Source of the DNA: Pseudomonas antarctica
GTDB lineage: Bacteria > Pseudomonadota > Gammaproteobacteria > Pseudomonadales > Pseudomonadaceae
Length of the DNA stretch: 64,000 nt
Assembly (NCBI RefSeq): GCF_001647715.1
Contig: NZ_CP015600.1
Location: forward strand, 5,952,001-6,016,000
Direction: 5' to 3'
Under the pieces are notes generated by a model. It made no database searches and was not told where the DNA came from. It saw only the letters and a program-made list of their open reading frames with translations. Each line of letters starts with the position of its first letter. Position 1 is the first letter of the stretch. Positions 1 to 64,000 of the stretch are shown here, one piece after another. The position numbers and the translations under genes were made by a program.

Positions 1-55
1 CCATGGCCCACTTTCGGCGGGTAACGCCAACCACTTATGCACTTGCGAGGACTTT

Positions 56-1528
56 ATGGCCCGTTTCGAACTGCAAAAACTCTACATTGACGGCGGCTAC
101 AGCGACGCTGGCAGCGATGCCACCTTCGAAGCCATCAACCCGGCTAACGGTGAAGTTCTCGCCCAAGTGCAACGTGCTACCAAAGACGACGTTGAACGTG
201 CCGTGGTCAGCGCTGAAAAAGGCCAGAAAATCTGGGCCGCCATGACCGCCATGGAGCGTTCGCGCATCCTGCGCCGTGCCGTCGACATCCTGCGCGAGCG
301 CAACGATGAGCTGGCAGCCCTGGAAACCCTGGACACCGGTAAAGCCTTCTCCGAAACCCAATACGTCGACATCGTCACCGGCGCTGACGTGCTGGAATAC
401 TACGCAGGCCTGGTGCCGGCCATCGAAGGCGAGCAGATCCCGCTGCGCGACACCTCCTTCGTCTATACCCGCCGCGAGCCGCTGGGCGTGGTCGCCGGTA
501 TCGGCGCGTGGAACTACCCGATCCAGATCGCCCTGTGGAAATCCGCACCGGCCCTGGCCGCGGGTAACGCGATGATCTTCAAGCCAAGCGAAGTCACCTC
601 GCTGACCACCCTGAAACTGGCCGAGATCTACACCGAAGCCGGCGTTCCTGCAGGCGTGTTCAACGTGTTGACCGGCAGCGGCCGTGAAGTCGGCACCTGG
701 CTGACCGAGCACCCACGCATCGAGAAGGTCTCGTTCACCGGCGGCACCGACACCGGCAAAAAAGTCATGGCCAGCGCTTCCAGCTCCTCGCTGAAAGAAG
801 TGACCATGGAACTGGGTGGCAAGTCCCCGCTGATCGTGTTCGAAGACGCCGACCTGGATCGCGCGGCCGACATCGCGATGATGGCCAACTTCTACAGCTC
901 CGGTCAGGTCTGCACCAACGGCACTCGCGTATTCGTGCCCAAGCACCTGCAAGCAGCCTTCGAAGCCAAGATCGTTGAGCGTGTGGCGCGCATTCGCGTC
1001 GGCAACCCGCAAGACGAGAACACCAACTTCGGCCCGCTGGTCAGCTTCGCCCACATGGAAAGCGTGCTCGGCTACATCGCCAAAGGTAAGGAAGAAGGCG
1101 CCCGCGTACTGTGCGGCGGCGACCGTCTGACCGCTGGCGAATTCGCCAAAGGCGCCTTCGTGGCTCCGACCGTGTTCACCGACTGCACCGACGAAATGAC
1201 CATCGTCCGTGAAGAAATCTTCGGCCCGGTGATGAGCATTCTCACTTACGAGACCGAAGAAGAAGTGATCCGCCGCGCCAACGATACCGACTTCGGCCTG
1301 GCTGCCGGCCTGGTCACCAAAGACCTGAACCGCGCTCACCGCGTGATTCATCAACTGGAAGCCGGTATCTGCTGGATCAACGCCTGGGGCGAGTCCGACG
1401 CCAAGATGCCAGTCGGTGGCTACAAGCAGTCGGGTGTTGGCCGTGAGAACGGCATCAGCTCGCTGAACAACTTCACCCGCATCAAATCGGTACAGGTTGA
1501 GCTGGGCGACTACGCCTCGGTGTTCTAA
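56..1528 (+). CDS. betB: Betaine aldehyde dehydrogenase BetB
   Basis: This gene encodes a 490-residue NAD(P)-dependent aldehyde dehydrogenase that oxidises betaine aldehyde to glycine betaine, the second step of choline conversion to an osmoprotectant and carbon source in the cytoplasm. The catalytic glutamate lies in MELGGKSP and the nucleophilic cysteine in GQVCTNGTR, both where the family has them, and the length is normal. The ATG follows a GCGAGGA ribosome binding site. BetA lies 142 bases downstream, so the pair forms the usual bet operon. The repressor gene betI probably precedes it outside the window. The identification rests on sequence similarity and on the neighbour. Confidence 0.95.
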
Positions 1529-1559
1529 ACCCGAGCCTTGCGTTGCCTTTGAGGCCGCC

Positions 1560-1631
1560 ATCGGGGGCAAGCCCCCTCCCACCTTTGACTGTGTAAACCC
1601 GATCAAATGTGGGAGGGGGCTTGCCCCCGAT
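1560..1631. repeat. REPIN between betB and betA
   Basis: Two inverted copies of a REP sequence (right arm begins GTGGGAGGGGGCTTGC, 1609-1631; left arm 1560-1582) are separated by 26 bases. The pair can form a long hairpin in the bet mRNA. This GGGGGC arm type recurs at 10579 and 11940. Confidence 0.85.
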
Positions 1632-1670
1632 GAGGCCCGACCTGACCACACTTCAAAGAGGGTGCATCCA

Positions 1671-3374
1671 ATGTCCCAAGAATACGACTACATCATTGTG
1701 GGTGCCGGCTCCGCCGGTAACACCCTGGCGACCCGTCTGACCGAAGACGAAGGCGTCACCGTTTTGCTGCTGGAAGCCGGCGGCCCTGACTACCGCTTCG
1801 ACTTCCGCACCCAAATGCCGGCCGCCCTGGCGTTCCCGCTGCAAGGCCGTCGCTACAACTGGGCCTACGAAACCGATCCAGAGCCACACATGGACGGTCG
1901 CCGGATGGAATGCGGGCGCGGCAAGGGCCTGGGTGGCTCTTCCCTGATCAACGGCATGTGCTACATCCGTGGCAACGCCATGGACTACGACAACTGGGCA
2001 AAACTTCCAGGGCTTGAAAACTGGACGTACCTGGACTGCCTGCCCTATTTCAGAAAAGCTGAAACTCGGGACATCGGCCCCAACGACTACCACGGTGGCG
2101 ACGGTCCGGTCAGCGTGACCACGCCAAAAGCCGGCAACAACCCGCTGTTCCACGCCATGGTTGAAGCAGGCGTACAAGCGGGTTACCCGCGCACCGACGA
2201 CTTGAACGGCTACCAGCAAGAAGGCTTCGGCCCGATGGACCGTACCGTCACGCCTAAAGGCCGTCGCGCCAGCACCGCACGCGGTTACCTGGACACGGCC
2301 AAAAAGCGTTCTACCCTGACCATCGTCACCCACGCCCTCACCGACAAAGTCTTGTTCGAAGGCAAGCGGGCGGTTGGCGTGCGTTACTTGATCGGCGCCG
2401 CCGAAGAGCGCGTTGAAGCCCGTGCGCGTAAAGAAGTGCTGGTGTGCAGCGGTGCGATCGCTTCGCCGCAACTGCTGCAACGCTCCGGTGTGGGCCCGGC
2501 CAAGCTGCTGGAAAGCCTCGACATCCCGGTGGTCCACGACCTGCCAGGCGTCGGCGAAAACCTGCAGGACCACCTTGAGCTCTACCTGCAATATGCGTGC
2601 ACCCAACCGGTGTCGCTGTACCCGTCGCTGCTCTGGTACAACCAACCGGCCATCGGTGCCGAGTGGCTGTTCAACGGCACTGGCATCGGCGCCAGCAACC
2701 AGTTCGAAGCGGGCGGTTTTATCCGTACCCGTGAAGAATTCGATTGGCCGAACATCCAGTACCACTTCCTGCCGGTCGCGATTAACTACAACGGCAGCAA
2801 CGGTGTGAAAGAGCACGGTTTCCAGGCGCACATGGGCTCCATGCGTTCGCCAAGCCGTGGCCGCGTGCACTTGAAGTCGAAGAACCCACGGGACTACCCG
2901 AGCATCCTCTTCAACTACATGGCCACCGAGCAGGACTGGCAGGAATTCCGCGACGGCATCCGCCTGACCCGTGAAATCATGCAGCAACCGGCCCTCGACC
3001 AATACCGTGGCCGCGAAATCAGCCCGGGTATTGAAGTGCAAACCGATGAGCAGCTCGACACGTTCATCCGCGAGCACGCCGAAACGGCATTCCACCCGTC
3101 CTGCTCGTGCAAGATGGGCACCGACGAGATGGCGGTAGTGGACGGCGAAGGCCGTGTGCATGGCATGCAGGGGCTACGTGTGGTCGATGCGTCGATCATG
3201 CCGATCATCACCACCGGCAACCTGAACGCGCCGACGATCATGATCGCCGAGAAAATCGCCGACAAGATCCGTGGCCGCAAGCCATTGCCGCGCAGCACTG
3301 CCGATTACTACGTAGCAGGCGACGCGCCGGTGCGTGGCAAGCCACTGCGTGAAGTGGGCCCGATGGCGCAGTAA
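1671..3374 (+). CDS. betA: Choline dehydrogenase BetA
   Basis: This is a 567-residue GMC-family flavoprotein that oxidises choline to betaine aldehyde at the inner membrane and feeds electrons to the respiratory chain. The N-terminal FAD-binding motif [16 protein letters not shown] and the C-terminal GMC signature around HPSCSCKMG and [13 protein letters not shown] are present. The open frame extends upstream to 1497, but that part covers the end of betB and a REPIN. The start chosen is the ATG at 1671 ([11 protein letters not shown]), which follows AAAGAGGGTG. It is co-oriented with betB, and the REPIN between them may affect relative expression. The assignment is secure. Confidence 0.95.
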
Positions 3375-3395
3375 CTGATACACCGCGGTGCCTGT

Positions 3396-3478
3396 ATCGC
3401 AGGCAAGCCAGCTCCCACACTTGACCGAGTTCATCTGAACAACTCGGTCAACTGTGGGAGCCGGGCTTGCCCGCGATG
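3396..3478. repeat. REP pair after betA
   Basis: This is a REP doublet with mixed arms: left ATCGCAGGCAAGCCAGCTCC, right GTGGGAGCCGGGCTTGC. Between them ACCGAGTT and AACTCGGT form a further inverted repeat. Confidence 0.8.
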
Positions 3479-3588
3479 AGGCCCGTCCCGACTCCGCAAA
3501 TCCCCCGCCTACACTTTCCTTGATCAGCTCCCCGCCCCAGGCCTACTCTGTTGCCTGCCCGCGATGAGCCGCCCACAAGGAAGGCCCC

Positions 3589-5031
3589 ATGTTCGACCAC
3601 CACGCCACACTCAAAAAGCACTTCAGTGCCCTGCGCACTACTGCTGAATTTTTCTCGCTGCGTTACGTGCGCGAATCCGGCCAATACCTGTCGGTACGCA
3701 AGAACGTCGCCGAGCCGCCACACCTGAACCACGACGAGGGCGCCATGCTCACCGTGCGTCTCAACGGCGTGGAAGCCTACGCCGCCACCAACGATCTCTC
3801 CCTTGCCGGCCTGCAAGCCGCCCTTGAGCGTGCTGAACAGCAAGCCCGGCGGATCTTGCCCCACGCTCTGCTCGACCTGCACACACAGCAGGTCTCCAGC
3901 GACGTCGCCGACTACCTGTCGCCCGACCTCGACCAGCCCTTCCCGTCCTTAAGCGACTGCTACCAACTGCTCGGTGACGAGTCTGCCGCCGTGCCCAAGG
4001 ATGAGCGCCTGGTCAGTTGGGAAGTCAGCCTGGGCACCACCCATGTAGAACAGATCTACCTCAACAGTGCCGGTGCCGAACTGCGCCAGGCCCAGCGTTT
4101 CGTCTACCCGGGCCTGAGCGTCACCGCCTTCGATGGCAACGACAGCCAGACCCGCACCCTGGGCGGTACCAACTTTGGCCAGCAAGGCAGTGCGAACGTG
4201 ATTCGCCGCTTCGGCCTGGTCGGCGCCGCCCGCACGGTCGCCGACGAAGCCCTGCAACTGCTGCTCGCGCCAAACACGCCCCACGGCCCGCGCGACCTGC
4301 TGCTGATGCCCGACCAAATGATCCTGCAGATCCACGAGTCCATCGGCCACCCGCTGGAACTGGACCGCATCCTGGGCGATGAGCGCAATTACGCCGGCAC
4401 CAGCTTTGTGAAGGCCGACGACTTCGGCCACCTGCAATACGGTTCGCCCTTGCTCAACGTGACGTTCGACCCGGACATCCCCGAACAACTCGCCAGCTAC
4501 AGCCATGACGACGACGGCACCCGCGCCACCAAGCAGTTCCTGATCCGTGACGGCCTGCTGCTCAAGCCATTGGGCGGCGCGTTGTCGCAATTTCGCTCAG
4601 GACTGGGCGGCGTCGCCAACAGCCGCGCCTGCAGCTGGAACCGCGCACCGATCGACCGCATGGCCAACTTGAATATCGAAGCTGGCGACAAGACCCAGGC
4701 CGAGCTGATCAGCGGTATCGAGCACGGCATCCTGATGAGCACCAACCGCTCCTGGTCCATCGACGATGCGCGCAATAAATTCCAGTTCGGCTGCGAGTGG
4801 GGCCAGTTGATCGAAAACGGCGAACTCAAGGGCGTGGTGAAGAACCCCAACTACCGCGCCATTTCCGCGCAGTTCTGGCGCAAGCTCAGCGCCGTCGGCG
4901 ACGCCAGTACCTTCAAGGTCCTGGGCACGCCGAACTGCGGCAAAGGCGAACCCAACCAAGTGATCCGCGTGGGCCATGCGTCACCTGCGTGCGTGTTCAG
5001 TGATGTCGACGTTTTTGGGGGAGATGCCTGA
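3589..5031 (+). CDS. TldD-like metalloprotease subunit
   Basis: This 480-residue protein belongs to the TldD/PmbA family, whose TldD member carries the zinc site of a heterodimeric protease. The motif HESIGHPLELDR at about residues 250-261 matches the TldD HExxxH metal-binding signature. It overlaps the next gene by one base, and that gene encodes the partner-type subunit. In E. coli TldD/TldE degrade unfolded peptides and mature microcin B17. The substrate here is unknown. Pseudomonas normally carries a canonical tldD/pmbA pair elsewhere, so this is probably a second, divergent pair (an inference, since the rest of the genome is not visible). Confidence 0.85.
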   Translation: MFDHHATLKKHFSALRTTAEFFSLRYVRESGQYLSVRKNVAEPPHLNHDEGAMLTVRLNGVEAYAATNDLSLAGLQAALERAEQQARRILPHALLDLHTQQVSSDVADYLSPDLDQPFPSLSDCYQLLGDESAAVPKDERLVSWEVSLGTTHVEQIYLNSAGAELRQAQRFVYPGLSVTAFDGNDSQTRTLGGTNFGQQGSANVIRRFGLVGAARTVADEALQLLLAPNTPHGPRDLLLMPDQMILQIHESIGHPLELDRILGDERNYAGTSFVKADDFGHLQYGSPLLNVTFDPDIPEQLASYSHDDDGTRATKQFLIRDGLLLKPLGGALSQFRSGLGGVANSRACSWNRAPIDRMANLNIEAGDKTQAELISGIEHGILMSTNRSWSIDDARNKFQFGCEWGQLIENGELKGVVKNPNYRAISAQFWRKLSAVGDASTFKVLGTPNCGKGEPNQVIRVGHASPACVFSDVDVFGGDA

Positions 5032-6347
5032 TGAACAACTTCAAGGCACTGGTGGACTGGCTCAAGCAGGCCATCACCGACAAGGAACAATTTCACCTCG
5101 GCTTTGCTGCCGAATCCTCCGAGTTCGTGCGGTTTAACCACGCGCAAGTGCGCCAGGCCGGGCAGGTGCAACAGGCCAGCCTGAACCTCAAGCTGATCCA
5201 CGACGGCCGTCATGCCGACCTCGCTATCACCCTGGCCGGTGAGCCGGCGCTGGACCGCCAACGCCTCGCCAATGGCCTGCAACAGTTGCGCGAGACCTTG
5301 CCCCTATTGCCGCAGGACCCGTACCTGCTGCTCAATCACAACGCCTGGCAAAACCACAACGAACAACTGCGCCCGCTACCGGAACTGGCCCAGGTACTGG
5401 AAGACATCAGCCAGGCTGCAGAAGGCGTGGACCTGGTCGGTTTCTATGCCGCAGGCCCCATCAGCCGTGGTTTCGCCAGTTCAGACGGCGCGTTCGGCTG
5501 GCATCAGGCCAACAGCTTCAACTTCGATTTCAGCCTGTTTCACGCCAATGGCGAAGCGGTAAAAGCCAGCTACGCCGGGCACACCTGGGACAGCGCCGAG
5601 TTCGCCGCGCGGTTCCTGCAAGCGCGCGAGCAGTTGGAATTTCTGGGTCGACCTTTGCACAGCCTGGCCCCCGGCCAATACCGCGCTTACCTCGCCCCGG
5701 CAGCGCTGGAAGAAATCATCAGCATCATTACCTGGGGCGGGTTTTCCGCCCAGGCCATCGCCAGCAAAGGCAGCTCGTTGCAAAAGCTGTATGCGGGTGA
5801 ACAGTCGTTGAGCCCCTTGGTAAAAATCGATGAGCAGATCAGCGGCTCGCTGAGCCAGGCGTTTTCCACTGAAGGCTACCCGCGCGCGGATGTCACGCTG
5901 ATCAACGCGGGCAAAGCAGAAGGCCAGTTGATCAACTCGCGCAGCGCCGCCGAATACGGCCTGAGCACCAACGGGGCGAGCAGCGACGAGTCGCCCAGCG
6001 CCTTGCAGATGGCGGCGGGCAGCCTGGCCCAGGCCGATATCCTCAAGCAGTTGGGCACCGGGTTGTATATCAGCAACCTGTGGTACCTGAACTACTCCGA
6101 CCTGCCGGCCGCACGCCTGACCGGCATGACGCGCTTCGCCACGTTCTGGGTGGAAGACGGCGAGATCAAGGCGCCGGTCAGCACCATGCGCTTTGATGAC
6201 AGCGTCTACAGCCTGCTCGGTTCACAACTCGAAGCACTGACCGCTGAGCGGGAGCTGCTGTTGTCGGCCAGTACGTACAGCCAGCGCAATACTGCGTCCA
6301 ACTTGTTGCCGGGGGCGTTGGTCAAACGCCTGACATTGACCCTGTAA
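5031..6347 (+). CDS. TldE/PmbA-like protease subunit
   Basis: This is a 438-residue member of the TldD/PmbA family that lacks the HExxxH zinc motif, as expected for the TldE (PmbA) subunit that forms the cleft with TldD. The C-terminal part has the family pattern ISNLWYLNYSDLPAARLTGMT and a FWVEDGEI segment. The ATG overlaps the TGA of the TldD-like gene (TGATG), which implies translational coupling and equal production of the two subunits. No RiPP precursor or other obvious substrate gene lies beside it. Confidence in the family is high, but the substrate is unknown. Confidence 0.85.
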   Translation: MNNFKALVDWLKQAITDKEQFHLGFAAESSEFVRFNHAQVRQAGQVQQASLNLKLIHDGRHADLAITLAGEPALDRQRLANGLQQLRETLPLLPQDPYLLLNHNAWQNHNEQLRPLPELAQVLEDISQAAEGVDLVGFYAAGPISRGFASSDGAFGWHQANSFNFDFSLFHANGEAVKASYAGHTWDSAEFAARFLQAREQLEFLGRPLHSLAPGQYRAYLAPAALEEIISIITWGGFSAQAIASKGSSLQKLYAGEQSLSPLVKIDEQISGSLSQAFSTEGYPRADVTLINAGKAEGQLINSRSAAEYGLSTNGASSDESPSALQMAAGSLAQADILKQLGTGLYISNLWYLNYSDLPAARLTGMTRFATFWVEDGEIKAPVSTMRFDDSVYSLLGSQLEALTAERELLLSASTYSQRNTASNLLPGALVKRLTLTL

Positions 6348-6377
6348 ATACAAAACCCAATGTGGCAACTGGCTTAT

Positions 6378-6462
6378 GTGGGAGCTGGCTTGCCTGCGAT
6401 GCTGACAACTCGGTGTGTCAGCAGGACCGCAGTGATGCCATCGCAGGCAAGCCAGCTCCCAC
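6378..6462. repeat. REPIN in the 6348-6657 intergenic region
   Basis: Two inverted REP arms (GTGGGAGCTGGCTTGCCTGC and its complement) face each other across a spacer. The rest of this 310-base gap, 6463-6657, shows no recognisable gene and probably holds the promoter and leader of the rhlA-like gene. Confidence 0.85.
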
Positions 6463-6657
6463 AATATTCTGTGTTAGTTTCTGACACCCCCGTTTAACCC
6501 ATTCCTACCGCAAAATCCCATCTCACACTTCTCCCTGTGCGGCCTGTTGTCGCCCGCAAAAAACCTCGTTATAACGGTTAGTGGCACCCCGCCACCACCC
6601 ACGTGCCCGCACGTGATGCATGACCTTGCCCGGGAAAGGGCAAGCTGGAGCGTTGAC

Positions 6658-7548
6658 ATGGACCATGGAAGTTTTGTCATAGAAAAGCTGTTCAAACACT
6701 ACAACGTTCACGTAGAGCAGCTAGGTAATAATCCGCAAAGAAAAACCGTCCTGATGGTCAATGGGGCCCTGTCCACCACCCGTTCGTTTGCGCGCACCAG
6801 CAAATGCCTGGCCGAGCACTTCAATGTGCTGCTGTTCGACCTGCCGTTCTCCGGCCATTCGCGCGAGCACAACCCGGACCTGGACCTTGTGACCAAGGAC
6901 GACGAGGTACAAATCCTGCGCGCGCTGGTTGAACGGTTTCAGGTCAACCATCTGGTGTCGGCCTCCTGGGGCGGCATCTCTACATTGCTGACCCTGGCCC
7001 ACAACCCGCCCTCCATCGAAAGCTCGGTGGTGATGGCCCTGGCGCCCAACCTCAACCAGGCAATGCTCGATTATGTGGAACGCGTGCGGGTGCTGATCGA
7101 AGCCGATGACAAGTCCGCCGTCGGCCACTTGCTCAACGAGACAGTCGGCAAATACCTCTGCCCCCGGCTCAAGCGCAATAACCATCGGCACCTGTCGGGC
7201 ATGGCGACCACCGAGTACCGCCAGGCACGTTTTCATATCCATCAGGTGCTCGGCCTGGGCGACGGCAACTACCTGCCAACACTCACTCAAATCGAAACCC
7301 CGGTGCATTTCATCAACGGCGCGCTGGATGAATACACCCCGGCGACCGAGGCCCGGCTGTTCAAAAAATACGTGGGTCGCAGCACGTTCGCCGTCGCCGA
7401 GCACACCGGCCACTTGCTCGACCTTGAGTCCCGCGAAGCGGCGTTGGCGGTGCACCGGGCGCTGTTGGATTTCCTGGTCGGGGAGCACGCGCCATTGCCA
7501 GATTTAGACGAACCGCCAGTGGGAAAAGGAGCAATGGATGGCGCATAA
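6658..7548 (+). CDS. RhlA/PhaG-like hydroxyacyl transferase (alpha/beta hydrolase)
   Basis: This 296-residue alpha/beta-hydrolase closely resembles RhlA, which joins two 3-hydroxyacyl chains into 3-(3-hydroxyalkanoyloxy)alkanoate (HAA), the lipid part of rhamnolipids. Blocks shared with P. aeruginosa RhlA as I remember it include [22 protein letters not shown] (nucleophile serine) and [13 protein letters not shown], then [18 protein letters not shown] and [22 protein letters not shown] carries the catalytic histidine. PhaG is the related alternative, but the ASWGG and NETVGKYL blocks are more RhlA-like. The ATG at 6658 follows CTGGAG; the frame extends upstream to 6547, but homology starts here. 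No rhlB or rhlC is nearby. An MFS exporter follows 36 bases later. Confidence 0.85.
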
Positions 7549-7584
7549 TCGGCGACACATAGCCTGCTAACCAAAAGGTAGCCC

Positions 7585-9012
7585 ATGCCGAATCGCGCCC
7601 CTCTCGATGCCAAGACCGCCCGCTGGCTCCCCTGGGTGGTCGCGATTGCCTTCTTCATGCAGTCGCTGGATGGGACGATTCTCAACACAGCCCTGCCGGC
7701 CATGGCCCGGGACCTCGCAGAAAACCCGCTGCGCATGCAAGGGGTGGTGATCGCCTACATGCTCACCGTCGCCTTGCTAATCCCGGCCTCGGGCTGGATC
7801 GCCGACCGCTTTGGCACCAAGAAAATCTTCTTCGGCGCGATCATGCTGTTCAGCGTTGGTTCGCTGCTGTGCGCCCTGTCCAGCAGCTTGACCATGCTGG
7901 TTGGCGCGCGGGTCATCCAGGGCTTGGGCGGTGCGCTGATGCTGCCGGTCGGGCGCCTCGTGGTGCTACGCGCTTACCCGCGCTCCGAGCTGGTGCGGAT
8001 CATGGGCTTCATTACCATCCCCGGCCTGCTCGGCCCGTTGCTTGGCCCGACCATGGGCGGCTGGATGGTGCAATACCTGACCTGGCACTGGATTTTTTTG
8101 ATCAACCTGCCGGTGGGTATGATCGGCTGTTACGCCGTGTGGAAACTGATCCCCGACCTGCGCGGCAGTGAGCGCACGCGTTTCGACAGCATGGGGTTTG
8201 TGCTGTTTGGCGCGGCGATGGTGCTGATCACCATCGCCATGGAAGGCCTGGGCGAACTGCACCTGCCGCATCTGCGCGTGATGTTGCTGCTGTTCGGCGG
8301 GCTGGCATGCCTCGCGGCTTACTGGCTGCGCGCAGGCCATATCGATAACCCGCTGTTTTCGCCAGTGCTGTTCAAGACCCGGACTTTTGCAGTGGGCATT
8401 CTCGGCAATCTGTTTGCGCGACTGGGCAGCGGCGCCTTGCCGTTCCTGGTACCGCTGCTGTTGCAGGTGGCGCTGGGCTACTCGCCATCGGAAGCCGGGA
8501 TGAGCATGCTGCCCCTTGCGGCAGCGGCGATGTTTGCCAAGTCGATTGCCCGCACCTTGATCGAACGCCTGGGTTACCGCGTGGTGCTGACCGGCAATAC
8601 CTTGGCGCTTGGCATCATGCTGGCAAGCATGGGTCTGGTCAGTGAACAGACGCCCTACTGGTTGCTGCTGTGCATGCTGGCGATCCTCGGGGCGATCAAC
8701 TCCCTGCAATTTACCGCAATGAATACCGTCACCCTGATCGACCTCGACGATGAACAGGCCAGCAGCGGCAACAGTTTGCTGTCGGTGGTGGCGCAATTGT
8801 CTCTGAGCCTCGGCGTGGCGTGCGCCGGTGCCTTGCTTGGCGGCTTTACCGCAGAGCAAGGCAACGATGGCGTCAGCACCGTGCTCGGCGCCTTCCAACT
8901 GACCTTCCTCACCGTGGGCATCATGGCCATGCTGGCGGCGGCGATCTTCCTGCAACTGTCGCCCACCGACGGCAAGCGCGTGGTCAGCCGCGAGCACGAC
9001 ATCGAGCATTGA
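7585..9012 (+). CDS. MFS drug-efflux transporter, DHA2 family (MdtD-like)
   Basis: This 475-residue inner-membrane protein has about 14 hydrophobic segments, typical of the DHA2 proton antiporters. Visible motifs are MQSLDGTILNTALPAMARDL in helix 1, GWIADRFGTKKIF (motif A) and GLGGALMLPVGR (motif C region). It resembles MdtD, but no mdtABC genes lie beside it. It lies 36 bases after the RhlA-like gene on the same strand, so the two may be co-transcribed and it could export the HAA product. That role is inferred from position only. Confidence 0.85.
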   Translation: MPNRAPLDAKTARWLPWVVAIAFFMQSLDGTILNTALPAMARDLAENPLRMQGVVIAYMLTVALLIPASGWIADRFGTKKIFFGAIMLFSVGSLLCALSSSLTMLVGARVIQGLGGALMLPVGRLVVLRAYPRSELVRIMGFITIPGLLGPLLGPTMGGWMVQYLTWHWIFLINLPVGMIGCYAVWKLIPDLRGSERTRFDSMGFVLFGAAMVLITIAMEGLGELHLPHLRVMLLLFGGLACLAAYWLRAGHIDNPLFSPVLFKTRTFAVGILGNLFARLGSGALPFLVPLLLQVALGYSPSEAGMSMLPLAAAAMFAKSIARTLIERLGYRVVLTGNTLALGIMLASMGLVSEQTPYWLLLCMLAILGAINSLQFTAMNTVTLIDLDDEQASSGNSLLSVVAQLSLSLGVACAGALLGGFTAEQGNDGVSTVLGAFQLTFLTVGIMAMLAAAIFLQLSPTDGKRVVSREHDIEH

Positions 9013-9045
9013 AGCAGCGGCAGGCCTCAAGTTGTAAGCCTCAAG

Positions 9046-9066
9046 CTTGACGCTTGACGCTTGACG
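9046..9066. repeat. Three tandem CTTGACG heptamers
   Basis: CTTGACG occurs three times head to tail in the mdtD-dbpA gap, within a CAAG/CTTG-rich stretch (about 9028-9080) that resembles the repeat before metF. Confidence 0.7.
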
Positions 9067-9168
9067 CTGAGAACTTGCCGCTGCCCGCCTCCCCTCGTCT
9101 AGAACTTGCGAGAAAATCCCCGGCGGGCTGCTACACTGCGCAACATTTTGTTTTGCAGAGCCAGTCCC

Positions 9169-10554
9169 GTGACTACCATCGCCACCGCTTTTAATACTTT
9201 GCCGCTCTCCGCCGCCATGCTGGCTAACCTCGACTCGCTGGGTTATGTCGAGATGACGCAGATCCAGGCGCAAAGCTTGCCGGTGATCCTCAAAGGGCTG
9301 GACCTGATTGCCCAGGCCAAGACCGGCAGCGGCAAGACCGCCGCCTTCGGTATCGGCTTGTTGAACCCGATCAACCCGCGCTACTTCGGCTGCCAGGCCC
9401 TGGTGATGTGCCCGACGCGTGAGCTGGCCGACCAGGTTGCCAAGGAAATCCGCCGTCTGGCCCGCGCCGAAGACAACATCAAGGTGCTGACTCTGTGCGG
9501 CGGCGTGTCCCTCGGCCCGCAGATCGCTTCCCTGGAGCACGGCGCCCACGTCATCGTCGGCACCCCGGGCCGCATCCAGCAGCACCTGCGCAAAGGTTCG
9601 CTGGTACTGGACGGTTTGAACACGCTGATCCTCGACGAAGCCGACCGCATGCTCGACATGGGTTTCTACGACGCCATCGAAGACATCATCAGCAAGACCC
9701 CGGCACGCCGCCAGACCCTGCTGTTCTCGGCCACCTACCCGGTGAGCATCAAGCAGCTGGCCTCGAAATTCATGCGCGCACCGCAGCAAGTGAAAGCCGA
9801 AGCTTTCCACTCCGATGACCAGATCGAGCAGCGTTTCTACGAGATCTCGCCGGAAGAGCGCATGGACGCCGTGACCAAGGTACTCGCGCATTTCCGCCCG
9901 GCGTCGTGCGTAGCGTTCTGCTTCACCAAGCAGCAAGTGCAGGAAACCGTGGATCACCTGACGGCCAAGGGCATTTCCGCCGTCGGCCTGCATGGCGACC
10001 TGGAACAGCGTGACCGTGACCAGGTGCTGGCGATGTTCGCCAACCGCAGCACCTCGGTGCTGGTGGCAACCGACGTGGCCGCCCGTGGTCTGGACATTGA
10101 CTCGCTGGACATGGTGATCAACGTCGAGCTGGCCCGCGATTCGGAAATCCACATCCACCGCGTAGGCCGTACTGGCCGTGCCGGTGAGACGGGGATTGCG
10201 ATCAGCCTGGTGGCGCCGTCCGAAGCGCACCGCGCCCAGGCCATCGAGCAGTTGCAGAAATCGCCGTTGAACTGGGATCAACTGGACAACCTCAAGCCAC
10301 AAAGCGGTGGCCCGCTGCTGCCACAGATGAGCACCCTGTGCATCGCCGCCGGCCGTAAAGACAAAGTTCGCCCGGGCGACATCCTCGGTGCACTGACAGG
10401 CGATGCCGGCATCCCGGGTGCCCAGGTCGGCAAGATCGCGATCTTTGACTTCCAGGCCTTCGTGGCCGTGGAGCGCGGGATCGCCAAGCAGGCGTTGCAG
10501 CGTTTGAATGACGGCAAGATCAAAGGCCGTTCGTTGCGCGTGCGCATCCTGTAA
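9169..10554 (+). CDS. dbpA: ATP-dependent RNA helicase DbpA
   Basis: This is a 461-residue DEAD-box helicase that acts in 50S ribosome assembly by binding 23S rRNA hairpin 92. Helicase motifs are in order: AKTGSGKTAAF (Walker A), [19 protein letters not shown] (DEAD), LFSATYP (SAT), and HRVGRTGRAGE (motif VI). The last 75 residues form the DbpA-specific RRM-like RNA-binding domain (GRKDKVRPGDILGALTGD), which separates it from RhlE-type helicases. The GTG at 9169 is preferred because the protein then begins MTTIATAFNTLPLS, as in DbpA, while the upstream extension is non-homologous. Confidence 0.93.
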   Translation: MTTIATAFNTLPLSAAMLANLDSLGYVEMTQIQAQSLPVILKGLDLIAQAKTGSGKTAAFGIGLLNPINPRYFGCQALVMCPTRELADQVAKEIRRLARAEDNIKVLTLCGGVSLGPQIASLEHGAHVIVGTPGRIQQHLRKGSLVLDGLNTLILDEADRMLDMGFYDAIEDIISKTPARRQTLLFSATYPVSIKQLASKFMRAPQQVKAEAFHSDDQIEQRFYEISPEERMDAVTKVLAHFRPASCVAFCFTKQQVQETVDHLTAKGISAVGLHGDLEQRDRDQVLAMFANRSTSVLVATDVAARGLDIDSLDMVINVELARDSEIHIHRVGRTGRAGETGIAISLVAPSEAHRAQAIEQLQKSPLNWDQLDNLKPQSGGPLLPQMSTLCIAAGRKDKVRPGDILGALTGDAGIPGAQVGKIAIFDFQAFVAVERGIAKQALQRLNDGKIKGRSLRVRIL

Positions 10555-10578
10555 AGACCTCCCCTCCAATGGAGATCT

Positions 10579-10702
10579 AATGTGGGAGGGGGCTTGTGTG
10601 GGAGCCGGGCTTGCCCGCGATGCAGACACCTCGGTATGTCAGTTACACCGAAGTGATGCTATCGCAGGCAAGCCAGCTCCCACACAAGCCCCCTCCCACA
10701 TT
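10579..10702. repeat. Nested REPIN (one REPIN inside another)
   Basis: An outer 19-base inverted repeat (AATGTGGGAGGGGGCTTGT at 10579-10597 and its exact complement at 10684-10702) encloses a complete inner REPIN of a different type, with arms GTGGGAGCCGGGCTTGC and GCAAGCCAGCTCCCAC. The outer arms stop just after GGCTTG, where their own CCCCCGAT half would follow in an intact GGGGGC-type element. Confidence 0.85.
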
Positions 10703-10742
10703 TGACTGTATTCCAATTCAGAATTTGTATGAGGACATTGCT

Positions 10743-11921
10743 GTGCGCTCGACCGAAGTTGTGATCATTGGCGCCGGCGCCGCAGGCTTGATGTGTGCGC
10801 TGACCGCTGCCGGGCGTGGGCGCAAAGTGATGTTGATCGACCACGCGAACAAGGCCGGCAAGAAGATCCTGATGTCCGGCGGTGGCCGCTGCAATTTCAC
10901 CAATATGTACACCGAGCCTGCCAACTTCCTCTCGCACAACGCGCACTTCTGCAAGTCGGCCCTGGCCCGCTATACCCAATGGGATTTTATCGCCCTGGTC
11001 GCCAAGCATGGCGTGCCGTACCACGAGAAGAAGCTCGGCCAGTTGTTCTGCGATAACAAGTCCAGCGACATCCTCGGCATGCTGCTCGATGAATGCATTC
11101 AAGTCGGCGTGAGCATGCACCTGGACACGTCGGTCGAAGAGATTGCCAAGCTGGAAGCCGGTTATCAGTTGCAAACCACCTTGGGTGAGCTGCGCTGCGA
11201 ATCCCTGGTGATCGCGACGGGCGGCCTGTCGATTCCGACCTTGGGCGCGACCGGGTTTGGTTACCAGGTGGCCAAGCAGTTCGGCCATGAACTGCTGCCG
11301 ACCCGCGCCGGATTGGTGCCGTTCACCATCACCGACCAGCTCAAGGAGTTGTGTGGCGAGTTGTCGGGCACCTCTGTGGATTGCCTGGTCAGCTGCAATG
11401 ACCAGAGCTTTCGCGAGAATATTCTGTTCACTCACCGTGGCCTCAGCGGCCCGGCGATTTTGCAGATTTCCTCGTACTGGGAATCCGGCGACACGGTGGA
11501 AATCAACCTGCTACCCGACCACGACGCCCACGCCTGGCTGCAACAGCAACAGGTCGAGCGCCCCAACAGCGAGCTGAAAACCCTGCTGGGTGAGATCTTC
11601 ACCAAGAAAATGGCCAACCTGCTGGCGGAAACCTGGTTCGTGTCCAAGCCGATGAAGCAGTACACCCACGCTGAAGTGGCCGACATCGCGCAAAAACTCT
11701 CGAGCTGGCAACTGGTGCCGGCCGGCACCGAGGGCTATCGCACCGCCGAGGTGACACTGGGCGGTGTGGATACGCGTGAAGTGTCGTCCAAGACCATGGA
11801 ATCGCTGAAAAGCCCGGGGTTGTACTTCATCGGCGAAGTGCTGGATGTGACCGGTCACCTGGGCGGGTTCAACTTCCAGTGGGCGTGGGCCTCGGGCTAC
11901 GCCGCAGCGCAATACGCCTGA
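10743..11921 (+). CDS. YhiN/HI0933-family FAD-dependent oxidoreductase
   Basis: This 392-residue flavoprotein has the N-terminal dinucleotide-binding motif VVIIGAGAAGLMCALTAAGR and the HI0933-family signature GKKILMSGGGRCNFTN. The C-terminal pattern GLYFIGEVLDVTGHLGGF is also characteristic. Members (YhiN; BaiN in gut clostridia) are NAD(P)/FAD oxidoreductases mostly without a known substrate, so none is assigned. The start is a GTG at 10743, just before the Rossmann motif. The frame continues upstream through the nested REPIN, which cannot be coding. The nearest ATG (10729) is out of frame. Confidence 0.85.
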   Translation: MRSTEVVIIGAGAAGLMCALTAAGRGRKVMLIDHANKAGKKILMSGGGRCNFTNMYTEPANFLSHNAHFCKSALARYTQWDFIALVAKHGVPYHEKKLGQLFCDNKSSDILGMLLDECIQVGVSMHLDTSVEEIAKLEAGYQLQTTLGELRCESLVIATGGLSIPTLGATGFGYQVAKQFGHELLPTRAGLVPFTITDQLKELCGELSGTSVDCLVSCNDQSFRENILFTHRGLSGPAILQISSYWESGDTVEINLLPDHDAHAWLQQQQVERPNSELKTLLGEIFTKKMANLLAETWFVSKPMKQYTHAEVADIAQKLSSWQLVPAGTEGYRTAEVTLGGVDTREVSSKTMESLKSPGLYFIGEVLDVTGHLGGFNFQWAWASGYAAAQYA

Positions 11922-11939
11922 CACTACGCGGTAAAAAAT

Positions 11940-12026
11940 GTGGGAGGGGGCTTGCTCCCGATGGCGGTGTATCAGTCAATTCATGAGTGACTGTTGCACC
12001 GCTATCGGGGGCAAGCCCCCTCGCAC
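11940..12026. repeat. REPIN
   Basis: This is an inverted pair of GTGGGAGGGGGCTTGC-type arms. The right arm has one change (CTCGCAC in place of CTCCCAC). It lies between the flavoprotein gene and the YccS-like gene. Confidence 0.8.
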
Positions 12027-12155
12027 ATTGATTGCGTTCCACATTTGGAATGCAATGGCTGGAATATATTTTGCTGTTGGATGTGATCGCTACGCTTGCC
12101 GTGGCGTCATTACTGGCTCAATTTAGCGGCATCGTCCCGGAAGACTCCAGACTTC

Positions 12156-14339
12156 ATGTCATCGACCTCGTTCAAGCAGTCCATGCGGCGCCTGTGGGCC
12201 CTGGATAAATTCAGTTACAGCGTACGGGTATTCATCGCCCTCACCGGCAGCATGGCGCTGTGCTGGTATCAGGATGAAATGACCCTGCTGATCCCGCTGT
12301 TCCTGGGGATTATCGCCAGCGCCCTGGCCGAGACCGATGACAGCTGGCAAGGCCGCCTCAATGCCCTGGCGGTAACGCTGGTGTGTTTCAGCATCGCTGC
12401 GCTGTCGGTGGAGCTGCTGTTCCCTTATCCCTGGATTTTCGCCATCGCCCTGGCCCTGGCCAGTTTCTGCCTGACCATGCTCGGCGCCCTCGGCGAACGC
12501 TATGGTGCAATTGCTTCCGCTACGTTGATTCTGTCGGTGTACACCATGATCGGCGTGGACCAGCGCGGGGGGGCCGTCACCGATTTCTGGCATGAGCCGC
12601 TGCTGCTGGTGGCCGGTGCCGCGTGGTACGGCGTGCTGTCGGTGCTGTGGCAGGCGCTGTTCTCCAACCAACCGGTGCAACAGAGCCTGGCGCGGTTGTT
12701 TCGCGAGTTGGGGCGCTACCTCAAGCTCAAATCGTCGCTGTTCGAACCGATCCGCCAACTGGATGTGGAAGCACGGCGGCTGGAACTGGCCCAGCAAAAT
12801 GGCCGTGTCGTTGCGGCGCTGAATGCGGCGAAGGAAATCATCCTGCACCGCGTGGGCAATGGTCGACCGGGCTCGAAGGTCAGCCGCTACCTGAAGCTGT
12901 ACTTCCTGGCCCAGGACATCCACGAGCGTGCCAGTTCGTCCCACTACCCTTACAACGCCCTGGCCGAAGCCTTCTTCCACAGCGATGTGCTGTTCCGCTG
13001 CCAGCGCCTGCTGCGCCAGCAAGCCAAGGCCTGCCAGGCCCTGGGCGAGTCGATCCAGCTGCGCCAGCCCTTCATTTATGACGACAGCTTCGCCGAAGCC
13101 CTGGGCGACCTGAATGCCTCGCTGGAACACCTGCGCATCCAGAGCAACCCCGCGTGGCGCGGCTTGCTGCGCTCGTTGCGTGCCTTGGCGGCCAACTTGT
13201 CCACGCTCGACCGCCTGCTCGGCGACGCCAGCAACCCCGACTCCCTCGCGGATGCCACCGACAGCAACCTGCTGGACCGCGCCCCGCGCAACCTGAAGGA
13301 AATGTGGACGCGCCTGCGCACGCAGCTGACGCCGACGTCACTGCTGTTCCGCCATGCCTTGCGCCTCGCCCTGGCGCTGACCATCGGTTACGGCACCTTG
13401 CATGCCATTCACGCCTCCCAGGGCTACTGGATCATCCTCACCACCCTGTTCGTCTGCCAGCCCAACTACGGCGCCACCCGGCGCAAGCTCGGCCAACGGA
13501 TCATCGGCACTGCCATCGGTTTGACCGTGGCCTGGGCGCTGTTCGACCTGTTCCCAAGCCCGCTGGTGCAATCGCTGTTCGCCATTGCCGCAGGCCTGGT
13601 GTTCTTTATCAACCGCACCACCCGCTACACCCTGGCTACGGCGGCGATCACGCTGATGGTGTTGTTCTGCTTCAACCAGGTGGGCGATGGCTACGGGCTG
13701 TTCCTGCCACGGCTGTTCGATACCTTGCTCGGCAGCCTGATCGCCGGCCTGGCGGTCTTCCTGTTCCTGCCGGACTGGCAAGGTCGCCGCTTGAACAAGG
13801 TGCTGGCCAACACCCTGACCTGCAACAGCATCTACCTGCGCCAGATCATGCAGCAATACGCGGCGGGCAAGAGCGACGACCTGGCTTATCGGCTGGCGCG
13901 GCGTAACGCCCACAACGCGGATGCGGCGCTGTCCACGACACTGGCCAATATGTTGATGGAGCCGGGGCATTTTCGCAAAGAGGCCGACGTAGGCTTCCGC
14001 TTCCTGGTGCTCTCGCACACCTTGCTCAGCTACCTGTCGGGGCTGGGCGCACACCGCGAGACCCAACTGCCGGCCGAAGTGCGTGAGCATCTGATCGACG
14101 GCGCCGGCAACAGCCTGGCAGCGAGCATCGATGAGATCGCCACCGGGCTGGCCAACAAGCAGCCGGTCGCGATTCAGAGCGATGCCGAGGAAGCCTTGGC
14201 GGCGGAACTGGAACAGATGCCGGATGAGATCGATGAAGGGCAACGGTTGGTGCAGACACAATTGGCATTGATATGTCGGCAGCTGGGGCCGTTGCGAACG
14301 CTGGCGGCGCATCTGATCAAAGATACTGCCGAAGCTTAA
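12156..14339 (+). CDS. yccS: YccS/YhfK-family inner-membrane protein (FUSC)
   Basis: This is a 727-residue integral membrane protein of the YccS/YhfK type, in the wider fusaric-acid-resistance (FUSC) superfamily. Two hydrophobic blocks, about residues 20-175 and 400-520, each hold several transmembrane helices and are separated by a long soluble helical region, the usual layout of the family. The ATG at 12156 begins MSSTSFKQSMRRLWALDKFSYSVR, matching YccS N-termini; the open frame extends 20 codons upstream without homology. Function is not established. Aromatic acid efflux has been proposed for relatives. Confidence 0.85.
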   Translation: MSSTSFKQSMRRLWALDKFSYSVRVFIALTGSMALCWYQDEMTLLIPLFLGIIASALAETDDSWQGRLNALAVTLVCFSIAALSVELLFPYPWIFAIALALASFCLTMLGALGERYGAIASATLILSVYTMIGVDQRGGAVTDFWHEPLLLVAGAAWYGVLSVLWQALFSNQPVQQSLARLFRELGRYLKLKSSLFEPIRQLDVEARRLELAQQNGRVVAALNAAKEIILHRVGNGRPGSKVSRYLKLYFLAQDIHERASSSHYPYNALAEAFFHSDVLFRCQRLLRQQAKACQALGESIQLRQPFIYDDSFAEALGDLNASLEHLRIQSNPAWRGLLRSLRALAANLSTLDRLLGDASNPDSLADATDSNLLDRAPRNLKEMWTRLRTQLTPTSLLFRHALRLALALTIGYGTLHAIHASQGYWIILTTLFVCQPNYGATRRKLGQRIIGTAIGLTVAWALFDLFPSPLVQSLFAIAAGLVFFINRTTRYTLATAAITLMVLFCFNQVGDGYGLFLPRLFDTLLGSLIAGLAVFLFLPDWQGRRLNKVLANTLTCNSIYLRQIMQQYAAGKSDDLAYRLARRNAHNADAALSTTLANMLMEPGHFRKEADVGFRFLVLSHTLLSYLSGLGAHRETQLPAEVREHLIDGAGNSLAASIDEIATGLANKQPVAIQSDAEEALAAELEQMPDEIDEGQRLVQTQLALICRQLGPLRTLAAHLIKDTAEA

Positions 14340-14345
14340 ATCGCC

Positions 14346-14410
14346 ATCGCAGGCAAGCCAGCGCCCACGTTGGAATGCGCTTACCTGTAGGAGCCGGGCT
14401 TGCCCGCGAT
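14346..14410. repeat. REP pair
   Basis: Imperfect arms ATCGCAGGCAAGCCAGCGCC and GGAGCCGGGCTTGCCCGCGAT lie between the convergent yccS and a solute-binding-protein gene. Confidence 0.7.
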
Positions 14411-14426
14411 GGCGCCCGCAAGAACA

Positions 14427-15164
14427 CTACATCCCATGCGCCTTCATCAACCGCTCGTAACTGCCATCGACCTTCATCTTGGCAATCTCCCGGTCAAAGC
14501 TGGCGACGATCTCCTCATGCTCGGGGTTCTTCAGGCTCACTAGAATATGCAGGCTGTTTTCACTCAGTGGCTTGGGTAAAAACTCCACCGCATTGCGCAC
14601 CCGCGCCGACTCGCGCGCCAGGTAGTAGCGGGCAACATATTCATCTTCCAGCGTCAGCCTTACGCGCTGCGCCGCGAGCATGCGCACGGCCATGGCGAAA
14701 TTATGCACAGGCACCTTCTGCAGGTGTGCATCCTGATCGAACGCCGCCGAATAGGCATACCCGCGCACCACGGCGATGGATTCGTCGTGCAGTTGCTCCA
14801 GGTCCTGATAGTCGATGGGATCATCGCGGCGCTTGATAAACCGCACACGGTTAAGCAGGTATTCACCGGAAAACTGTCCCAGTTTGGTACGCGCATCGTC
14901 GTACCAGGCATTGATCAGCACGTCATAGCGGCCGTCGCCCACGCCCATCAGCGCCCGAGCCCAGGGCACTTGTTCAAAGTCACTGGCGTAGCCTGCGCGA
15001 GCAAGGGCCGTGCTGACGATATCGGTGGCCAAGCCGCCGTTGATCAAGGTGGCATCGGTAAAAGGCGGCCAGGCATCCGCCACCAGGCGCAGACGTTGTG
15101 CGACCGCAGGCTGGGCCAGCAACAACACTCCTATCAAAGCAACGGCACGAGAAAATCGCGGCAT
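14427..15164 (-). CDS. Periplasmic solute-binding protein, family 3-like
   Basis: This 245-residue protein has an N-terminal signal peptide (MPRFSRAVALIGVLLLAQPA, cleavage near AVAQ) followed by the start of a type 3 solute-binding fold (LRLVADAWPPFTDATL). Related Pseudomonas proteins are annotated as transporter substrate-binding proteins. There is no permease or ATPase gene nearby, so it may act as an orphan binding protein or sensor component. The start at 15164 is chosen because it puts the signal peptide at the N-terminus; the frame extends upstream to 15215. A paralogue of similar length and context lies at 45140. Ligand unknown. Confidence 0.75.
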   Translation of the reverse strand: MPRFSRAVALIGVLLLAQPAVAQRLRLVADAWPPFTDATLINGGLATDIVSTALARAGYASDFEQVPWARALMGVGDGRYDVLINAWYDDARTKLGQFSGEYLLNRVRFIKRRDDPIDYQDLEQLHDESIAVVRGYAYSAAFDQDAHLQKVPVHNFAMAVRMLAAQRVRLTLEDEYVARYYLARESARVRNAVEFLPKPLSENSLHILVSLKNPEHEEIVASFDREIAKMKVDGSYERLMKAHGM

Positions 15165-15362
15165 GCTTAAAGTCCTTGGCGGGCAGGCAGTGGCCTGATA
15201 ACAGTAGCTCATCAATGAGCCTGCATTGCAGATTACACAAAGAAGCCAGCAGCGATTGCACTGAATGATGGCGAATTGACGCCATTCACAAAAACGCTCG
15301 ATTTAGACAGGGGGGCCGCAGGCGCTTACTATCGACAACAGACATTAATAAGAGAGCACGCC

Positions 15363-15815
15363 ATGACCGTTGAATGGGTCTGCAAACATCACGATGACTT
15401 GGGCAAGGAGCAGCTTTACGCGATTTTGCGCCTACGCAGCGAGGTCTTTGTCGTTGAACAGAAATGCGTTTACCCGGACCTCGACGGCCAGGATCTTTCG
15501 GGTGATACCCACCACTTGATGGCCTGGAAGGATGACGCGTTGGTGGCGTACCTGCGCTTGCTCGACCCGGAATCACAGGGTGGTGATGTGGTGATCGGCC
15601 GAGTGATCGTCGCGCCGGTGGCACGCGGCACCGGGCTGGGCCACCAAATGATGGAAGAGACCCTCAAGCGCATCGAAGATATCTGGCCTGAGACGCCGAT
15701 CTTTCTGTCAGCACAGGCGCATTTGCAAGGGTATTACGGGCGGTATGGGTTTGTGGTGGCGGGTGAGGAATACCTGGAAGACGATATTCCCCATATAGGC
15801 ATGCGGCGCCAGTAA
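15363..15815 (+). CDS. elaA: ElaA-type GNAT acetyltransferase
   Basis: This is a 150-residue GNAT-fold N-acetyltransferase of the ElaA family. The N-terminal block AILRLRSEVFVVEQKCVYPDLDGQD is typical of ElaA, and the acetyl-CoA-binding segment is VIVAPVARGTGLGHQMMEE. The C-terminus IFLSAQAHLQGYYGRYGFVV is also conserved. It is cytoplasmic and its physiological substrate is unknown. The ATG at 15363 follows AAGAGAG. It is transcribed divergently from the solute-binding-protein gene, with about 200 bases between them for both promoters. Confidence 0.88.
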   Translation: MTVEWVCKHHDDLGKEQLYAILRLRSEVFVVEQKCVYPDLDGQDLSGDTHHLMAWKDDALVAYLRLLDPESQGGDVVIGRVIVAPVARGTGLGHQMMEETLKRIEDIWPETPIFLSAQAHLQGYYGRYGFVVAGEEYLEDDIPHIGMRRQ

Positions 15816-15822
15816 GGACGCC

Positions 15823-15904
15823 ATCGCAGGCAAGCCAGCTCCCACAATCGACCGCATTCCAAGGGTTGTACGCGGTTAAAGGTGGGAGCTGGCTTGCCTG
15901 CGAT
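15823..15904. repeat. REPIN
   Basis: Matched inverted arms (ATCGCAGGCAAGCCAGCTCC / GGAGCTGGCTTGCCTGCGAT) lie between two convergent genes. Confidence 0.85.
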
Positions 15905-15930
15905 GAGGCCAGAGCTGTCACCCGCCTGTA

Positions 15931-16227
15931 TCAGGGATACCCCAACACCTGCTTGATCGACGCCAGATTAGCCTCGATCCACCCCCGATCAATCGCCCCC
16001 CAGCGCCGAATCCGATAGTGCCCGGCATGATTGCGCGCGCCGTCTGCCTGCTCGAACTCACACACGATATCCAGGTCGGCCAACGCCGCAATCGTGTCCT
16101 GCGCTGTGCGCCGTGGCATGCCGGTGGCATCAGTCAACGCCGGGACACTGCTGGCCTGCCCACTGTCGATCAGGTACGCCACATACAGGCGGCGGTAAAA
16201 ACTGCTTTTGGTCTTGCTCACATCCAT
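15931..16227 (-). CDS. Small winged-helix DNA-binding protein
   Basis: This 98-residue protein has an apparent winged helix-turn-helix: a helix with YRRLYVAYLIDS, then a turn and recognition helix near ALTDATGMPRRTAQDTIAAL, then a wing region around DGARNHAGHYRIRRWGAI. Such proteins are annotated in pseudomonads as helix-turn-helix proteins of unknown target. It lies 19 bases after the YgjP-type peptidase gene on the same strand, so the two are probably co-transcribed. No ligand-binding domain is present. Confidence 0.7.
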   Translation of the reverse strand: MDVSKTKSSFYRRLYVAYLIDSGQASSVPALTDATGMPRRTAQDTIAALADLDIVCEFEQADGARNHAGHYRIRRWGAIDRGWIEANLASIKQVLGYP

Positions 16228-16246
16228 GGTCGAAAGCCTTATGAGG

Positions 16247-16747
16247 TTAGGGCTTGCCCTGCAAGTCGCGATACGTGAGGTAAACCCGCAGGTCGAATTC
16301 CACCTGATGGTAGCCCGGCATCATGTATTCGCAGAGTTTGTAGAACGCCTTGTTGTGGTCCGATTCCTTGAAGTGCGCCAGCTCGTGCACCACGATCATG
16401 CGCAGAAACTCCGGCGCGGCCTCCTTGAACAACGCGGCGATGCGAATCTCTTTCTTGGATTTGAGATTACCGCCCTGCACCCGCGAAATCGTGGTGTGCA
16501 GGCCTAAAGCGCGGTGGGTCAGGTCCAGGCGGTTGTCGAACAGCACTTTGTCGATGGCCGGCGCGTTACGCAGGTGTTCCTGCTTCAAGGCCAGGGCATA
16601 GCTGTACAGCGCCTTGTCACTCTGCACCGCATGACGTTCGGGGTAGCGCTGCTCCAGGTAGGCGCCCAATTGGTCCTTGGCGATCAATTGGCGCACTTGC
16701 TCCTGGAGAGCTGCGGGGTAGGCCTGGAGGTATTTCAGCGCGGTCAT
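16247..16747 (-). CDS. YgjP-like M48-type metallopeptidase
   Basis: This 166-residue protein carries the zinc-binding motif VVHELAHFKESDHNKAFY (HExxH plus a downstream HxxxF), characteristic of the YgjP/DUF45 metallopeptidases. It has no signal peptide or transmembrane segment, so it is probably cytoplasmic. Substrates of this family are unknown. The ATG at 16747 lies 42 bases from the end of the regulator gene upstream on the same strand, which suggests one transcription unit of regulator, peptidase and winged-helix protein. Confidence 0.8.
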   Translation of the reverse strand: MTALKYLQAYPAALQEQVRQLIAKDQLGAYLEQRYPERHAVQSDKALYSYALALKQEHLRNAPAIDKVLFDNRLDLTHRALGLHTTISRVQGGNLKSKKEIRIAALFKEAAPEFLRMIVVHELAHFKESDHNKAFYKLCEYMMPGYHQVEFDLRVYLTYRDLQGKP

Positions 16748-16789
16748 GGAGTCTGCAACAGGGTTCGAATGGGTGCCAGTGTAGCGAAT

Positions 16790-18895
16790 TCAAAGCGGCC
16801 GGGGGTGGGACCAGATCGCCATTTCCTCGGCCACCAGTGGCTGCGCCGCCCACGGCCCTTGAATACATGAGCAGCCATTGGCCCTGAGCCACTGGGATTG
16901 CTCCTGGGTTTCCACCCCCTCGGCGATCACCAACACGTCAAAGTGCCCGCACAACTGGATAATACTGCGGGCCATCGCCGCATCGCGCACCGAGCCTGGC
17001 AGACGTGCCACCAGTTGCGGATCCAGCTTGAGCGTGTCGAACTCCAGATCACGCAAATGGGCCAGCGAACACTGGCCCAAACCAAAGTCATCCAGGGCAA
17101 TACGCACGCCGATCTGACGCAAAAGTTTGAGCTGCTTGTGGGTTTCTTCAAGGTTGCTCATCAGGCTGTCTTCGCTGATCTCCACCTCCAACTGGCGCCC
17201 CTGCAACCCATATCGCTCAAGGACCTGCTGCAGTTGGCTCGCCAGGTTTGGCATGTTGAACTGGCTGCTGCTCAGGCTCACGCTCAGCACCAACTCGTCA
17301 TCGAAAGTGGCTTGCCAGGCCCGACGCTGGGCGGCGACTTGCTGGTAGATCCAGGCGCTCAACTGGCTGATCAGCCGCGCCTCTTCCAGCAACGGTAAAA
17401 ACAAGCCCGGCGGCACATCGCCGACGCTTGGGTGCTGCCAGCGCAATAGCGCCTCGACGCCGCGCAAACGGCCATCCTCCAGCGACACCTGGGGCTGGTA
17501 GACCAGGGCGAAATCCTTGTTTTGAATCGCGTTACGTACACTGTCTTCGAGCATCAGGCGCGAACGGGCACGGCCGTTCATTTCCTGATCGTAATAGCGA
17601 TATTGCTGACGCCCAGCACGCTTGGCTTCGTACATGGCGATATCCGCCGCGCGCAGCAGGCCATTCAAGTCAGCGCCGCAATCCGGGAAGGTCGCAATAC
17701 CAATGCTGACACCGAGCATCACGTCCAAACCATCGACTTGCTGACAGACAGACACTCGCTCGATCAGTTTTTCCGAAATCTTCGCCGCCTGCTCCGGAAA
17801 CTCCAGCTCCAGCAAGGCGGTGAATTCATCCCCACCCATACGCCCGAGAATGTCGTAGGACCGCAGACACGCCTGCATTTGCTCCGAGACCCAGCGCAAC
17901 ACCCGATCCCCCGCGTCGTGGCCCAGCGAATCGTTGACGCGCTTGAAGCCGTCGAGGTCCAGGTAGAGCAACACCAGCGACAGCCCATTACGTTCGCTGC
18001 GCAGCAATGTGTTCTCTACTGCCTGGTGAAAGCCACGCCGATTCAGCAGCCCGGTCAACGGGTCGGTAACCGCCTGGAACTCCAGTTGCTGATGCAGGTG
18101 GCGCACCTCGGACATGTCCAGCACCGTCACCACCATAGCCTTCTGCTCGGCGGGCAGAGGCGCGCAGGACAAGGCCACCGGCACCTGCTGGCCGCGACCG
18201 GTGCGCAAAATAGCGTCGTGCTGGCGCCAGGTCTCGCCCTTGCGATAGGCCTCATACATCGGGAACCCCAACCAGGTGGGCACGTGGGGTTTTTGCAGGA
18301 AACTCAGAAAGCTCTCGCCCTGCAACTCGGCCATCGTGGCATTCAGCAACCGCGAAATGGCCGGGTTGGCGTACTGGATCACACTGGCCTCGCCCACCAC
18401 CAGGATGCCCTCGGCGGCGTTGTCCAGCACCGAGGCATTAAAGGCCCGCGCGGATTCCAGGTCATGGCTCAGGCGCTGCAAGGCTCGGCGGTTGCGCTGA
18501 TGCTCCAGCAGGGCCTGGACCTTGGGCTTGAGAATATGCGGGTCGAAGGGCTTGAACAGGTAGTCGATGGCACCGCTGGCATAGCCTTCCAGCACGGCCG
18601 CAGAAGACTGGGCATGCGCGGTCAAAAAAATAATCGGCGTCATGCACGTACGCTGGCTGCCACGCATCAGGCGCGCCACCTCAAAGCCATCCATGCCGGG
18701 CATGCGCACATCCAGCAACACCAGGTCGACTTCGTGCGCCAACAGTAATTCCAATGCCTCCAGCCCTGAAGCTGCGGTCATCACTTGCCAATCTTCACGC
18801 TGCAAAAGCGCACGCATGCTGATGAGGTTTTCCGGGTAGTCGTCGACCACCAGAAGAACCGAACTGCCATCGCCGGGGTATGGAGCGCAATCCAT
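16790..18895 (-). CDS. Response regulator with PAS, GGDEF and EAL domains
   Basis: This 701-residue cytoplasmic protein has in order: a receiver domain (about 10-130, VLLVVDDYPENLISMRALL, phosphoacceptor in LVLLDVRMPGMDGFEVA), a PAS domain (about 165-280), a diguanylate cyclase domain with intact RMGGDEFTALLE, and a phosphodiesterase domain with EALLRWQHP, DDFGLG and IAEGVETQEQ. Both catalytic signatures look complete, so it may synthesise or degrade c-di-GMP, switched by phosphorylation. The ATG at 18895 follows AGGAAGAG; the frame runs further upstream to 18967 without a good site. No cognate histidine kinase is adjacent. Confidence 0.9.
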   Translation of the reverse strand: MDCAPYPGDGSSVLLVVDDYPENLISMRALLQREDWQVMTAASGLEALELLLAHEVDLVLLDVRMPGMDGFEVARLMRGSQRTCMTPIIFLTAHAQSSAAVLEGYASGAIDYLFKPFDPHILKPKVQALLEHQRNRRALQRLSHDLESARAFNASVLDNAAEGILVVGEASVIQYANPAISRLLNATMAELQGESFLSFLQKPHVPTWLGFPMYEAYRKGETWRQHDAILRTGRGQQVPVALSCAPLPAEQKAMVVTVLDMSEVRHLHQQLEFQAVTDPLTGLLNRRGFHQAVENTLLRSERNGLSLVLLYLDLDGFKRVNDSLGHDAGDRVLRWVSEQMQACLRSYDILGRMGGDEFTALLELEFPEQAAKISEKLIERVSVCQQVDGLDVMLGVSIGIATFPDCGADLNGLLRAADIAMYEAKRAGRQQYRYYDQEMNGRARSRLMLEDSVRNAIQNKDFALVYQPQVSLEDGRLRGVEALLRWQHPSVGDVPPGLFLPLLEEARLISQLSAWIYQQVAAQRRAWQATFDDELVLSVSLSSSQFNMPNLASQLQQVLERYGLQGRQLEVEISEDSLMSNLEETHKQLKLLRQIGVRIALDDFGLGQCSLAHLRDLEFDTLKLDPQLVARLPGSVRDAAMARSIIQLCGHFDVLVIAEGVETQEQSQWLRANGCSCIQGPWAAQPLVAEEMAIWSHPRPL

Positions 18896-19122
18896 GCTAC
18901 GTCTCTTCCTTGAGGAGTTGCACCGGTTACTTCTGATATAAAAACCGGACAAACACTGAGGTCTCACTCTAGCCCCGGTTCCAAAAAAGCAGAAGTGACG
19001 CGGGTGCCATCATTGCGCCAAAGCTTAGGAAGCCGACTAACGGTAAGCCCCTACAGCCCACGGACCATGGGAAACATGGCTTTTTGGCATTCCTCTGACG
19101 CCAATAAATCGCCAGCAATTGT

Positions 19123-19151
19123 TTAACAACCTGACGATCAGCGCTTATAAA
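19123..19151 (+). promoter_or_regulatory. Candidate sigma-70 promoter of the alginate lyase gene
   Basis: TTAACA (19123-19128), a 17-base spacer and TATAAA (19146-19151) lie 53 bases before the PL7 start codon. The rest of the 309-base gap (18896-19204) holds no gene I can see. Confidence 0.5.
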
Positions 19152-19204
19152 GAACCTGTAAGGCCCCCGGGCCAAAGCCGTCACCTCTGTAAAAGGCCAA
19201 CACC

Positions 19205-19870
19205 ATGATCGACCTTTCCACCTGGAACCTGAGCATTCCGGTCGGCTCCCCGCCCGCGACCATCGACACCCCGAAACTGCTGAGCGGCTTCAAGGACCAA
19301 TATTTCCAGGCCGAAGGCAGCAACGTGCAATTCTGGACACCCGTGACCGGCACCCGCACCGAAAACGCCATCTACCCGCGCAGCGAACTGCGTGAAACCT
19401 ACGCCGACGGCCGCCTGCGTAACTGGACTTACAACGAGGCCAACAACTTCCTGCGCGCCACCGTGACCGTCAACCAAGTGCCTTCCAGCGGCAAAGTGGT
19501 CATCGGCCAGATTCACGCGTATGACAGCCAGAAACCGCTGATCAAGCTGGAATACCAATTCAAGGAATCGACCCAGACCGGCAACATCGTCGCCAAAGTG
19601 CGCATGCGCCCGGATGATGGTGAGGGGCGCGTGGTCACCGTCGCCAGTAACGTGCCATTGGAGAAGAGCTTCACCTATGTGATCAACCTCAATAAGGCCG
19701 GCTTACTCAGCGTATCTGCCGCAGACGGCCAATGGAACGAGCGCATTGGCGCCGCGTGGGCTGCGAAGCCGCTGTACTTCAAGGCTGGGGTGTATGTGCA
19801 GGACAACAGTGGGAATAGCAAGGAAGGTGCACGCGTGACGTTTGCCAAGTTGGATATTGATCACGAGTAA
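19205..19870 (+). CDS. Polysaccharide lyase family 7 (alginate lyase)
   Basis: This is a 221-residue PL7-family enzyme that cleaves alginate by beta-elimination. The three family signatures are visible: RSELRE (about residues 60-65), QIH (about 103-105) and YFKAGVYVQ (about 190-198); they supply the catalytic Arg, Gln/His and Tyr. The protein starts MIDLSTWNLSIPVG with no signal peptide, as in P. aeruginosa PA1167, so how it reaches its polymer is unclear. It is a single gene, with no other alginate genes nearby. Confidence 0.88.
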   Translation: MIDLSTWNLSIPVGSPPATIDTPKLLSGFKDQYFQAEGSNVQFWTPVTGTRTENAIYPRSELRETYADGRLRNWTYNEANNFLRATVTVNQVPSSGKVVIGQIHAYDSQKPLIKLEYQFKESTQTGNIVAKVRMRPDDGEGRVVTVASNVPLEKSFTYVINLNKAGLLSVSAADGQWNERIGAAWAAKPLYFKAGVYVQDNSGNSKEGARVTFAKLDIDHE

Positions 19871-19956
19871 GTGCCGTATCTCGCGTAGGCCTCGTCCTGT
19901 GACGCCACGGATTATTCGCTGACTCATCCAACCTTTTAAACACGCCTCAAATCCCT

Positions 19957-20046
19957 GTGGGAGCCGGGCTTGCCCGCGAAGGCGGACTATCAGCCAGCCT
20001 GTCTGGTGGCTGACACACCGCGATCGCGGGCAAGCCCGGCTCCCAC
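19957..20046. repeat. REPIN
   Basis: Inverted arms GTGGGAGCCGGGCTTGCCCG and its complement enclose a second inverted repeat, CAGCCA...TGGCTG. It occupies the first half of the 491-base gap 19871-20361. Confidence 0.85.
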
Positions 20047-20093
20047 ATTTGACCTTCATTGGCTGGGCCGCCGGGACGGGGCCTACAGGACCG

Positions 20094-20122
20094 TTGCGGC
20101 AAGCCAGATCGGCGCTTATAGT
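20094..20122 (+). promoter_or_regulatory. Candidate promoter of the structured leader
   Basis: TTGCGG (20094-20099), 17 bases, then TATAGT (20117-20122). A transcript from here would begin near 20129, about 20 bases before the first leader hairpin. Confidence 0.45.
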
Positions 20123-20150
20123 TCGCCCCGTCGCTGGCATTGACCGGCGA

Positions 20151-20353
20151 TAGGGTTTCGCAGCCCTACAGAGTTAATTCCGCACCCGTCAAAACTGCCC
20201 TGGCGCTCCTGCCAATGGCCGTCTTGTTATGGCGGCTGTGCGTGGGAGACCTTCGGGTCTGCCGGGTCTTAACTCCTCGGTCTGCGAACCCGCGTACAGC
20301 TGCCACCCAATTTGTTTCGCAGCAAACGGTGGTCATTCTTCTCTCGAGTTAAG
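20151..20353 (+). ncRNA. C4-antisense-like structured leader
   Basis: The stretch holds three hairpins. Hairpin I (20151-20168) is TAGGG/CCCTA with loop TTTCGCAG. Hairpin II (20247-20260) is AGACC-TTCG-GGTCT. Hairpin III (20302-20333) pairs GCCACC with GGTGGT and TTTG with CAAA, again with loop TTTCGCAG. A linker at 20268-20288 contains CTTAACTC and CTGCGAA. CTGCGAA is complementary to both TTCGCAG loops. TTAACTC is complementary to GAGTTAA at 20171-20177, and CTTAACTC to GAGTTAAG at 20346-20353, which overlaps the ribosome binding site of the next gene. The layout resembles phage C4 antisense RNAs. The pairings are read directly; the regulatory role is inferred. Confidence 0.5.
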
Positions 20354-20361
20354 GATTCACC

Positions 20362-20655
20362 ATGACCCAAAAACTGCCACCCCGTCGTTTCACCCCGTGC
20401 ACCGAAACCGCCACCGATTACCCAGTGCTGCTAATCGACAGCGACGCCCCACTGCTGGACCTCCACGCCTGCCTGCGCGAACGCCTCAACGCCGCCCTTG
20501 AACACCTCAACCTGATGGCCTGCTCCAGCCTGCCGGACTTCGCCGAACGCGACCTGAACAACGTGGCCAACACTGCGCGCATTCTGGTCCAGGACGTGAG
20601 CGATCTGTTCAGGGTCATCGAGCACCGCGGTTTCGATACGCCTGACGCTGCCTGA
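20362..20655 (+). CDS. Small helical protein of unknown function (DUF3077/DUF6124-like)
   Basis: This is a 97-residue soluble protein with no signal peptide or membrane segment. The central part (PLLDLHACLRERLNAALEHL) and the C-terminal part look helical. Its size, composition and leader resemble the many small DUF3077/DUF6124-type proteins of pseudomonads, whose role is unknown; this link is from memory and uncertain. Translation starts at the ATG after AAGGATTCACC, and the Shine-Dalgarno bases overlap the GAGTTAAG element that the leader linker could mask. A strong terminator follows, so it is a single-gene unit. Confidence 0.65.
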   Translation: MTQKLPPRRFTPCTETATDYPVLLIDSDAPLLDLHACLRERLNAALEHLNLMACSSLPDFAERDLNNVANTARILVQDVSDLFRVIEHRGFDTPDAA

Positions 20656-20670
20656 TCAAATCCCGGCCAC

Positions 20671-20699
20671 AAAAAAGCCCGCAGCGCTGCGGGCTTTTC
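20671..20699 (+). terminator. Intrinsic terminator
   Basis: AAAAAAGCCCGCAGC pairs with GCTGCGGGC followed by TTTT. The stem is 20677-20694, directly after the small leader-controlled gene. Confidence 0.85.
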
Positions 20700-20787
20700 A
20701 TTAACACATTATGCTTAGCTGACCCGGGGGCTCAACTGACTTTCCAGAATGACCAGCGCATGACCCTTCCCTTAATAACCATACACA

Positions 20788-21267
20788 TTAAGGAACAACG
20801 ATATCAAAGGGCGCAGGCGTGGAACTATAGATGGCGACAGCGTCCACTGGAGAAGTAGCACTTTTAAATCGATCATTTGGGTCTTTATAGACACTAACGC
20901 TATAGCCTAACTCGGTCCGCACCCCAGGCCGGAGAAAGGAAAGAATCTCATCAGAGAGCACCACAGAGTAGATATTGGACGCCGATACATTATTAAGCGT
21001 AGTACTCGTCACCTCAAAACTGTATAGAGGCAACCCGCCATTCCCACTCCCGTCCAAATACCAAAAATTATAGGTAATGGAAATAACTGAACCCACGGTG
21101 TATTTCGCCCTATCAAAGGGAATCTCCACGACCAGCCCGCCACAAGAAGGATTGATACTCAGCGTATTACTCGGCTCTCGCCCTAACTTCTTCAACGGGG
21201 TCAAATTGATGGAGTTTCGAACATTCGTAAAAATATTCATAACGGGTAGCTCTTGCGGAGTGACCAT
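20788..21267 (-). CDS. Hypothetical protein
   Basis: This is a 159-residue protein I do not recognise. It has no signal peptide and no transmembrane segment. Alternating hydrophobic stretches such as GGLVVEIPFDRAKYTVGSVISITYNFWY and ELGYSVSVYKDP suggest a beta-sandwich, Ig-like fold. The ATG at 21267 follows GAGGAAAAC; upstream codons to 21324 lack a good site. It ends with the hydrophobic APFDIVVP. It looks somewhat less GC-rich than the neighbouring metabolic genes, so it may be a lineage-specific accessory gene. Confidence 0.6.
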   Translation of the reverse strand: MVTPQELPVMNIFTNVRNSINLTPLKKLGREPSNTLSINPSCGGLVVEIPFDRAKYTVGSVISITYNFWYLDGSGNGGLPLYSFEVTSTTLNNVSASNIYSVVLSDEILSFLRPGVRTELGYSVSVYKDPNDRFKSATSPVDAVAIYSSTPAPFDIVVP

Positions 21268-21404
21268 GGCGTTTTCCTCGTAAGTGCATTGAGTTAGTTG
21301 CCTCAGAAAACTACGGCCATTCACACTGGCTAGCTACTGTGAGAAGTCACAGTCCGCTAGGTCAATTCGAAATAATAGCCCGCGCTTGCCATTATATTTA
21401 AGCC

Positions 21405-21435
21405 ACAAAAAAACCCGCATCACTGCGGGCTTCTT
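21405..21435 (-). terminator. Intrinsic terminator of fba
   Basis: On the minus strand the sequence downstream of fba forms GCCCGCAGTGATGCGGG followed by TTTTTTT (stem 21414-21429). Confidence 0.85.
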
Positions 21436-21450
21436 TTAAACGCTAAAGGC

Positions 21451-22515
21451 TTAGTTCACCTTGGCGTTCAACTCACCTTTCAAATACCGCTGGTACATCG
21501 CTTCCAACGAGATCGGCTTGATCTTCGAAGCATTGCCTGCAGTGCCGAACGCTTCGTAGCGAGCGATACACACATCACGCATCGCGGTTACGGTGGCGCC
21601 GAAGAATTTACGTGGGTCAAATTCGCTCGGGTTGGTGGCCATCAGGCGACGCATTGCGCCGGTGGATGCCAGGCGCAGGTCGGTGTCGATGTTGACCTTG
21701 CGCACGCCGTACTTGATGCCTTCGACGATTTCTTCAACCGGTACGCCGTAGGTTTCTTTGATGTCGCCGCCGTACTGGTTGATGATCGCCAGCCACTCTT
21801 GCGGTACCGAGGAAGAACCGTGCATCACCAGGTGGGTGTTAGGGATGCGTTTGTGGATTTCCTTGATGCGGTCGATGGCCAACACGTCGCCGGTAGGTGG
21901 CTTGGTGAATTTGTAAGCGCCGTGGCTGGTACCGATGGCGATGGCCAGGGCGTCCACTTGGGTCTTCTTGACGAAGTCGGCCGCTTCTTCCGGGTCGGTC
22001 AGCATTTGGCTGTGGTCCAGCACGCCTTCGGCGCCGATGCCGTCTTCTTCGCCGGCCATACCGGTTTCCAGGGAACCCAGGCAGCCCAGCTCGCCTTCAA
22101 CCGACACGCCGCAGGCGTGAGCCATGGCCACGGTTTGTTGGGTGACGCGTACGTTGTACTCGTAGTCGGTTGGGGTCTTGCCGTCTTCGCCCAGGGAGCC
22201 GTCCATCATCACCGAGCTGAAGCCCAGTTGGATGGAGCGCTGGCACACGTCAGGGCTGGTGCCGTGGTCCTGGTGCATGCACACCGGGATGTGTGGGAAT
22301 TCTTCGATCGCCGCGAGGATCAGGTGGCGCAGGAACGGGGCGCCGGCGTATTTGCGGGCACCGGCCGAAGCCTGGACGATCACTGGGGAGTCGGTCTTGT
22401 CAGCGGCTTCCATGATGGCGCGCATCTGCTCAAGGTTGTTGACGTTAAAGGCTGGGACGCCGTAGCCGAACTCGGCTGCGTGGTCCAGCATTTGACGCAT
22501 GCTGATAAGTGCCAT
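21451..22515 (-). CDS. fba: Class II fructose-bisphosphate aldolase
   Basis: This 354-residue zinc enzyme interconverts fructose-1,6-bisphosphate with dihydroxyacetone phosphate and glyceraldehyde-3-phosphate. The class II signatures are clear: zinc ligands in [11 protein letters not shown], and [13 protein letters not shown] and [13 protein letters not shown] in the C-terminal half. Length and start ([19 protein letters not shown]) match Pseudomonas Fba. It is the last gene of the minus-strand block tkt, epd, pgk, two lipoproteins, fba, but a 277-base gap with a REPIN precedes it, so it may also have its own promoter. Confidence 0.95.
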
Positions 22516-22673
22516 TGTGTTGTCTCTCCCGATCGAGGGTCGTTAATCGTGCAAGCCTGCCGTAGCGGCGGCTGCTATTCAAGTTATTGCAGATCAAGGG
22601 GTTAAGGCTTGGCCTGCTGAATCGTTATTGCTGGCGTGGCCTTGTGCTGATACCACTGAAAAAGCCGATCAAC

Positions 22674-22760
22674 GTGGGAGCTGGCTTGCCTGCGATGGGG
22701 GCAGATCAGACAACATTTATTTTGCTGACCCACCGCAATCGCAGGCAAGCCAGCTCCCAC
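22674..22760. repeat. REPIN
   Basis: Inverted GTGGGAGCTGGCTTGCCTGC-type arms lie in the 277-base gap upstream of fba. Confidence 0.85.
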
Positions 22761-22792
22761 ATTTAGATCTCATTTATCTTAAGCTCGTGTTC

Positions 22793-23125
22793 TCACTGGG
22801 CCTTGCAGCCACGCCCGATCAAATCATCGGTGGCGACCCAGTAAATCAGGCCTTCCTCACCTTTTGTGTGAAACGCCAACTGGTCGTTGCTGTACAGCAC
22901 GCCCGAGGCGGCAACGTCTTGCTTAAGACGGTAAACCTGGTCCGAACCACCGAGGCGTACATCCACTTCGGAACGGGCCTGATTGGCAAAGCGCCAGTTG
23001 ATCTCGGCCTTGCTGTCGCAAGTCCAGGTCGTCCACTTGTCCGCCGGCTCTGCCTTGTTGAACATGTTCATGCTGCTGCAGCCGGCCAACAAGGCCAATG
23101 CAGCCAGGGCGAATACGCCTTTCAT
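22793..23125 (-). CDS. MliC-like lipoprotein (putative lysozyme inhibitor)
   Basis: This 110-residue lipoprotein precursor has a signal peptide with lipobox LALLAGC. The mature part (WTCDSKAEINWRF, then VAASGVLYSNDQLAFHTKGEE) follows the pattern of the MliC/COG3895 family of membrane-bound C-type lysozyme inhibitors, whose C, SG and Y residues are conserved. It would be lipid-anchored in the periplasm. The ATG at 23125 follows GAGGATT; a TTG two codons earlier is possible but poorer. Family placement is moderately confident, inhibitor function is inferred. Confidence 0.7.
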   Translation of the reverse strand: MKGVFALAALALLAGCSSMNMFNKAEPADKWTTWTCDSKAEINWRFANQARSEVDVRLGGSDQVYRLKQDVAASGVLYSNDQLAFHTKGEEGLIYWVATDDLIGRGCKAQ

Positions 23126-23186
23126 TGCCAATCCTCGAACGGCGACCCGAAGGCCGCCACTGCTGTCGGTTAATTGATCAGACCGG

Positions 23187-23414
23187 TCACGGGCAACCCT
23201 GTTCCTGACCGTTGGGCGCAGCGTCGTATTTCTCCAGCCGCTCGTTGCCGATGCGCTTGTTGATCACCGGCATGGTCTCGGCTTGCCAGTCAGCCTGGTA
23301 GCAGCTCTTTTTCTGCCCCGGCGCACGCTCTGCCGGGTCAGGCTTAGCGCTTGGCGTGCTGCCGCAGCCGGCCAACAGGCCTGCTGCGATTACCAGTGCC
23401 AACGACTTGATCAT
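23187..23414 (-). CDS. Small lipoprotein of unknown function
   Basis: This 75-residue precursor has a signal peptide MIKSLALVIAAGLLAGC ending in a lipobox cysteine, leaving a mature peptide of about 60 residues with two further cysteines (KSCYQ and QGCP). The ATG follows AGGAGTATTCCC. It starts 29 bases after pgk ends, on the same strand, and precedes the MliC-like gene, so it is probably co-transcribed with both. I do not recognise the family. Confidence 0.7.
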   Translation of the reverse strand: MIKSLALVIAAGLLAGCGSTPSAKPDPAERAPGQKKSCYQADWQAETMPVINKRIGNERLEKYDAAPNGQEQGCP

Positions 23415-23443
23415 GGGAATACTCCTTTTCCGGATCACGAGCC

Positions 23444-24607
23444 TTAGCCTTTGGCTCGGGTTTCCAGCACTTCAACGGCCGGCAGGACTTTGCCTTCGAC
23501 GAATTCCAGGAATGCGCCGCCACCGGTAGAAATGTAGGAGATCTGGTCAGCAACGCCATATTTATCGATCGCTGCCAGGGTGTCACCGCCACCGGCGATG
23601 GAGAATGCCGAGCTTTCAGCAATAGCCTGGGCCAGGACTTTGGTGCCGTTACCGAATTGATCGAACTCGAACACGCCCACCGGGCCGTTCCACAAAATGG
23701 TCTTGGACGACTTCAGCAGTTCAGCGAAGTTGGCCGCGGTTTGCGGGCCGATGTCCAGGATCATGTCGTCGGCAGCCACGTCTGCGATGAGTTTGACGGT
23801 GGCTTCGGCGCTTTCGGCAAACTCCTTGGCAACCACCACATCCACCGGCAACGGCACGCTCACTTTTGCCGCGATGGCGCGGGCGGTGTCGAGCAGGTCC
23901 GGCTCGTACAGGGACTTGCCCACCGGGTGCCCGGCTGCCGCCAGGAAGGTGTTGGCAATGCCGCCGCCAACGATCAACTGGTTGCAGATCTGGCTCAGGC
24001 TGTTGAGCACGTCCAGCTTGGTGGACACTTTGGAACCGGCCACGATGGCGGCCATCGGTTGCGCCGGAGCGCCCAGGGCCTTGCCCAGTGCATCCAGCTC
24101 AGCGGCCAGCAGCGGGCCGGCTGCGGCGACTTTGGCGAACTTGGCCACGCCGTGGGTCGAGCCTTCAGCGCGGTGAGCGGTGCCGAAGGCGTCCATCACA
24201 AACACGTCGCACAGGGCCGCGTATTGCTGGGCCAGCTCGTCGCTGTTCTTTTTCTCGCCTTTGTTAAAGCGCACGTTCTCGAACAGCACGATGTCGCCAG
24301 GCTTGACGTCAACGCCACCCAGGTAGTCAGCCACCAGTGGCACGTCGCGGCCCAGGGCCTTGCTCAGGCAGTCGGCTACAGGCTTGAGGCTGTTTTCAGC
24401 GGAGAACTCACCTTCGGTCGGGCGACCCAGGTGGGAGCAGACCATCACGGCCGCGCCTTTTTCCAGGGCCAGCTTGATGGTCGGCAGCGAGGCCAGGATT
24501 CGCGCATCGCTGGTGACAACACCGTCCTTGACTGGGACGTTGAGGTCTTCGCGAATCAGTACGCGCTTACCTTGCAGATCGAGGTCGGTCATCTTCAACA
24601 CGGTCAT
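23444..24607 (-). CDS. pgk: Phosphoglycerate kinase
   Basis: This 387-residue enzyme transfers phosphate from 1,3-bisphosphoglycerate to ADP in glycolysis and runs in reverse in gluconeogenesis. N-terminal [15 protein letters not shown] and the downstream SHLGRP give the 3-phosphoglycerate site. The C-terminal half carries the nucleotide-binding [13 protein letters not shown]. Length is typical of the bacterial enzyme. Epd precedes it by 26 bases on the same strand, an arrangement (epd-pgk-fba) common in gammaproteobacteria. Confidence 0.96.
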
Positions 24608-24633
24608 GGGTCGCAGTTCCTGAATTGGCTGAT

Positions 24634-25689
24634 TTAAAGGGCTGATTTAGCAGAGGCGATGTGCAGATAATGGTCCGCAACATCCAGCATTCGGTTGGCA
24701 AACCCCCATTCGTTGTCGAACCAGGCCAGGATGTTCACCAACCTGGGGCCGGAAACACGGGTCTGGCTGGCATCGACAATCGCCGAATGCGGGTCATGGT
24801 TGAAATCACAACTGGCGTGCGGCAACTCGGTGTAGGCCAAAAGGCCCTTGAGCGGGCCGCGGGTGGCGGCGTCGCGCAAAATCCGGTTGACCTCAGTGGC
24901 ATCGGTATCGCTGACGGTTTGCATGGTGATGTCCAGGCAGGACACGTTCACCGTCGGCACCCGTACAGCTTTGGCCTGGATTCGCCCGGCAAGTTCCGGT
25001 AACAACCGTTCGATACCACGCGCCAGGCCGGTGGACACCGGAATCACCGACTGGAACGCCGAGCGCGTACGGCGCAGGTCTTCGTGGTGATAGGCGTCGA
25101 TCACCGGCTGGTCATTCATGGCCGAGTGGATGGTGGTGATAGACACGTAATCCAGGCCAATTGCCTGATCCAGCAGGCGCAACAGCGGCACACTGCAGTT
25201 GGTGGTGCAGGAGGCGTTGGACACCAGCAGCTCATCGCCGGTCAGGCAATCCTGGTTGATGCCGTAGACGATGGTGGCGTCGACATCCGCCTCGCTGGCC
25301 ATCGGCTGGGAAAACAGCACACGCGGTGCACCGGCGTCGAGAAAACGCTGGCCATCGGCACGGGTGTGGTAAGCACCGGAGCATTCCAACACCAGGTCGA
25401 CGTCCAGCGCCGCCCAGTCGATGCCCTCGGGGGTGGCACTGCGTAAGACTTTTACGCAGTCACCATTGATATGCAGACAATCACCGTCGACCCGCACTTC
25501 GCCGGGGAACCGGCCGTGAGTGGAGTCAAAGCGTGTCAGGTATTCGATGCTGGCCATGTCGGCCAAATCGTTGATCGCAACAATTTCAAACCCGGCCGCC
25601 GCCCCTCGCTCGAACAGAGCACGCAAGACGCAACGACCAATGCGGCCGTAGCCGTTGAGTGCAACTTTGTAGCGACGCGGTTGAGGCAT
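24634..25689 (-). CDS. epd: D-erythrose-4-phosphate dehydrogenase
   Basis: This 351-residue GAPDH-fold dehydrogenase oxidises erythrose-4-phosphate to 4-phosphoerythronate, the first step of the pyridoxal phosphate (vitamin B6) pathway. NAD-binding NGYGRIGRC and the catalytic cysteine in SNASCTTNC are visible. The position between tkt and pgk is the usual epd location and favours Epd over a glycolytic GAPDH, which the fold alone cannot decide. The ATG at 25689 begins [13 protein letters not shown]; the longer upstream frame lies in a REPIN. Confidence 0.9.
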
Positions 25690-25734
25690 GGGGTTCTCGA
25701 TTACCTTGGGTAATAGGGTGGCTGTTAGATCGCT

Positions 25735-25824
25735 TTCGCGAGCAAGCCCGCTCCCACACTTGAATGGGTTCACAATTGCAACTGTGTGAACCCGATCAAA
25801 TGTGGGAGCGGGCTTGCTCGCGAA
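25735..25824. repeat. REPIN between epd and tkt
   Basis: Inverted GCGAGCAAGCCCGCTCCCAC / GTGGGAGCGGGCTTGCTCGC arms are joined by a spacer with its own inverted repeat (GGGTTCACA / TGTGTGAACCC). Confidence 0.85.
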
Positions 25825-25855
25825 GGCGTCAGTACAGCCACCTCAATCTACAGCC

Positions 25856-27853
25856 TTAGTCTTCCAGCAGCTCTTCAGCCTGACCCAGGATGTTTTCCAG
25901 GGTGAAACCGAACTCTTCGAACAACGCTGGCGCCGGCGCCGACTCACCGTAGGTGGTCATGCCGATCACGCGGCCTTCCAGGCCCACGTACTTGTACCAG
26001 TAGTCGGCGTGAGCCGCTTCGATGGCGATACGCGCGCTGACTTGCAACGGCAATACCGATTGCTTGTAGTCCGCGTCCTGGGCTTCGAACAGGCTGGTGC
26101 AGGGCATCGACACAACACGCACCTTGCGGCCTTGCTCGGTCAGCTTGTCGTAGGCCTGAACGGTCAGGCCGACTTCGGAACCGGTGGAGATCAGGATCAG
26201 CTCCGGCTCGCCAGCGCAGTCCTTGAGCACGTAGCCGCCACGGCTGATGTCGGCGATCTGCGCGTCGGTACGCACTTGGTGCTGCAGGTTCTGACGCGAG
26301 AAGATCAGCGCCGAAGGGCCGTCCTTACGCTCGATGGCGTGCTTCCAGGCCACGGCGGATTCGACCGCGTCGGCTGGGCGCCAGCAATCCAGGTTTGGCG
26401 TGGTACGCAGGCTGGTCAGTTGCTCAACCGGCTGGTGCGTCGGGCCATCTTCGCCCAGGCCGATGGAGTCGTGGGTGTACACATGGATCACCCGCTTCTT
26501 CATCAGCGCGGCCATACGCACGGCGTTGCGCGCGTATTCCATGAACATCAGGAAGGTCGCGCCGTAAGGCACCAGGCCGCCGTGCAGGGACACACCGTTC
26601 ATGATGGCGCTCATGCCGAACTCGCGCACGCCGTAGTACATGTAGTTGCCGCTGGCGTCTTCTGCCGAAACACCTTTGCAACCTTTCCACAGGGTCAGGT
26701 TGGAACCGGCCAGGTCAGCCGAACCGCCGAGGATCTCAGGCAGCAGCGGGCCGAAGGCATTCAGGGTGTTCTGGCTGGCTTTACGGCTGGCGATGGTCTC
26801 GCCCTTGGCCGCGACTTCGGCGATGTAGGCCGAGGCTTTTTCCGAGAAGTCGGCAGGCAGGTCACCGGCCAGGCGACGTACCAATTCGTTGGCCAATTCC
26901 GGGAATTCGGCAGAGTAGGCCGCAAAACGCTGGTCCCACTCAGCTTCGGTCGCCAGGCCTTTTTCCTTGGCGCTCCACTCGGCGTAGATGTCGGCCGGGA
27001 TTTCGAACGGGCCGTGGTTCCACTTCAGCGCTTCGCGGGTCAGGGCGATTTCCGCGTCACCCAGTGGGGCGCCGTGGCAGTCTTCTTTACCTTGCTTGTT
27101 CGGCGAGCCGAAACCGATGGTGGTCTTGCAGCAGATCAGGGTCGGCTGCTCGCTTTTGCGCGCGGTGTCGATGGCGGTCTTGATTTCTTCCGGATCGTGG
27201 CCGTCAACATTGCGGATCACTTGCCAGCTGTAGGCTTCGAAACGCTTCGGGGTGTCATCGGTGAACCAGCCTTCGACTTCGCCGTCGATGGAGATGCCGT
27301 TGTCATCGTAGAAGGCAATCAGCTTGCCCAGGCCCAGGGTACCGGCCAGGGAAGCGACTTCGTGGGAAATGCCTTCCATCATGCAGCCATCACCGAGGAA
27401 CACATAGGTGTGGTGGTCGACGATGTTGTGGCCCGGGCGGTTGAACTGCGCGCCCAGCACTTTTTCAGCCAGCGCAAAGCCAACCGCATTGGCCAGGCCT
27501 TGGCCCAGGGGACCGGTGGTGGTCTCGACGCCTGGGGTGTAGCCGAATTCCGGGTGGCCCGGGGTGCGGCTGTGCAGCTGGCGGAAGCTCTTGATGTCAT
27601 CAATGGTGACGTCGTAGCCGGTCAGGTGCAGCAGCGAATAAATCAGCATCGAGCCGTGGCCGTTGGACAGCACGAAGCGGTCACGGTCGGCGAACGACGG
27701 GTTGCTCGGGTTGTGTTTCAGGTAGTCACGCCAAAGTACCTCGGCGATATCCGCCATGCCCATCGGGGCACCGGGATGGCCGCTGTTGGCTTTTTGCACG
27801 GCATCCATGCTGAGGGCACGAATGGCGTTGGCACGCTCACGACGGCTGGGCAT
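25856..27853 (-). CDS. tkt: Transketolase
   Basis: This 665-residue thiamine-diphosphate enzyme moves two-carbon units between sugars in the non-oxidative pentose phosphate pathway and makes erythrose-4-phosphate, the substrate of the next gene product Epd. N-terminal [15 protein letters not shown]-binding [16 protein letters not shown] and the C-terminal transketolase domain are all present at full length. The ATG at 27853 follows AGGAGATCAGCG; the upstream frame to 27997 has no homology. It is the first gene of the carbon block and is divergent from the ArsR-methyltransferase gene. Confidence 0.96.
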
Positions 27854-28045
27854 CGCTGATCTCCTGGGGTTTGAATATAGAAACCGAAAAAAGGACCGGC
27901 ATTTTCCCTCAGCCACCGCCTGCGGGCAATGACAGATAGTCACTTGACGGTGTTTTTCCTGCGCATTGCACGGCAATCGCTTGCAGAAACGCCCCACGGC
28001 TTCGTCTAGAGGTAATAGCGGCTGCTTATAACCGCCACTTATCGA

Positions 28046-28071
28046 CCAATATCAAAACTTTTTGATATTGG
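28046..28071. promoter_or_regulatory. Perfect 12-bp palindrome, candidate operator
   Basis: CCAATATCAAAA (28046-28057), CT, then the exact complement TTTTGATATTGG (28060-28071). It lies 40 bases before the regulator start and in the divergent gap with tkt, so it could serve either gene. An ArsR-type repressor would bind such an AT-rich dyad; autoregulation is inferred. Confidence 0.6.
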
Positions 28072-28111
28072 CCTTGCAGGGATTTACACCCATCACTAGA
28101 CTGCTGGCCTT

Positions 28112-29107
28112 ATGAACCTACCCGTGCCCTCCCTGCGTCCCGACGACGGCGATGAGCTGGCTGCCTTATGCAAGGCGGCTGGTGATCCGTTACGCCTGAA
28201 CGTACTGCGCGCACTGGCCAACGACTCCTTCGGGGTACTGGAACTGGCGCAAATCTTTGCCATTGGCCAGTCCGGCATGAGCCACCACCTCAAGGTACTG
28301 GCCCAGGCCGAGCTGGTAGCCACCCGCCGCGAAGGCAATGCGATTTTTTACCGCCGTGCCCTGCCCCACACCGAGCTGCTCGGCGGCAAGCTGCACAGCG
28401 CTTTGCTCGAAGAAGTCGACAACTTGAGCCTGCCGGCGGATGTGCAGTCGCGCATCGGCCAGGTCCACGGACAACGGGCCGCCGCCAGCCAGGACTTTTT
28501 CTCTCGGGTTGCCGAAAAGTTTCGCGCCCAGCAGGACCTCATCGCCGGTTTGCCGCAATACCGCGAAAGCGTACTGGCGCTGTTGGACAAGCTGAGCTTC
28601 AGTCATGAGGCGACGGCGCTGGAAGTCGGACCTGGCGACGGCGGTTTCCTGCCGGAACTGGCGCGCCGCTTTCAGCAGGTGACGGCGCTGGACAACAGCC
28701 CGGCGATGCTCGAACTGGCGCGCCAGCTGTGTGAGCGCGAAGCCCTGGGCAATGTCAGCCTGCAGTTGGCAGACGCGTTGAATGACACCAGCCTGCGGGC
28801 CGATTGCGTGGTGCTGAACATGGTCCTGCACCATTTCGCCGCCCCCGCCGACGCCCTCAAGCAGATGGCAAACTTGCTGCAACCCGGCGGTAGCCTGCTG
28901 GTCACAGATTTATGCAGCCACAACCAGAATTGGGCCAAGGAGGCCTGCGGTGATCTCTGGTTGGGTTTTGAACAGGACGATCTGGCCCGTTGGGCCACCG
29001 CTGCGGGACTCGTTCCCGGGGAAAGCCTCTATGTAGGTTTACGTAATGGTTTCCAGATCCAGGTCCGCCATTTTCAGCGGCCGGCTGGCGACACTCACCA
29101 TCGGTAA
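28112..29107 (+). CDS. ArsR-family regulator fused to a SAM-dependent methyltransferase domain
   Basis: This 331-residue protein has an N-terminal ArsR-type winged helix (about 8-90, [17 protein letters not shown] and [17 protein letters not shown]) and a C-terminal class I methyltransferase domain (about 170-310, motif [16 protein letters not shown], motif II TALDNSP). It ends 19 bases before metK on the same strand and is preceded by a perfect palindrome. The context suggests a regulator that senses SAM or SAH and controls metK, as proposed for the SahR regulators of proteobacteria (ArsR family). No ArsR metal-binding CxC pattern is visible in the HTH part. Ligand binding is inferred. Confidence 0.85.
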
Positions 29108-29126
29108 ATATCAGGAAATCATCGAG

Positions 29127-30317
<1,191 letters not shown>

Positions 30318-30332
30318 TCACTCGCGGCACAC

Positions 30333-30366
30333 AAAGCCCCGCAGGGTAAAACCTGCGGGGCTTTTT
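30333..30366 (+). terminator. Intrinsic terminator of metK
   Basis: AAAGCCCCGCAGG, a TAAAA loop, CCTGCGGGGCTTTTT: a strong GC stem with T-run. Confidence 0.9.
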
Positions 30367-30539
30367 ATTGGCCGGGTGATTAACCGGCTGATATTCACGT
30401 TTTTGGATCCAAAACCTTGCAGGCCAAATAGTGGCCCTCTAGAATCCGCGCCCTCTCGGGCGCTTCACCTTATTTGGATATTGCACTGCGCCAGCCCGGG
30501 ACAGATAAGCGCGCAGGCAATCTTACATTGAGGTTTTTC

Positions 30540-30887
30540 ATGCGCATCTCCACGCTCTTCCCTGCCGCCCTTCTGCTCAGCCTGTTCACCCTGCCGGCCC
30601 AGGCTGCCGACCTGAGCGCACTGGGTGGCGCCCTGAGCACCCAACTGGGCAGCAAGTCCGGTGATTGCCAGCAACAAGCCAAAGACCTGCAAACCAAGAT
30701 CGATACGGCCGAGGCCAAGAACGACATGCTGAGCGTGAAGGCTTTTAAAGCGGCACAAGAGCAGGTCAACAAAGGCTGTAACAAACTGGCTGAGTCCCAG
30801 GCCAAAGTCGACGCCAAGCAGCAAACACAGGAAGCCAAGCTGGATAAGAACGATACGGTGAAGGCCTTGGGCGGTCTGTTCAAGTAA
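30540..30887 (+). CDS. Small periplasmic protein, partly DUF1090-like
   Basis: This 115-residue precursor has a signal peptide (MRISTLFPAALLLSLFTLPA, cleavage after AQAA). The mature helical part has cysteines in GDCQQQAK and KGCNKL and lysine/glutamine-rich coiled-coil-like repeats. The Cys-Cys helix spacing recalls the DUF1090 protein encoded at 32717. DUF1090 (YqjC) proteins are periplasmic and of unknown function. The start at 30540 sits in a frame that also extends upstream to 30474. A terminator follows. Family placement is tentative. Confidence 0.6.
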   Translation: MRISTLFPAALLLSLFTLPAQAADLSALGGALSTQLGSKSGDCQQQAKDLQTKIDTAEAKNDMLSVKAFKAAQEQVNKGCNKLAESQAKVDAKQQTQEAKLDKNDTVKALGGLFK

Positions 30888-30901
30888 CTCGAAACACCCG
30901 G

Positions 30902-30931
30902 TAAAAAGCCCCGCAGCGTCGGGGCTTTTTT
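30902..30931 (+). terminator. Intrinsic terminator
   Basis: AAAAAGCCCCG, loop CAGCGT, CGGGGCTTTTTT, between the small periplasmic protein gene and ligB. Confidence 0.9.
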
Positions 30932-30952
30932 GTGGCCGCATGGATCACTTAG

Positions 30953-32647
<1,695 letters not shown>

Positions 32648-32716
32648 GCCCCGCCCGGCCACTTTTAACCCCGGCAGAATTCACCCTGCCAACCGATTGC
32701 GACCCTGGAGCCTTAC

Positions 32717-33112
32717 ATGAAATTTCTAGCCCCACTAGCCTTGTTGACCGTCGCAAGCTTCATGACCACGCCGCTGCTGGCCGCCGAAGAAGTCCCGGAA
32801 CTTACCGGCTGCGCCGCCAAACGCCAAGCCATCAGCGCCCAGATCGAACAGGCCAGGACCCATGGCAACAGTGAGCAGCAAGCCGGTCTGGAAAAAGCCC
32901 TGAGCGAAGTCACCGCCCACTGCACCGACGCGTCCTTGAGGAAAGAGCGCGAGAACAAGGTGCTCGACGCCAAACATGAAGTCAGCCGCCGTCAGGCCGA
33001 CCTCGACAAGGCAATGAAAAAGGGCGATGCGGACAAGATCAACAAACGCAAAGACAAGCTCGCCCAGTCCCGCAAGGAACTGCAGGACGCCGTAGAAGAA
33101 CTCGACAAGTAA
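32717..33112 (+). CDS. YqjC/DUF1090 periplasmic protein
   Basis: This 131-residue precursor has a signal peptide (MKFLAPLALLTVASFMTTPL) and a helical, charged mature part. The pattern GCAAKRQAISAQIEQARTHG with AGLEKALSEVTAHCTDASLR and a long lysine-rich C-terminal helix is the DUF1090 (YqjC) signature. It is periplasmic and of unknown function. The gene starts 69 bases after ligB and ends six bases before the stop of a convergent cytochrome gene. Confidence 0.85.
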   Translation: MKFLAPLALLTVASFMTTPLLAAEEVPELTGCAAKRQAISAQIEQARTHGNSEQQAGLEKALSEVTAHCTDASLRKERENKVLDAKHEVSRRQADLDKAMKKGDADKINKRKDKLAQSRKELQDAVEELDK

Positions 33113-33118
33113 GACCGG

Positions 33119-33568
33119 TCAGTGATCCCGAAACTGTTTATGGCAGGCTGTGCAGGCATCTTCGACCTTCTGCACCGCCGGCCCCAGGTTGCTGGCCTTG
33201 TAAGGTTGCACTTGGCTTGCGATCACCAATTCACCGGTGGCCGCTTCAAGGTTTCGGGCCAACTCCTGGAAGCGTGCCTGCTGTTGCCACACGTTGTCCT
33301 TGGCGCTGGTGTGATCTTCTTCACGCACGCTCGGGAAATGCTTCCACGGTTCGTGGGACAAGGCATCGAGCTTGACTGCGCCTTCGGCGAACTTGGCGCC
33401 GTCGAACGGGATACGCCCACGCAACATGCCGCCCAGGTCTTCGCCGGTTTTGAGCATCTGCTTAAAGATTGCCTTGCGTTGGCCCAGGGGCGAATTCGGA
33501 TCGACACCGCCGCAAGCGGACAAGGTCAGGCAGGCCAGCAATACCACGGTCAGTTTTTTAAAAGTCAT
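33119..33568 (-). CDS. Cytochrome c'-like lipoprotein
   Basis: This 149-residue protein has a signal peptide ending in a lipobox (CLTLSAC) and a C-terminal haem-binding motif CTACHKQFRD, the position of the CxxCH in class II cytochromes c (c'-type). The helical sequence between (QRKAIFKQMLKTGEDLGGMLRGR) fits the four-helix bundle. It would be lipid-anchored in the periplasm. The ATG at 33568 sits at the signal peptide; the frame extends upstream without homology. Partner proteins are not nearby. Confidence 0.85.
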   Translation of the reverse strand: MTFKKLTVVLLACLTLSACGGVDPNSPLGQRKAIFKQMLKTGEDLGGMLRGRIPFDGAKFAEGAVKLDALSHEPWKHFPSVREEDHTSAKDNVWQQQARFQELARNLEAATGELVIASQVQPYKASNLGPAVQKVEDACTACHKQFRDH

Positions 33569-33697
33569 GATGGCTTCAAGGTCACGGGAAACGGCGGCCA
33601 GTATCCTCGCCCCGCCCGTAAAGACCAATAGCCCTATTAATAATAAGGGTTGCCTGAATGCGCCACGGCGCGGGCAACCGCTTCAGGAATTGCTTGT

Positions 33698-34885
33698 ATG
33701 ACTATTACGTTGAAACCCTGGAGCCGCCGCCTGGCGCTGGCTCTGCCGATGCTGGCGTTGTTGGCCGGATGCGATGGCGGTAAAGAGGCCCACAAAAAAG
33801 ATGAAGCGGCCAAACCCCATGCGGTCGCCACTTATGTGAGCGCACCGTGGGAAGCCCTGCCAGCCGTCTCCGACAGCGATCTGCTGGCAGGGTTTGAATC
33901 CTGGCGCAGCGCTTGCCAACGCCTCAAGGCCGACCCGGTATGGGGCGCCACCTGCGCAGCAGCAGCCACCGTGCCGGGTGATGCCGTGGCGGTTCGCAGT
34001 TTTCTCAAGGAACGCCTGGATGTATTCGGCTTGCGCTCGGCCGACAACACGCCGAACGGTCTGATCACCGGCTACTACGAACCGGTCTACCCCGGCAGCC
34101 TGACCGAAACCGCCACGGCCCATGTGCCGGTTTACGGTGTGCCGGATGACCTGATCATCGTCAACCTGGAAAGCATCTACCCGGAACTCAAAGGCAAGCG
34201 CCTGCGCGGCCGTCTCGAAGGCCGTGTACTCAAGCCCTATGACGATGCCAGTACCATCAACGGCCAGGGCTCCACGGCCAAGCCGATTGCCTGGCTGACT
34301 AACCCGATGGACCTGCAATTCCTGCAGATCCAGGGATCGGGGCGCATTCAACTGGCGGGCGGGCGTCAACTGCGCGTCGGTTATGGCGACCAGAACGGCT
34401 ACCCTTACCGACCGATCGGCCGCTGGCTGGTCGAGCAAGGCGAGCTGAAAAAAGAAGACGTGACCATGGGCGCTATCAGCGCCTGGGCCAAGGCGCACCC
34501 GCAACGCATCCCGGAACTGTTGGCGAGCAACCCCAGCTACGTGTTTTTCAGCGCCCGCCCGGACAGCAATGAAGGCCCGCGTGGTTCGCTGAATGTGCCG
34601 CTGACGGCGGGCTACAGCGTGGCAGTGGATCGCAAGGTGATTCCGCTGGGCAGCCTGCTGTGGCTGTCGACCACCCAACCCGATGGTTCACCCATCGCAC
34701 GCCCCGTCGCCGCGCAGGACACGGGCGGCGCCATCACCGGCGAAGTGCGTGCGGACTTGTTCTGGGGCACAGGTGATGCAGCGGGTGAATTGGCCGGGAA
34801 CATGAAGCAACAGGGACAGATCTGGATGTTGTGGCCCAAGGGTGCAGTGTTGCCGCAGGTGCCCGACGCACCCGCCGGGACCTGA
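33698..34885 (+). CDS. mltA: Membrane-bound lytic transglycosylase A
   Basis: This 395-residue lipoprotein (signal peptide ending LALLAGC) cleaves peptidoglycan glycan strands to 1,6-anhydro-muropeptides at the outer membrane. The MltA domain includes LITGYYEPVYPGS and IQGSGRIQLAGG. A C-terminal 3D (double-psi beta-barrel) domain carries VAAQDTGGAITGEVRADLF, whose aspartates are the catalytic ones in MltA. The ATG at 33698 gives the lipoprotein signal; the open frame extends to 33650. The gene stands alone and is followed by a REPIN. Confidence 0.93.
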   Translation: MTITLKPWSRRLALALPMLALLAGCDGGKEAHKKDEAAKPHAVATYVSAPWEALPAVSDSDLLAGFESWRSACQRLKADPVWGATCAAAATVPGDAVAVRSFLKERLDVFGLRSADNTPNGLITGYYEPVYPGSLTETATAHVPVYGVPDDLIIVNLESIYPELKGKRLRGRLEGRVLKPYDDASTINGQGSTAKPIAWLTNPMDLQFLQIQGSGRIQLAGGRQLRVGYGDQNGYPYRPIGRWLVEQGELKKEDVTMGAISAWAKAHPQRIPELLASNPSYVFFSARPDSNEGPRGSLNVPLTAGYSVAVDRKVIPLGSLLWLSTTQPDGSPIARPVAAQDTGGAITGEVRADLFWGTGDAAGELAGNMKQQGQIWMLWPKGAVLPQVPDAPAGT

Positions 34886-34904
34886 AGACCACTGAAGATC
34901 AAAT

Positions 34905-34992
34905 GTGGGAGCGGGCTTGCTCGCGAAGGCGGTGTATCAGCCAGCACAACTGATGACTGACCCGCCGCCTTCGCGAGCAAGCCCGCTCCCAC
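34905..34992. repeat. REPIN
   Basis: Inverted GTGGGAGCGGGCTTGCTCGC arms lie between the convergent mltA and the MAPEG gene. Confidence 0.85.
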
Positions 34993-35011
34993 AATGAAAC
35001 CGCGTCAGCCT

Positions 35012-35398
35012 TTAGATCGAGACAAAGAAGAAACTCGCAATCAACGCCATGCCCACGAACCACACCAGCGAACGCAGCATCGCCCAGTCCGCCAGGTAGC
35101 AAATGATGTACAGCAGGCGGCTGGTGATAAACAGCACTGCCAGCACATTAATGGTCACCAGCGACGCTGTACCGGCCAGGTGCGCAATGATCACCGCCGC
35201 CGCAAACGCAGGCGTCACTTCAAAGCTGTTGAGCTGTGCGCTGTGGGCGCGTTTGGCGAACCCTTCGAGGGTGTCCAGGAAAGCGCGCGGGTCATGGTTC
35301 TGGCGCGGCCCGAACTTGCCGCCGCTGAACTTGGCCAAACCCGTGCACAGGTAAGGCAGAAACATTGCAATCAACACACACCAGAATGCCACCGTCAT
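35012..35398 (-). CDS. MAPEG-family membrane protein
   Basis: This 128-residue protein has four apparent transmembrane helices (about 1-22, 60-85, 83-105, 108-128) and the MAPEG-type motif NHDPRAFLDTLEGFAKRAHSA between the first two. Eukaryotic members conjugate glutathione or make eicosanoids; bacterial members mostly have no known substrate. The ATG at 35398 follows AGGAATCTGTG; a GTG directly before it gives a one-residue-longer product. It lies alone between mltA and the divergent antiporter gene. Confidence 0.85.
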   Translation of the reverse strand: MTVAFWCVLIAMFLPYLCTGLAKFSGGKFGPRQNHDPRAFLDTLEGFAKRAHSAQLNSFEVTPAFAAAVIIAHLAGTASLVTINVLAVLFITSRLLYIICYLADWAMLRSLVWFVGMALIASFFFVSI

Positions 35399-35591
35399 CA
35401 CAGATTCCTTTTGTCGTTTTAGTCAGCGGTTAGAGTTTTAGCACTAAAAATGCGAAGCCGCACTTACCCGCTATGAGCCGTGCCGTACCGAAAGGTTCTA
35501 CCCGCCTTTTGCTGCGTGGATTGCAACATCCCGCCACGGCTGCGGTCCATCCACCCATTAACAACCTGTCACTCTCCTCCAAGGACCCCGG

Positions 35592-36851
35592 ATGCTTGAA
35601 CTTGTCGCCGCCTTCATCTGCCTCACCACCCTGCTCACCTATGTGAACTTCCGTTTTATCGGCCTGCCGCCCACCATCGGCGTGATGGTCACGGCCCTGC
35701 TGTTTTCCCTGATCCTGCAAGGCCTGAGCGTTATCGGCTACCCCGGCCTGGAAGCGCGTATCCAGCAGTTGATCGGCCAGATCGACTTCGGCGACTTGCT
35801 GATGAACTGGATGCTGTCATTCCTGCTGTTCGCCGGCGCTTTGCACGTCAACCTGAATGACCTGCGCAGTTATCGCTGGCCCATCGGCTTACTCGCAACC
35901 TTCGGCGTATTAATCGCCACCGTGGTGATCGGCAGCCTGGCGTACTACATCTTTGCCCTGTTTGGCTGGCACGTGAGCTTCCTTTACTGCCTGTTGTTCG
36001 GCGCGTTGATCTCGCCTACCGACCCGATTGCAGTGCTGGGTGTGCTGCGAACCGCGAACGCCTCGAAACCCCTGAAAACCACCATCGTCGGCGAGTCGCT
36101 GTTCAACGACGGCACGGCGGTTGTGGTGTTCACCGTGCTGCTCGGCATCGCACAGTTGGGCGAAACGCCAACCGTCGGCGCCACCGCCATGCTGTTTGCC
36201 CATGAAGCCATTGGCGGCGTGGCATTTGGCGGGCTCATCGGCTACCTGGTGTACCTGATGATCAAGAGCATCGAGCAGCACCAGATCGAAGTGATGCTGA
36301 CCCTGGCCTTGGTCATTGGCGGCTCGGCGATGGCCAGCGAACTGCACGTTTCCGCACCGATTGCGATGGTGGTGGCCGGGCTGATCATCGGCAACCTGGG
36401 CCGCAAACTGGCGATGAACGACATGACCCGGCGCTACCTGGATGGTTTCTGGGAACTGCTCGATGACATGCTCAACGCTCTGCTGTTTGCGCTGATCGGC
36501 ATGGAGCTGCTGCTGTTGCCGTTCAACTGGCTGCACGTATTCGCCGCCAGCTTGCTCGCCGTAGCGATCCTGCTGTCACGCCTGCTAACCGTGGCCCCGG
36601 CGATTCTGTTGCTGCGCCGCTGGCGCACGGTGCCACGCGGCACCATCCGCATTCTCACCTGGGGTGGCTTGCGTGGCGGGGTTTCGGTGGCACTGGCCCT
36701 GGCCCTGCCGCTGGGCCCGGAGCGCGACCTGTTGCTGAGCATCACCTACATCGTGGTGCTGTCGTCGATCCTGTTGCAGGGCTTGAGCATCGGTAAGCTG
36801 GTCAAACACGTGACCAAAGATGAACCGGCCCCGCAAGCCGACGCCCACTGA
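35592..36851 (+). CDS. CPA1-family Na+/H+ antiporter
   Basis: This 419-residue inner-membrane protein has about 12 hydrophobic segments. The CPA1 signature ALISPTDPIAVLGVLRT in the central ion-binding helices and GESLFNDGTAVVVFTVLL are both present, so it probably exchanges Na+ or K+ for H+. It resembles NhaP-type proteins of pseudomonads. The ATG at 35592 begins MLELVAAF. A regulatory cytoplasmic C-terminus is absent or very short (KDEPAPQADAH). The gene ends at a hairpin shared with the convergent transglutaminase-like gene. Confidence 0.88.
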   Translation: MLELVAAFICLTTLLTYVNFRFIGLPPTIGVMVTALLFSLILQGLSVIGYPGLEARIQQLIGQIDFGDLLMNWMLSFLLFAGALHVNLNDLRSYRWPIGLLATFGVLIATVVIGSLAYYIFALFGWHVSFLYCLLFGALISPTDPIAVLGVLRTANASKPLKTTIVGESLFNDGTAVVVFTVLLGIAQLGETPTVGATAMLFAHEAIGGVAFGGLIGYLVYLMIKSIEQHQIEVMLTLALVIGGSAMASELHVSAPIAMVVAGLIIGNLGRKLAMNDMTRRYLDGFWELLDDMLNALLFALIGMELLLLPFNWLHVFAASLLAVAILLSRLLTVAPAILLLRRWRTVPRGTIRILTWGGLRGGVSVALALALPLGPERDLLLSITYIVVLSSILLQGLSIGKLVKHVTKDEPAPQADAH

Positions 36852-36857
36852 TAGACA

Positions 36858-36884
36858 CTGGCGGCGAACGCATTTCGCCGCCAG
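36858..36884. terminator. Hairpin between convergent genes, probable terminator
   Basis: CTGGCGGCGAA, loop CGCAT, TTCGCCGCCAG (11-bp stem, no strong T-run), located between the convergent antiporter and transglutaminase-like genes. Confidence 0.5.
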
Positions 36885-36893
36885 CGCTTGCGC

Positions 36894-38756
36894 CTAGAGG
36901 GTCTGCACAATGATCTGGCTTTTGAGGTCGTTGAACATCGCCTCGATCATCGGCTGCATCGTCTTGAACCATTCAGGACTGCACACGGCTTGCGGGTGGC
37001 TGAACGCCAGAGTGCGGGAAACCAGCACGGTATTGCCGCTGCGCTCATAACTGGAGTCGTAGCTAACATCCGCGCCCTTGAGCGAAACGGCCTTGGGCAA
37101 TGCCAGAATGTTCACCGATGCGGGAAACTCGAAGCGGGCGTTTTCGATACTCTGACTGGTGAAGCAGGTGAAGTTCTGCGCCCGTACCTTTTCCGCGGAC
37201 AGCGCCTGTACATCTTGGGAGATGAGGCTTCCCAGGCGGCTGAGGGCCTGCACGCCAATCGGCCCCGGCAGGTTGACGAGGTTTTCGGTATGCCCGGCCA
37301 ACGTGGTCTTGAAGCTGGGCGCATTACTGTCCAGTGCATCGGTTTGCAGCGTGCCGCTGCCCGACTGCCCATGGGCACGCAGGGTTTTCTGGATGAGCTG
37401 CTCACGCTCCCCAGGCTCGAAAGACTTGATCCCAAAGCGCATCGATTCCGTACGCCACCCTTCGGCGAGTGAGGTCTGGGTAAAGTCAGCCGCGCCTTTG
37501 TCATCAACTTTAAACACCAGCTCGGTGGACAGCCTGCCAAGCTGGGTCGCCGGGGTGCGCCCCAACTCGCCGGTACGGGTCAACAGCACCGGCTTGTCCA
37601 AATCCGGCGGCGGCAAGTAACCCGGCGCGATGGAACTGGCGGTGGAGTCCAGGTACAGATCCAGGCTGGGCACATAGGTAATTGCATGGTTTATCACCCC
37701 TAACGCCGCCACCGCGGGCAAGGTGTAGGCATTGCCCAGGTTGATCAGCGCCGGCGAGCTTTCGATAGCGACCGCCTTGAGCATGGCCTCCAGCAACGCC
37801 ACATGGTCCTTGCAGTCGCCGTAGCGATTGTCCAGCACCGACTGCGCCGAGTGCGGCACCACGCCACCGGCTTCGATGTACACCGCCACGTAACGAATGT
37901 TCTTGCGCACCCAATCACTGAGTGCCAAGGCCTTGGCCCGCGGCGTCGACAAACCGGCAGTGAGTTCCCGCGCCAGCTCAGTGACTGGCGGTGTTACCTC
38001 GACCGTGGCACGTGCCTCATAGGCCTTGGCCAGCGCGCTGTAGTTCGCGAAGGTCGAGACAGCGAGGAACTGGCCATAGTCGGTGTAGGCCACTGCACTT
38101 TGTTCAGGTCGGGCTTTGTCCGTTGGCACATAGTCCCAACGATACACCTTGCGCCCTGGTGCGGCGGCCGGCGCGGAGGCCTTGAAACCGCGCGTATCGG
38201 CGTATAAGGGTTTGTCTGCCGGCAGGTCGTAGGTCAGGCTGTAACCCTCGGTCGGGTTCAAGCTCGTGGTAGCGAAGTCGGTAAACTCATCAGGAAACAA
38301 TGCGGTTTTGCGTGTTCGTTTGTACCGCAGGCTCAAGCGATCGCCGACAGCGACCTCAGGGAAAATCACGACCTTAACCCGCGAATCCTGAAACATCGGC
38401 GCGCCCGCCGAAGCCCGTTCCTGTTGCTCCTTGATCTGCTGCTCGCTGACCACCACCTTGCGCCCGTCCGGCTTCTGGGTGAATGCCTCGACAATCTCCA
38501 GCGTGTCCAGGGAGCGGTTGTAACCGAAGCCCTGCTGGGCAGTGCGCCGGATGGCACGTTCTTCGTTGATCAGCACGACCTTATCGGCCTCCAGCACGTA
38601 ACTGCCGTCGGCGTTGATTACATAATGCTGAGTGTTCTTTTCGATGGTGACGGAGCGATCCGCCGCATCATCCTTGGCCTGCGCCGTAGCGAACACACCC
38701 ACCGCCACAACCAGCGCGCACCACCTGTGCACGCGCAAAAAAGGGAAAGCCCGCAT
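36894..38756 (-). CDS. DUF3857/transglutaminase-like protein
   Basis: This 620-residue exported protein has a signal peptide (cleavage near VFATAQAK), an N-terminal DUF3857 domain, and a central transglutaminase-like core. The catalytic cysteine is in LDNRYGDCKDHVALLEAML, with the histidine in INHAITYV and the aspartate in LYLDSTA, so the catalytic triad is intact. Such proteins are periplasmic peptidases or transglutaminase relatives with unproven substrates. It lies beside an FNT-channel gene (68 bases apart, same strand), perhaps co-transcribed. C-terminal part is a beta-rich domain of unknown role. Confidence 0.85.
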   Translation of the reverse strand: MRAFPFLRVHRWCALVVAVGVFATAQAKDDAADRSVTIEKNTQHYVINADGSYVLEADKVVLINEERAIRRTAQQGFGYNRSLDTLEIVEAFTQKPDGRKVVVSEQQIKEQQERASAGAPMFQDSRVKVVIFPEVAVGDRLSLRYKRTRKTALFPDEFTDFATTSLNPTEGYSLTYDLPADKPLYADTRGFKASAPAAAPGRKVYRWDYVPTDKARPEQSAVAYTDYGQFLAVSTFANYSALAKAYEARATVEVTPPVTELARELTAGLSTPRAKALALSDWVRKNIRYVAVYIEAGGVVPHSAQSVLDNRYGDCKDHVALLEAMLKAVAIESSPALINLGNAYTLPAVAALGVINHAITYVPSLDLYLDSTASSIAPGYLPPPDLDKPVLLTRTGELGRTPATQLGRLSTELVFKVDDKGAADFTQTSLAEGWRTESMRFGIKSFEPGEREQLIQKTLRAHGQSGSGTLQTDALDSNAPSFKTTLAGHTENLVNLPGPIGVQALSRLGSLISQDVQALSAEKVRAQNFTCFTSQSIENARFEFPASVNILALPKAVSLKGADVSYDSSYERSGNTVLVSRTLAFSHPQAVCSPEWFKTMQPMIEAMFNDLKSQIIVQTL

Positions 38757-38823
38757 AAAGATCCTTCTTTAAATGAATGGAAAACCGAGCAGCGACTTTG
38801 CCATTCATTTATGACGAACCGGC

Positions 38824-39708
38824 TTACTGCTCCTTGTTGACCTGTTGGGGGTGGCGCGGGTCTGCGTCCTTGCCCGGCAGGCTGCTTTCGCTGCGAATCT
38901 GCGCATGGCTGATCAGCGCAAAGATAAAACTGCCGCCGATGATATTGCCCGCCAGGGTCGGCCCGGCAAATATCAGCCAGAAGTCCTTCCAGGGCAGTTC
39001 GCCGGCAAACACCAGGTACGACACCTCGGCCGAGCCAACCACGATGTGGGTGAAATCCCCCAGCGCCATCAGGTAGGTGATCAGGATGATGATGAACATC
39101 TTCGCGCTTTCCATGGACGGGATCATCCACACCATGGTGGCGATCATCCAGCCGGAAATAATGCCTTTGGCGAACATCTGGCCAGGGTCGTTTTCCATGA
39201 CCTTGCGGCCAATCTCAAGGAAGGCCATATCGGTCTTGGTGTCGAAAATCGGCAAGTGCAGCATCACATACGCGACCAGCAAGGTGCCACACAGGTTGCC
39301 CACCAACACCACTGTCCACAGCCGCAACAGGCGCCCGGCATTGGCCAGCGTCGGTTTGCTCATCACCGGTAGCACGGCCGTCAGGGTGTTTTCGGTGAAC
39401 AGTTGCTGGCGCGCCAGGATGACGGCGAGAAAACCCGCGCAATAGCCGAAACTGGCAATCACCTTGAATGCTTCACCTTCGGGCAGGCGCGAGTTGAGCA
39501 GCCCCATGCCCATCAACGACAGGCCCATGGTCAGGCCGGCCGCCAGCGCCGACCACCACAGCGCCGCTACCGTGCGCTCCAGCTCCTGATCGCCCTGGGT
39601 GCGAATGATTTCATGCAGAACCGCCGCGCGGGGCGGTTGGTTCTTGTCGACGTCGTGTTGCTCTTCCTGCGACAAGTTGGGGGTCTTGCCGTCTGCTTGC
39701 GTGGCCAT
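38824..39708 (-). CDS. Formate/nitrite transporter family protein (YfdC-like)
   Basis: This is a 294-residue FNT-family pentameric-channel protein with about six transmembrane segments. The family motif region GMGLLNSRL...GYCAGFLAVILARQQLFTENT and the later TLAGNIIGGSFIFALI fit the YfdC branch. The N-terminal soluble tail is longer than in FocA. It is in the inner membrane. YfdC-type proteins are of unproven substrate, so formate or nitrite transport is only a family-level guess. Confidence 0.85.
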   Translation of the reverse strand: MATQADGKTPNLSQEEQHDVDKNQPPRAAVLHEIIRTQGDQELERTVAALWWSALAAGLTMGLSLMGMGLLNSRLPEGEAFKVIASFGYCAGFLAVILARQQLFTENTLTAVLPVMSKPTLANAGRLLRLWTVVLVGNLCGTLLVAYVMLHLPIFDTKTDMAFLEIGRKVMENDPGQMFAKGIISGWMIATMVWMIPSMESAKMFIIILITYLMALGDFTHIVVGSAEVSYLVFAGELPWKDFWLIFAGPTLAGNIIGGSFIFALISHAQIRSESSLPGKDADPRHPQQVNKEQ

Positions 39709-39785
39709 GGGCGTACCTGAACAGGGGGGTGTTATTCAGGTACGACCTGTCGCCCATCAATAGCGTTCACTGGCCAGCGGCAGTA

Positions 39786-40190
39786 TTAATCCTTGATGCC
39801 GTCTTCCTGGAACTGATCCTTCACGTACTTGATCTCGGTACGCCCGTGGGGCGCCGGCAAACCGTCCTCACCGAGGTTGACGAAGACCATTTTTTCCACG
39901 GTCAGGATGCTTTTGCGGGTGATCTTGTTACGCACTTCACAGGTCAGGGTAATGGAGGTGCGGCCGAACTCGGTAGCGGTGATGCCCAGCTCGATGATGT
40001 CGCCCTGGCGCGAGGCGCTGACGAAGTTGATTTCGGAGATGTACTTGGTCACCACACGCTGGTTGCCCAACTGGACAATGGCGTAGATGGCCGCCTCTTC
40101 GTCGATCCAGCGCAGCAGGCTGCCGCCGAACAGGGTGCCGTTGGGGTTGAGGTCTTCGGGTTTTACCCATTTGCGGGTGTGAAAGTTCAT
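39786..40190 (-). CDS. YciA-like acyl-CoA thioesterase (hotdog fold)
   Basis: This 134-residue hotdog-fold protein has the acyl-CoA hydrolase motif NPNGTLFGGSLLRWIDEEAA with the catalytic aspartate, and KYISEINFVSASRQGDIIELG. It hydrolyses acyl-CoAs in the cytoplasm, probably short- to medium-chain. The ATG at 40190 starts MNFHTRKWVKPED; the frame extends upstream to 40292 without homology. It is divergent from ahcY, about 120 bases from the ahcY promoter. Confidence 0.85.
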   Translation of the reverse strand: MNFHTRKWVKPEDLNPNGTLFGGSLLRWIDEEAAIYAIVQLGNQRVVTKYISEINFVSASRQGDIIELGITATEFGRTSITLTCEVRNKITRKSILTVEKMVFVNLGEDGLPAPHGRTEIKYVKDQFQEDGIKD

Positions 40191-40258
40191 AGTCACTCCA
40201 ATGCGTCTTGCCGAATGATGGGCAACATCATGGCAGAGCGTCGGCCCAAGCTCTATGA

Positions 40259-41926
<1,668 letters not shown>

Positions 41927-42085
41927 GCAGCTGCAAGCTTTCAGCTACAAGCGGCAAGAAAAAGCGTTTGTGCTGAGGGCTTGTCACTTCCTCGCTCTTT
42001 AAGCAGCTATTGGCTGTGAGCTTCAAGCTACAAGAACGGCACGCCGCCCTCTTGCAGCTTGAAGCTTGCAACTTGCAGCTGGAGA
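41927..42085. repeat. AGCTTCAAGC/CTTGCAGC-type repeat region
   Basis: The ahcY-metF gap holds many short inverted and direct copies of AGCTACAAG, AGCTTCAAGCT, CTTGCAGC and GAAGCTTGCAA, arranged as two clusters (about 41928-41965 and 42015-42085). They can fold into stem-loops and resemble the CAAG/CTTG repeat near 9028-9080. No gene is seen. Confidence 0.65.
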
Positions 42086-42093
42086 CCTCCCCC

Positions 42094-42939
42094 ATGTCCC
42101 AAGACCGTCGCTACAGCTTCGAGTTCTTCCCGACCAAGACCGATGCTGGGCATGAAAAACTGATGGCGACTGCCAAGCAGTTGGCCAGCTACAACCCCGA
42201 CTTCTTTTCCTGCACCTACGGCGCCGGCGGCTCGACCCGTGACCGCACGATCAACACCGTGCTGCAGCTGGAAAGCGAAGTCAAAGTTCCCGCCGCTCCG
42301 CACTTATCGTGCGTGGGCGACAGCAAGGCCGACCTGCGCAGCCTGCTGACCCAGTACCAGCAAGCCGGCATCAAGCGCATAGTCGCCCTGCGTGGCGACC
42401 TGCCGTCCGGCATGGGCATGGCCAGCGGCGAGCTGCGCTACGCCAATGACCTGGTGAGCTTTATCCGTGAAGAAAGCGGCGATCACTTCCACATCGAAGT
42501 GGCGGCTTACCCGGAGATGCACCCCCAGGCGCGCAATTTCGAAGACGACCTGCAGAACTTCGTGCGCAAGGCCAACGCCGGCGCCAACAGTGCGATCACC
42601 CAGTACTTCTTCAACGCCGACAGCTACTTCTACTTTGTCGAGCGTGTACGGGCCATGGGTGTAAACATCCCGATCGTGCCGGGCATCATGCCGATCACCA
42701 ACTACAGCAAGCTGGCGCGCTTCTCTGACGCTTGCGGTGCTGAAATCCCACGCTGGGTGCGCAAGCAACTGGAAGCCTATGGCGACGACGTCAAGAGCAT
42801 CCAGGCGTTCGGCGAGCAGGTCATCAGCGAGATGTGTGAACAATTGCTGCAAGGTGGCGCACCAGGGCTGCACTTCTACACCCTGAACCAGGCTGAACCC
42901 AGCCTGGCCATCTGGAACAACCTCAAGCTGCCACGCTGA
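42094..42939 (+). CDS. metF: 5,10-methylenetetrahydrofolate reductase
   Basis: This 281-residue flavoprotein reduces 5,10-methylene-THF to 5-methyl-THF, the methyl donor for methionine synthesis. The N-terminal FEFFPTKTDAG, LSCVGDSK and ALRGDLPSG are MetF signatures. The ATG at 42094 follows CTGGAGACCTCCCCC. It forms a methyl-cycle pair with ahcY upstream. The intervening repeat region may mean a separate promoter, since none is obvious. A terminator follows. Confidence 0.95.
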   Translation: MSQDRRYSFEFFPTKTDAGHEKLMATAKQLASYNPDFFSCTYGAGGSTRDRTINTVLQLESEVKVPAAPHLSCVGDSKADLRSLLTQYQQAGIKRIVALRGDLPSGMGMASGELRYANDLVSFIREESGDHFHIEVAAYPEMHPQARNFEDDLQNFVRKANAGANSAITQYFFNADSYFYFVERVRAMGVNIPIVPGIMPITNYSKLARFSDACGAEIPRWVRKQLEAYGDDVKSIQAFGEQVISEMCEQLLQGGAPGLHFYTLNQAEPSLAIWNNLKLPR

Positions 42940-42968
42940 GGCTTGCCCGATTGCGGTGCATTTAAAAC

Positions 42969-43001
42969 AAAAGGCCCTCGCATTGACGAGGGCCTTTTTG
43001 T
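42969..43001 (+). terminator. Intrinsic terminator of metF
   Basis: AAAAGGCCCTCG, loop CATTGA, CGAGGGCCTTTTT. It marks the left border of the AT-rich island. Confidence 0.9.
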
Positions 43002-43064
43002 TTTAAATTTGATCAGGCAACTTTGAATGACAGGAGATTCGCCGGGTGATCGTTTGACTTTGCA

Positions 43065-44282
43065 CTAACTGACAGGTGCGTGCGCTTGTTTTCTGTACAC
43101 ATATAAATAGACCGCAATTGACACTGATGCCGTTAAAAATGCCATGCATGCAGCCACAACAAAAGGTGCTGGGCGACCACCCGCGATGATGAGCACTGTT
43201 CCTAAAGAAGGCCCCATTATAACGCATAGTATTTGGAGGCTCCTGAAAGACATGGATACTCTTCCGATATTGTCAGGAGGGCATAATTGCTGAAGGATTA
43301 TATTTGAAGATATTATTAACGTCTCATAGCCGAAGCCATTCAAAAACCAAACCAGCGGATAGAGATGGGCTCTTCCAGGCACTTGGAAAAACACTAAAGC
43401 AGCTGTCAGGATTAGTGCTGCAGAGAAAACAACTAATGCGCTTGAACGAAGTAGAATTTCATCGATATTGCTCCACTTGAACTTCATCAGCAGTGCGGCA
43501 CCTATCGCGCCTCCGGCTGTTGCGGAGACGATTACTGAAAAATTAACTGGAGGTAAACCTTCATAGGCTAGAAAGGACGCCAAATGCGGGTCGTAAATCC
43601 CTAAAGCCAGCGATGTCAGTAGGGAGTAAAAAAAGCCTATGCGTAGTTGAAAGGGCAAGGCATTGAATATAGAGAGTCCTCTTGTGATGTCGCGATAGAG
43701 TGGAAGGGCTTTCGTAGAGGTGTCAGCCATTTGCGTTCGGAATGCCAGGCAAATAGACCTTAAAAGTGGAAAGGTTAATAAAACGGCGGCAGCCGACAAA
43801 AAGAACAAATCCTTAGGTGATAAGACAGCCGTTAACACGCCTGCTAGTAACGGTGCAAAAATTTTGGAAGACTGATCAAATACACTGACGTGGCTGAAAA
43901 AAGATTTGCGCTCTTCAGCAAGTATCAGTTGCCGAACCATAATGGTTATCGAAGGGAAGTAAAATAAGTTTGACACGCCTTTGAAGATGACGAAAAACAA
44001 AAAGCTCTGAAGGTCTGGAGACACTGCTAGCGCTACGGTAGACAGTGTGCGGAGTAAGGCGCCAAATACTAGCGTTTTTCTTACGTCATATCGATCTATC
44101 AGGGTTCCTACAATAGGACCTAGCAACAACATAGGGGCACCTAGGCAAAAAGCCAGGAACGCTATTGATGAAGGAGAGGCATGCCATAGATAAACGGGAA
44201 CCGTGAAAATCAAAAAAATATCAAGCCATAGTGAAAGACTGGATAGCGCTTGCACGCAAATAAGCTTACTTGACGTTTTCAT
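43065..44282 (-). CDS. MFS transporter in an AT-rich island
   Basis: This 405-residue inner-membrane protein has about 12 hydrophobic segments and resembles MFS efflux proteins of the enterobactin-exporter or tetracycline type. Motif A-like VGTLIDRYDVRKTLVFGA sits between helices 2 and 3. Its codons are visibly richer in A and T than those of neighbouring genes, which suggests transfer. It overlaps the end of a carbamoyltransferase fragment by 17 bases, so the two were once an operon. An exporter of a carbamoylated metabolite is a guess from that link. Confidence 0.8.
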   Translation of the reverse strand: MKTSSKLICVQALSSLSLWLDIFLIFTVPVYLWHASPSSIAFLAFCLGAPMLLLGPIVGTLIDRYDVRKTLVFGALLRTLSTVALAVSPDLQSFLFFVIFKGVSNLFYFPSITIMVRQLILAEERKSFFSHVSVFDQSSKIFAPLLAGVLTAVLSPKDLFFLSAAAVLLTFPLLRSICLAFRTQMADTSTKALPLYRDITRGLSIFNALPFQLRIGFFYSLLTSLALGIYDPHLASFLAYEGLPPVNFSVIVSATAGGAIGAALLMKFKWSNIDEILLRSSALVVFSAALILTAALVFFQVPGRAHLYPLVWFLNGFGYETLIISSNIILQQLCPPDNIGRVSMSFRSLQILCVIMGPSLGTVLIIAGGRPAPFVVAACMAFLTASVSIAVYLYVYRKQAHAPVS

Positions 44283-44560
44283 TATGCCGATCTGAATTTA
44301 GAAAAAGTTTGTCTTCAAATACGAATCCGTCGAGCTCATGTTCACTGGCAAATCGATACAGGTCGCTCAACCTATTTATAAACCCGCGCCCGTTAAAATT
44401 TAGGGAGGTGTTACAAAGTACGCCGACTCCTGACACATCAAGATAGGCGCTTAGCAACTGATGCATACGAAGATTCTGCGATTTATTGACTGATCATATA
44501 TAGCGCCTCAGGATTATTGCATTCGCAGATGTGCGATGCACTCAAACCGTATGAGGGCCT
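44266..44560 (-). pseudogene. Carbamoyltransferase C-terminal fragment, frameshifted
   Basis: A remnant of a NodU/TobZ-type carbamoyltransferase. An open frame at 44266-44466 reads SGVGVLCNTSLNFNGRGFIN and continues to DGFVFEDKLFL, matching the conserved C-terminus of the family (LxNTSxN...G). Homology continues upstream without a start as SVNKSQNLRMHQLL up to a TGA at 44494-44496, and a third piece in another frame (44483-44560) reads NRPSYGLSASHICECNNPEALYM. The N-terminal catalytic domain is missing. So the gene is truncated and frameshifted. It overlaps the MFS gene by 17 bases. Confidence 0.6.
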
Positions 44561-45139
44561 ATTATGATTGTCAATTTCATTTTCTTGAATTGTATTGTTT
44601 TTCAGTTGGTTTTTAGTGTGTTTTTTGTAGGAGCTTATCGGATTGTTCTGATGGGTATTTCCTACATTTCGCTCCACCGTCGACTTCTAAAAATACTGAT
44701 TAATACACAAGACTGTAATATCCAGTTGCATATACGCCAAAGTTCAGTTGTCGTTGTGGCACGCATATTTTTCTTCGCGGATGCTCAATTTAGAGAGTTT
44801 AGTTGGAGACACCCAGTGCGGCGCATGGAAGGTCTACGTTGATATTGACCTGCATCTGGGGTTTACCCTTGCGGCTGTGAACGCCATGCGTACTGTGTAT
44901 TACGCGTTATGAAGCGTTCTGTACTGAGGGTGATTCTTCAAAAATCCGGCCGATCTTTCAGGGAACGATGTACCAGCATTCTTCAAAATGTGAGCAGAAC
45001 GCCAGGGTAAACTAAGCCTCAAGCGTTAAGAAAAGCCCGCAGCGATGCGGACTTTTTTGTCGCTGTGTCCACATCAACTTGCCCGCGAATGCTTGTGCCA
45101 GAGCTTCTCTTTAGCGAAGGAGCATCGTAATCTCAGGGT
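44561..45139. other. Intergenic region with no recognisable gene
   Basis: This is AT-rich from 44561 to about 44780 and then returns to normal composition. A short open frame (44564-44842, plus strand) is not supported by homology or a ribosome binding site. A weak terminator-like hairpin, AAAAGCCCGCA...TGCGGACTTTTTT, lies at about 45033-45058. I see no complete gene or insertion-sequence end. Confidence 0.5.
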
Positions 45140-45931
45140 ATGCCCGTCATTCTCAAGTTGTTGACCGCTGCGCTTTTTACTTGCCTGAGCCTCACCGCCT
45201 ACGGCGAGAAACTACGCATTGTCACTGAGCCCTGGGCGCCTTATGTCTACGACGAAAACGGCAGCATGCGCGGCCTGGACTATGAAACCACGGTGACCGT
45301 GTTCCAGCGCCTGGGTGTCGATGTGGAGTGGCAATTCCTGCCCTGGAAACGCTGCCTGGCCATGCTCGACCAGGGCCATGCCGACGGTGCGCTGGATATT
45401 TTCCACAGCCATGACCGCGACGCCCAGCTGCTTTACCCCAGTGAGCCGCTGTCGGAAGTCGAGTTCGTGCTGTTCTACGCCAATGCGCGACCACACTCCG
45501 CCGAAAGCATCGATGACCTGCAGGGGCTGACCGTCGGCATTTCGCCGGGCTACCTCTATGGCGACGCCTTCAGCGAATCCACCCTGTTCAACCGCGAGCC
45601 GGCCGCCAGCCACGAGGCCAACTTCGGTAAGCTGTCATTGGGACGTATCGACCTGGTCATCACGGATCGCCGGGTGGGCCAGCATGTGATCAAGGCCATG
45701 GGCCTGGAAGGCAAAGTCAGCCAGGCGCCCTTCGTGGTCAGCCGCCAGCAGCAATTTCTCGCCGTACGCCGTGGCGCGGGCATGGACCTGCTGGTGCAAC
45801 GCTTTGCGGCCGAGCTCAAGCGCTTCAAGCAAGAACCGGCCTACGCAGCCTTGAGCGCCAAATATGGCGGAATCCAAGCCATTACGGCCTCCGAACACAC
45901 CGTTGAGCAGCAGGAAAGCAGCGCGCAGTGA
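45140..45931 (+). CDS. Periplasmic solute-binding protein, family 3-like
   Basis: This 263-residue precursor has a signal peptide (LLTAALFTCLSLTAYGE) and the family-3 binding-protein start LRIVTEPWAPYVYDENGSMRGLDYE. It has no ABC permease or ATPase partner nearby, like the related protein at 14427-15164, so it may be an orphan. A C-terminal tail (TASEHTVEQQESSAQ) is polar and apparently unstructured. The ligand is unknown. The start at 45140 follows weak sites only; another start could lie nearby. Confidence 0.75.
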   Translation: MPVILKLLTAALFTCLSLTAYGEKLRIVTEPWAPYVYDENGSMRGLDYETTVTVFQRLGVDVEWQFLPWKRCLAMLDQGHADGALDIFHSHDRDAQLLYPSEPLSEVEFVLFYANARPHSAESIDDLQGLTVGISPGYLYGDAFSESTLFNREPAASHEANFGKLSLGRIDLVITDRRVGQHVIKAMGLEGKVSQAPFVVSRQQQFLAVRRGAGMDLLVQRFAAELKRFKQEPAYAALSAKYGGIQAITASEHTVEQQESSAQ

Positions 45932-45937
45932 TTGCTC

Positions 45938-46152
45938 TGTTATACTCCGGCCTTTCCGCCAGGCTCACGCCCGGCCGCTGAGGTCTTGAAAAAGGCACCT
46001 AACCCCGCTACTGCGCAGCTTTCAGCCCGCGCGAGCCGGTGGAGTGCCCGCCAGACGCAGCAGGACCGGACGGGGTTGCGCTCCCCTAAGCGCCATTCAC
46101 GCCCGGCAAGATTATCCCTTTGGGCCAAGCCCTAACTAAAACAGGATTACTC
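45938..46152 (+). promoter_or_regulatory. Promoter and long structured leader of rhlE
   Basis: An extended -10 element (TGTTATACT, 45938-45946) would start a leader of about 200 bases. AACCCCG (46001-46007) can pair with CGGGGTT (46071-46077), closing a GC-rich domain. Such long leaders are common for cold-inducible helicases, but no known RNA family was recognised. Confidence 0.4.
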
Positions 46153-48048
46153 ATGTCCTTTGCTTCCCTCGGTCTCTCCGAGGCTTTAGTCCGCGCCATC
46201 GAGGCAGCGGGCTATACCGAGCCTACTCCGGTGCAACAGCGGGCCATTCCCGCCGTGTTGCAAGGTCGCGACCTGATGGTTGCGGCTCAGACAGGTACTG
46301 GTAAAACCGGTGGTTTCGCCCTCCCGATTCTGGAGCGGTTGTTCCCCAACGGTCACCCGGACAAATCCCAGCGTCACGGCCCGCGCCAACCGCGCGTACT
46401 GGTCCTGACCCCTACCCGCGAACTCGCCGCCCAAGTGCACGACAGCTTCAAGCTGTATGCCCGCGACTTGAAGTTCGTCAGCGCCTGCATCTTCGGCGGC
46501 GTCGGCATGAACCCACAGGTTCAGGCCATGTCCCGCGGTGTTGACGTGCTGGTCGCCTGCCCGGGTCGTTTGCTCGACCTGTGCGGCCAAGGCAGCGTTG
46601 ATTTGTCCCACGTGGAAATCCTCGTGCTGGACGAAGCCGACCGCATGCTCGACATGGGCTTTGTCCATGACGTGAAAAAGGTCCTCGCCCGCCTACCGGC
46701 CAAACGTCAGAACCTGCTGTTCTCGGCAACGTTCTCCAACGACATCACCGCCTTGGCCGGCAAGCTGCTGCACAACCCGGAGCGCATCGAAGTCACGCCG
46801 CCGAACACCACGGTCGAGCGTATCGAGCAACGCGTATTCCGCCTGGCCGCCAGCCACAAGCGTTCCCTGCTGGCGCACCTGATCACCGCCGGCGCCTGGG
46901 AACAAGTGCTGGTGTTCACCCGTACCAAGCACGGCGCCAACCGCCTGGCCGAGTACCTGGACAAGCACGGCCTCACCGCTGTCGCCATCCACGGTAACAA
47001 GAGCCAGAACGCGCGCACCAAAGCCCTGGCCGACTTCAAGGCCGGTGAAGTGCGCATCCTGGTCGCCACCGACATCGCCGCACGCGGCCTGGATATCGAC
47101 CAACTGCCACACGTGGTCAACTTCGAGCTGCCGAACGTCGACGAAGACTACGTGCACCGTATCGGCCGTACCGGCCGTGCCGGTCGCTCGGGTGAAGCCA
47201 TTTCCCTGGTCGCACCGGACGAAGAAAAACTGCTGAAAAGCATCGAACGCATGACCAAGCAGAAAATCGCCGACGGCGACCTGATGGGCTTCGATTCCAG
47301 CACCGTGGAGGCTGAGAAGCCTGAAGCGCGTGAGCGTCCGGACGTGCGTAACCCACGCAACCCACGCGGTCCGAAGGGCGATGGCCCGAACGGCGGCGGT
47401 GGTGGCGGTGGTCGTCGCGACAAGGGCAAAGACAAGGGCGGCAAAGAAAAAGCGCCTACCAACGGCCGTGGCGAACGCCCAGTCCGCGAGCAGAAGCCAC
47501 GTGAAGGCACCCCGGCCCGCGAACAGCGCCAGCCGAGCCAACCGCCACGCGCCACAGCTGATCGTGCCCCGGACGAATTCCTCGACGATGACGTGGATAA
47601 CTTCGGTAACCGCGTTGACTACGTGCCTCAGGCCAAACCGGCTCAAGGCCGTGGCCGCCGTCCGGGTGCTCCGGCACCGGCTGCAGGTGCAGGTGCAGGT
47701 GCTCCACGTGGCGGCCAGCCACAGGGCGGTCGTCAGAACGGTCCACGCAACAGCAGCGGCGGCACCACTGGCACCCCACCTGCCAAGCGCAGTGGCCCGC
47801 GTAATGGCGCGCCGCGTGACGGTCAAGCCCGTCGCGAAGACTCGCGCAGCAGCAACAACCGCCGCCCGGCCCGTGACGATCAGCCACGCGCGTCCGAACC
47901 TGCCGTGCAGAACCCGCGCGGTGGCCCGGCGCCGAAAATCATCCACAAGGAGTCGAAAGCTGATCGCTTCCCGACACCCGAGCAGTTGGATCAACTGCCA
48001 GGCCGTCCTCGTGGTGAAAAACCAGCGCTGCTGACCCGCAACCGCTGA
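46153..48048 (+). CDS. rhlE: DEAD-box RNA helicase RhlE
   Basis: This 631-residue helicase has a canonical core in the first ~380 residues: [40 protein letters not shown] and [11 protein letters not shown]. The remaining ~250 residues are a low-complexity, Arg/Gly/Pro/Ala-rich, basic tail (RGxx repeats) that binds RNA and is probably disordered. RhlE-type helicases take part in ribosome assembly, RNA decay and cold growth. The ATG at 46153 ([21 protein letters not shown]) is chosen over the upstream one at 46120 by homology. Confidence 0.93.
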
Positions 48049-48064
48049 GTGTTCGACGGTAAAT

Positions 48065-48094
48065 AAAAACGCCCCGACTGTTCGGGGCGTTTTT
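48065..48094 (+). terminator. Intrinsic terminator of rhlE
   Basis: CGCCCCGA, loop CTGT, TCGGGGCG then TTTTT, lying between rhlE and the convergent NTF2-like gene. Confidence 0.9.
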
Positions 48095-48113
48095 GTATCT
48101 GGCGGTCAGCGCA

Positions 48114-48485
48114 TTAATCCGTCACTTCACCGGCCTTGTGAAACAGCTTGGCGAAGATCATCCAGCGGCCATCCACTTTCATCAGATTCAAGTAGTCGAC
48201 CATCACGTTATTGAACAGGCGCAAGCGTACTTTAACGATGGCCATTTCTGCCGACATCACATCAATCATCAGCACTTCGTCAAGTTGCGGAAAACCGCCT
48301 TCCCGGGGCGACTTACGGCCCTGAACCATCGCCCTGTACTCATCAAAAGGCCGAACCACCACGGCCGAATTTTGCGCGCTATACAACACGCAGCCTCGAT
48401 GAAACACTTGATCGAACGCATTCAAGTCCTGGGTTTGCAACACATTAAAGTAGTCTTTCAGAAACGCTTGGATTTCATTAATCAT
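48114..48485 (-). CDS. NTF2-like protein
   Basis: This 123-residue protein has the fold pattern of the nuclear transport factor 2/SnoaL superfamily (YFNVLQTQDLNAFDQVFHRG near the start, VDGRWMIFAKLFH near the end). Such proteins bind small ligands or act as isomerases or dehydratases, and no function can be assigned. The ATG at 48485 is preferred; another ATG at 48512 would add nine residues. It is divergent from a LysR gene that may control it. Confidence 0.7.
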   Translation of the reverse strand: MINEIQAFLKDYFNVLQTQDLNAFDQVFHRGCVLYSAQNSAVVVRPFDEYRAMVQGRKSPREGGFPQLDEVLMIDVMSAEMAIVKVRLRLFNNVMVDYLNLMKVDGRWMIFAKLFHKAGEVTD

Positions 48486-48611
48486 GCCTAACAACTCCCG
48501 ATTTTTCTGCAAGGCGTTATTTAAATAAATAACTTGTCGCCATTATCGGTAGCTCACTCATTTCACGTATAGCGGCTATTATTGGGCTTTCCCGTGAAAG
48601 GAATTCACCTA

Positions 48612-49496
48612 TTGAAGCTCCCTCCACTCGCCGCGTTGCGTGCCTTCGAGGCGGTCGCCCGGCTGGGCAAGGTGAACCTGGCGGCCATTGAGCTGCACGT
48701 CACCCACAGCGCCGTCAGCCACCAGATTCGTTCACTGGAAGAGTATTTGGACATCGCTTTGGTGGCGCGCAGCGGGCGTTCCCTGGTGCTGACGGATGAA
48801 GGCCGTGTTTATGCCTACCAGATCAGGCAGGCGCTGGGCGAAATAGCCGGGGTCACCGATAAGCTTCTGGCAAAAAACAAGCACCCGCTACTGACCCTGT
48901 CGGTGCTGCCCTCCTACGCCATGCATTGGTTACTGCCACGGTTGCACGACTTCATGAGCGCCCATCCCGGTCTGCGCCTGAAACTGGAATCGTCCATGGA
49001 GTTCGCCAGCTTCGAGCAGGGCCTGATCGATTGCGCCATCCGCTTCGGCCACGGCCAATGGCCCGATATGCATTGCGAAACGCTGATGACCGACTCATTG
49101 CTGGTGGTCGCCGCGCGCGACTTCAACCACGGCGTACTGCCCGATACACCGCAAGCCATCCTGGAGCAGCCACTGCTGCACGCCAGTGAAAGCTGGCCGA
49201 CCTGGCTGGGTGCCGCAGGCGTGGAGGGGCAACGCCCTCATGCTGCGCTGGAATTCACCGACTCAACTTTGTTGCTCGAAGCGGTCAGGCTCGGGCATGG
49301 CGTCGCATTGACCCGACGTTCGATTGCCCATTCACTGATTCAACGCGGGGATCTGGTCAAGCTCACCGATATTGAACCGGCGCATTCTTCACGCTATTAC
49401 CTGGTCTGGCCGATGGGGACCAAACGTTCGGCGCAACTGATAGCCCTGCACACGTGGCTCAACGACCAGGTCGCGACGTATCAAGACAGCCTGTAA
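48612..49496 (+). CDS. LysR-family transcriptional regulator (GcvA-like)
   Basis: This protein of about 294 residues has a LysR helix-turn-helix at residues 10-60 (AVARLGKVNLAAIELHVTHSAVSHQIRSLEE) and a co-inducer-binding domain. It is closest to the GcvA-type LysR group in appearance. I use the TTG at 48612, which follows AAAGGA and gives MKLPPLAALRAFEA; an upstream ATG at 48582 in the same frame is the alternative. It is divergent from the NTF2-like gene, with a 126-base gap (48486-48611) for both promoters. Inducer unknown. Confidence 0.85.
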   Translation: MKLPPLAALRAFEAVARLGKVNLAAIELHVTHSAVSHQIRSLEEYLDIALVARSGRSLVLTDEGRVYAYQIRQALGEIAGVTDKLLAKNKHPLLTLSVLPSYAMHWLLPRLHDFMSAHPGLRLKLESSMEFASFEQGLIDCAIRFGHGQWPDMHCETLMTDSLLVVAARDFNHGVLPDTPQAILEQPLLHASESWPTWLGAAGVEGQRPHAALEFTDSTLLLEAVRLGHGVALTRRSIAHSLIQRGDLVKLTDIEPAHSSRYYLVWPMGTKRSAQLIALHTWLNDQVATYQDSL

Positions 49497-49512
49497 CCCA
49501 CGCACAGCAAAA

Positions 49513-49532
49513 CGCCGACCCGGAGGTCGGCG
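49513..49532. terminator. Bidirectional terminator hairpin
   Basis: CGCCGACC, loop CGGA, GGTCGGCG, between convergent LysR and yceI genes; a short T-run follows on the plus strand. Confidence 0.7.
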
Positions 49533-49557
49533 CTTTGCATTTAAAACAGCGAAATAA

Positions 49558-50154
49558 TTACTTCGCTTTCACACCTTCAAACGTCACGTACAGCTCAACA
49601 GTGTTGGACGCTGGGCCCAGGTCCATCTGCTTGCCGAAGTCCTGGCGGTTGAAGCTGGTGGTGCCTTCAAAGCCGGCACGGTAGCCGCCCCATGGATCTT
49701 TGCCTTCACCCAGGAAGGTGGCCTTGACGACGATCGGCTTGGTCACGCCGTGGAAAGTCAGGTCGCCGGTCACGTCGGCAGTGACTTGGCCTGCAGCATT
49801 TTTACCGGTGGTTTTAACACTGGTGGAGACGAACTTGGCATCGGCAAACTTGCCAACGTCCAGGAAGTCTTTGCTGGAGATGTGCTTGTCACGTTCGGCG
49901 TGGTTGGTGAACACGCTGGCGGTACGTACGTTGAACTCGATCTTGCTGTCTTCAGGCTTGGCAGCGTCGAAGCTGAACTTGCCGTCCAGGTCCTTGAAAG
50001 TACCGGTGATGAAGCTATAGCCCAAGTGGCTGATCTTGAAGTCAACGAAGGCGTGCTGGCCTTCTTTGTCGACAACATAATCAGCGGCCATCACCGAACC
50101 TGCGGACATCAGAGCAGAACCGATTGCCAGAGCGGCGAGCGTCTTTTTCAACAT
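49558..50154 (-). CDS. yceI: YceI-family periplasmic protein
   Basis: This 198-residue precursor has a signal peptide ([20 protein letters not shown], cleavage after SVMAAD) and the YceI lipocalin-like beta-barrel ([30 protein letters not shown]). YceI proteins bind isoprenoid lipids such as polyprenyl chains. The gene follows cybB by 32 bases on the same strand, a typical pairing of cytochrome b561 and YceI. The start is the ATG at 50154; the upstream frame to 50187 has no role. Confidence 0.92.
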
Positions 50155-50186
50155 GCTTTCTATTCCTTGTGAGTCGAGGTTGAACA

Positions 50187-50738
50187 TCAGGCTTTGCGCC
50201 CCAGCATTCGCGTCAGGGTCGCATCACGATCGATAAAATGGTGTTTAAACGCAGCCACGCCGTGCAAGCCGGCGAAGACCACCAACACCCAGGCGAGGTA
50301 CAGATGCACCACACCGGCGGTGTCTGCCTGGTCCGGTAGCCCGGAAACCACGGCAGGAATCTCAAACAGGCCAAACACCGGGATACCGACACCGTCTGCG
50401 GTGGAAATCAGGTAACCGGCAATCATCACGGCAAACAGCCCGAGATAAAGGAAAGCATGGCCAAACGCAGCCCCGATACGGGTCAAGCGGCTGTAGCTGG
50501 CCAGTGGAGGCGGCGGCGGGCTGATCAGGCGCCAGACAATGCGCACCAGCATGATGGCGAACAGCGTAATGCCAATGCTCTTGTGCAGGTCAGGCGCGTC
50601 TTTGCGCCAGGTGCTGTAATAGTCGAGACCGACCATCCACAGGCCCAGGGCGAACAAACCGAACACCACCAGGGCCACGCCCCAGTGCAAAACAATGCTG
50701 ACCCAGCCATAGCGGGCCGGTGAGTTACGTAGTTGCAT
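50187..50738 (-). CDS. cybB: Cytochrome b561
   Basis: This 183-residue membrane protein has four transmembrane helices and conserved haem-ligand histidines ([31 protein letters not shown]), as in the bacterial cytochrome b561 family. It takes electrons from the quinone pool; partner YceI is encoded next. Its ATG at 50738 opens the probable two-gene operon. The upstream region has an inverted repeat that could be its operator. Confidence 0.92.
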
Positions 50739-50791
50739 GTCCCAAATCCCGTAAGAGCTGTGCCCAAGACTAGCGATTTACCTATCGAATT

Positions 50792-50811
50792 AAAGCGGAA
50801 AATTTCGCTTT
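50792..50811. promoter_or_regulatory. Inverted repeat upstream of cybB
   Basis: AAAGCG, 8 bases, CGCTTT, flanked by TATCGA copies at about 50783 and 50816. It lies 54-73 bases before cybB, so it could be an operator. No protein is identified. Confidence 0.35.
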
Positions 50812-51011
50812 GAAATATCGAGAAATACGATCAAGAGGTTATGCACAGTACGTTAACAATGGATTAAGGACTATTCCTAAGAAACGTGACAGTCCGTCCC
50901 GCGTTTACTGCCAATTCATCCGTAATGGGTTGTGACACCGTCTGGCATTGCATAGGCTTGCGCGATTGTTTCGCCTGCGCCGGCCGCAGGTCCGCTTCGA
51001 GGAGATAGACG

Positions 51012-52418
51012 ATGGGCTTGAATAACCAGTGGATGCAACGCGACCTCGCGGTGCTGTGGCATCCCTGCACCCAGATGAAAGACCACCAGCAACTGCCGCT
51101 GATCCCGATCAAGCGCGGTGAAGGCGTCTGGCTGGAAGACTTCGAAGGCAAGCGCTACCTCGACGCCGTCAGCTCCTGGTGGGTCAATGTGTTCGGCCAT
51201 GCCAACCCGCGTATCAACCAGCGCATCAAGGACCAGGTGGACCAGCTGGAACACGTGATCCTCGCCGGTTTCAGCCACCAGCCGGTGATTGAGCTGTCCG
51301 AACGCCTGGTGGCGATGACGCCCGACGGCCTGACCCGCTGCTTTTATGCCGATAACGGCTCGTCGTGCATCGAAGTCGCGCTGAAGATGAGCTTTCACTA
51401 CTGGCTCAACCGCGGCCTGCCGAACAAAAAGCGCTTCGTCACCCTGACCAACAGCTACCACGGCGAAACCATCGCTGCGATGTCGGTCGGCGACGTGCCG
51501 CTGTTTACCGAAACCTACAAGGCGCTGCTGCTGGACACGATCAAAGTGCCGAGCCCGGATTGCTACCTGCGCCCCGAAGGCATGAGCTGGGAGGAACACT
51601 CGCGCACGATGTTCCTGGCCATGGAACAGACCCTGGCCGAGCATCACGACACGGTCGCCGCCGTGATCGTCGAGCCGCTGATCCAGGGTGCCGGCGGCAT
51701 GCGCATGTATCACCCGGTGTACCTCCAGCTGTTGCGCGTAGCCTGCGACCGCTACGGCGTGCACTTGATCCACGACGAAATCGCCGTCGGCTTCGGCCGT
51801 ACCGGCAGCATGTTCGCCTGTGAACAGGCCGGCATCCGCCCGGACTTCCTGTGCCTGTCCAAGGCCCTCACCGGCGGCTACCTGCCGCTGGCGGCCGTGG
51901 TCACCACCGACGACGTCTACGACGCTTTCTACGACGACTACCCGACGCTGCGCGCCTTCCTGCACTCCCACAGCTACACCGGCAACCCGCTGGCGTGCGC
52001 GGCGGCCCTGGCGACGCTGGATATTTTCGAAGAAGACAACGTCATCGAAAACAACAAGGCCCTGGCCCAGCGCATGGCCACGGCCACCGCGCACCTGGTT
52101 GACCACCCGCATGTGTCGGAAGTGCGCCAGACCGGCATGGTGCTGGCCATCGAGATGGTCCAGGACAAAGCCACCAAAACCGCCTACCCGTGGCAGGAGC
52201 GCCGTGGGTTGAAAGTGTTCGAACACGCCCTGGAACGCGGTGCTCTATTGCGGCCGCTGGGCAGCGTGGTGTATTTCCTGCCGCCGTACGTGATTACGCC
52301 GGAGCAAATCGACTTTTTGGCTGAAGTGGCCAGTGAAGGCATCGATATTGCGACCAACAGTAAAGTCAGCGTGGCAGTGCCAAAGGACTTCCACCCAGGC
52401 TTCCGAGATCCAGGTTGA
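51012..52418 (+). CDS. bioA: Adenosylmethionine-8-amino-7-oxononanoate aminotransferase
   Basis: This 468-residue PLP-dependent transaminase makes 7,8-diaminononanoate in biotin synthesis, using SAM as amino donor. The PLP lysine is in CLSKALTGGYLPL, and LYPWWVNVFGHANP-type, YADNGSSCIEVALKMSFHYW and NSYHGETIAAMSVGDV match BioA. The length is normal. The start at 51012 follows GGAG. Other bio genes are not adjacent in this window. rsmE follows on the same strand. Confidence 0.93.
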   Translation: MGLNNQWMQRDLAVLWHPCTQMKDHQQLPLIPIKRGEGVWLEDFEGKRYLDAVSSWWVNVFGHANPRINQRIKDQVDQLEHVILAGFSHQPVIELSERLVAMTPDGLTRCFYADNGSSCIEVALKMSFHYWLNRGLPNKKRFVTLTNSYHGETIAAMSVGDVPLFTETYKALLLDTIKVPSPDCYLRPEGMSWEEHSRTMFLAMEQTLAEHHDTVAAVIVEPLIQGAGGMRMYHPVYLQLLRVACDRYGVHLIHDEIAVGFGRTGSMFACEQAGIRPDFLCLSKALTGGYLPLAAVVTTDDVYDAFYDDYPTLRAFLHSHSYTGNPLACAAALATLDIFEEDNVIENNKALAQRMATATAHLVDHPHVSEVRQTGMVLAIEMVQDKATKTAYPWQERRGLKVFEHALERGALLRPLGSVVYFLPPYVITPEQIDFLAEVASEGIDIATNSKVSVAVPKDFHPGFRDPG

Positions 52419-52457
52419 TTGAATTCACTCAACTGATCGGGTGTCAGGGCTACCTTC

Positions 52458-52481
52458 ATCGCGGGCAAGCCCGGCGCCCAC
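52458..52481. repeat. Single REP copy
   Basis: One REP arm (ATCGCGGGCAAGCCCGGCGC) lies between bioA and rsmE without an inverted partner. Confidence 0.7.
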
Positions 52482-52509
52482 AGGTTTTGTATTTTTCCAG
52501 AGAACAGAA

Positions 52510-53229
52510 ATGAGACTGTCCCGCTTTTTTACCGACACCCCGCTGAGCCTCGGCGAGCACGAATTGCCCGAAGCCCAGGCGCACTACATCAGCCGCGTGT
52601 TGCGCATGGGCGATGGTGATGCCGTGCAACTCTTCGACGGCTCCGGCCATGAGTTTCTGGGCACGTTGCTGGAGGTCGGTAAAAAACGCGTCACCGTGCA
52701 ACTCACGGAACGCTTCGCGGGCCAGACCGAGTCCCCGCTGCACATCCACCTCGGCCAGGGCCTGTCCCGGGGCGAGCGCATGGATTGGGCGATTCAGAAA
52801 GCCACCGAACTGGGGGTGAATGAAATCACGCCGATTTTCAGCGACCGCTGCGAAGTACGACTCAAGGACGAGCGTGCCGACAAACGCCTGCTGCACTGGC
52901 GCCAAGTGGCGATCAGCGCCTGCGAGCAATGCGGGCGGTCGACGGTGCCGGTGATTCACCCACCGCTGCTGCTGGCGGACTGGTTAAAGCAGGCCGAGGC
53001 GGAGTTGAAACTTGTGCTGCACCCGGTGGCCGAGCCGATGATCAGCCATGCCAGGCCTGCCAGCCTGGCCTTCCTGATCGGGCCTGAAGGTGGGTTGACC
53101 GACGCAGAAGTCGAAACCGCCCAAAGCGCCGGCTACCACGCCGCCCGCCTCGGCCCGCGCGTGCTGCGCACCGAGACCGCGCCCGTGGTGGCACTGGCCG
53201 TGGCCCAGCAATTATGGGGCGACTTCTAA
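52510..53229 (+). CDS. rsmE: 16S rRNA m3U1498 methyltransferase RsmE
   Basis: This 239-residue SPOUT-class methyltransferase methylates U1498 of 16S rRNA. The C-terminal trefoil-knot motif FLIGPEGGLTDAEV and the following RLGPRVLRTETAPVVAL are the RsmE signatures, and the N-terminal PUA-like part starts MRLSRFFTDTPLSLG. The ATG at 52510 follows the REP; upstream codons lack homology. It uses SAM. Confidence 0.93.
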   Translation: MRLSRFFTDTPLSLGEHELPEAQAHYISRVLRMGDGDAVQLFDGSGHEFLGTLLEVGKKRVTVQLTERFAGQTESPLHIHLGQGLSRGERMDWAIQKATELGVNEITPIFSDRCEVRLKDERADKRLLHWRQVAISACEQCGRSTVPVIHPPLLLADWLKQAEAELKLVLHPVAEPMISHARPASLAFLIGPEGGLTDAEVETAQSAGYHAARLGPRVLRTETAPVVALAVAQQLWGDF

Positions 53230-53254
53230 CCCAGCCCTGCAAACCCAATCGAAT

Positions 53255-53342
53255 GTGGGAGCTGGCTTGCCTGCGATGACGTCGGCACATTCAACCTCGC
53301 TGTTGCCTGGTACACCGCTATCGCAGGCAAGCCAGCTCCCAC
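53255..53342. repeat. REPIN
   Basis: Inverted GTGGGAGCTGGCTTGCCTGC arms lie between rsmE and the convergent binding-protein gene. Confidence 0.85.
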
Positions 53343-53363
53343 AGTGGTCGAGGTACCAGTGCC

Positions 53364-54266
53364 TTACTCCACCGGATCACTGACCGGCTTGGCAATAATC
53401 GCCTTTAACTCGGCTGTCATCGGAAACTCCAGGTTCAAGCCCTTGGGTGGAATCGGCTGTTCAAACCAGCGCTGGTAAATCCCGTTGATTTCCCCCGAGC
53501 GGTACAGGTCGCCGAGTGTTTCGTTGACCACTGCGAGAAACTGCGGGTCGTCCTTGCGCACCATGCAGCTGTAGATTTCCCGCGATTGCTCCTTACCCAC
53601 CACCGCCCAGTGGTGCGGGTCCTTGGCCTTGGCACGCTCGCCGTAGAGCAGCGCGTCATCCATGTAGAACGCCACCGCACGGCCGGTTTCGAGCATCTTG
53701 AACGCTTCACCGTGGTCCTTGGCGCTGATCACAAACATGTTGGCTTTGTGTTCGGCGTTGTAGCTCTTTAGAAAACGCTCGTTGGTGGTGCCCGCAGTCG
53801 TGACCACGTTCTTGCCCTTGAGGTCATCGAAGCCTTGGATGCCGCTGTCCTTGGCGGTCAGCAACTGGCCTTTCACATAGATAAACCCGTAGGAAAACGC
53901 CACCTGCTTCTGCCGCTCGGCGGTGACGCCGGTGGAGCCGCATTCCAGGTCCACGGTGCCGTTCTGCACCAGCGGTATACGGGTTTGGGAGGTCACCAGG
54001 TTGTACTTCACATTGAGGTTCGCCACGCCGGTTTTCTGCTGGATGCGCTCAACGATCTTGTTCGCCAACTCCACCGAATAGCCCATGGGCTTGCCGCTGT
54101 TATCGCCCACGTAGGAAAACGGCACCGACGCATCGCGATAACCCAACGTGATGGACTTGGCACTGGCGATCTTGCTCAACGTGCCGTCCAGCGGCGCGTC
54201 ATTCGCCTGAACCTGAGCGCCAAACAAAAGCCCCAGGGTGCAGCCGGTCAACAGGATTTTTTTCAT
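53364..54266 (-). CDS. Amino-acid ABC transporter substrate-binding protein
   Basis: This 300-residue periplasmic binding protein has a signal peptide (MKKILLTGCTLGLLFGAQVQ) and a family-3 fold resembling the glutamate/aspartate binding protein GltI (TLGYRDASVPFSYVGDN, LVTSQTRIPLVQNGTVDLE, GSTGVTAERQKQVAFS). It is 24 bases after ridA. No permease or ATPase gene is visible in the cluster, so its transporter must be encoded elsewhere or shared. Confidence 0.85.
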   Translation of the reverse strand: MKKILLTGCTLGLLFGAQVQANDAPLDGTLSKIASAKSITLGYRDASVPFSYVGDNSGKPMGYSVELANKIVERIQQKTGVANLNVKYNLVTSQTRIPLVQNGTVDLECGSTGVTAERQKQVAFSYGFIYVKGQLLTAKDSGIQGFDDLKGKNVVTTAGTTNERFLKSYNAEHKANMFVISAKDHGEAFKMLETGRAVAFYMDDALLYGERAKAKDPHHWAVVGKEQSREIYSCMVRKDDPQFLAVVNETLGDLYRSGEINGIYQRWFEQPIPPKGLNLEFPMTAELKAIIAKPVSDPVE

Positions 54267-54290
54267 TGTTATTCTCCGTTGGTCTTGCGG

Positions 54291-54641
54291 TTATTTACGT
54301 ACAGCAATCACGCTGATTTCCACCAGCACAGTCGGGCGCGCCAGTTCCGCCTGCACGGTGGTGCGCGTCGGCGCCATGCCCGGTGACAGCCACGCCGCCC
54401 ACACTTGATTCATCGGTGCAAAACCGGCGCCGATGTCTTTCAGGTAAATCGTTGCGTTGAGCAGGTGGTCCTTGTCGCTGCCCGCCTGCGCCAGTAACGC
54501 ATCGATCCTGGCCAACACCTCGCGGGTTTGCGTGGCTACCTCCTGGCCTTCACCCGGCACCTGGCCCGAAAGGAACACCAGGTCCTTGAAGGTGACGGCA
54601 CCCGAGAGGCGTTCGTTGCTGTTGATTCGGTTGATGGTCAT
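54291..54641 (-). CDS. RidA-family protein (reactive imine deaminase)
   Basis: This 116-residue protein belongs to the RidA/YjgF family, which hydrolyses reactive enamine/imine intermediates to keto acids and ammonia. Family features include NATIYLKDIGAGF and a C-terminal RPTVLVEISVIA with the proton-handling arginine (ARPTVLVEI). The ATG at 54641 is preferred over 54686. It starts 10 bases after the D-amino-acid dehydrogenase-like gene on the same strand, whose imino-acid products it could clear. Confidence 0.88.
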   Translation of the reverse strand: MTINRINSNERLSGAVTFKDLVFLSGQVPGEGQEVATQTREVLARIDALLAQAGSDKDHLLNATIYLKDIGAGFAPMNQVWAAWLSPGMAPTRTTVQAELARPTVLVEISVIAVRK

Positions 54642-54651
54642 GGCTTTATCC

Positions 54652-55893
54652 TCAAGCGGCGCTGGGCGCCAGGCCCTGCATATCAATGGAAGGAACCCGC
54701 TGGCCGATCAACTCGGCGAGCAGTTGGCCGCTGCCGCAGGCCAGGGTAAAACCGAGCGCGCCGTGGCCCAGGTTCAGCCACAGGTTGCGGTACGCACTGG
54801 CGCCGATCAGCGGCACCCCGGTCGGCGTGGCGGGGCGCATACCGGCCCACTCGACGGCGCGGGTGTAATCGCCAGCACGGGGAAACGTCTCGAGTGCCTG
54901 GCGCTTCATCAGTGCCAGGCGCTTTGGCTCAAGGCGCGCATCAAAGCCGACGATATCGACCATGGCCGCCACCCGCAGCTGCTGGCCGATGCGCGCGTAG
55001 ACGATCTTGCGGTCATAGTCGGTGATGCTCACATTCGGCGCCTGATGCTGCGCGCCAATCGGCACGCTCAGGCTGTAGCCCTTTAGCGGGTAAAGCGGCA
55101 GCGACAACCCAGGCAAGGCCAATTCAGCACTGCGATGCCCGGCCGCCAGCACCAGCTGCTCGACCGGCATCACGTCATCGCCCAGCACGACGGCCTGCAC
55201 CACGCCGTCGGCGTGACGCAGGCCAGTGACTTTCTTCCCGAGCAAAAAAGTGCAGCGTCCCGAGGCCTCAAGCCGCGCCGCGAGCCGCCGGCAAAAGGCA
55301 TGGCAATCAGCAACCTCTTCGCTGGGCGTATAGATGCCACCGACAAAACCACCGCTCGCCAACGCCGGGTCCAGGCGTGCGCAATCGGCGGCCGACAACA
55401 CTTGCTGTTGCAAGGTATCAGTGACCTTGCTGCGCGCATGCTCAAAGGTGCCCGCGCTGCGAAAGGTCACCAGTTTGCCGTTGCGCCGCCAGTCGAAGCC
55501 GTCGAGGCGGTCAGCTTCTCGCCATTGCTCCAAGGTGGTCTGGCTCAAGGACGCCAGACGCAGCAGGTGGGCGGCATTGCGTTTATTCACCGAGCCACGG
55601 CAGGCGCCGATAAAGGCCGCCATCCAGCGCCATTGCTGGGGGTCGAGCCGGGGGCGCAGCGTTAGCGGCGAGTCACCGCGCAACAGCCAGCCAATGGCTT
55701 GCAACGGTACGCCGGCGTCGGCCAGCGGCGCCACATAGCGGTAGGACAGTTGCCCACCGTTGGCGAAACTGGTCTCGCTGCCCAAGGTGTCGCGCGCTTC
55801 AATCACCGTCACCTCATGGCCTGCACGCACCAGGGCGTAAGCACTCGCTAACCCGATGACGCCACCGCCAATGATGCAAACCCGCTTGGCCAT
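54652..55893 (-). CDS. D-amino-acid dehydrogenase-like flavoprotein
   Basis: This 413-residue DAO-family FAD enzyme resembles DadA, which oxidises D-amino acids to imino acids and passes electrons to the respiratory chain. The FAD motif VCIIGGGVIGLASAYALVRAG and a C-terminal GAGWGGxT-like GHGALGFTLACGSG are present. The ATG at 55893 begins MAKRVCII; the frame runs upstream to 55986. It heads an operon with ridA and a binding-protein gene, transcribed divergently from a LysR gene. Its substrate need not be D-alanine. Confidence 0.85.
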   Translation of the reverse strand: MAKRVCIIGGGVIGLASAYALVRAGHEVTVIEARDTLGSETSFANGGQLSYRYVAPLADAGVPLQAIGWLLRGDSPLTLRPRLDPQQWRWMAAFIGACRGSVNKRNAAHLLRLASLSQTTLEQWREADRLDGFDWRRNGKLVTFRSAGTFEHARSKVTDTLQQQVLSAADCARLDPALASGGFVGGIYTPSEEVADCHAFCRRLAARLEASGRCTFLLGKKVTGLRHADGVVQAVVLGDDVMPVEQLVLAAGHRSAELALPGLSLPLYPLKGYSLSVPIGAQHQAPNVSITDYDRKIVYARIGQQLRVAAMVDIVGFDARLEPKRLALMKRQALETFPRAGDYTRAVEWAGMRPATPTGVPLIGASAYRNLWLNLGHGALGFTLACGSGQLLAELIGQRVPSIDMQGLAPSAA

Positions 55894-56002
55894 TCCCGCC
55901 ACCCGCTCTTGAATTAACTTGGGCTCAAGCGTAGGGCCAGGTGACAGGCCACCGACAATGAATAAAGATGGGCCACCTATAAACAAAGGTTATGGACGTG
56001 CC

Positions 56003-56905
56003 ATGCGCTTGCGTCACATCGAAATTTTCCAGGCCATCCGCCAGACCGGCTCTGTCAGCGCCGCTGCGCAGTTGCTGCATGTCTCGCAACCGGCGGTGAC
56101 CAAGGTGCTGCAGCACGCCGAGTTGCAGCTGGGCTTCCCGCTGTTTCTGCGGGTGCGCGGCAAATTGCTGCCCACCCCGGAGGCCCTGGCGCTGGAAAGC
56201 GAAGTCGAGAAAGTCTCCGAGAGCCTGCAAGGTGTGCGACGCCTGGCCAAGAGCTTGCGCCGTGAGCCTGGGCAAAGCGTGCGCATTGGTGCCATTCCGG
56301 CGTTGGCCTTGTCGCTGCTGCCGCCAGCGATTCTGGAATGGACGCGCGACTACCCGACCATCGCCTGCGAGCTGTCCAGCGACCATAGCCGCGAATTGGT
56401 GCAGAAGCTGTTGATGCGCGAGATCGACCTGGCGCTGACGCTCAACTTCTCCGGCCATCCCGGTTTGACCACGCAAGTGCTGGCCAATGGGGTGTTGGTA
56501 GCATTGGCCTCCAAGGGTTATTGGCCAGACGCCGAGATGAGCAAGCCATTGCCGCTGGCAGCGCTCGCGGGTGCGCCGCTGATTGGGCTGTCCAGTGCTG
56601 ATCCGTTGGCGGCAAAACTCGACAGCTACCTGGAAAACATCGACCCAGCGCCTCGGGTGACGATCGCCGTACAAACCTACTCCCTGGCGCGCGCCATGGT
56701 CGAGTCAGGCGCCGGGTTGACGGTAATCGACCCGTTCACAGCCTTGGGCGCCTCAACGGCCACCACCTGCATCCGCACGCTCACCCCGCCGCTGCCGATC
56801 ACCCTGTACGCCCTGACCCGTGCTGACGAGCCGCCGCCGCATATGCTGGCGAACCTGCTGCAGATCTTCGGCAAACGCGCGCGTGAACTGCTCGAACGCT
56901 TGTGA
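56003..56905 (+). CDS. LysR-family transcriptional regulator
   Basis: This 300-residue regulator has an N-terminal HTH (MRLRHIEIFQAIRQTGSVSAAAQLLHVSQPAVTK) and the LysR substrate domain. Its place opposite the D-amino-acid dehydrogenase/RidA/binding-protein operon suggests it controls that operon. A T-N11-A-like dyad (ATAAACAAAGGTTAT, 55979-55993) lies just before the start codon and could be its site. The ATG at 56003 is used; the open frame begins at 55919. Inducer unknown. Confidence 0.85.
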   Translation: MRLRHIEIFQAIRQTGSVSAAAQLLHVSQPAVTKVLQHAELQLGFPLFLRVRGKLLPTPEALALESEVEKVSESLQGVRRLAKSLRREPGQSVRIGAIPALALSLLPPAILEWTRDYPTIACELSSDHSRELVQKLLMREIDLALTLNFSGHPGLTTQVLANGVLVALASKGYWPDAEMSKPLPLAALAGAPLIGLSSADPLAAKLDSYLENIDPAPRVTIAVQTYSLARAMVESGAGLTVIDPFTALGASTATTCIRTLTPPLPITLYALTRADEPPPHMLANLLQIFGKRARELLERL

Positions 56906-56923
56906 AAACACTACCAATCTAAT

Positions 56924-57011
56924 GTGGGAGCGGGCTTGCTCGCGAATGCGGTGGATCAGTTAGCCTATTTATCAACTGCCACACTGCCTTAGCGAGCAAG
57001 CCCGCTCCCCC
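56924..57011. repeat. REPIN
   Basis: Inverted GTGGGAGCGGGCTTGCTCGC arms (right arm with CTCCCCC end) lie between the LysR gene and the hemolysin-III gene. Confidence 0.8.
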
Positions 57012-57032
57012 ATTTTTTAACCGCGTCGCCGG

Positions 57033-57650
57033 TTACAGCACGTAGTGCATGATCGCTACGAAGTGCAGCAGGCTGCCGCCGATCACAAACAAATGCCAGA
57101 TCCCATGGGAATGGCGCAGGCGATCCTCCAGGGCAAAAAAGATGATGCCGACGGTGTACAACACCCCGCCCGAGGCCAGCCAGACAAACCCCGCCGTGCC
57201 CAGCGCAGCCATCAACGGCTTGACGGCCACCAGCACGATCCAGCCCATCACCGCGTAGATCACAATCGATAGAATCCGGGCCTCGGAGCGTGGCTTGATC
57301 TCTTGCAGGATGCCGATCACGGCCAGCCCCCACACGATCCCAAACAGCGTCCAACCCCACGGCCCGCGTAGCGTCACCAGGCAGAACGGCGTGTAACTGC
57401 CGGCGATCAGCAGGTAGATCGAAAAGTGGTCGACCTTCTGCATGATCGCTTTTCGTCGCCCCTGCACGCTGTGATACACGGTAGAGGCGCTGTACAGCAC
57501 CAGCAACGTAAAGCCATAAATCGCTACGCTGACGATCTTCCAGGGGCTGCCGTCCAGGCTCGCCACCACCAACATCCATACTGCGCCGACAAAAGCTGCA
57601 ACCGCCCCGACCAAATGGCTCCACGCGTTGAATCGTTCCCCGTGATACAT
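57033..57650 (-). CDS. Hemolysin III family protein (PAQR/TrhA-like)
   Basis: This 205-residue membrane protein has seven predicted transmembrane helices and the PAQR/hemolysin-III motifs YHSVQGRRKAIMQKVDHFSIYLLIAGSYTPF and SHGIWHLFVIGGSLLHF. Family members are known as YqfA or TrhA and influence membrane lipid composition. It stands alone. Function is inferred from the family. Confidence 0.9.
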   Translation of the reverse strand: MYHGERFNAWSHLVGAVAAFVGAVWMLVVASLDGSPWKIVSVAIYGFTLLVLYSASTVYHSVQGRRKAIMQKVDHFSIYLLIAGSYTPFCLVTLRGPWGWTLFGIVWGLAVIGILQEIKPRSEARILSIVIYAVMGWIVLVAVKPLMAALGTAGFVWLASGGVLYTVGIIFFALEDRLRHSHGIWHLFVIGGSLLHFVAIMHYVL

Positions 57651-57783
57651 GTGTCACTTACCTCGAATAACCGTTACCGCATGGTTTTACACTATGCACT
57701 CTGACGCTCCGGGCGGCTTGGCAGGTAACAACCTTTCTTCATTTGCCCAAACGCACCCACCGATAGATGATTCGCTTAACCCT

Positions 57784-57884
57784 GTGGGCGCTGGCTCGCC
57801 TGTGATGAGGACCTGTCAGCCACTGAGTATTGGCTGACACACCGCTGTCGCAGCGATGCGGCGATCCGCCAAGCCAGCGCCCAC
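57784..57884. repeat. Degenerate REPIN
   Basis: Imperfect arms GTGGGCGCTGGCTCGCCTG and its diverged complement lie between the hemolysin-III gene and the chromate transporter. Confidence 0.65.
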
Positions 57885-57910
57885 ATAAAAGCACCCTATC
57901 GGTAATCCCC

Positions 57911-58477
57911 GTGCCCGAGCTTGAACCCGCGCCGCCTTATCCCAGCCTATGGCAGTTGTTTTACAACTTTGCCATGGTCGGCCTGTTCGGCTTTGGCGGC
58001 GTAATGCCGTGGGCACGGCAGATGATGGTTGACCAGCGCCGCTGGGTCAGCGAGCAAGGCTTCAATGAGCTGCTGACTACCGGGCAATTCTTCCCCGGGC
58101 CCAATATCGCCAACGTCGGCATCATCTACGGCCGGCGCCTGCATGGCTTGCCGGGTGCAATTGTGACCGTGTGCGGGCTGTACCTGTTCCCCTCGTTGAT
58201 CACCGTGCTCGCCGGTTTCGCCTATGCCAAGTGGTGGAGCAATGACGTGGTGCAGCAGATCTTCGGCGCCGTCATGCCGATTGCCACCGGCCTGATGCTC
58301 GGCACCACCCTGCGCCTGCTCAAGGCCATGCCCAGGACGATCGCCGACTACAGCGCCTTTGTGTTGACCTTCGTCTTGATGGCGATCTTCGTATTGCCGC
58401 TGTGGATGGTGCTGCTGATTGGCATCCCCAGCTCCCTGGCCTTGAGCTTTATCCGCTCGAACACGGGGGCCGGCTGA
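57911..58477 (+). CDS. Chromate transporter subunit, first half
   Basis: This 188-residue membrane protein is a half-size CHR-family protein with the motif FYNFAMVGLFGFGGVMPWARQ near the start and FFPGPNIANVG typical of chromate transporters, followed by membrane helices. The GTG at 57911 is chosen because the upstream frame runs through a REP element. It overlaps the second half-gene by one base (TGATG), so the pair is translated together. It probably expels chromate or carries another small anion. Confidence 0.8.
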   Translation: MPELEPAPPYPSLWQLFYNFAMVGLFGFGGVMPWARQMMVDQRRWVSEQGFNELLTTGQFFPGPNIANVGIIYGRRLHGLPGAIVTVCGLYLFPSLITVLAGFAYAKWWSNDVVQQIFGAVMPIATGLMLGTTLRLLKAMPRTIADYSAFVLTFVLMAIFVLPLWMVLLIGIPSSLALSFIRSNTGAG

Positions 58478-59019
58478 TGCAAACCGTCCTGCTGCACCTG
58501 ATGATTCAATGCGCGCTGTGGTCGCTGATGTCGATTGGCGGCAATACCGTAGCCATCAGTGATATCCACCGCTATACCGTCACTGATATGCGCTGGATCA
58601 CCGATGCGCAATTCGTCGCGTTCTTCGCCCTCTCCCAGGCACTGCCGGGGCCAAACGGCATGTTCCTGGTGTTTATCGGCCAGCAGGCGGCGGGCCTGCC
58701 CGGCGCACTGGTGGCGTTGACCGCCAAACTGGTGCCTTGCTCGGTGCTGACCTACGTCGGCGCCGGCTGGCTGGAGCGGCACACCCGGACGCCGTGGGTG
58801 CAGCGCGTCAAACGCAGCCTGCTACCGCTCTCCATTGGCCTGATCCTCGCTTCCACCTACATCCTGATGAACAGCCTGGAAAACAACGCGACCAGCCTGG
58901 TGCTGACCCTGGCCAGCGCCGCCGTGGTGTATTACACGCGGCTGAACGCGATCTGGCTGATCATCCTCGGCGTGGTGTTGGGGCTGTGCAGTTCATGGCT
59001 GGGAGCGGGCTGGTTTTAG
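58477..59019 (+). CDS. Chromate transporter subunit, second half
   Basis: This 180-residue protein is the second CHR half-domain, with SIGGNTVAISDIHRY and FFALSQALPGPNGMFLVFIG corresponding to the paired motifs of the first. Full-length ChrA is a fusion of two such halves; pairs of short CHR genes are known in other bacteria. The start overlaps the stop of the first gene. The gene ends 37 bases before mdcR. Confidence 0.85.
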   Translation: MQTVLLHLMIQCALWSLMSIGGNTVAISDIHRYTVTDMRWITDAQFVAFFALSQALPGPNGMFLVFIGQQAAGLPGALVALTAKLVPCSVLTYVGAGWLERHTRTPWVQRVKRSLLPLSIGLILASTYILMNSLENNATSLVLTLASAAVVYYTRLNAIWLIILGVVLGLCSSWLGAGWF

Positions 59020-59056
59020 GGGCACAATCGACGGCATTCGAACCCGAGCCACGGCC

Positions 59057-59971
59057 ATGCTGATCGACGAAGAATTCACCCTCAAGAAGTTGGAAATCTT
59101 CCTGGCGTTCATGCGCACCGGCAACCTGGCCCGCGCCGCTGCCGAGCTGCAAACCAGCAATGTCAGCGTGCACCGCGCCATCCACTCGCTGGAAAACGCC
59201 CTGCGCTGCCCGCTGTTCAAACACGAAGGGCGCAACCTCACCCCGCTGGAAAGCGCCTATGTGCTGGAAGAGCGCGCGCAAAAACTGGTGGCCGACGTGG
59301 TCGACAGCGTGCGCCTGACCCGCGAAGCCGCCGGCTTCTCCGCCGAACGCTTCAAGCTCGGCTCGCTGTATTCACTGACGGTCAAGACCGTGCCGCAGCT
59401 GATCATGGGCCTGAAAATCCGACGCAGTGAACTGAATATCGACCTGATCCTGGGCTCCAACTTCGACCTGCTCTACAAGCTTAAAAACATGGAAGTGGAC
59501 GCGATCCTCATCTCCCTCGACGAACACGCCAACGACCCTGACTGCGCGCAGATCGCATTGTTCTCCGATGACATCTTCCTCGCCACCCCGGCCGATTCAC
59601 CGTTCGACCGCGAGCAGGAAATCGACCTCGCCGACGTGCGCGACGCCACCTTCATCACCCTCACCCAAGGCTTCGCCACGCATCAGGATGGCAACCGAGT
59701 GTTCAAGCAGGCGGGATTTGAGCCGAAGGTGGCCATGCAGGTGAATGACATCTTCACCCTGTTGAGCATGGTCAGCTCAGGCGTGGGTTATGCACTGCTG
59801 CCGGGGCGGATTGCGGCGGTGTATGAGAACCGTGTGAAGCTCATACCGCTGCAACCCCGGTATCGGATGCAGCAGCATATTGGTGTGATGTTTCTGAAGG
59901 CCAAGGAGCGCGACCCGAACTTGCTGGCCTTGTTGGCGGAGTGCCGGATGTATGCCAATCGGCAGGCTTGA
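59057..59971 (+). CDS. mdcR: LysR-family regulator of malonate decarboxylation
   Basis: This 304-residue LysR protein has an N-terminal HTH (FMRTGNLARAAAELQTSNVSVHRAIHSLEN). The sequence pattern and the position beside the mdc/mad operon (convergent with madM) identify it as the probable MdcR, the malonate-responsive activator of mdc genes. The ATG at 59057 follows GCCACGGCC, without a strong ribosome binding site. Identification is by context and similarity. Confidence 0.8.
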   Translation: MLIDEEFTLKKLEIFLAFMRTGNLARAAAELQTSNVSVHRAIHSLENALRCPLFKHEGRNLTPLESAYVLEERAQKLVADVVDSVRLTREAAGFSAERFKLGSLYSLTVKTVPQLIMGLKIRRSELNIDLILGSNFDLLYKLKNMEVDAILISLDEHANDPDCAQIALFSDDIFLATPADSPFDREQEIDLADVRDATFITLTQGFATHQDGNRVFKQAGFEPKVAMQVNDIFTLLSMVSSGVGYALLPGRIAAVYENRVKLIPLQPRYRMQQHIGVMFLKAKERDPNLLALLAECRMYANRQA

Positions 59972-59978
59972 GATCGCC

Positions 59979-60050
59979 ATCGCAGGCAAGCCAGCTCCCA
60001 CATTTGAATGTATTCACAGAGCAAAATGTGGGAGCGGGCTTGCCCGCGAT
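59979..60050. repeat. REP pair with mixed arms
   Basis: Left arm ATCGCAGGCAAGCCAGCTCC and right arm GTGGGAGCGGGCTTGCCCGC are of two subtypes. It separates convergent mdcR and madM. Confidence 0.8.
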
Positions 60051-60072
60051 GAGGTCCTTACAGCCACCAAAA

Positions 60073-60837
60073 TCAGCCGACCAACCCACGCACGATGAAG
60101 TAGAGCAACGAAGGCCCAAGCAAGCACCCAAGCCCGGTATGGAACGTGGCCGTCAACGCGCCATACGGCACCAACCGCCGATCCGTCGCCGCCAAGCCTG
60201 CGGTCACGCCGCTGACCGTCCCGGCCAACCCACCAAACACCATCGCCGAGCGCGGGTTGTCCAGGCCCATCCAACGCGCCGCGACGGGCGTGCCGACCAT
60301 CACCAGGATCGCCTTGATCAAGCCGGTGGCAATCGACAACGCCATCACATCCGACGTCGCGCCAATTGCCGCACCGGTCACAGGCCCAACGATGTAAGTC
60401 ACGGCACCCGCGCCAATGGTGGTCATGCTGATCGCATCGCGATACCCAAACGCCCACGCCATGCTTGCTCCGACGATAAACGGCAGGATCGTGCCAAGCA
60501 GCAAGGCAATCACACCGATCAACCCGGCTTTGCGCGCCTCAGTGGCTTGTACTTCAAAGGCCGTGGCGACAATCGCAAAGTCGCGCAGCATCGCGCCGCC
60601 CATCAAACCGATACCGGAGAACAGCGCCACGTCGGCCAGGCCTTTTTGCCCGCCGGTAAGCGTGCCGCCCACCCAGGCCAATACAAGGCCGATAACAATG
60701 GCAATCGCCGAGCCATGAATGCGCCCGAAGGTCAGGCGCTTGGACAGCACCACGGAAATCCACATCACCACGCCGACGAACGCAAAGGCGGTGACCAGGC
60801 CGTTATTCTCCAGGCCTTTTTCGATAAGTGCCCACAT
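60073..60837 (-). CDS. madM: Malonate transporter subunit MadM
   Basis: This 254-residue inner-membrane protein is the larger subunit of the two-part MadLM malonate carrier. It has about eight hydrophobic segments. Its ATG is one base from the stop of madL on the same strand. MadLM imports malonate with a cation, feeding the malonate decarboxylase of the upstream genes. Confidence 0.9.
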   Translation of the reverse strand: MWALIEKGLENNGLVTAFAFVGVVMWISVVLSKRLTFGRIHGSAIAIVIGLVLAWVGGTLTGGQKGLADVALFSGIGLMGGAMLRDFAIVATAFEVQATEARKAGLIGVIALLLGTILPFIVGASMAWAFGYRDAISMTTIGAGAVTYIVGPVTGAAIGATSDVMALSIATGLIKAILVMVGTPVAARWMGLDNPRSAMVFGGLAGTVSGVTAGLAATDRRLVPYGALTATFHTGLGCLLGPSLLYFIVRGLVG

Positions 60838-60838
60838 A

Positions 60839-61252
60839 TCAGCGGCCTCCCACGACAGGTGTCGGCGTAATCAGCGGCTCTTCATCGGGCAAGGGTTCGC
60901 CCTTGTGGGTGCGGCTGATCAGCGCGATGGTGCAGCCACAAACGACCACAGAGCCAATCGCCGCGAGCACCGCGACCGGGCCGCCGTGCAGGGCGGTGAC
61001 GACGTTTTGTTGCGCGGCCATCGCGACAACCACGGGGATGTACATGGCACCCCAGAAGCCGACGCCCATCTCACAATCCTTGGTCATGCCGCCGCGTTTT
61101 TGCATCCACAACCGCGCGCAGATCAGCAGGATCATCGCGATGCCCACCCCGCCCACGTTGGATTTGACGCCGAGCAACACGCCCAGCATGTCACCCATGA
61201 TCACGCCCGCGAGCGTGCAGATCGCCAGCAATGCCACACCGTAGATAATCAT
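60839..61252 (-). CDS. madL: Malonate transporter subunit MadL
   Basis: This 137-residue membrane protein is the small subunit of the MadLM carrier, with about four hydrophobic segments (VALLAICTLAGVIMGDMLGVLLG). The ATG at 61252 begins MIIYGVALLA. It follows mdcH after 67 bases and precedes madM by one base, so the pair is co-translated. Confidence 0.88.
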   Translation of the reverse strand: MIIYGVALLAICTLAGVIMGDMLGVLLGVKSNVGGVGIAMILLICARLWMQKRGGMTKDCEMGVGFWGAMYIPVVVAMAAQQNVVTALHGGPVAVLAAIGSVVVCGCTIALISRTHKGEPLPDEEPLITPTPVVGGR

Positions 61253-61319
61253 CGTTGTTGTCCTCAAAGTGCTCGATCGAAATTGTTGTTTTTGTGCTTC
61301 GAAAGCCTTGGGTGGTGCT

Positions 61320-62219
61320 TTATCGGTGGCGGCGCTCCTCCTCTTGCAGCAGGGCCTGCAAGGTGTCCAGGCGTGCGCCTTCACAGGCGATCACCGTGCC
61401 TTGTTCAAACACACGGCGTGACAGGCCGGTGAGCACGGCGCCCGGGGGCAGTTCGATTTGCAGGCGCACGCCGCGCTCGTAGGCGCTTTGCACGGTGCCA
61501 CGCCAGTCGACGACGCGGCACATGTTGAAGGCGAGGTCGTCGCGCAGTTGTTCCGGGTTATGGATTGGCCGCGCGCGCGTGCTGCTCAGGTAGGTAATGC
61601 GCGGGGCCTTGAGCGTAACGAACGCTTGGGCCAGTGCCTGGGCAGGCTCTTCCAGCAGCGCGCAATGGGACGGCACGCTGACCGCCAGGCGCTTGGCGAC
61701 GCCGTTGCCTTTGATGCGTTCGGCAACCCGCTTCATCGCCGCGTCGCTGCCAGCGATGACGGTTTGGTTATCGGCGTTGATGTTGGCCAAATACACCGGC
61801 GTTTTTGCGCTGTGGATATCGGCCAGCAAGGTTTCGACGGTGGATAACTCCGGGCCGATCAGCGCGGTCATGCCGTAGCCCTGTGGATAAGCGTTTTGCA
61901 TCAGTTCGCCGCGCAGGCTGACCAGTTTTACCGCGTCGGCGAAGTCCAGGGCACCTGCGATCACCGCCGCAGGGTAGGCGCCGATGGACAGGCCCGCCAC
62001 GTAGTCGGGTGTGTGGTGCAACTGGCGGGTATGGGCAACACCGGTGATCAGCAGGCATAACTGAACGGCGCGCGTGTTCGCCAAGGCGTGCGCCGAGTCG
62101 AGCAGGCGAACGTCTTCACCCAAGGCGTCACTGGCTTCTTCCAGCACGGCGGCCGGCAGCGCCTGGAGCATCCCCGTGCGTTGGGCGCCCTGCCCCGGAA
62201 ACACCAGAAGGCTGCTCAT
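61320..62219 (-). CDS. mdcH: Malonate decarboxylase subunit MdcH (malonyl transferase)
   Basis: This 299-residue protein is the malonyl-CoA:ACP-type acyltransferase of the malonate decarboxylase system. The N-terminal LLVFPGQGAQRTGML and the nucleophile-elbow GLSIGAYPAAV (GxSxG) are visible, with a histidine in SVPSHCALLEE. Its ATG at 62219 overlaps the mdcG stop by four bases. It loads malonyl groups for the acyl carrier protein subunit. Confidence 0.9.
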   Translation of the reverse strand: MSSLLVFPGQGAQRTGMLQALPAAVLEEASDALGEDVRLLDSAHALANTRAVQLCLLITGVAHTRQLHHTPDYVAGLSIGAYPAAVIAGALDFADAVKLVSLRGELMQNAYPQGYGMTALIGPELSTVETLLADIHSAKTPVYLANINADNQTVIAGSDAAMKRVAERIKGNGVAKRLAVSVPSHCALLEEPAQALAQAFVTLKAPRITYLSSTRARPIHNPEQLRDDLAFNMCRVVDWRGTVQSAYERGVRLQIELPPGAVLTGLSRRVFEQGTVIACEGARLDTLQALLQEEERRHR

Positions 62220-62812
62220 GCCACGGCCTGCCACGGGTCAATCACCAGGTGCGCGCCGCCGGTGGTTTTCAGCAGCACACGGCGTGAACCACCGGCCCAT
62301 TCGCGCAAGGCGACGGCGCCAAACGGGGTTTGCAGTTGCAGGTCCACGGCACACGGCGCCGTGTCCAATTGCGCCAGCAACGTTTGGGCGTCCTTGCGAT
62401 CAAGCGGCTGGGGCGTGCGCAGAATCAAATCCAGATCGCTCAGGGCATGCAATGCCTCGATACCGCTTGCCAATTCAAAGCCGGCACTGCCGCTCACGCC
62501 CCAATCTTGCTGTGCCAACAACGGCCGCAGTTGATCAAGTGCGCGCAACGCCGGTAAATCCCGTGGCGAGATCACGCCGCGCAGGGCTTGGGGCGTCACT
62601 CGCCGTTGCACGGCTGCGAGGGGCATCACGGTCGCAAAACGCTGCTCGCGCCGTTGCCCGCGCACGCCGACCGCCACATAGCCCGGCTCAGCAATGGCGC
62701 GACGCACCACCACCGGATGGCCGGCGCCAACGGCGTCCACCGCCCACGCCGGCGCATCGGCGGGCAAATGCGCCGGGGTCATGCCCCAGAGCAAATCGTG
62801 GGCGTTCACCAT
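62216..62812 (-). CDS. mdcG: MdcG phosphoribosyl-dephospho-CoA transferase
   Basis: This 198-residue nucleotidyltransferase attaches 2'-(5''-phosphoribosyl)-3'-dephospho-CoA to the MdcC acyl carrier protein to make the holo form. The GSAGFELASG and SDLDLILRTPQPLD (DxD-type metal-binding aspartates) identify it. It overlaps mdcE by seven bases upstream and mdcH by four downstream, so the genes are tightly coupled. Confidence 0.9.
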   Translation of the reverse strand: MVNAHDLLWGMTPAHLPADAPAWAVDAVGAGHPVVVRRAIAEPGYVAVGVRGQRREQRFATVMPLAAVQRRVTPQALRGVISPRDLPALRALDQLRPLLAQQDWGVSGSAGFELASGIEALHALSDLDLILRTPQPLDRKDAQTLLAQLDTAPCAVDLQLQTPFGAVALREWAGGSRRVLLKTTGGAHLVIDPWQAVA

Positions 62813-63576
62813 TGCTCCCGCAGCAGCTGGCGCACGTGGCTGGAGGCGGCACGATGAGTGGCGCCCAGCCGCCCTTTTAAATCAGGGCCTTCGATATCGT
62901 TAATGGCGTGCATCAGGCAATCGCTGACCCGCACCACATCGTCCGCCGTGGGCTGTTCAATCTGGCTGACCGACAAGGTCTCCCAGAGCAAACCGAGGCT
63001 GGCATAACTGTCGATGTCATAGGCCATCGGCGCCACGCTGGCGGCCAGGGCTTCCAATTCTTCGACGCTGCGCAGGGTCACCCGCGCCGCCGAGGCTTTG
63101 CCCATGGCGTGCACCATCACGCCGGGGTCACGCAAGGCGATCAGGCGGTTGGCCTGGTAGCCGTGGGCGAGGAACGCGCCGGACATGGCCTTACCCACCA
63201 GCAGTGCAATCACCGGGTGCCCGGCCAGCCGGGCGCGGGCGTAGCTGTCGGCGGCGGCGGCCAGCGCTTGATGGATGCCGAGGGCTTCTTCGCGACGGCC
63301 GTAAGCTTGGCTGGGCACATCAACGATGGCGATGATGGGGCGCTTGTCGCCACGGGCGATGGCGTCGTCCACGGCCTTGGCCAGGCCCCAGCCTTCGAGC
63401 AGGCCGACTTCGCCGTTGCGCGCGCGCGGGAAGCGGTTTTGTGCATCGGTGACCACGGCGATGAAACGCACCGCGTGTTCACCCAACACGCCGTCGGCGA
63501 CTTTCAGCGAGGCCGGTAAACCTTCCACGGGCGTGGCGCCGTTGCTCAATGCGTTGAACCACTGCAACCCTCTCAT
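62806..63576 (-). CDS. mdcE: Malonate decarboxylase gamma subunit MdcE
   Basis: This 256-residue crotonase/carboxyltransferase-fold protein forms the malonyl-S-ACP decarboxylase with the beta subunit MdcD. The motif LIVGKAMSGAFLAHGYQA (oxyanion-type GAF) and IIAIVDVPSQAYGRREEALG are characteristic. It overlaps mdcD by four bases and mdcG by seven. It is cytoplasmic. Confidence 0.9.
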   Translation of the reverse strand: MRGLQWFNALSNGATPVEGLPASLKVADGVLGEHAVRFIAVVTDAQNRFPRARNGEVGLLEGWGLAKAVDDAIARGDKRPIIAIVDVPSQAYGRREEALGIHQALAAAADSYARARLAGHPVIALLVGKAMSGAFLAHGYQANRLIALRDPGVMVHAMGKASAARVTLRSVEELEALAASVAPMAYDIDSYASLGLLWETLSVSQIEQPTADDVVRVSDCLMHAINDIEGPDLKGRLGATHRAASSHVRQLLREQW

Positions 63577-64000
63577 GAGCGTTCTCCTTGATACAGGTCG
63601 CGCACCGTGGCCGCGTCGATTTGCGGCGCGGCGTCCAGCTCGGCCAGGCGTGCCAGGTAGAAATCGGCACGGCGGCTGCGTTGTTGTGCAGGCAAGCCTT
63701 GTTGCAGCAGTTCAGTGACGGTCTGTTGAATCTGCGCCACATCGTCCGCCACATAACGGTCGGCCAAACCGCTGTTAAAGCGTTGCTCGCCGCCGGTCAG
63801 GCTCCAGATAAAGGGGCGGTCGCGGGAGTCGTATTCTTCCAGGCCGGCTTCCTGCTCGATCACCTGCGGGCCATTCAGGCCCAGGCGTGCTTCACGGGTG
63901 ACGACGAGGTAGCTGCACAACCCGGCAGCAATGGACATGCCGCCAAAGCAACCGACGCTGCCCGCCACCACGCCGATCACCGGCTGGTACTGGCGCAAGT
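63573..64000 (-). CDS. mdcD: Malonate decarboxylase beta subunit MdcD (cut by window end)
   Basis: This open frame of about 142 codons is the C-terminal half of MdcD, the other carboxyltransferase-like decarboxylase subunit. IGVVAGSVGCFGGMSIAAGLCSY resembles the oxyanion loop of that family. The N-terminal part lies past position 64000, so no start codon is available. It ends with the four-base overlap with mdcE, which fixes the mdcDEGH order of the operon. Identity follows from the neighbours and the pattern. Confidence 0.85.
   Translation of the reverse strand, partial: LRQYQPVIGVVAGSVGCFGGMSIAAGLCSYLVVTREARLGLNGPQVIEQEAGLEEYDSRDRPFIWSLTGGEQRFNSGLADRYVADDVAQIQQTVTELLQQGLPAQQRSRRADFYLARLAELDAAPQIDAATVRDLYQGERS

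Follow-up and report, generated by a model that had tools for sequence, protein, structure and literature searches.

A C4 antisense RNA in the leader of a small-protein gene of Pseudomonas antarctica, whose variable antisense segment co-varies with both of its sense copies

We analyzed a 64,000-nucleotide stretch of the Pseudomonas antarctica genome (NZ_CP015600.1, positions 5,952,001 to 6,016,000; hereafter the window), in which a gene for a 97-residue protein lies downstream of an alginate lyase gene (PF08787) and is followed by a 178-residue open reading frame and then by the gene for class II fructose-bisphosphate aldolase, fba (PF01116, TIGR01521). Reading the sequence and locating the segments by script, we find the same loop sequence, TTTCGCAG, in two hairpins of the leader, one on either side of a linker that itself holds two segments complementary to sequences repeated upstream and downstream of it (Table 1). 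Following the naming used for phage P1 (PMC5320573), we call the linker segment that is complementary to the ribosome site b' and the one complementary to the hairpin loops a'; a1 and b1 are their upstream partners, a2 and b2 their downstream ones. The downstream partner b2, GAGTTAAG, overlaps the AAGG of the Shine-Dalgarno sequence of the 97-residue open reading frame. These segments, the two hairpins, and a promoter-like pair of hexamers had been pointed out in an original prediction made from the sequence alone, and every one of its coordinates is correct. The TATAGT hexamer falls within the first positions of the match to the c4-a1b1 model, and by eye, CTAGTCT or CTTATAGT stretches occupy the equivalent place in other C4 copies. 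Just upstream of the leader, at about 19955-20048, there is also a long GGGAGCCGGGCTTGCCCGCG-type palindrome, which we take to resemble a Pseudomonas REP element; comparable palindromes are present upstream in some relatives of the gene (e.g., L079 and L135).

Table 1. Elements of the leader and its target gene, in window coordinates
Feature	Position	Strand	Basis
Candidate promoter, TTGCGG-N17-TATAGT	20094..20122	+	TTGCGG at 20094, TATAGT at 20117; putative, from sequence only
c4-a1b1 element, region of the upstream sense copy	20116..20171	+	Weak match to Rfam RF03163
a1, loop TTTCGCAG of the hairpin with stem 20151-20168	20156..20163	+	Sequence; TTCGCAG conserved
b1, GAGTTAA, complementary to b'	20171..20177	+	Sequence; tracks b' across 27 forms
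C4 antisense RNA (RF01695)	20225..20310	+	78.6 bits, cut-off 45; helix covariation
b', CTTAACTC, within the C4 P3 loop	20268..20275	+	Complementary to b1 and to b2/Shine-Dalgarno
a', CTGCGAA, lying between C4 helices P3 and P1	20282..20288	+	Complementary to both hairpin loops
a2, loop TTTCGCAG of the hairpin with stem 20311-20326	20315..20322	+	Sequence; TTCGCAG conserved
b2, GAGTTAAG overlapping the Shine-Dalgarno sequence	20346..20353	+	Sequence; tracks b'
Target gene, 97-residue protein	20362..20655	+	Unmatched in Pfam and NCBIfam; two-helix hairpin predicted

The original prediction had likened this arrangement to phage C4 antisense RNAs and had proposed a covariance search with the Rfam C4 model. 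In that search, the linker matches the model well above its cut-off, with an E value of 1e-13 over the 64-kb window, which bears the likeness out. The accompanying model of the upstream element, c4-a1b1, matches less well, at 22.3 bits (cut-off 46.7; E 0.003 over the 701 bases searched). Twenty of this genome's 27 C4 copies were searched with it, and 18 reach E ≤ 0.01, the exceptions being the window's own copy (L008) and L009. Taken alone, the C4 is predicted to fold at -46.6 kcal/mol with all three of its helices formed; in the complete leader, the fold of lowest energy has the linker paired to the upstream copy. For the linker's duplex, the predicted energy is -21.1 kcal/mol when the partner is the upstream copy and -18.2 kcal/mol when it is the downstream one, and 26 and 43 of 2,000 mononucleotide shuffles, respectively, are as low. 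The window's own duplex energies are modestly unusual; the strong evidence is comparative, and it comes from the genome's remaining C4 copies and from relatives of the target gene.

All 27 C4 matches in the genome score above the cut-off. In the three C4 helices, 96.8% of the cells are paired across the 27 copies and 41 cells are changed on both sides, and none of 500 shuffles was as high on both measures. Changes on both sides affect 8 of the 27 helix pairs, including all five pairs of helix P2; in helix P1, which is conserved, 97.8% of cells are paired, and slid controls are 28.5-46.8% paired. We further find that the sense and antisense segments belong together copy by copy: for each of the pairings a'/a2, a'/a1, b'/b2, and b'/b1, own duplex energies beat those of permuted partners (0/20,000 permutations each). 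A complement of a' of at least 6 bases lies just downstream in 25 of the 27 copies (not L021 or L027) and upstream in 26 by machine count, from which we discount L025 and L027, where it lies outside the a1 loop; loop pairing is partly missing in L009 (upstream), L021 (downstream), and L027 (both). Strict Watson-Crick runs of at least 7 bases join b' to b2 in 12 of the 27 copies and b' to the upstream region containing b1 in 13, the remaining b' pairings being shorter or imperfect.

The codes of these copies differ, and the difference can arise between near-identical neighbors. L016 and L019, duplicated genes lying side by side on contig C1 at about 3.686 Mb, share 335 of the 336 bases of their coding sequences; their C4s differ at 8 of 12 columns of the P3 loop and at 5 of 75 in the rest of the C4, and in the alignment both sense copies differ as well. 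When leaders are ranked by joint energy, a C4's own leader comes first in 11 of 27 cases and among the top three in 20. Since some C4s have a better predicted partner than their own leader, cross-talk is possible, and insulation between the C4 codes is, by predicted pairing, partial.

Relatives of the 97-residue gene give an independent view of the same code. We kept 80 of 87 relatives found, all with Pseudomonas in their titles, of which 66 pass a strict C4 pattern and 67 a relaxed one; together with the window, the strict set comprises 67 leaders. The loop segment a' (CTGCGAA) is constant in all of them, and its complement TTCGCAG is present upstream of the C4 in 67/67 and downstream in 66/67, L090 alone being without the exact downstream complement. 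The ribosome-site segment b', in turn, takes 27 distinct forms. After collapsing identical b' segments to one leader per form (67 to 27), the mean longest Watson-Crick run is 7.63 between b' and its own b2 leader and 4.59 between b' and other leaders, and 6.85 against 4.71 for the upstream copy b1, with 0/20,000 permutations reaching the observed value in either case. In L124 and L128, for example, CTTAACTC has become CTTAGCTC, and GAGCTAAG stands downstream in both. Compensatory changes in both sense copies, which the original prediction had named as the support to look for, are thus present: the antisense segment and its two partners change together.

The same prediction had stated that leaders keeping the gene while losing the complementary pairs would speak against it. 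Such leaders exist, and they are few against the general rule. The longest downstream run falls to 3 in L086 and to 5 in L108, and the C4 is absent from 13 of the 80 relatives even by the relaxed pattern. Leader reading covers seven of these 13 (L080, L082, L084, L088, L110, L112, and L115; the others are L079, L127, L129, L135, L136, and L094), and in each of the seven the gene and the upstream hairpin are kept, with no C4 and no downstream copy of the loop.

The AlphaFold model of the 97-residue protein (mean pLDDT 69.3) is a moderate-confidence helical hairpin, with predicted helices at 31-54 and 62-91. Its relatives are called "fructose-bisphosphate aldolase" in public databases; the true aldolase is the neighboring 354-residue gene, and the label is apparently an error passed on by annotation transfer. 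Within flanks of about 2.5 kb or less, an alginate lyase match accompanies 40 of the 80 relatives and an fba match 34 (at least 98% identical in 31), with both alongside in 32; many of the rest are paralogues at other places or sit close to the end of a contig. The recurrence of these flanks indicates that the window's C4 copy occupies a conserved chromosomal site, the alginate lyase-fba site being conserved in many species.

Among close relatives at this locus we find two code alleles, represented in 15 and 9 of 24 readable rows. We placed them on a tree of the flanking genes (27 rows, the three without a readable code being left unlabelled), where they require 6 changes against a mean of 7.5 for shuffled labels, a number as low as which was reached in 89 of 500 shuffles; well-supported branches force only 2 changes. 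The alleles therefore do not clearly follow descent, and the tree is not decisive, so that allele switching at the alginate lyase-fba locus, as read from these sequences, is suggestive only.

Most of the C4 copies in the window's genome precede genes for small proteins of two Pfam families, DUF6124 and DUF3077. There are 23 DUF6124 matches, 22 of them above the Pfam cut-off, and 10 DUF3077 matches; with places matched by hand, 16 of the former and 3 of the latter follow a C4. One copy (L012) precedes a Bro-N protein, and another (L002) a 52-residue protein without a Pfam match, which by eye is like the small proteins that follow C4 in phage phiAH14b and in viral contigs. Five C4s precede other proteins: those of the window, L003, and L025 were scanned and have no Pfam match, and those of L007 and L011, not themselves scanned against Pfam, are 77% and 64% identical to that of L003. 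No small gene follows the C4 of L027. Profile comparison of the window's target family with DUF6124 and DUF3077, as members of one superfamily, was not significant (probability 0.69%).

Seven of the 23 DUF6124 matches are without a neighboring C4, which indicates that C4 control is dispensable. In 4 of 10 C4-less DUF6124 or DUF3077 genes (L150, L151, L153, and L157) a c4-a1b1-like element is still matched, at 30 to 47 bits; the upstream hairpin thus persists after loss of the C4, and the upstream element may have a use of its own. A link in trans between the C4-less paralogues and other C4s of the genome was considered and set aside: it amounted to isolated matches of 8-10 bases, which we judged, with no control, to be at chance level.

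Pfam lists DUF6124 and DUF3077 as families of unknown function, and a full-text literature search returned nothing on the first and a single paper on the second. By eye, a short motif of the MxKxxPxPP type recurs at the N terminus of many target proteins that differ in the remainder (L001, L004-L006, L012, L013, L016-L020, L022, L024, and L026); the Bro-N protein of L012, with MQALTPDPP, comes near it. Beside one DUF6124 gene, a PrrF RNA match (L152, 1057-1183) overlaps the end of the fetched stretch.

C4 RNAs are widespread in the genus. We identified matches above the cut-off in 183 of 199 sampled Pseudomonas genomes, the window's included, and by hand count at least 20 matches were scored in 69 of those; a fuller rescoring of twelve high-copy genomes, chosen from those with at least 20, gives 20 to 47 matches at E ≤ 0.001. 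Among other Gammaproteobacteria, C4 is found in 17 of 273 genomes, with one to six copies each. Sequences similar to the window's C4 are present in 32 phage records (1 at 99% identity or more, 9 at 80-90%, and 22 at 60-80%) and in 8 plasmid records, and a motif search retrieved C4 from 72 viral contigs, which may include misassigned chromosome, with a readable end in 71. By eye, the open reading frames found after viral C4 encode small proteins, including the 52-residue kind and DUF3077-like and DUF6124-like ones. In a set of 45 distinct segments drawn from these viral C4s, the match is better with their own downstream leader (8.22) than with others (5.53; 0/5,000 permutations). These records, taken with the fixed loci described above, mean that the modules occur both with mobile elements and at chromosomal sites.

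From this evidence the leader is very probably a chromosomal, phage-type C4 module, similar to that of phage P1, that represses translation of the 97-residue protein. Its membership in the C4 family, the covariation of its helices, the presence of every sense and antisense segment, and the coordinated changes of its code are observed here, and the way in which these parts would act can be sketched from phage P1. If the candidate promoter is used, transcription would begin just after position 20122 and run through a1/b1, the C4, and a2/b2 into the gene. The P1 C4 RNA is cut out of a longer transcript by RNase P (PMC5320573), and here, likewise, RNase P and another nuclease would free the C4 RNA, about 77 bases long, with the two exposed segments held by its P1 stem. 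In phage P1 the C4 works in trans (PMC8546580) and blocks its target's ribosome site by pairing around it (PMC12197685, PMC5320573); by the same route, a' would dock onto the a2 hairpin loop while b' would cover b2 and the Shine-Dalgarno sequence, blocking translation of the 97-residue protein, and the freed RNA may act in trans. The upstream a1/b1 carries the same code as a2/b2 and so could bind or absorb C4; such a decoy role, suggested by analogy with IsrK and phage P4, would set the threshold of repression. In phage P1, the uncoupling of translation by C4 additionally leads to Rho-dependent termination.

The original prediction had offered, besides a processed antisense RNA, a switch in cis without processing, in which the nascent linker would pair either with the upstream copy (gene on) or with the downstream copy (gene off). 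The P1 precedent would favor the processed RNA, and IsrK shows that a switch using an upstream copy also exists (PMC4825925). We regard the cis switch as possible rather than likely. The upstream copy co-varies with the linker just as the downstream copy does, the upstream duplex is the slightly stronger of the two and is the one used in the minimum-energy fold of the leader, and Rfam isrK matches cover the upstream copy and the stretch before the C4 in 6 of 20 own-genome copies searched (50.2 bits against a cut-off of 50 in L004, below the cut-off in the other five); yet a pure cis switch would need neither the stable C4 fold nor the conserved helix P1. In a related arrangement, IsrK of Gifsy-1, a short upstream RNA acting in trans, activates a silent read-through mRNA to which it base-pairs (PMC4825925). 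A run of five T, present between the upstream copy and the C4 in 12 of the 27 own-genome copies, is missing from the 70 bases before the C4 of the window, which argues against a short upstream RNA there, and the isrK model (RF01394) gives no match in 20000-20700 at E ≤ 1.

Repressor modules of the C4 type could also be part of something larger: a genus-wide address system of up to 47 modules, in which every small protein would be shut off by an antisense code of its own, with code cassettes exchanged at fixed loci, selection for codes that differ between copies, and action in trans on phages and satellites that carry the same code. We put this forward as a speculative and rather unlikely extension. 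Less likely still is an immunity or incompatibility repertoire, modeled on the C4 of P1 and P7 that sets heteroimmunity, in which the chromosomal C4s would act mainly in trans on incoming phages, satellites, or islands of the same code. The phage, plasmid, and viral-contig occurrences of C4 would suit such a repertoire, as would the two specificity alleles at one fixed locus and the antisense segments CCTAACGT and CTTCCAC that L012 shares with phage vB_Pae_U10. Against it, none of the 71 viral C4 segments has the window's CTTAACTC or CTGCGAA, the window's gene is matched only once among 50,697 phage records (in an unannotated 7.4-kb record), and the agreement of each C4 with its own gene's leader fits control of that gene better. 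That the module is decaying phage debris with no present function is very improbable: C4 is a phage RNA by origin, and parts have been lost in L009, L021, and L027 and the whole C4 in some relatives, but neutral decay would break the pairing that is maintained through 27 code forms, the P2 pairs that change on both sides, and the alginate lyase-fba site that is kept in many species.

C4 RNAs of Proteobacteria and phages were listed by Weinberg et al. in 2010 (PMC2864571), and the mechanism in the literature consulted comes from phages P1 and P7. The C4 repressor module proposed here shares with these phages the helices P1-P3, the segments a' and b', the duplicated a1/b1 and a2/b2 (a1/b1 by complementarity and covariation, its model score being below the cut-off), and a b2 placed at the following gene's ribosome site; its code differs between alleles, as it does between P1 and P7. 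In contrast to the phage systems, the window's copy is chromosomal, flanked in many species by alginate lyase and fba, its target is a 97-residue protein without a Pfam match rather than Ant or Icd, and Pseudomonas has many copies per genome with differing codes. An immI-type immunity operon lies in a phage and controls an antirepressor, whereas the window's copy has chromosomal flanks and a target without a Pfam match; L012 of the same genome does precede a Bro-N protein.

The closest chromosomal parallel is provided by the Group 1 C4-like small RNAs of Acinetobacter baumannii, of which 21 similar ones are described in one strain (PMC5320573). They, too, are chromosomal and multi-copy, mostly with the C4 fold and a variable specificity loop, and read coverage suggests that they are processed; their targets are not identified in the parts of that report consulted (PMC5320573). 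In the window's genome, by comparison, nearly every C4 lies in the leader of an identifiable small-protein gene with both sense copies, and copy number in the genus reaches 47 matches. The IsrK/STnc1160/orf45-anrP region of Salmonella Gifsy-1 resembles the leader in having an upstream element, an internal complement, and a downstream ribosome site (PMC4825925), and isrK matches overlap some leaders of the window's genome; it differs in that the short IsrK activates in trans (PMC4825925), and the window has neither an isrK match nor the T-run. Phage P4 CI RNA, which we liken to the leader by description only, is an antisense RNA between two complementary sequences, seqA and seqC, of one transcript, and it causes transcription termination (PMC4825925).

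The C4 family is thus already known, and we did not find described its expansion across Pseudomonas, the small-protein targets, or the changing three-part codes, in a literature consulted by titles and opening lines and mostly without subscription journals. With dozens of readable codes beside adjacent targets, the insulation of parallel antisense codes in one cell becomes testable, as does the question of how a three-part code changes without losing control. The Pseudomonas set also offers a way to ask what the small proteins of DUF6124 and DUF3077 do. Elsewhere in the window, at 40389-40495, there is a match to the SAH riboswitch (62.4 bits, cut-off 37).
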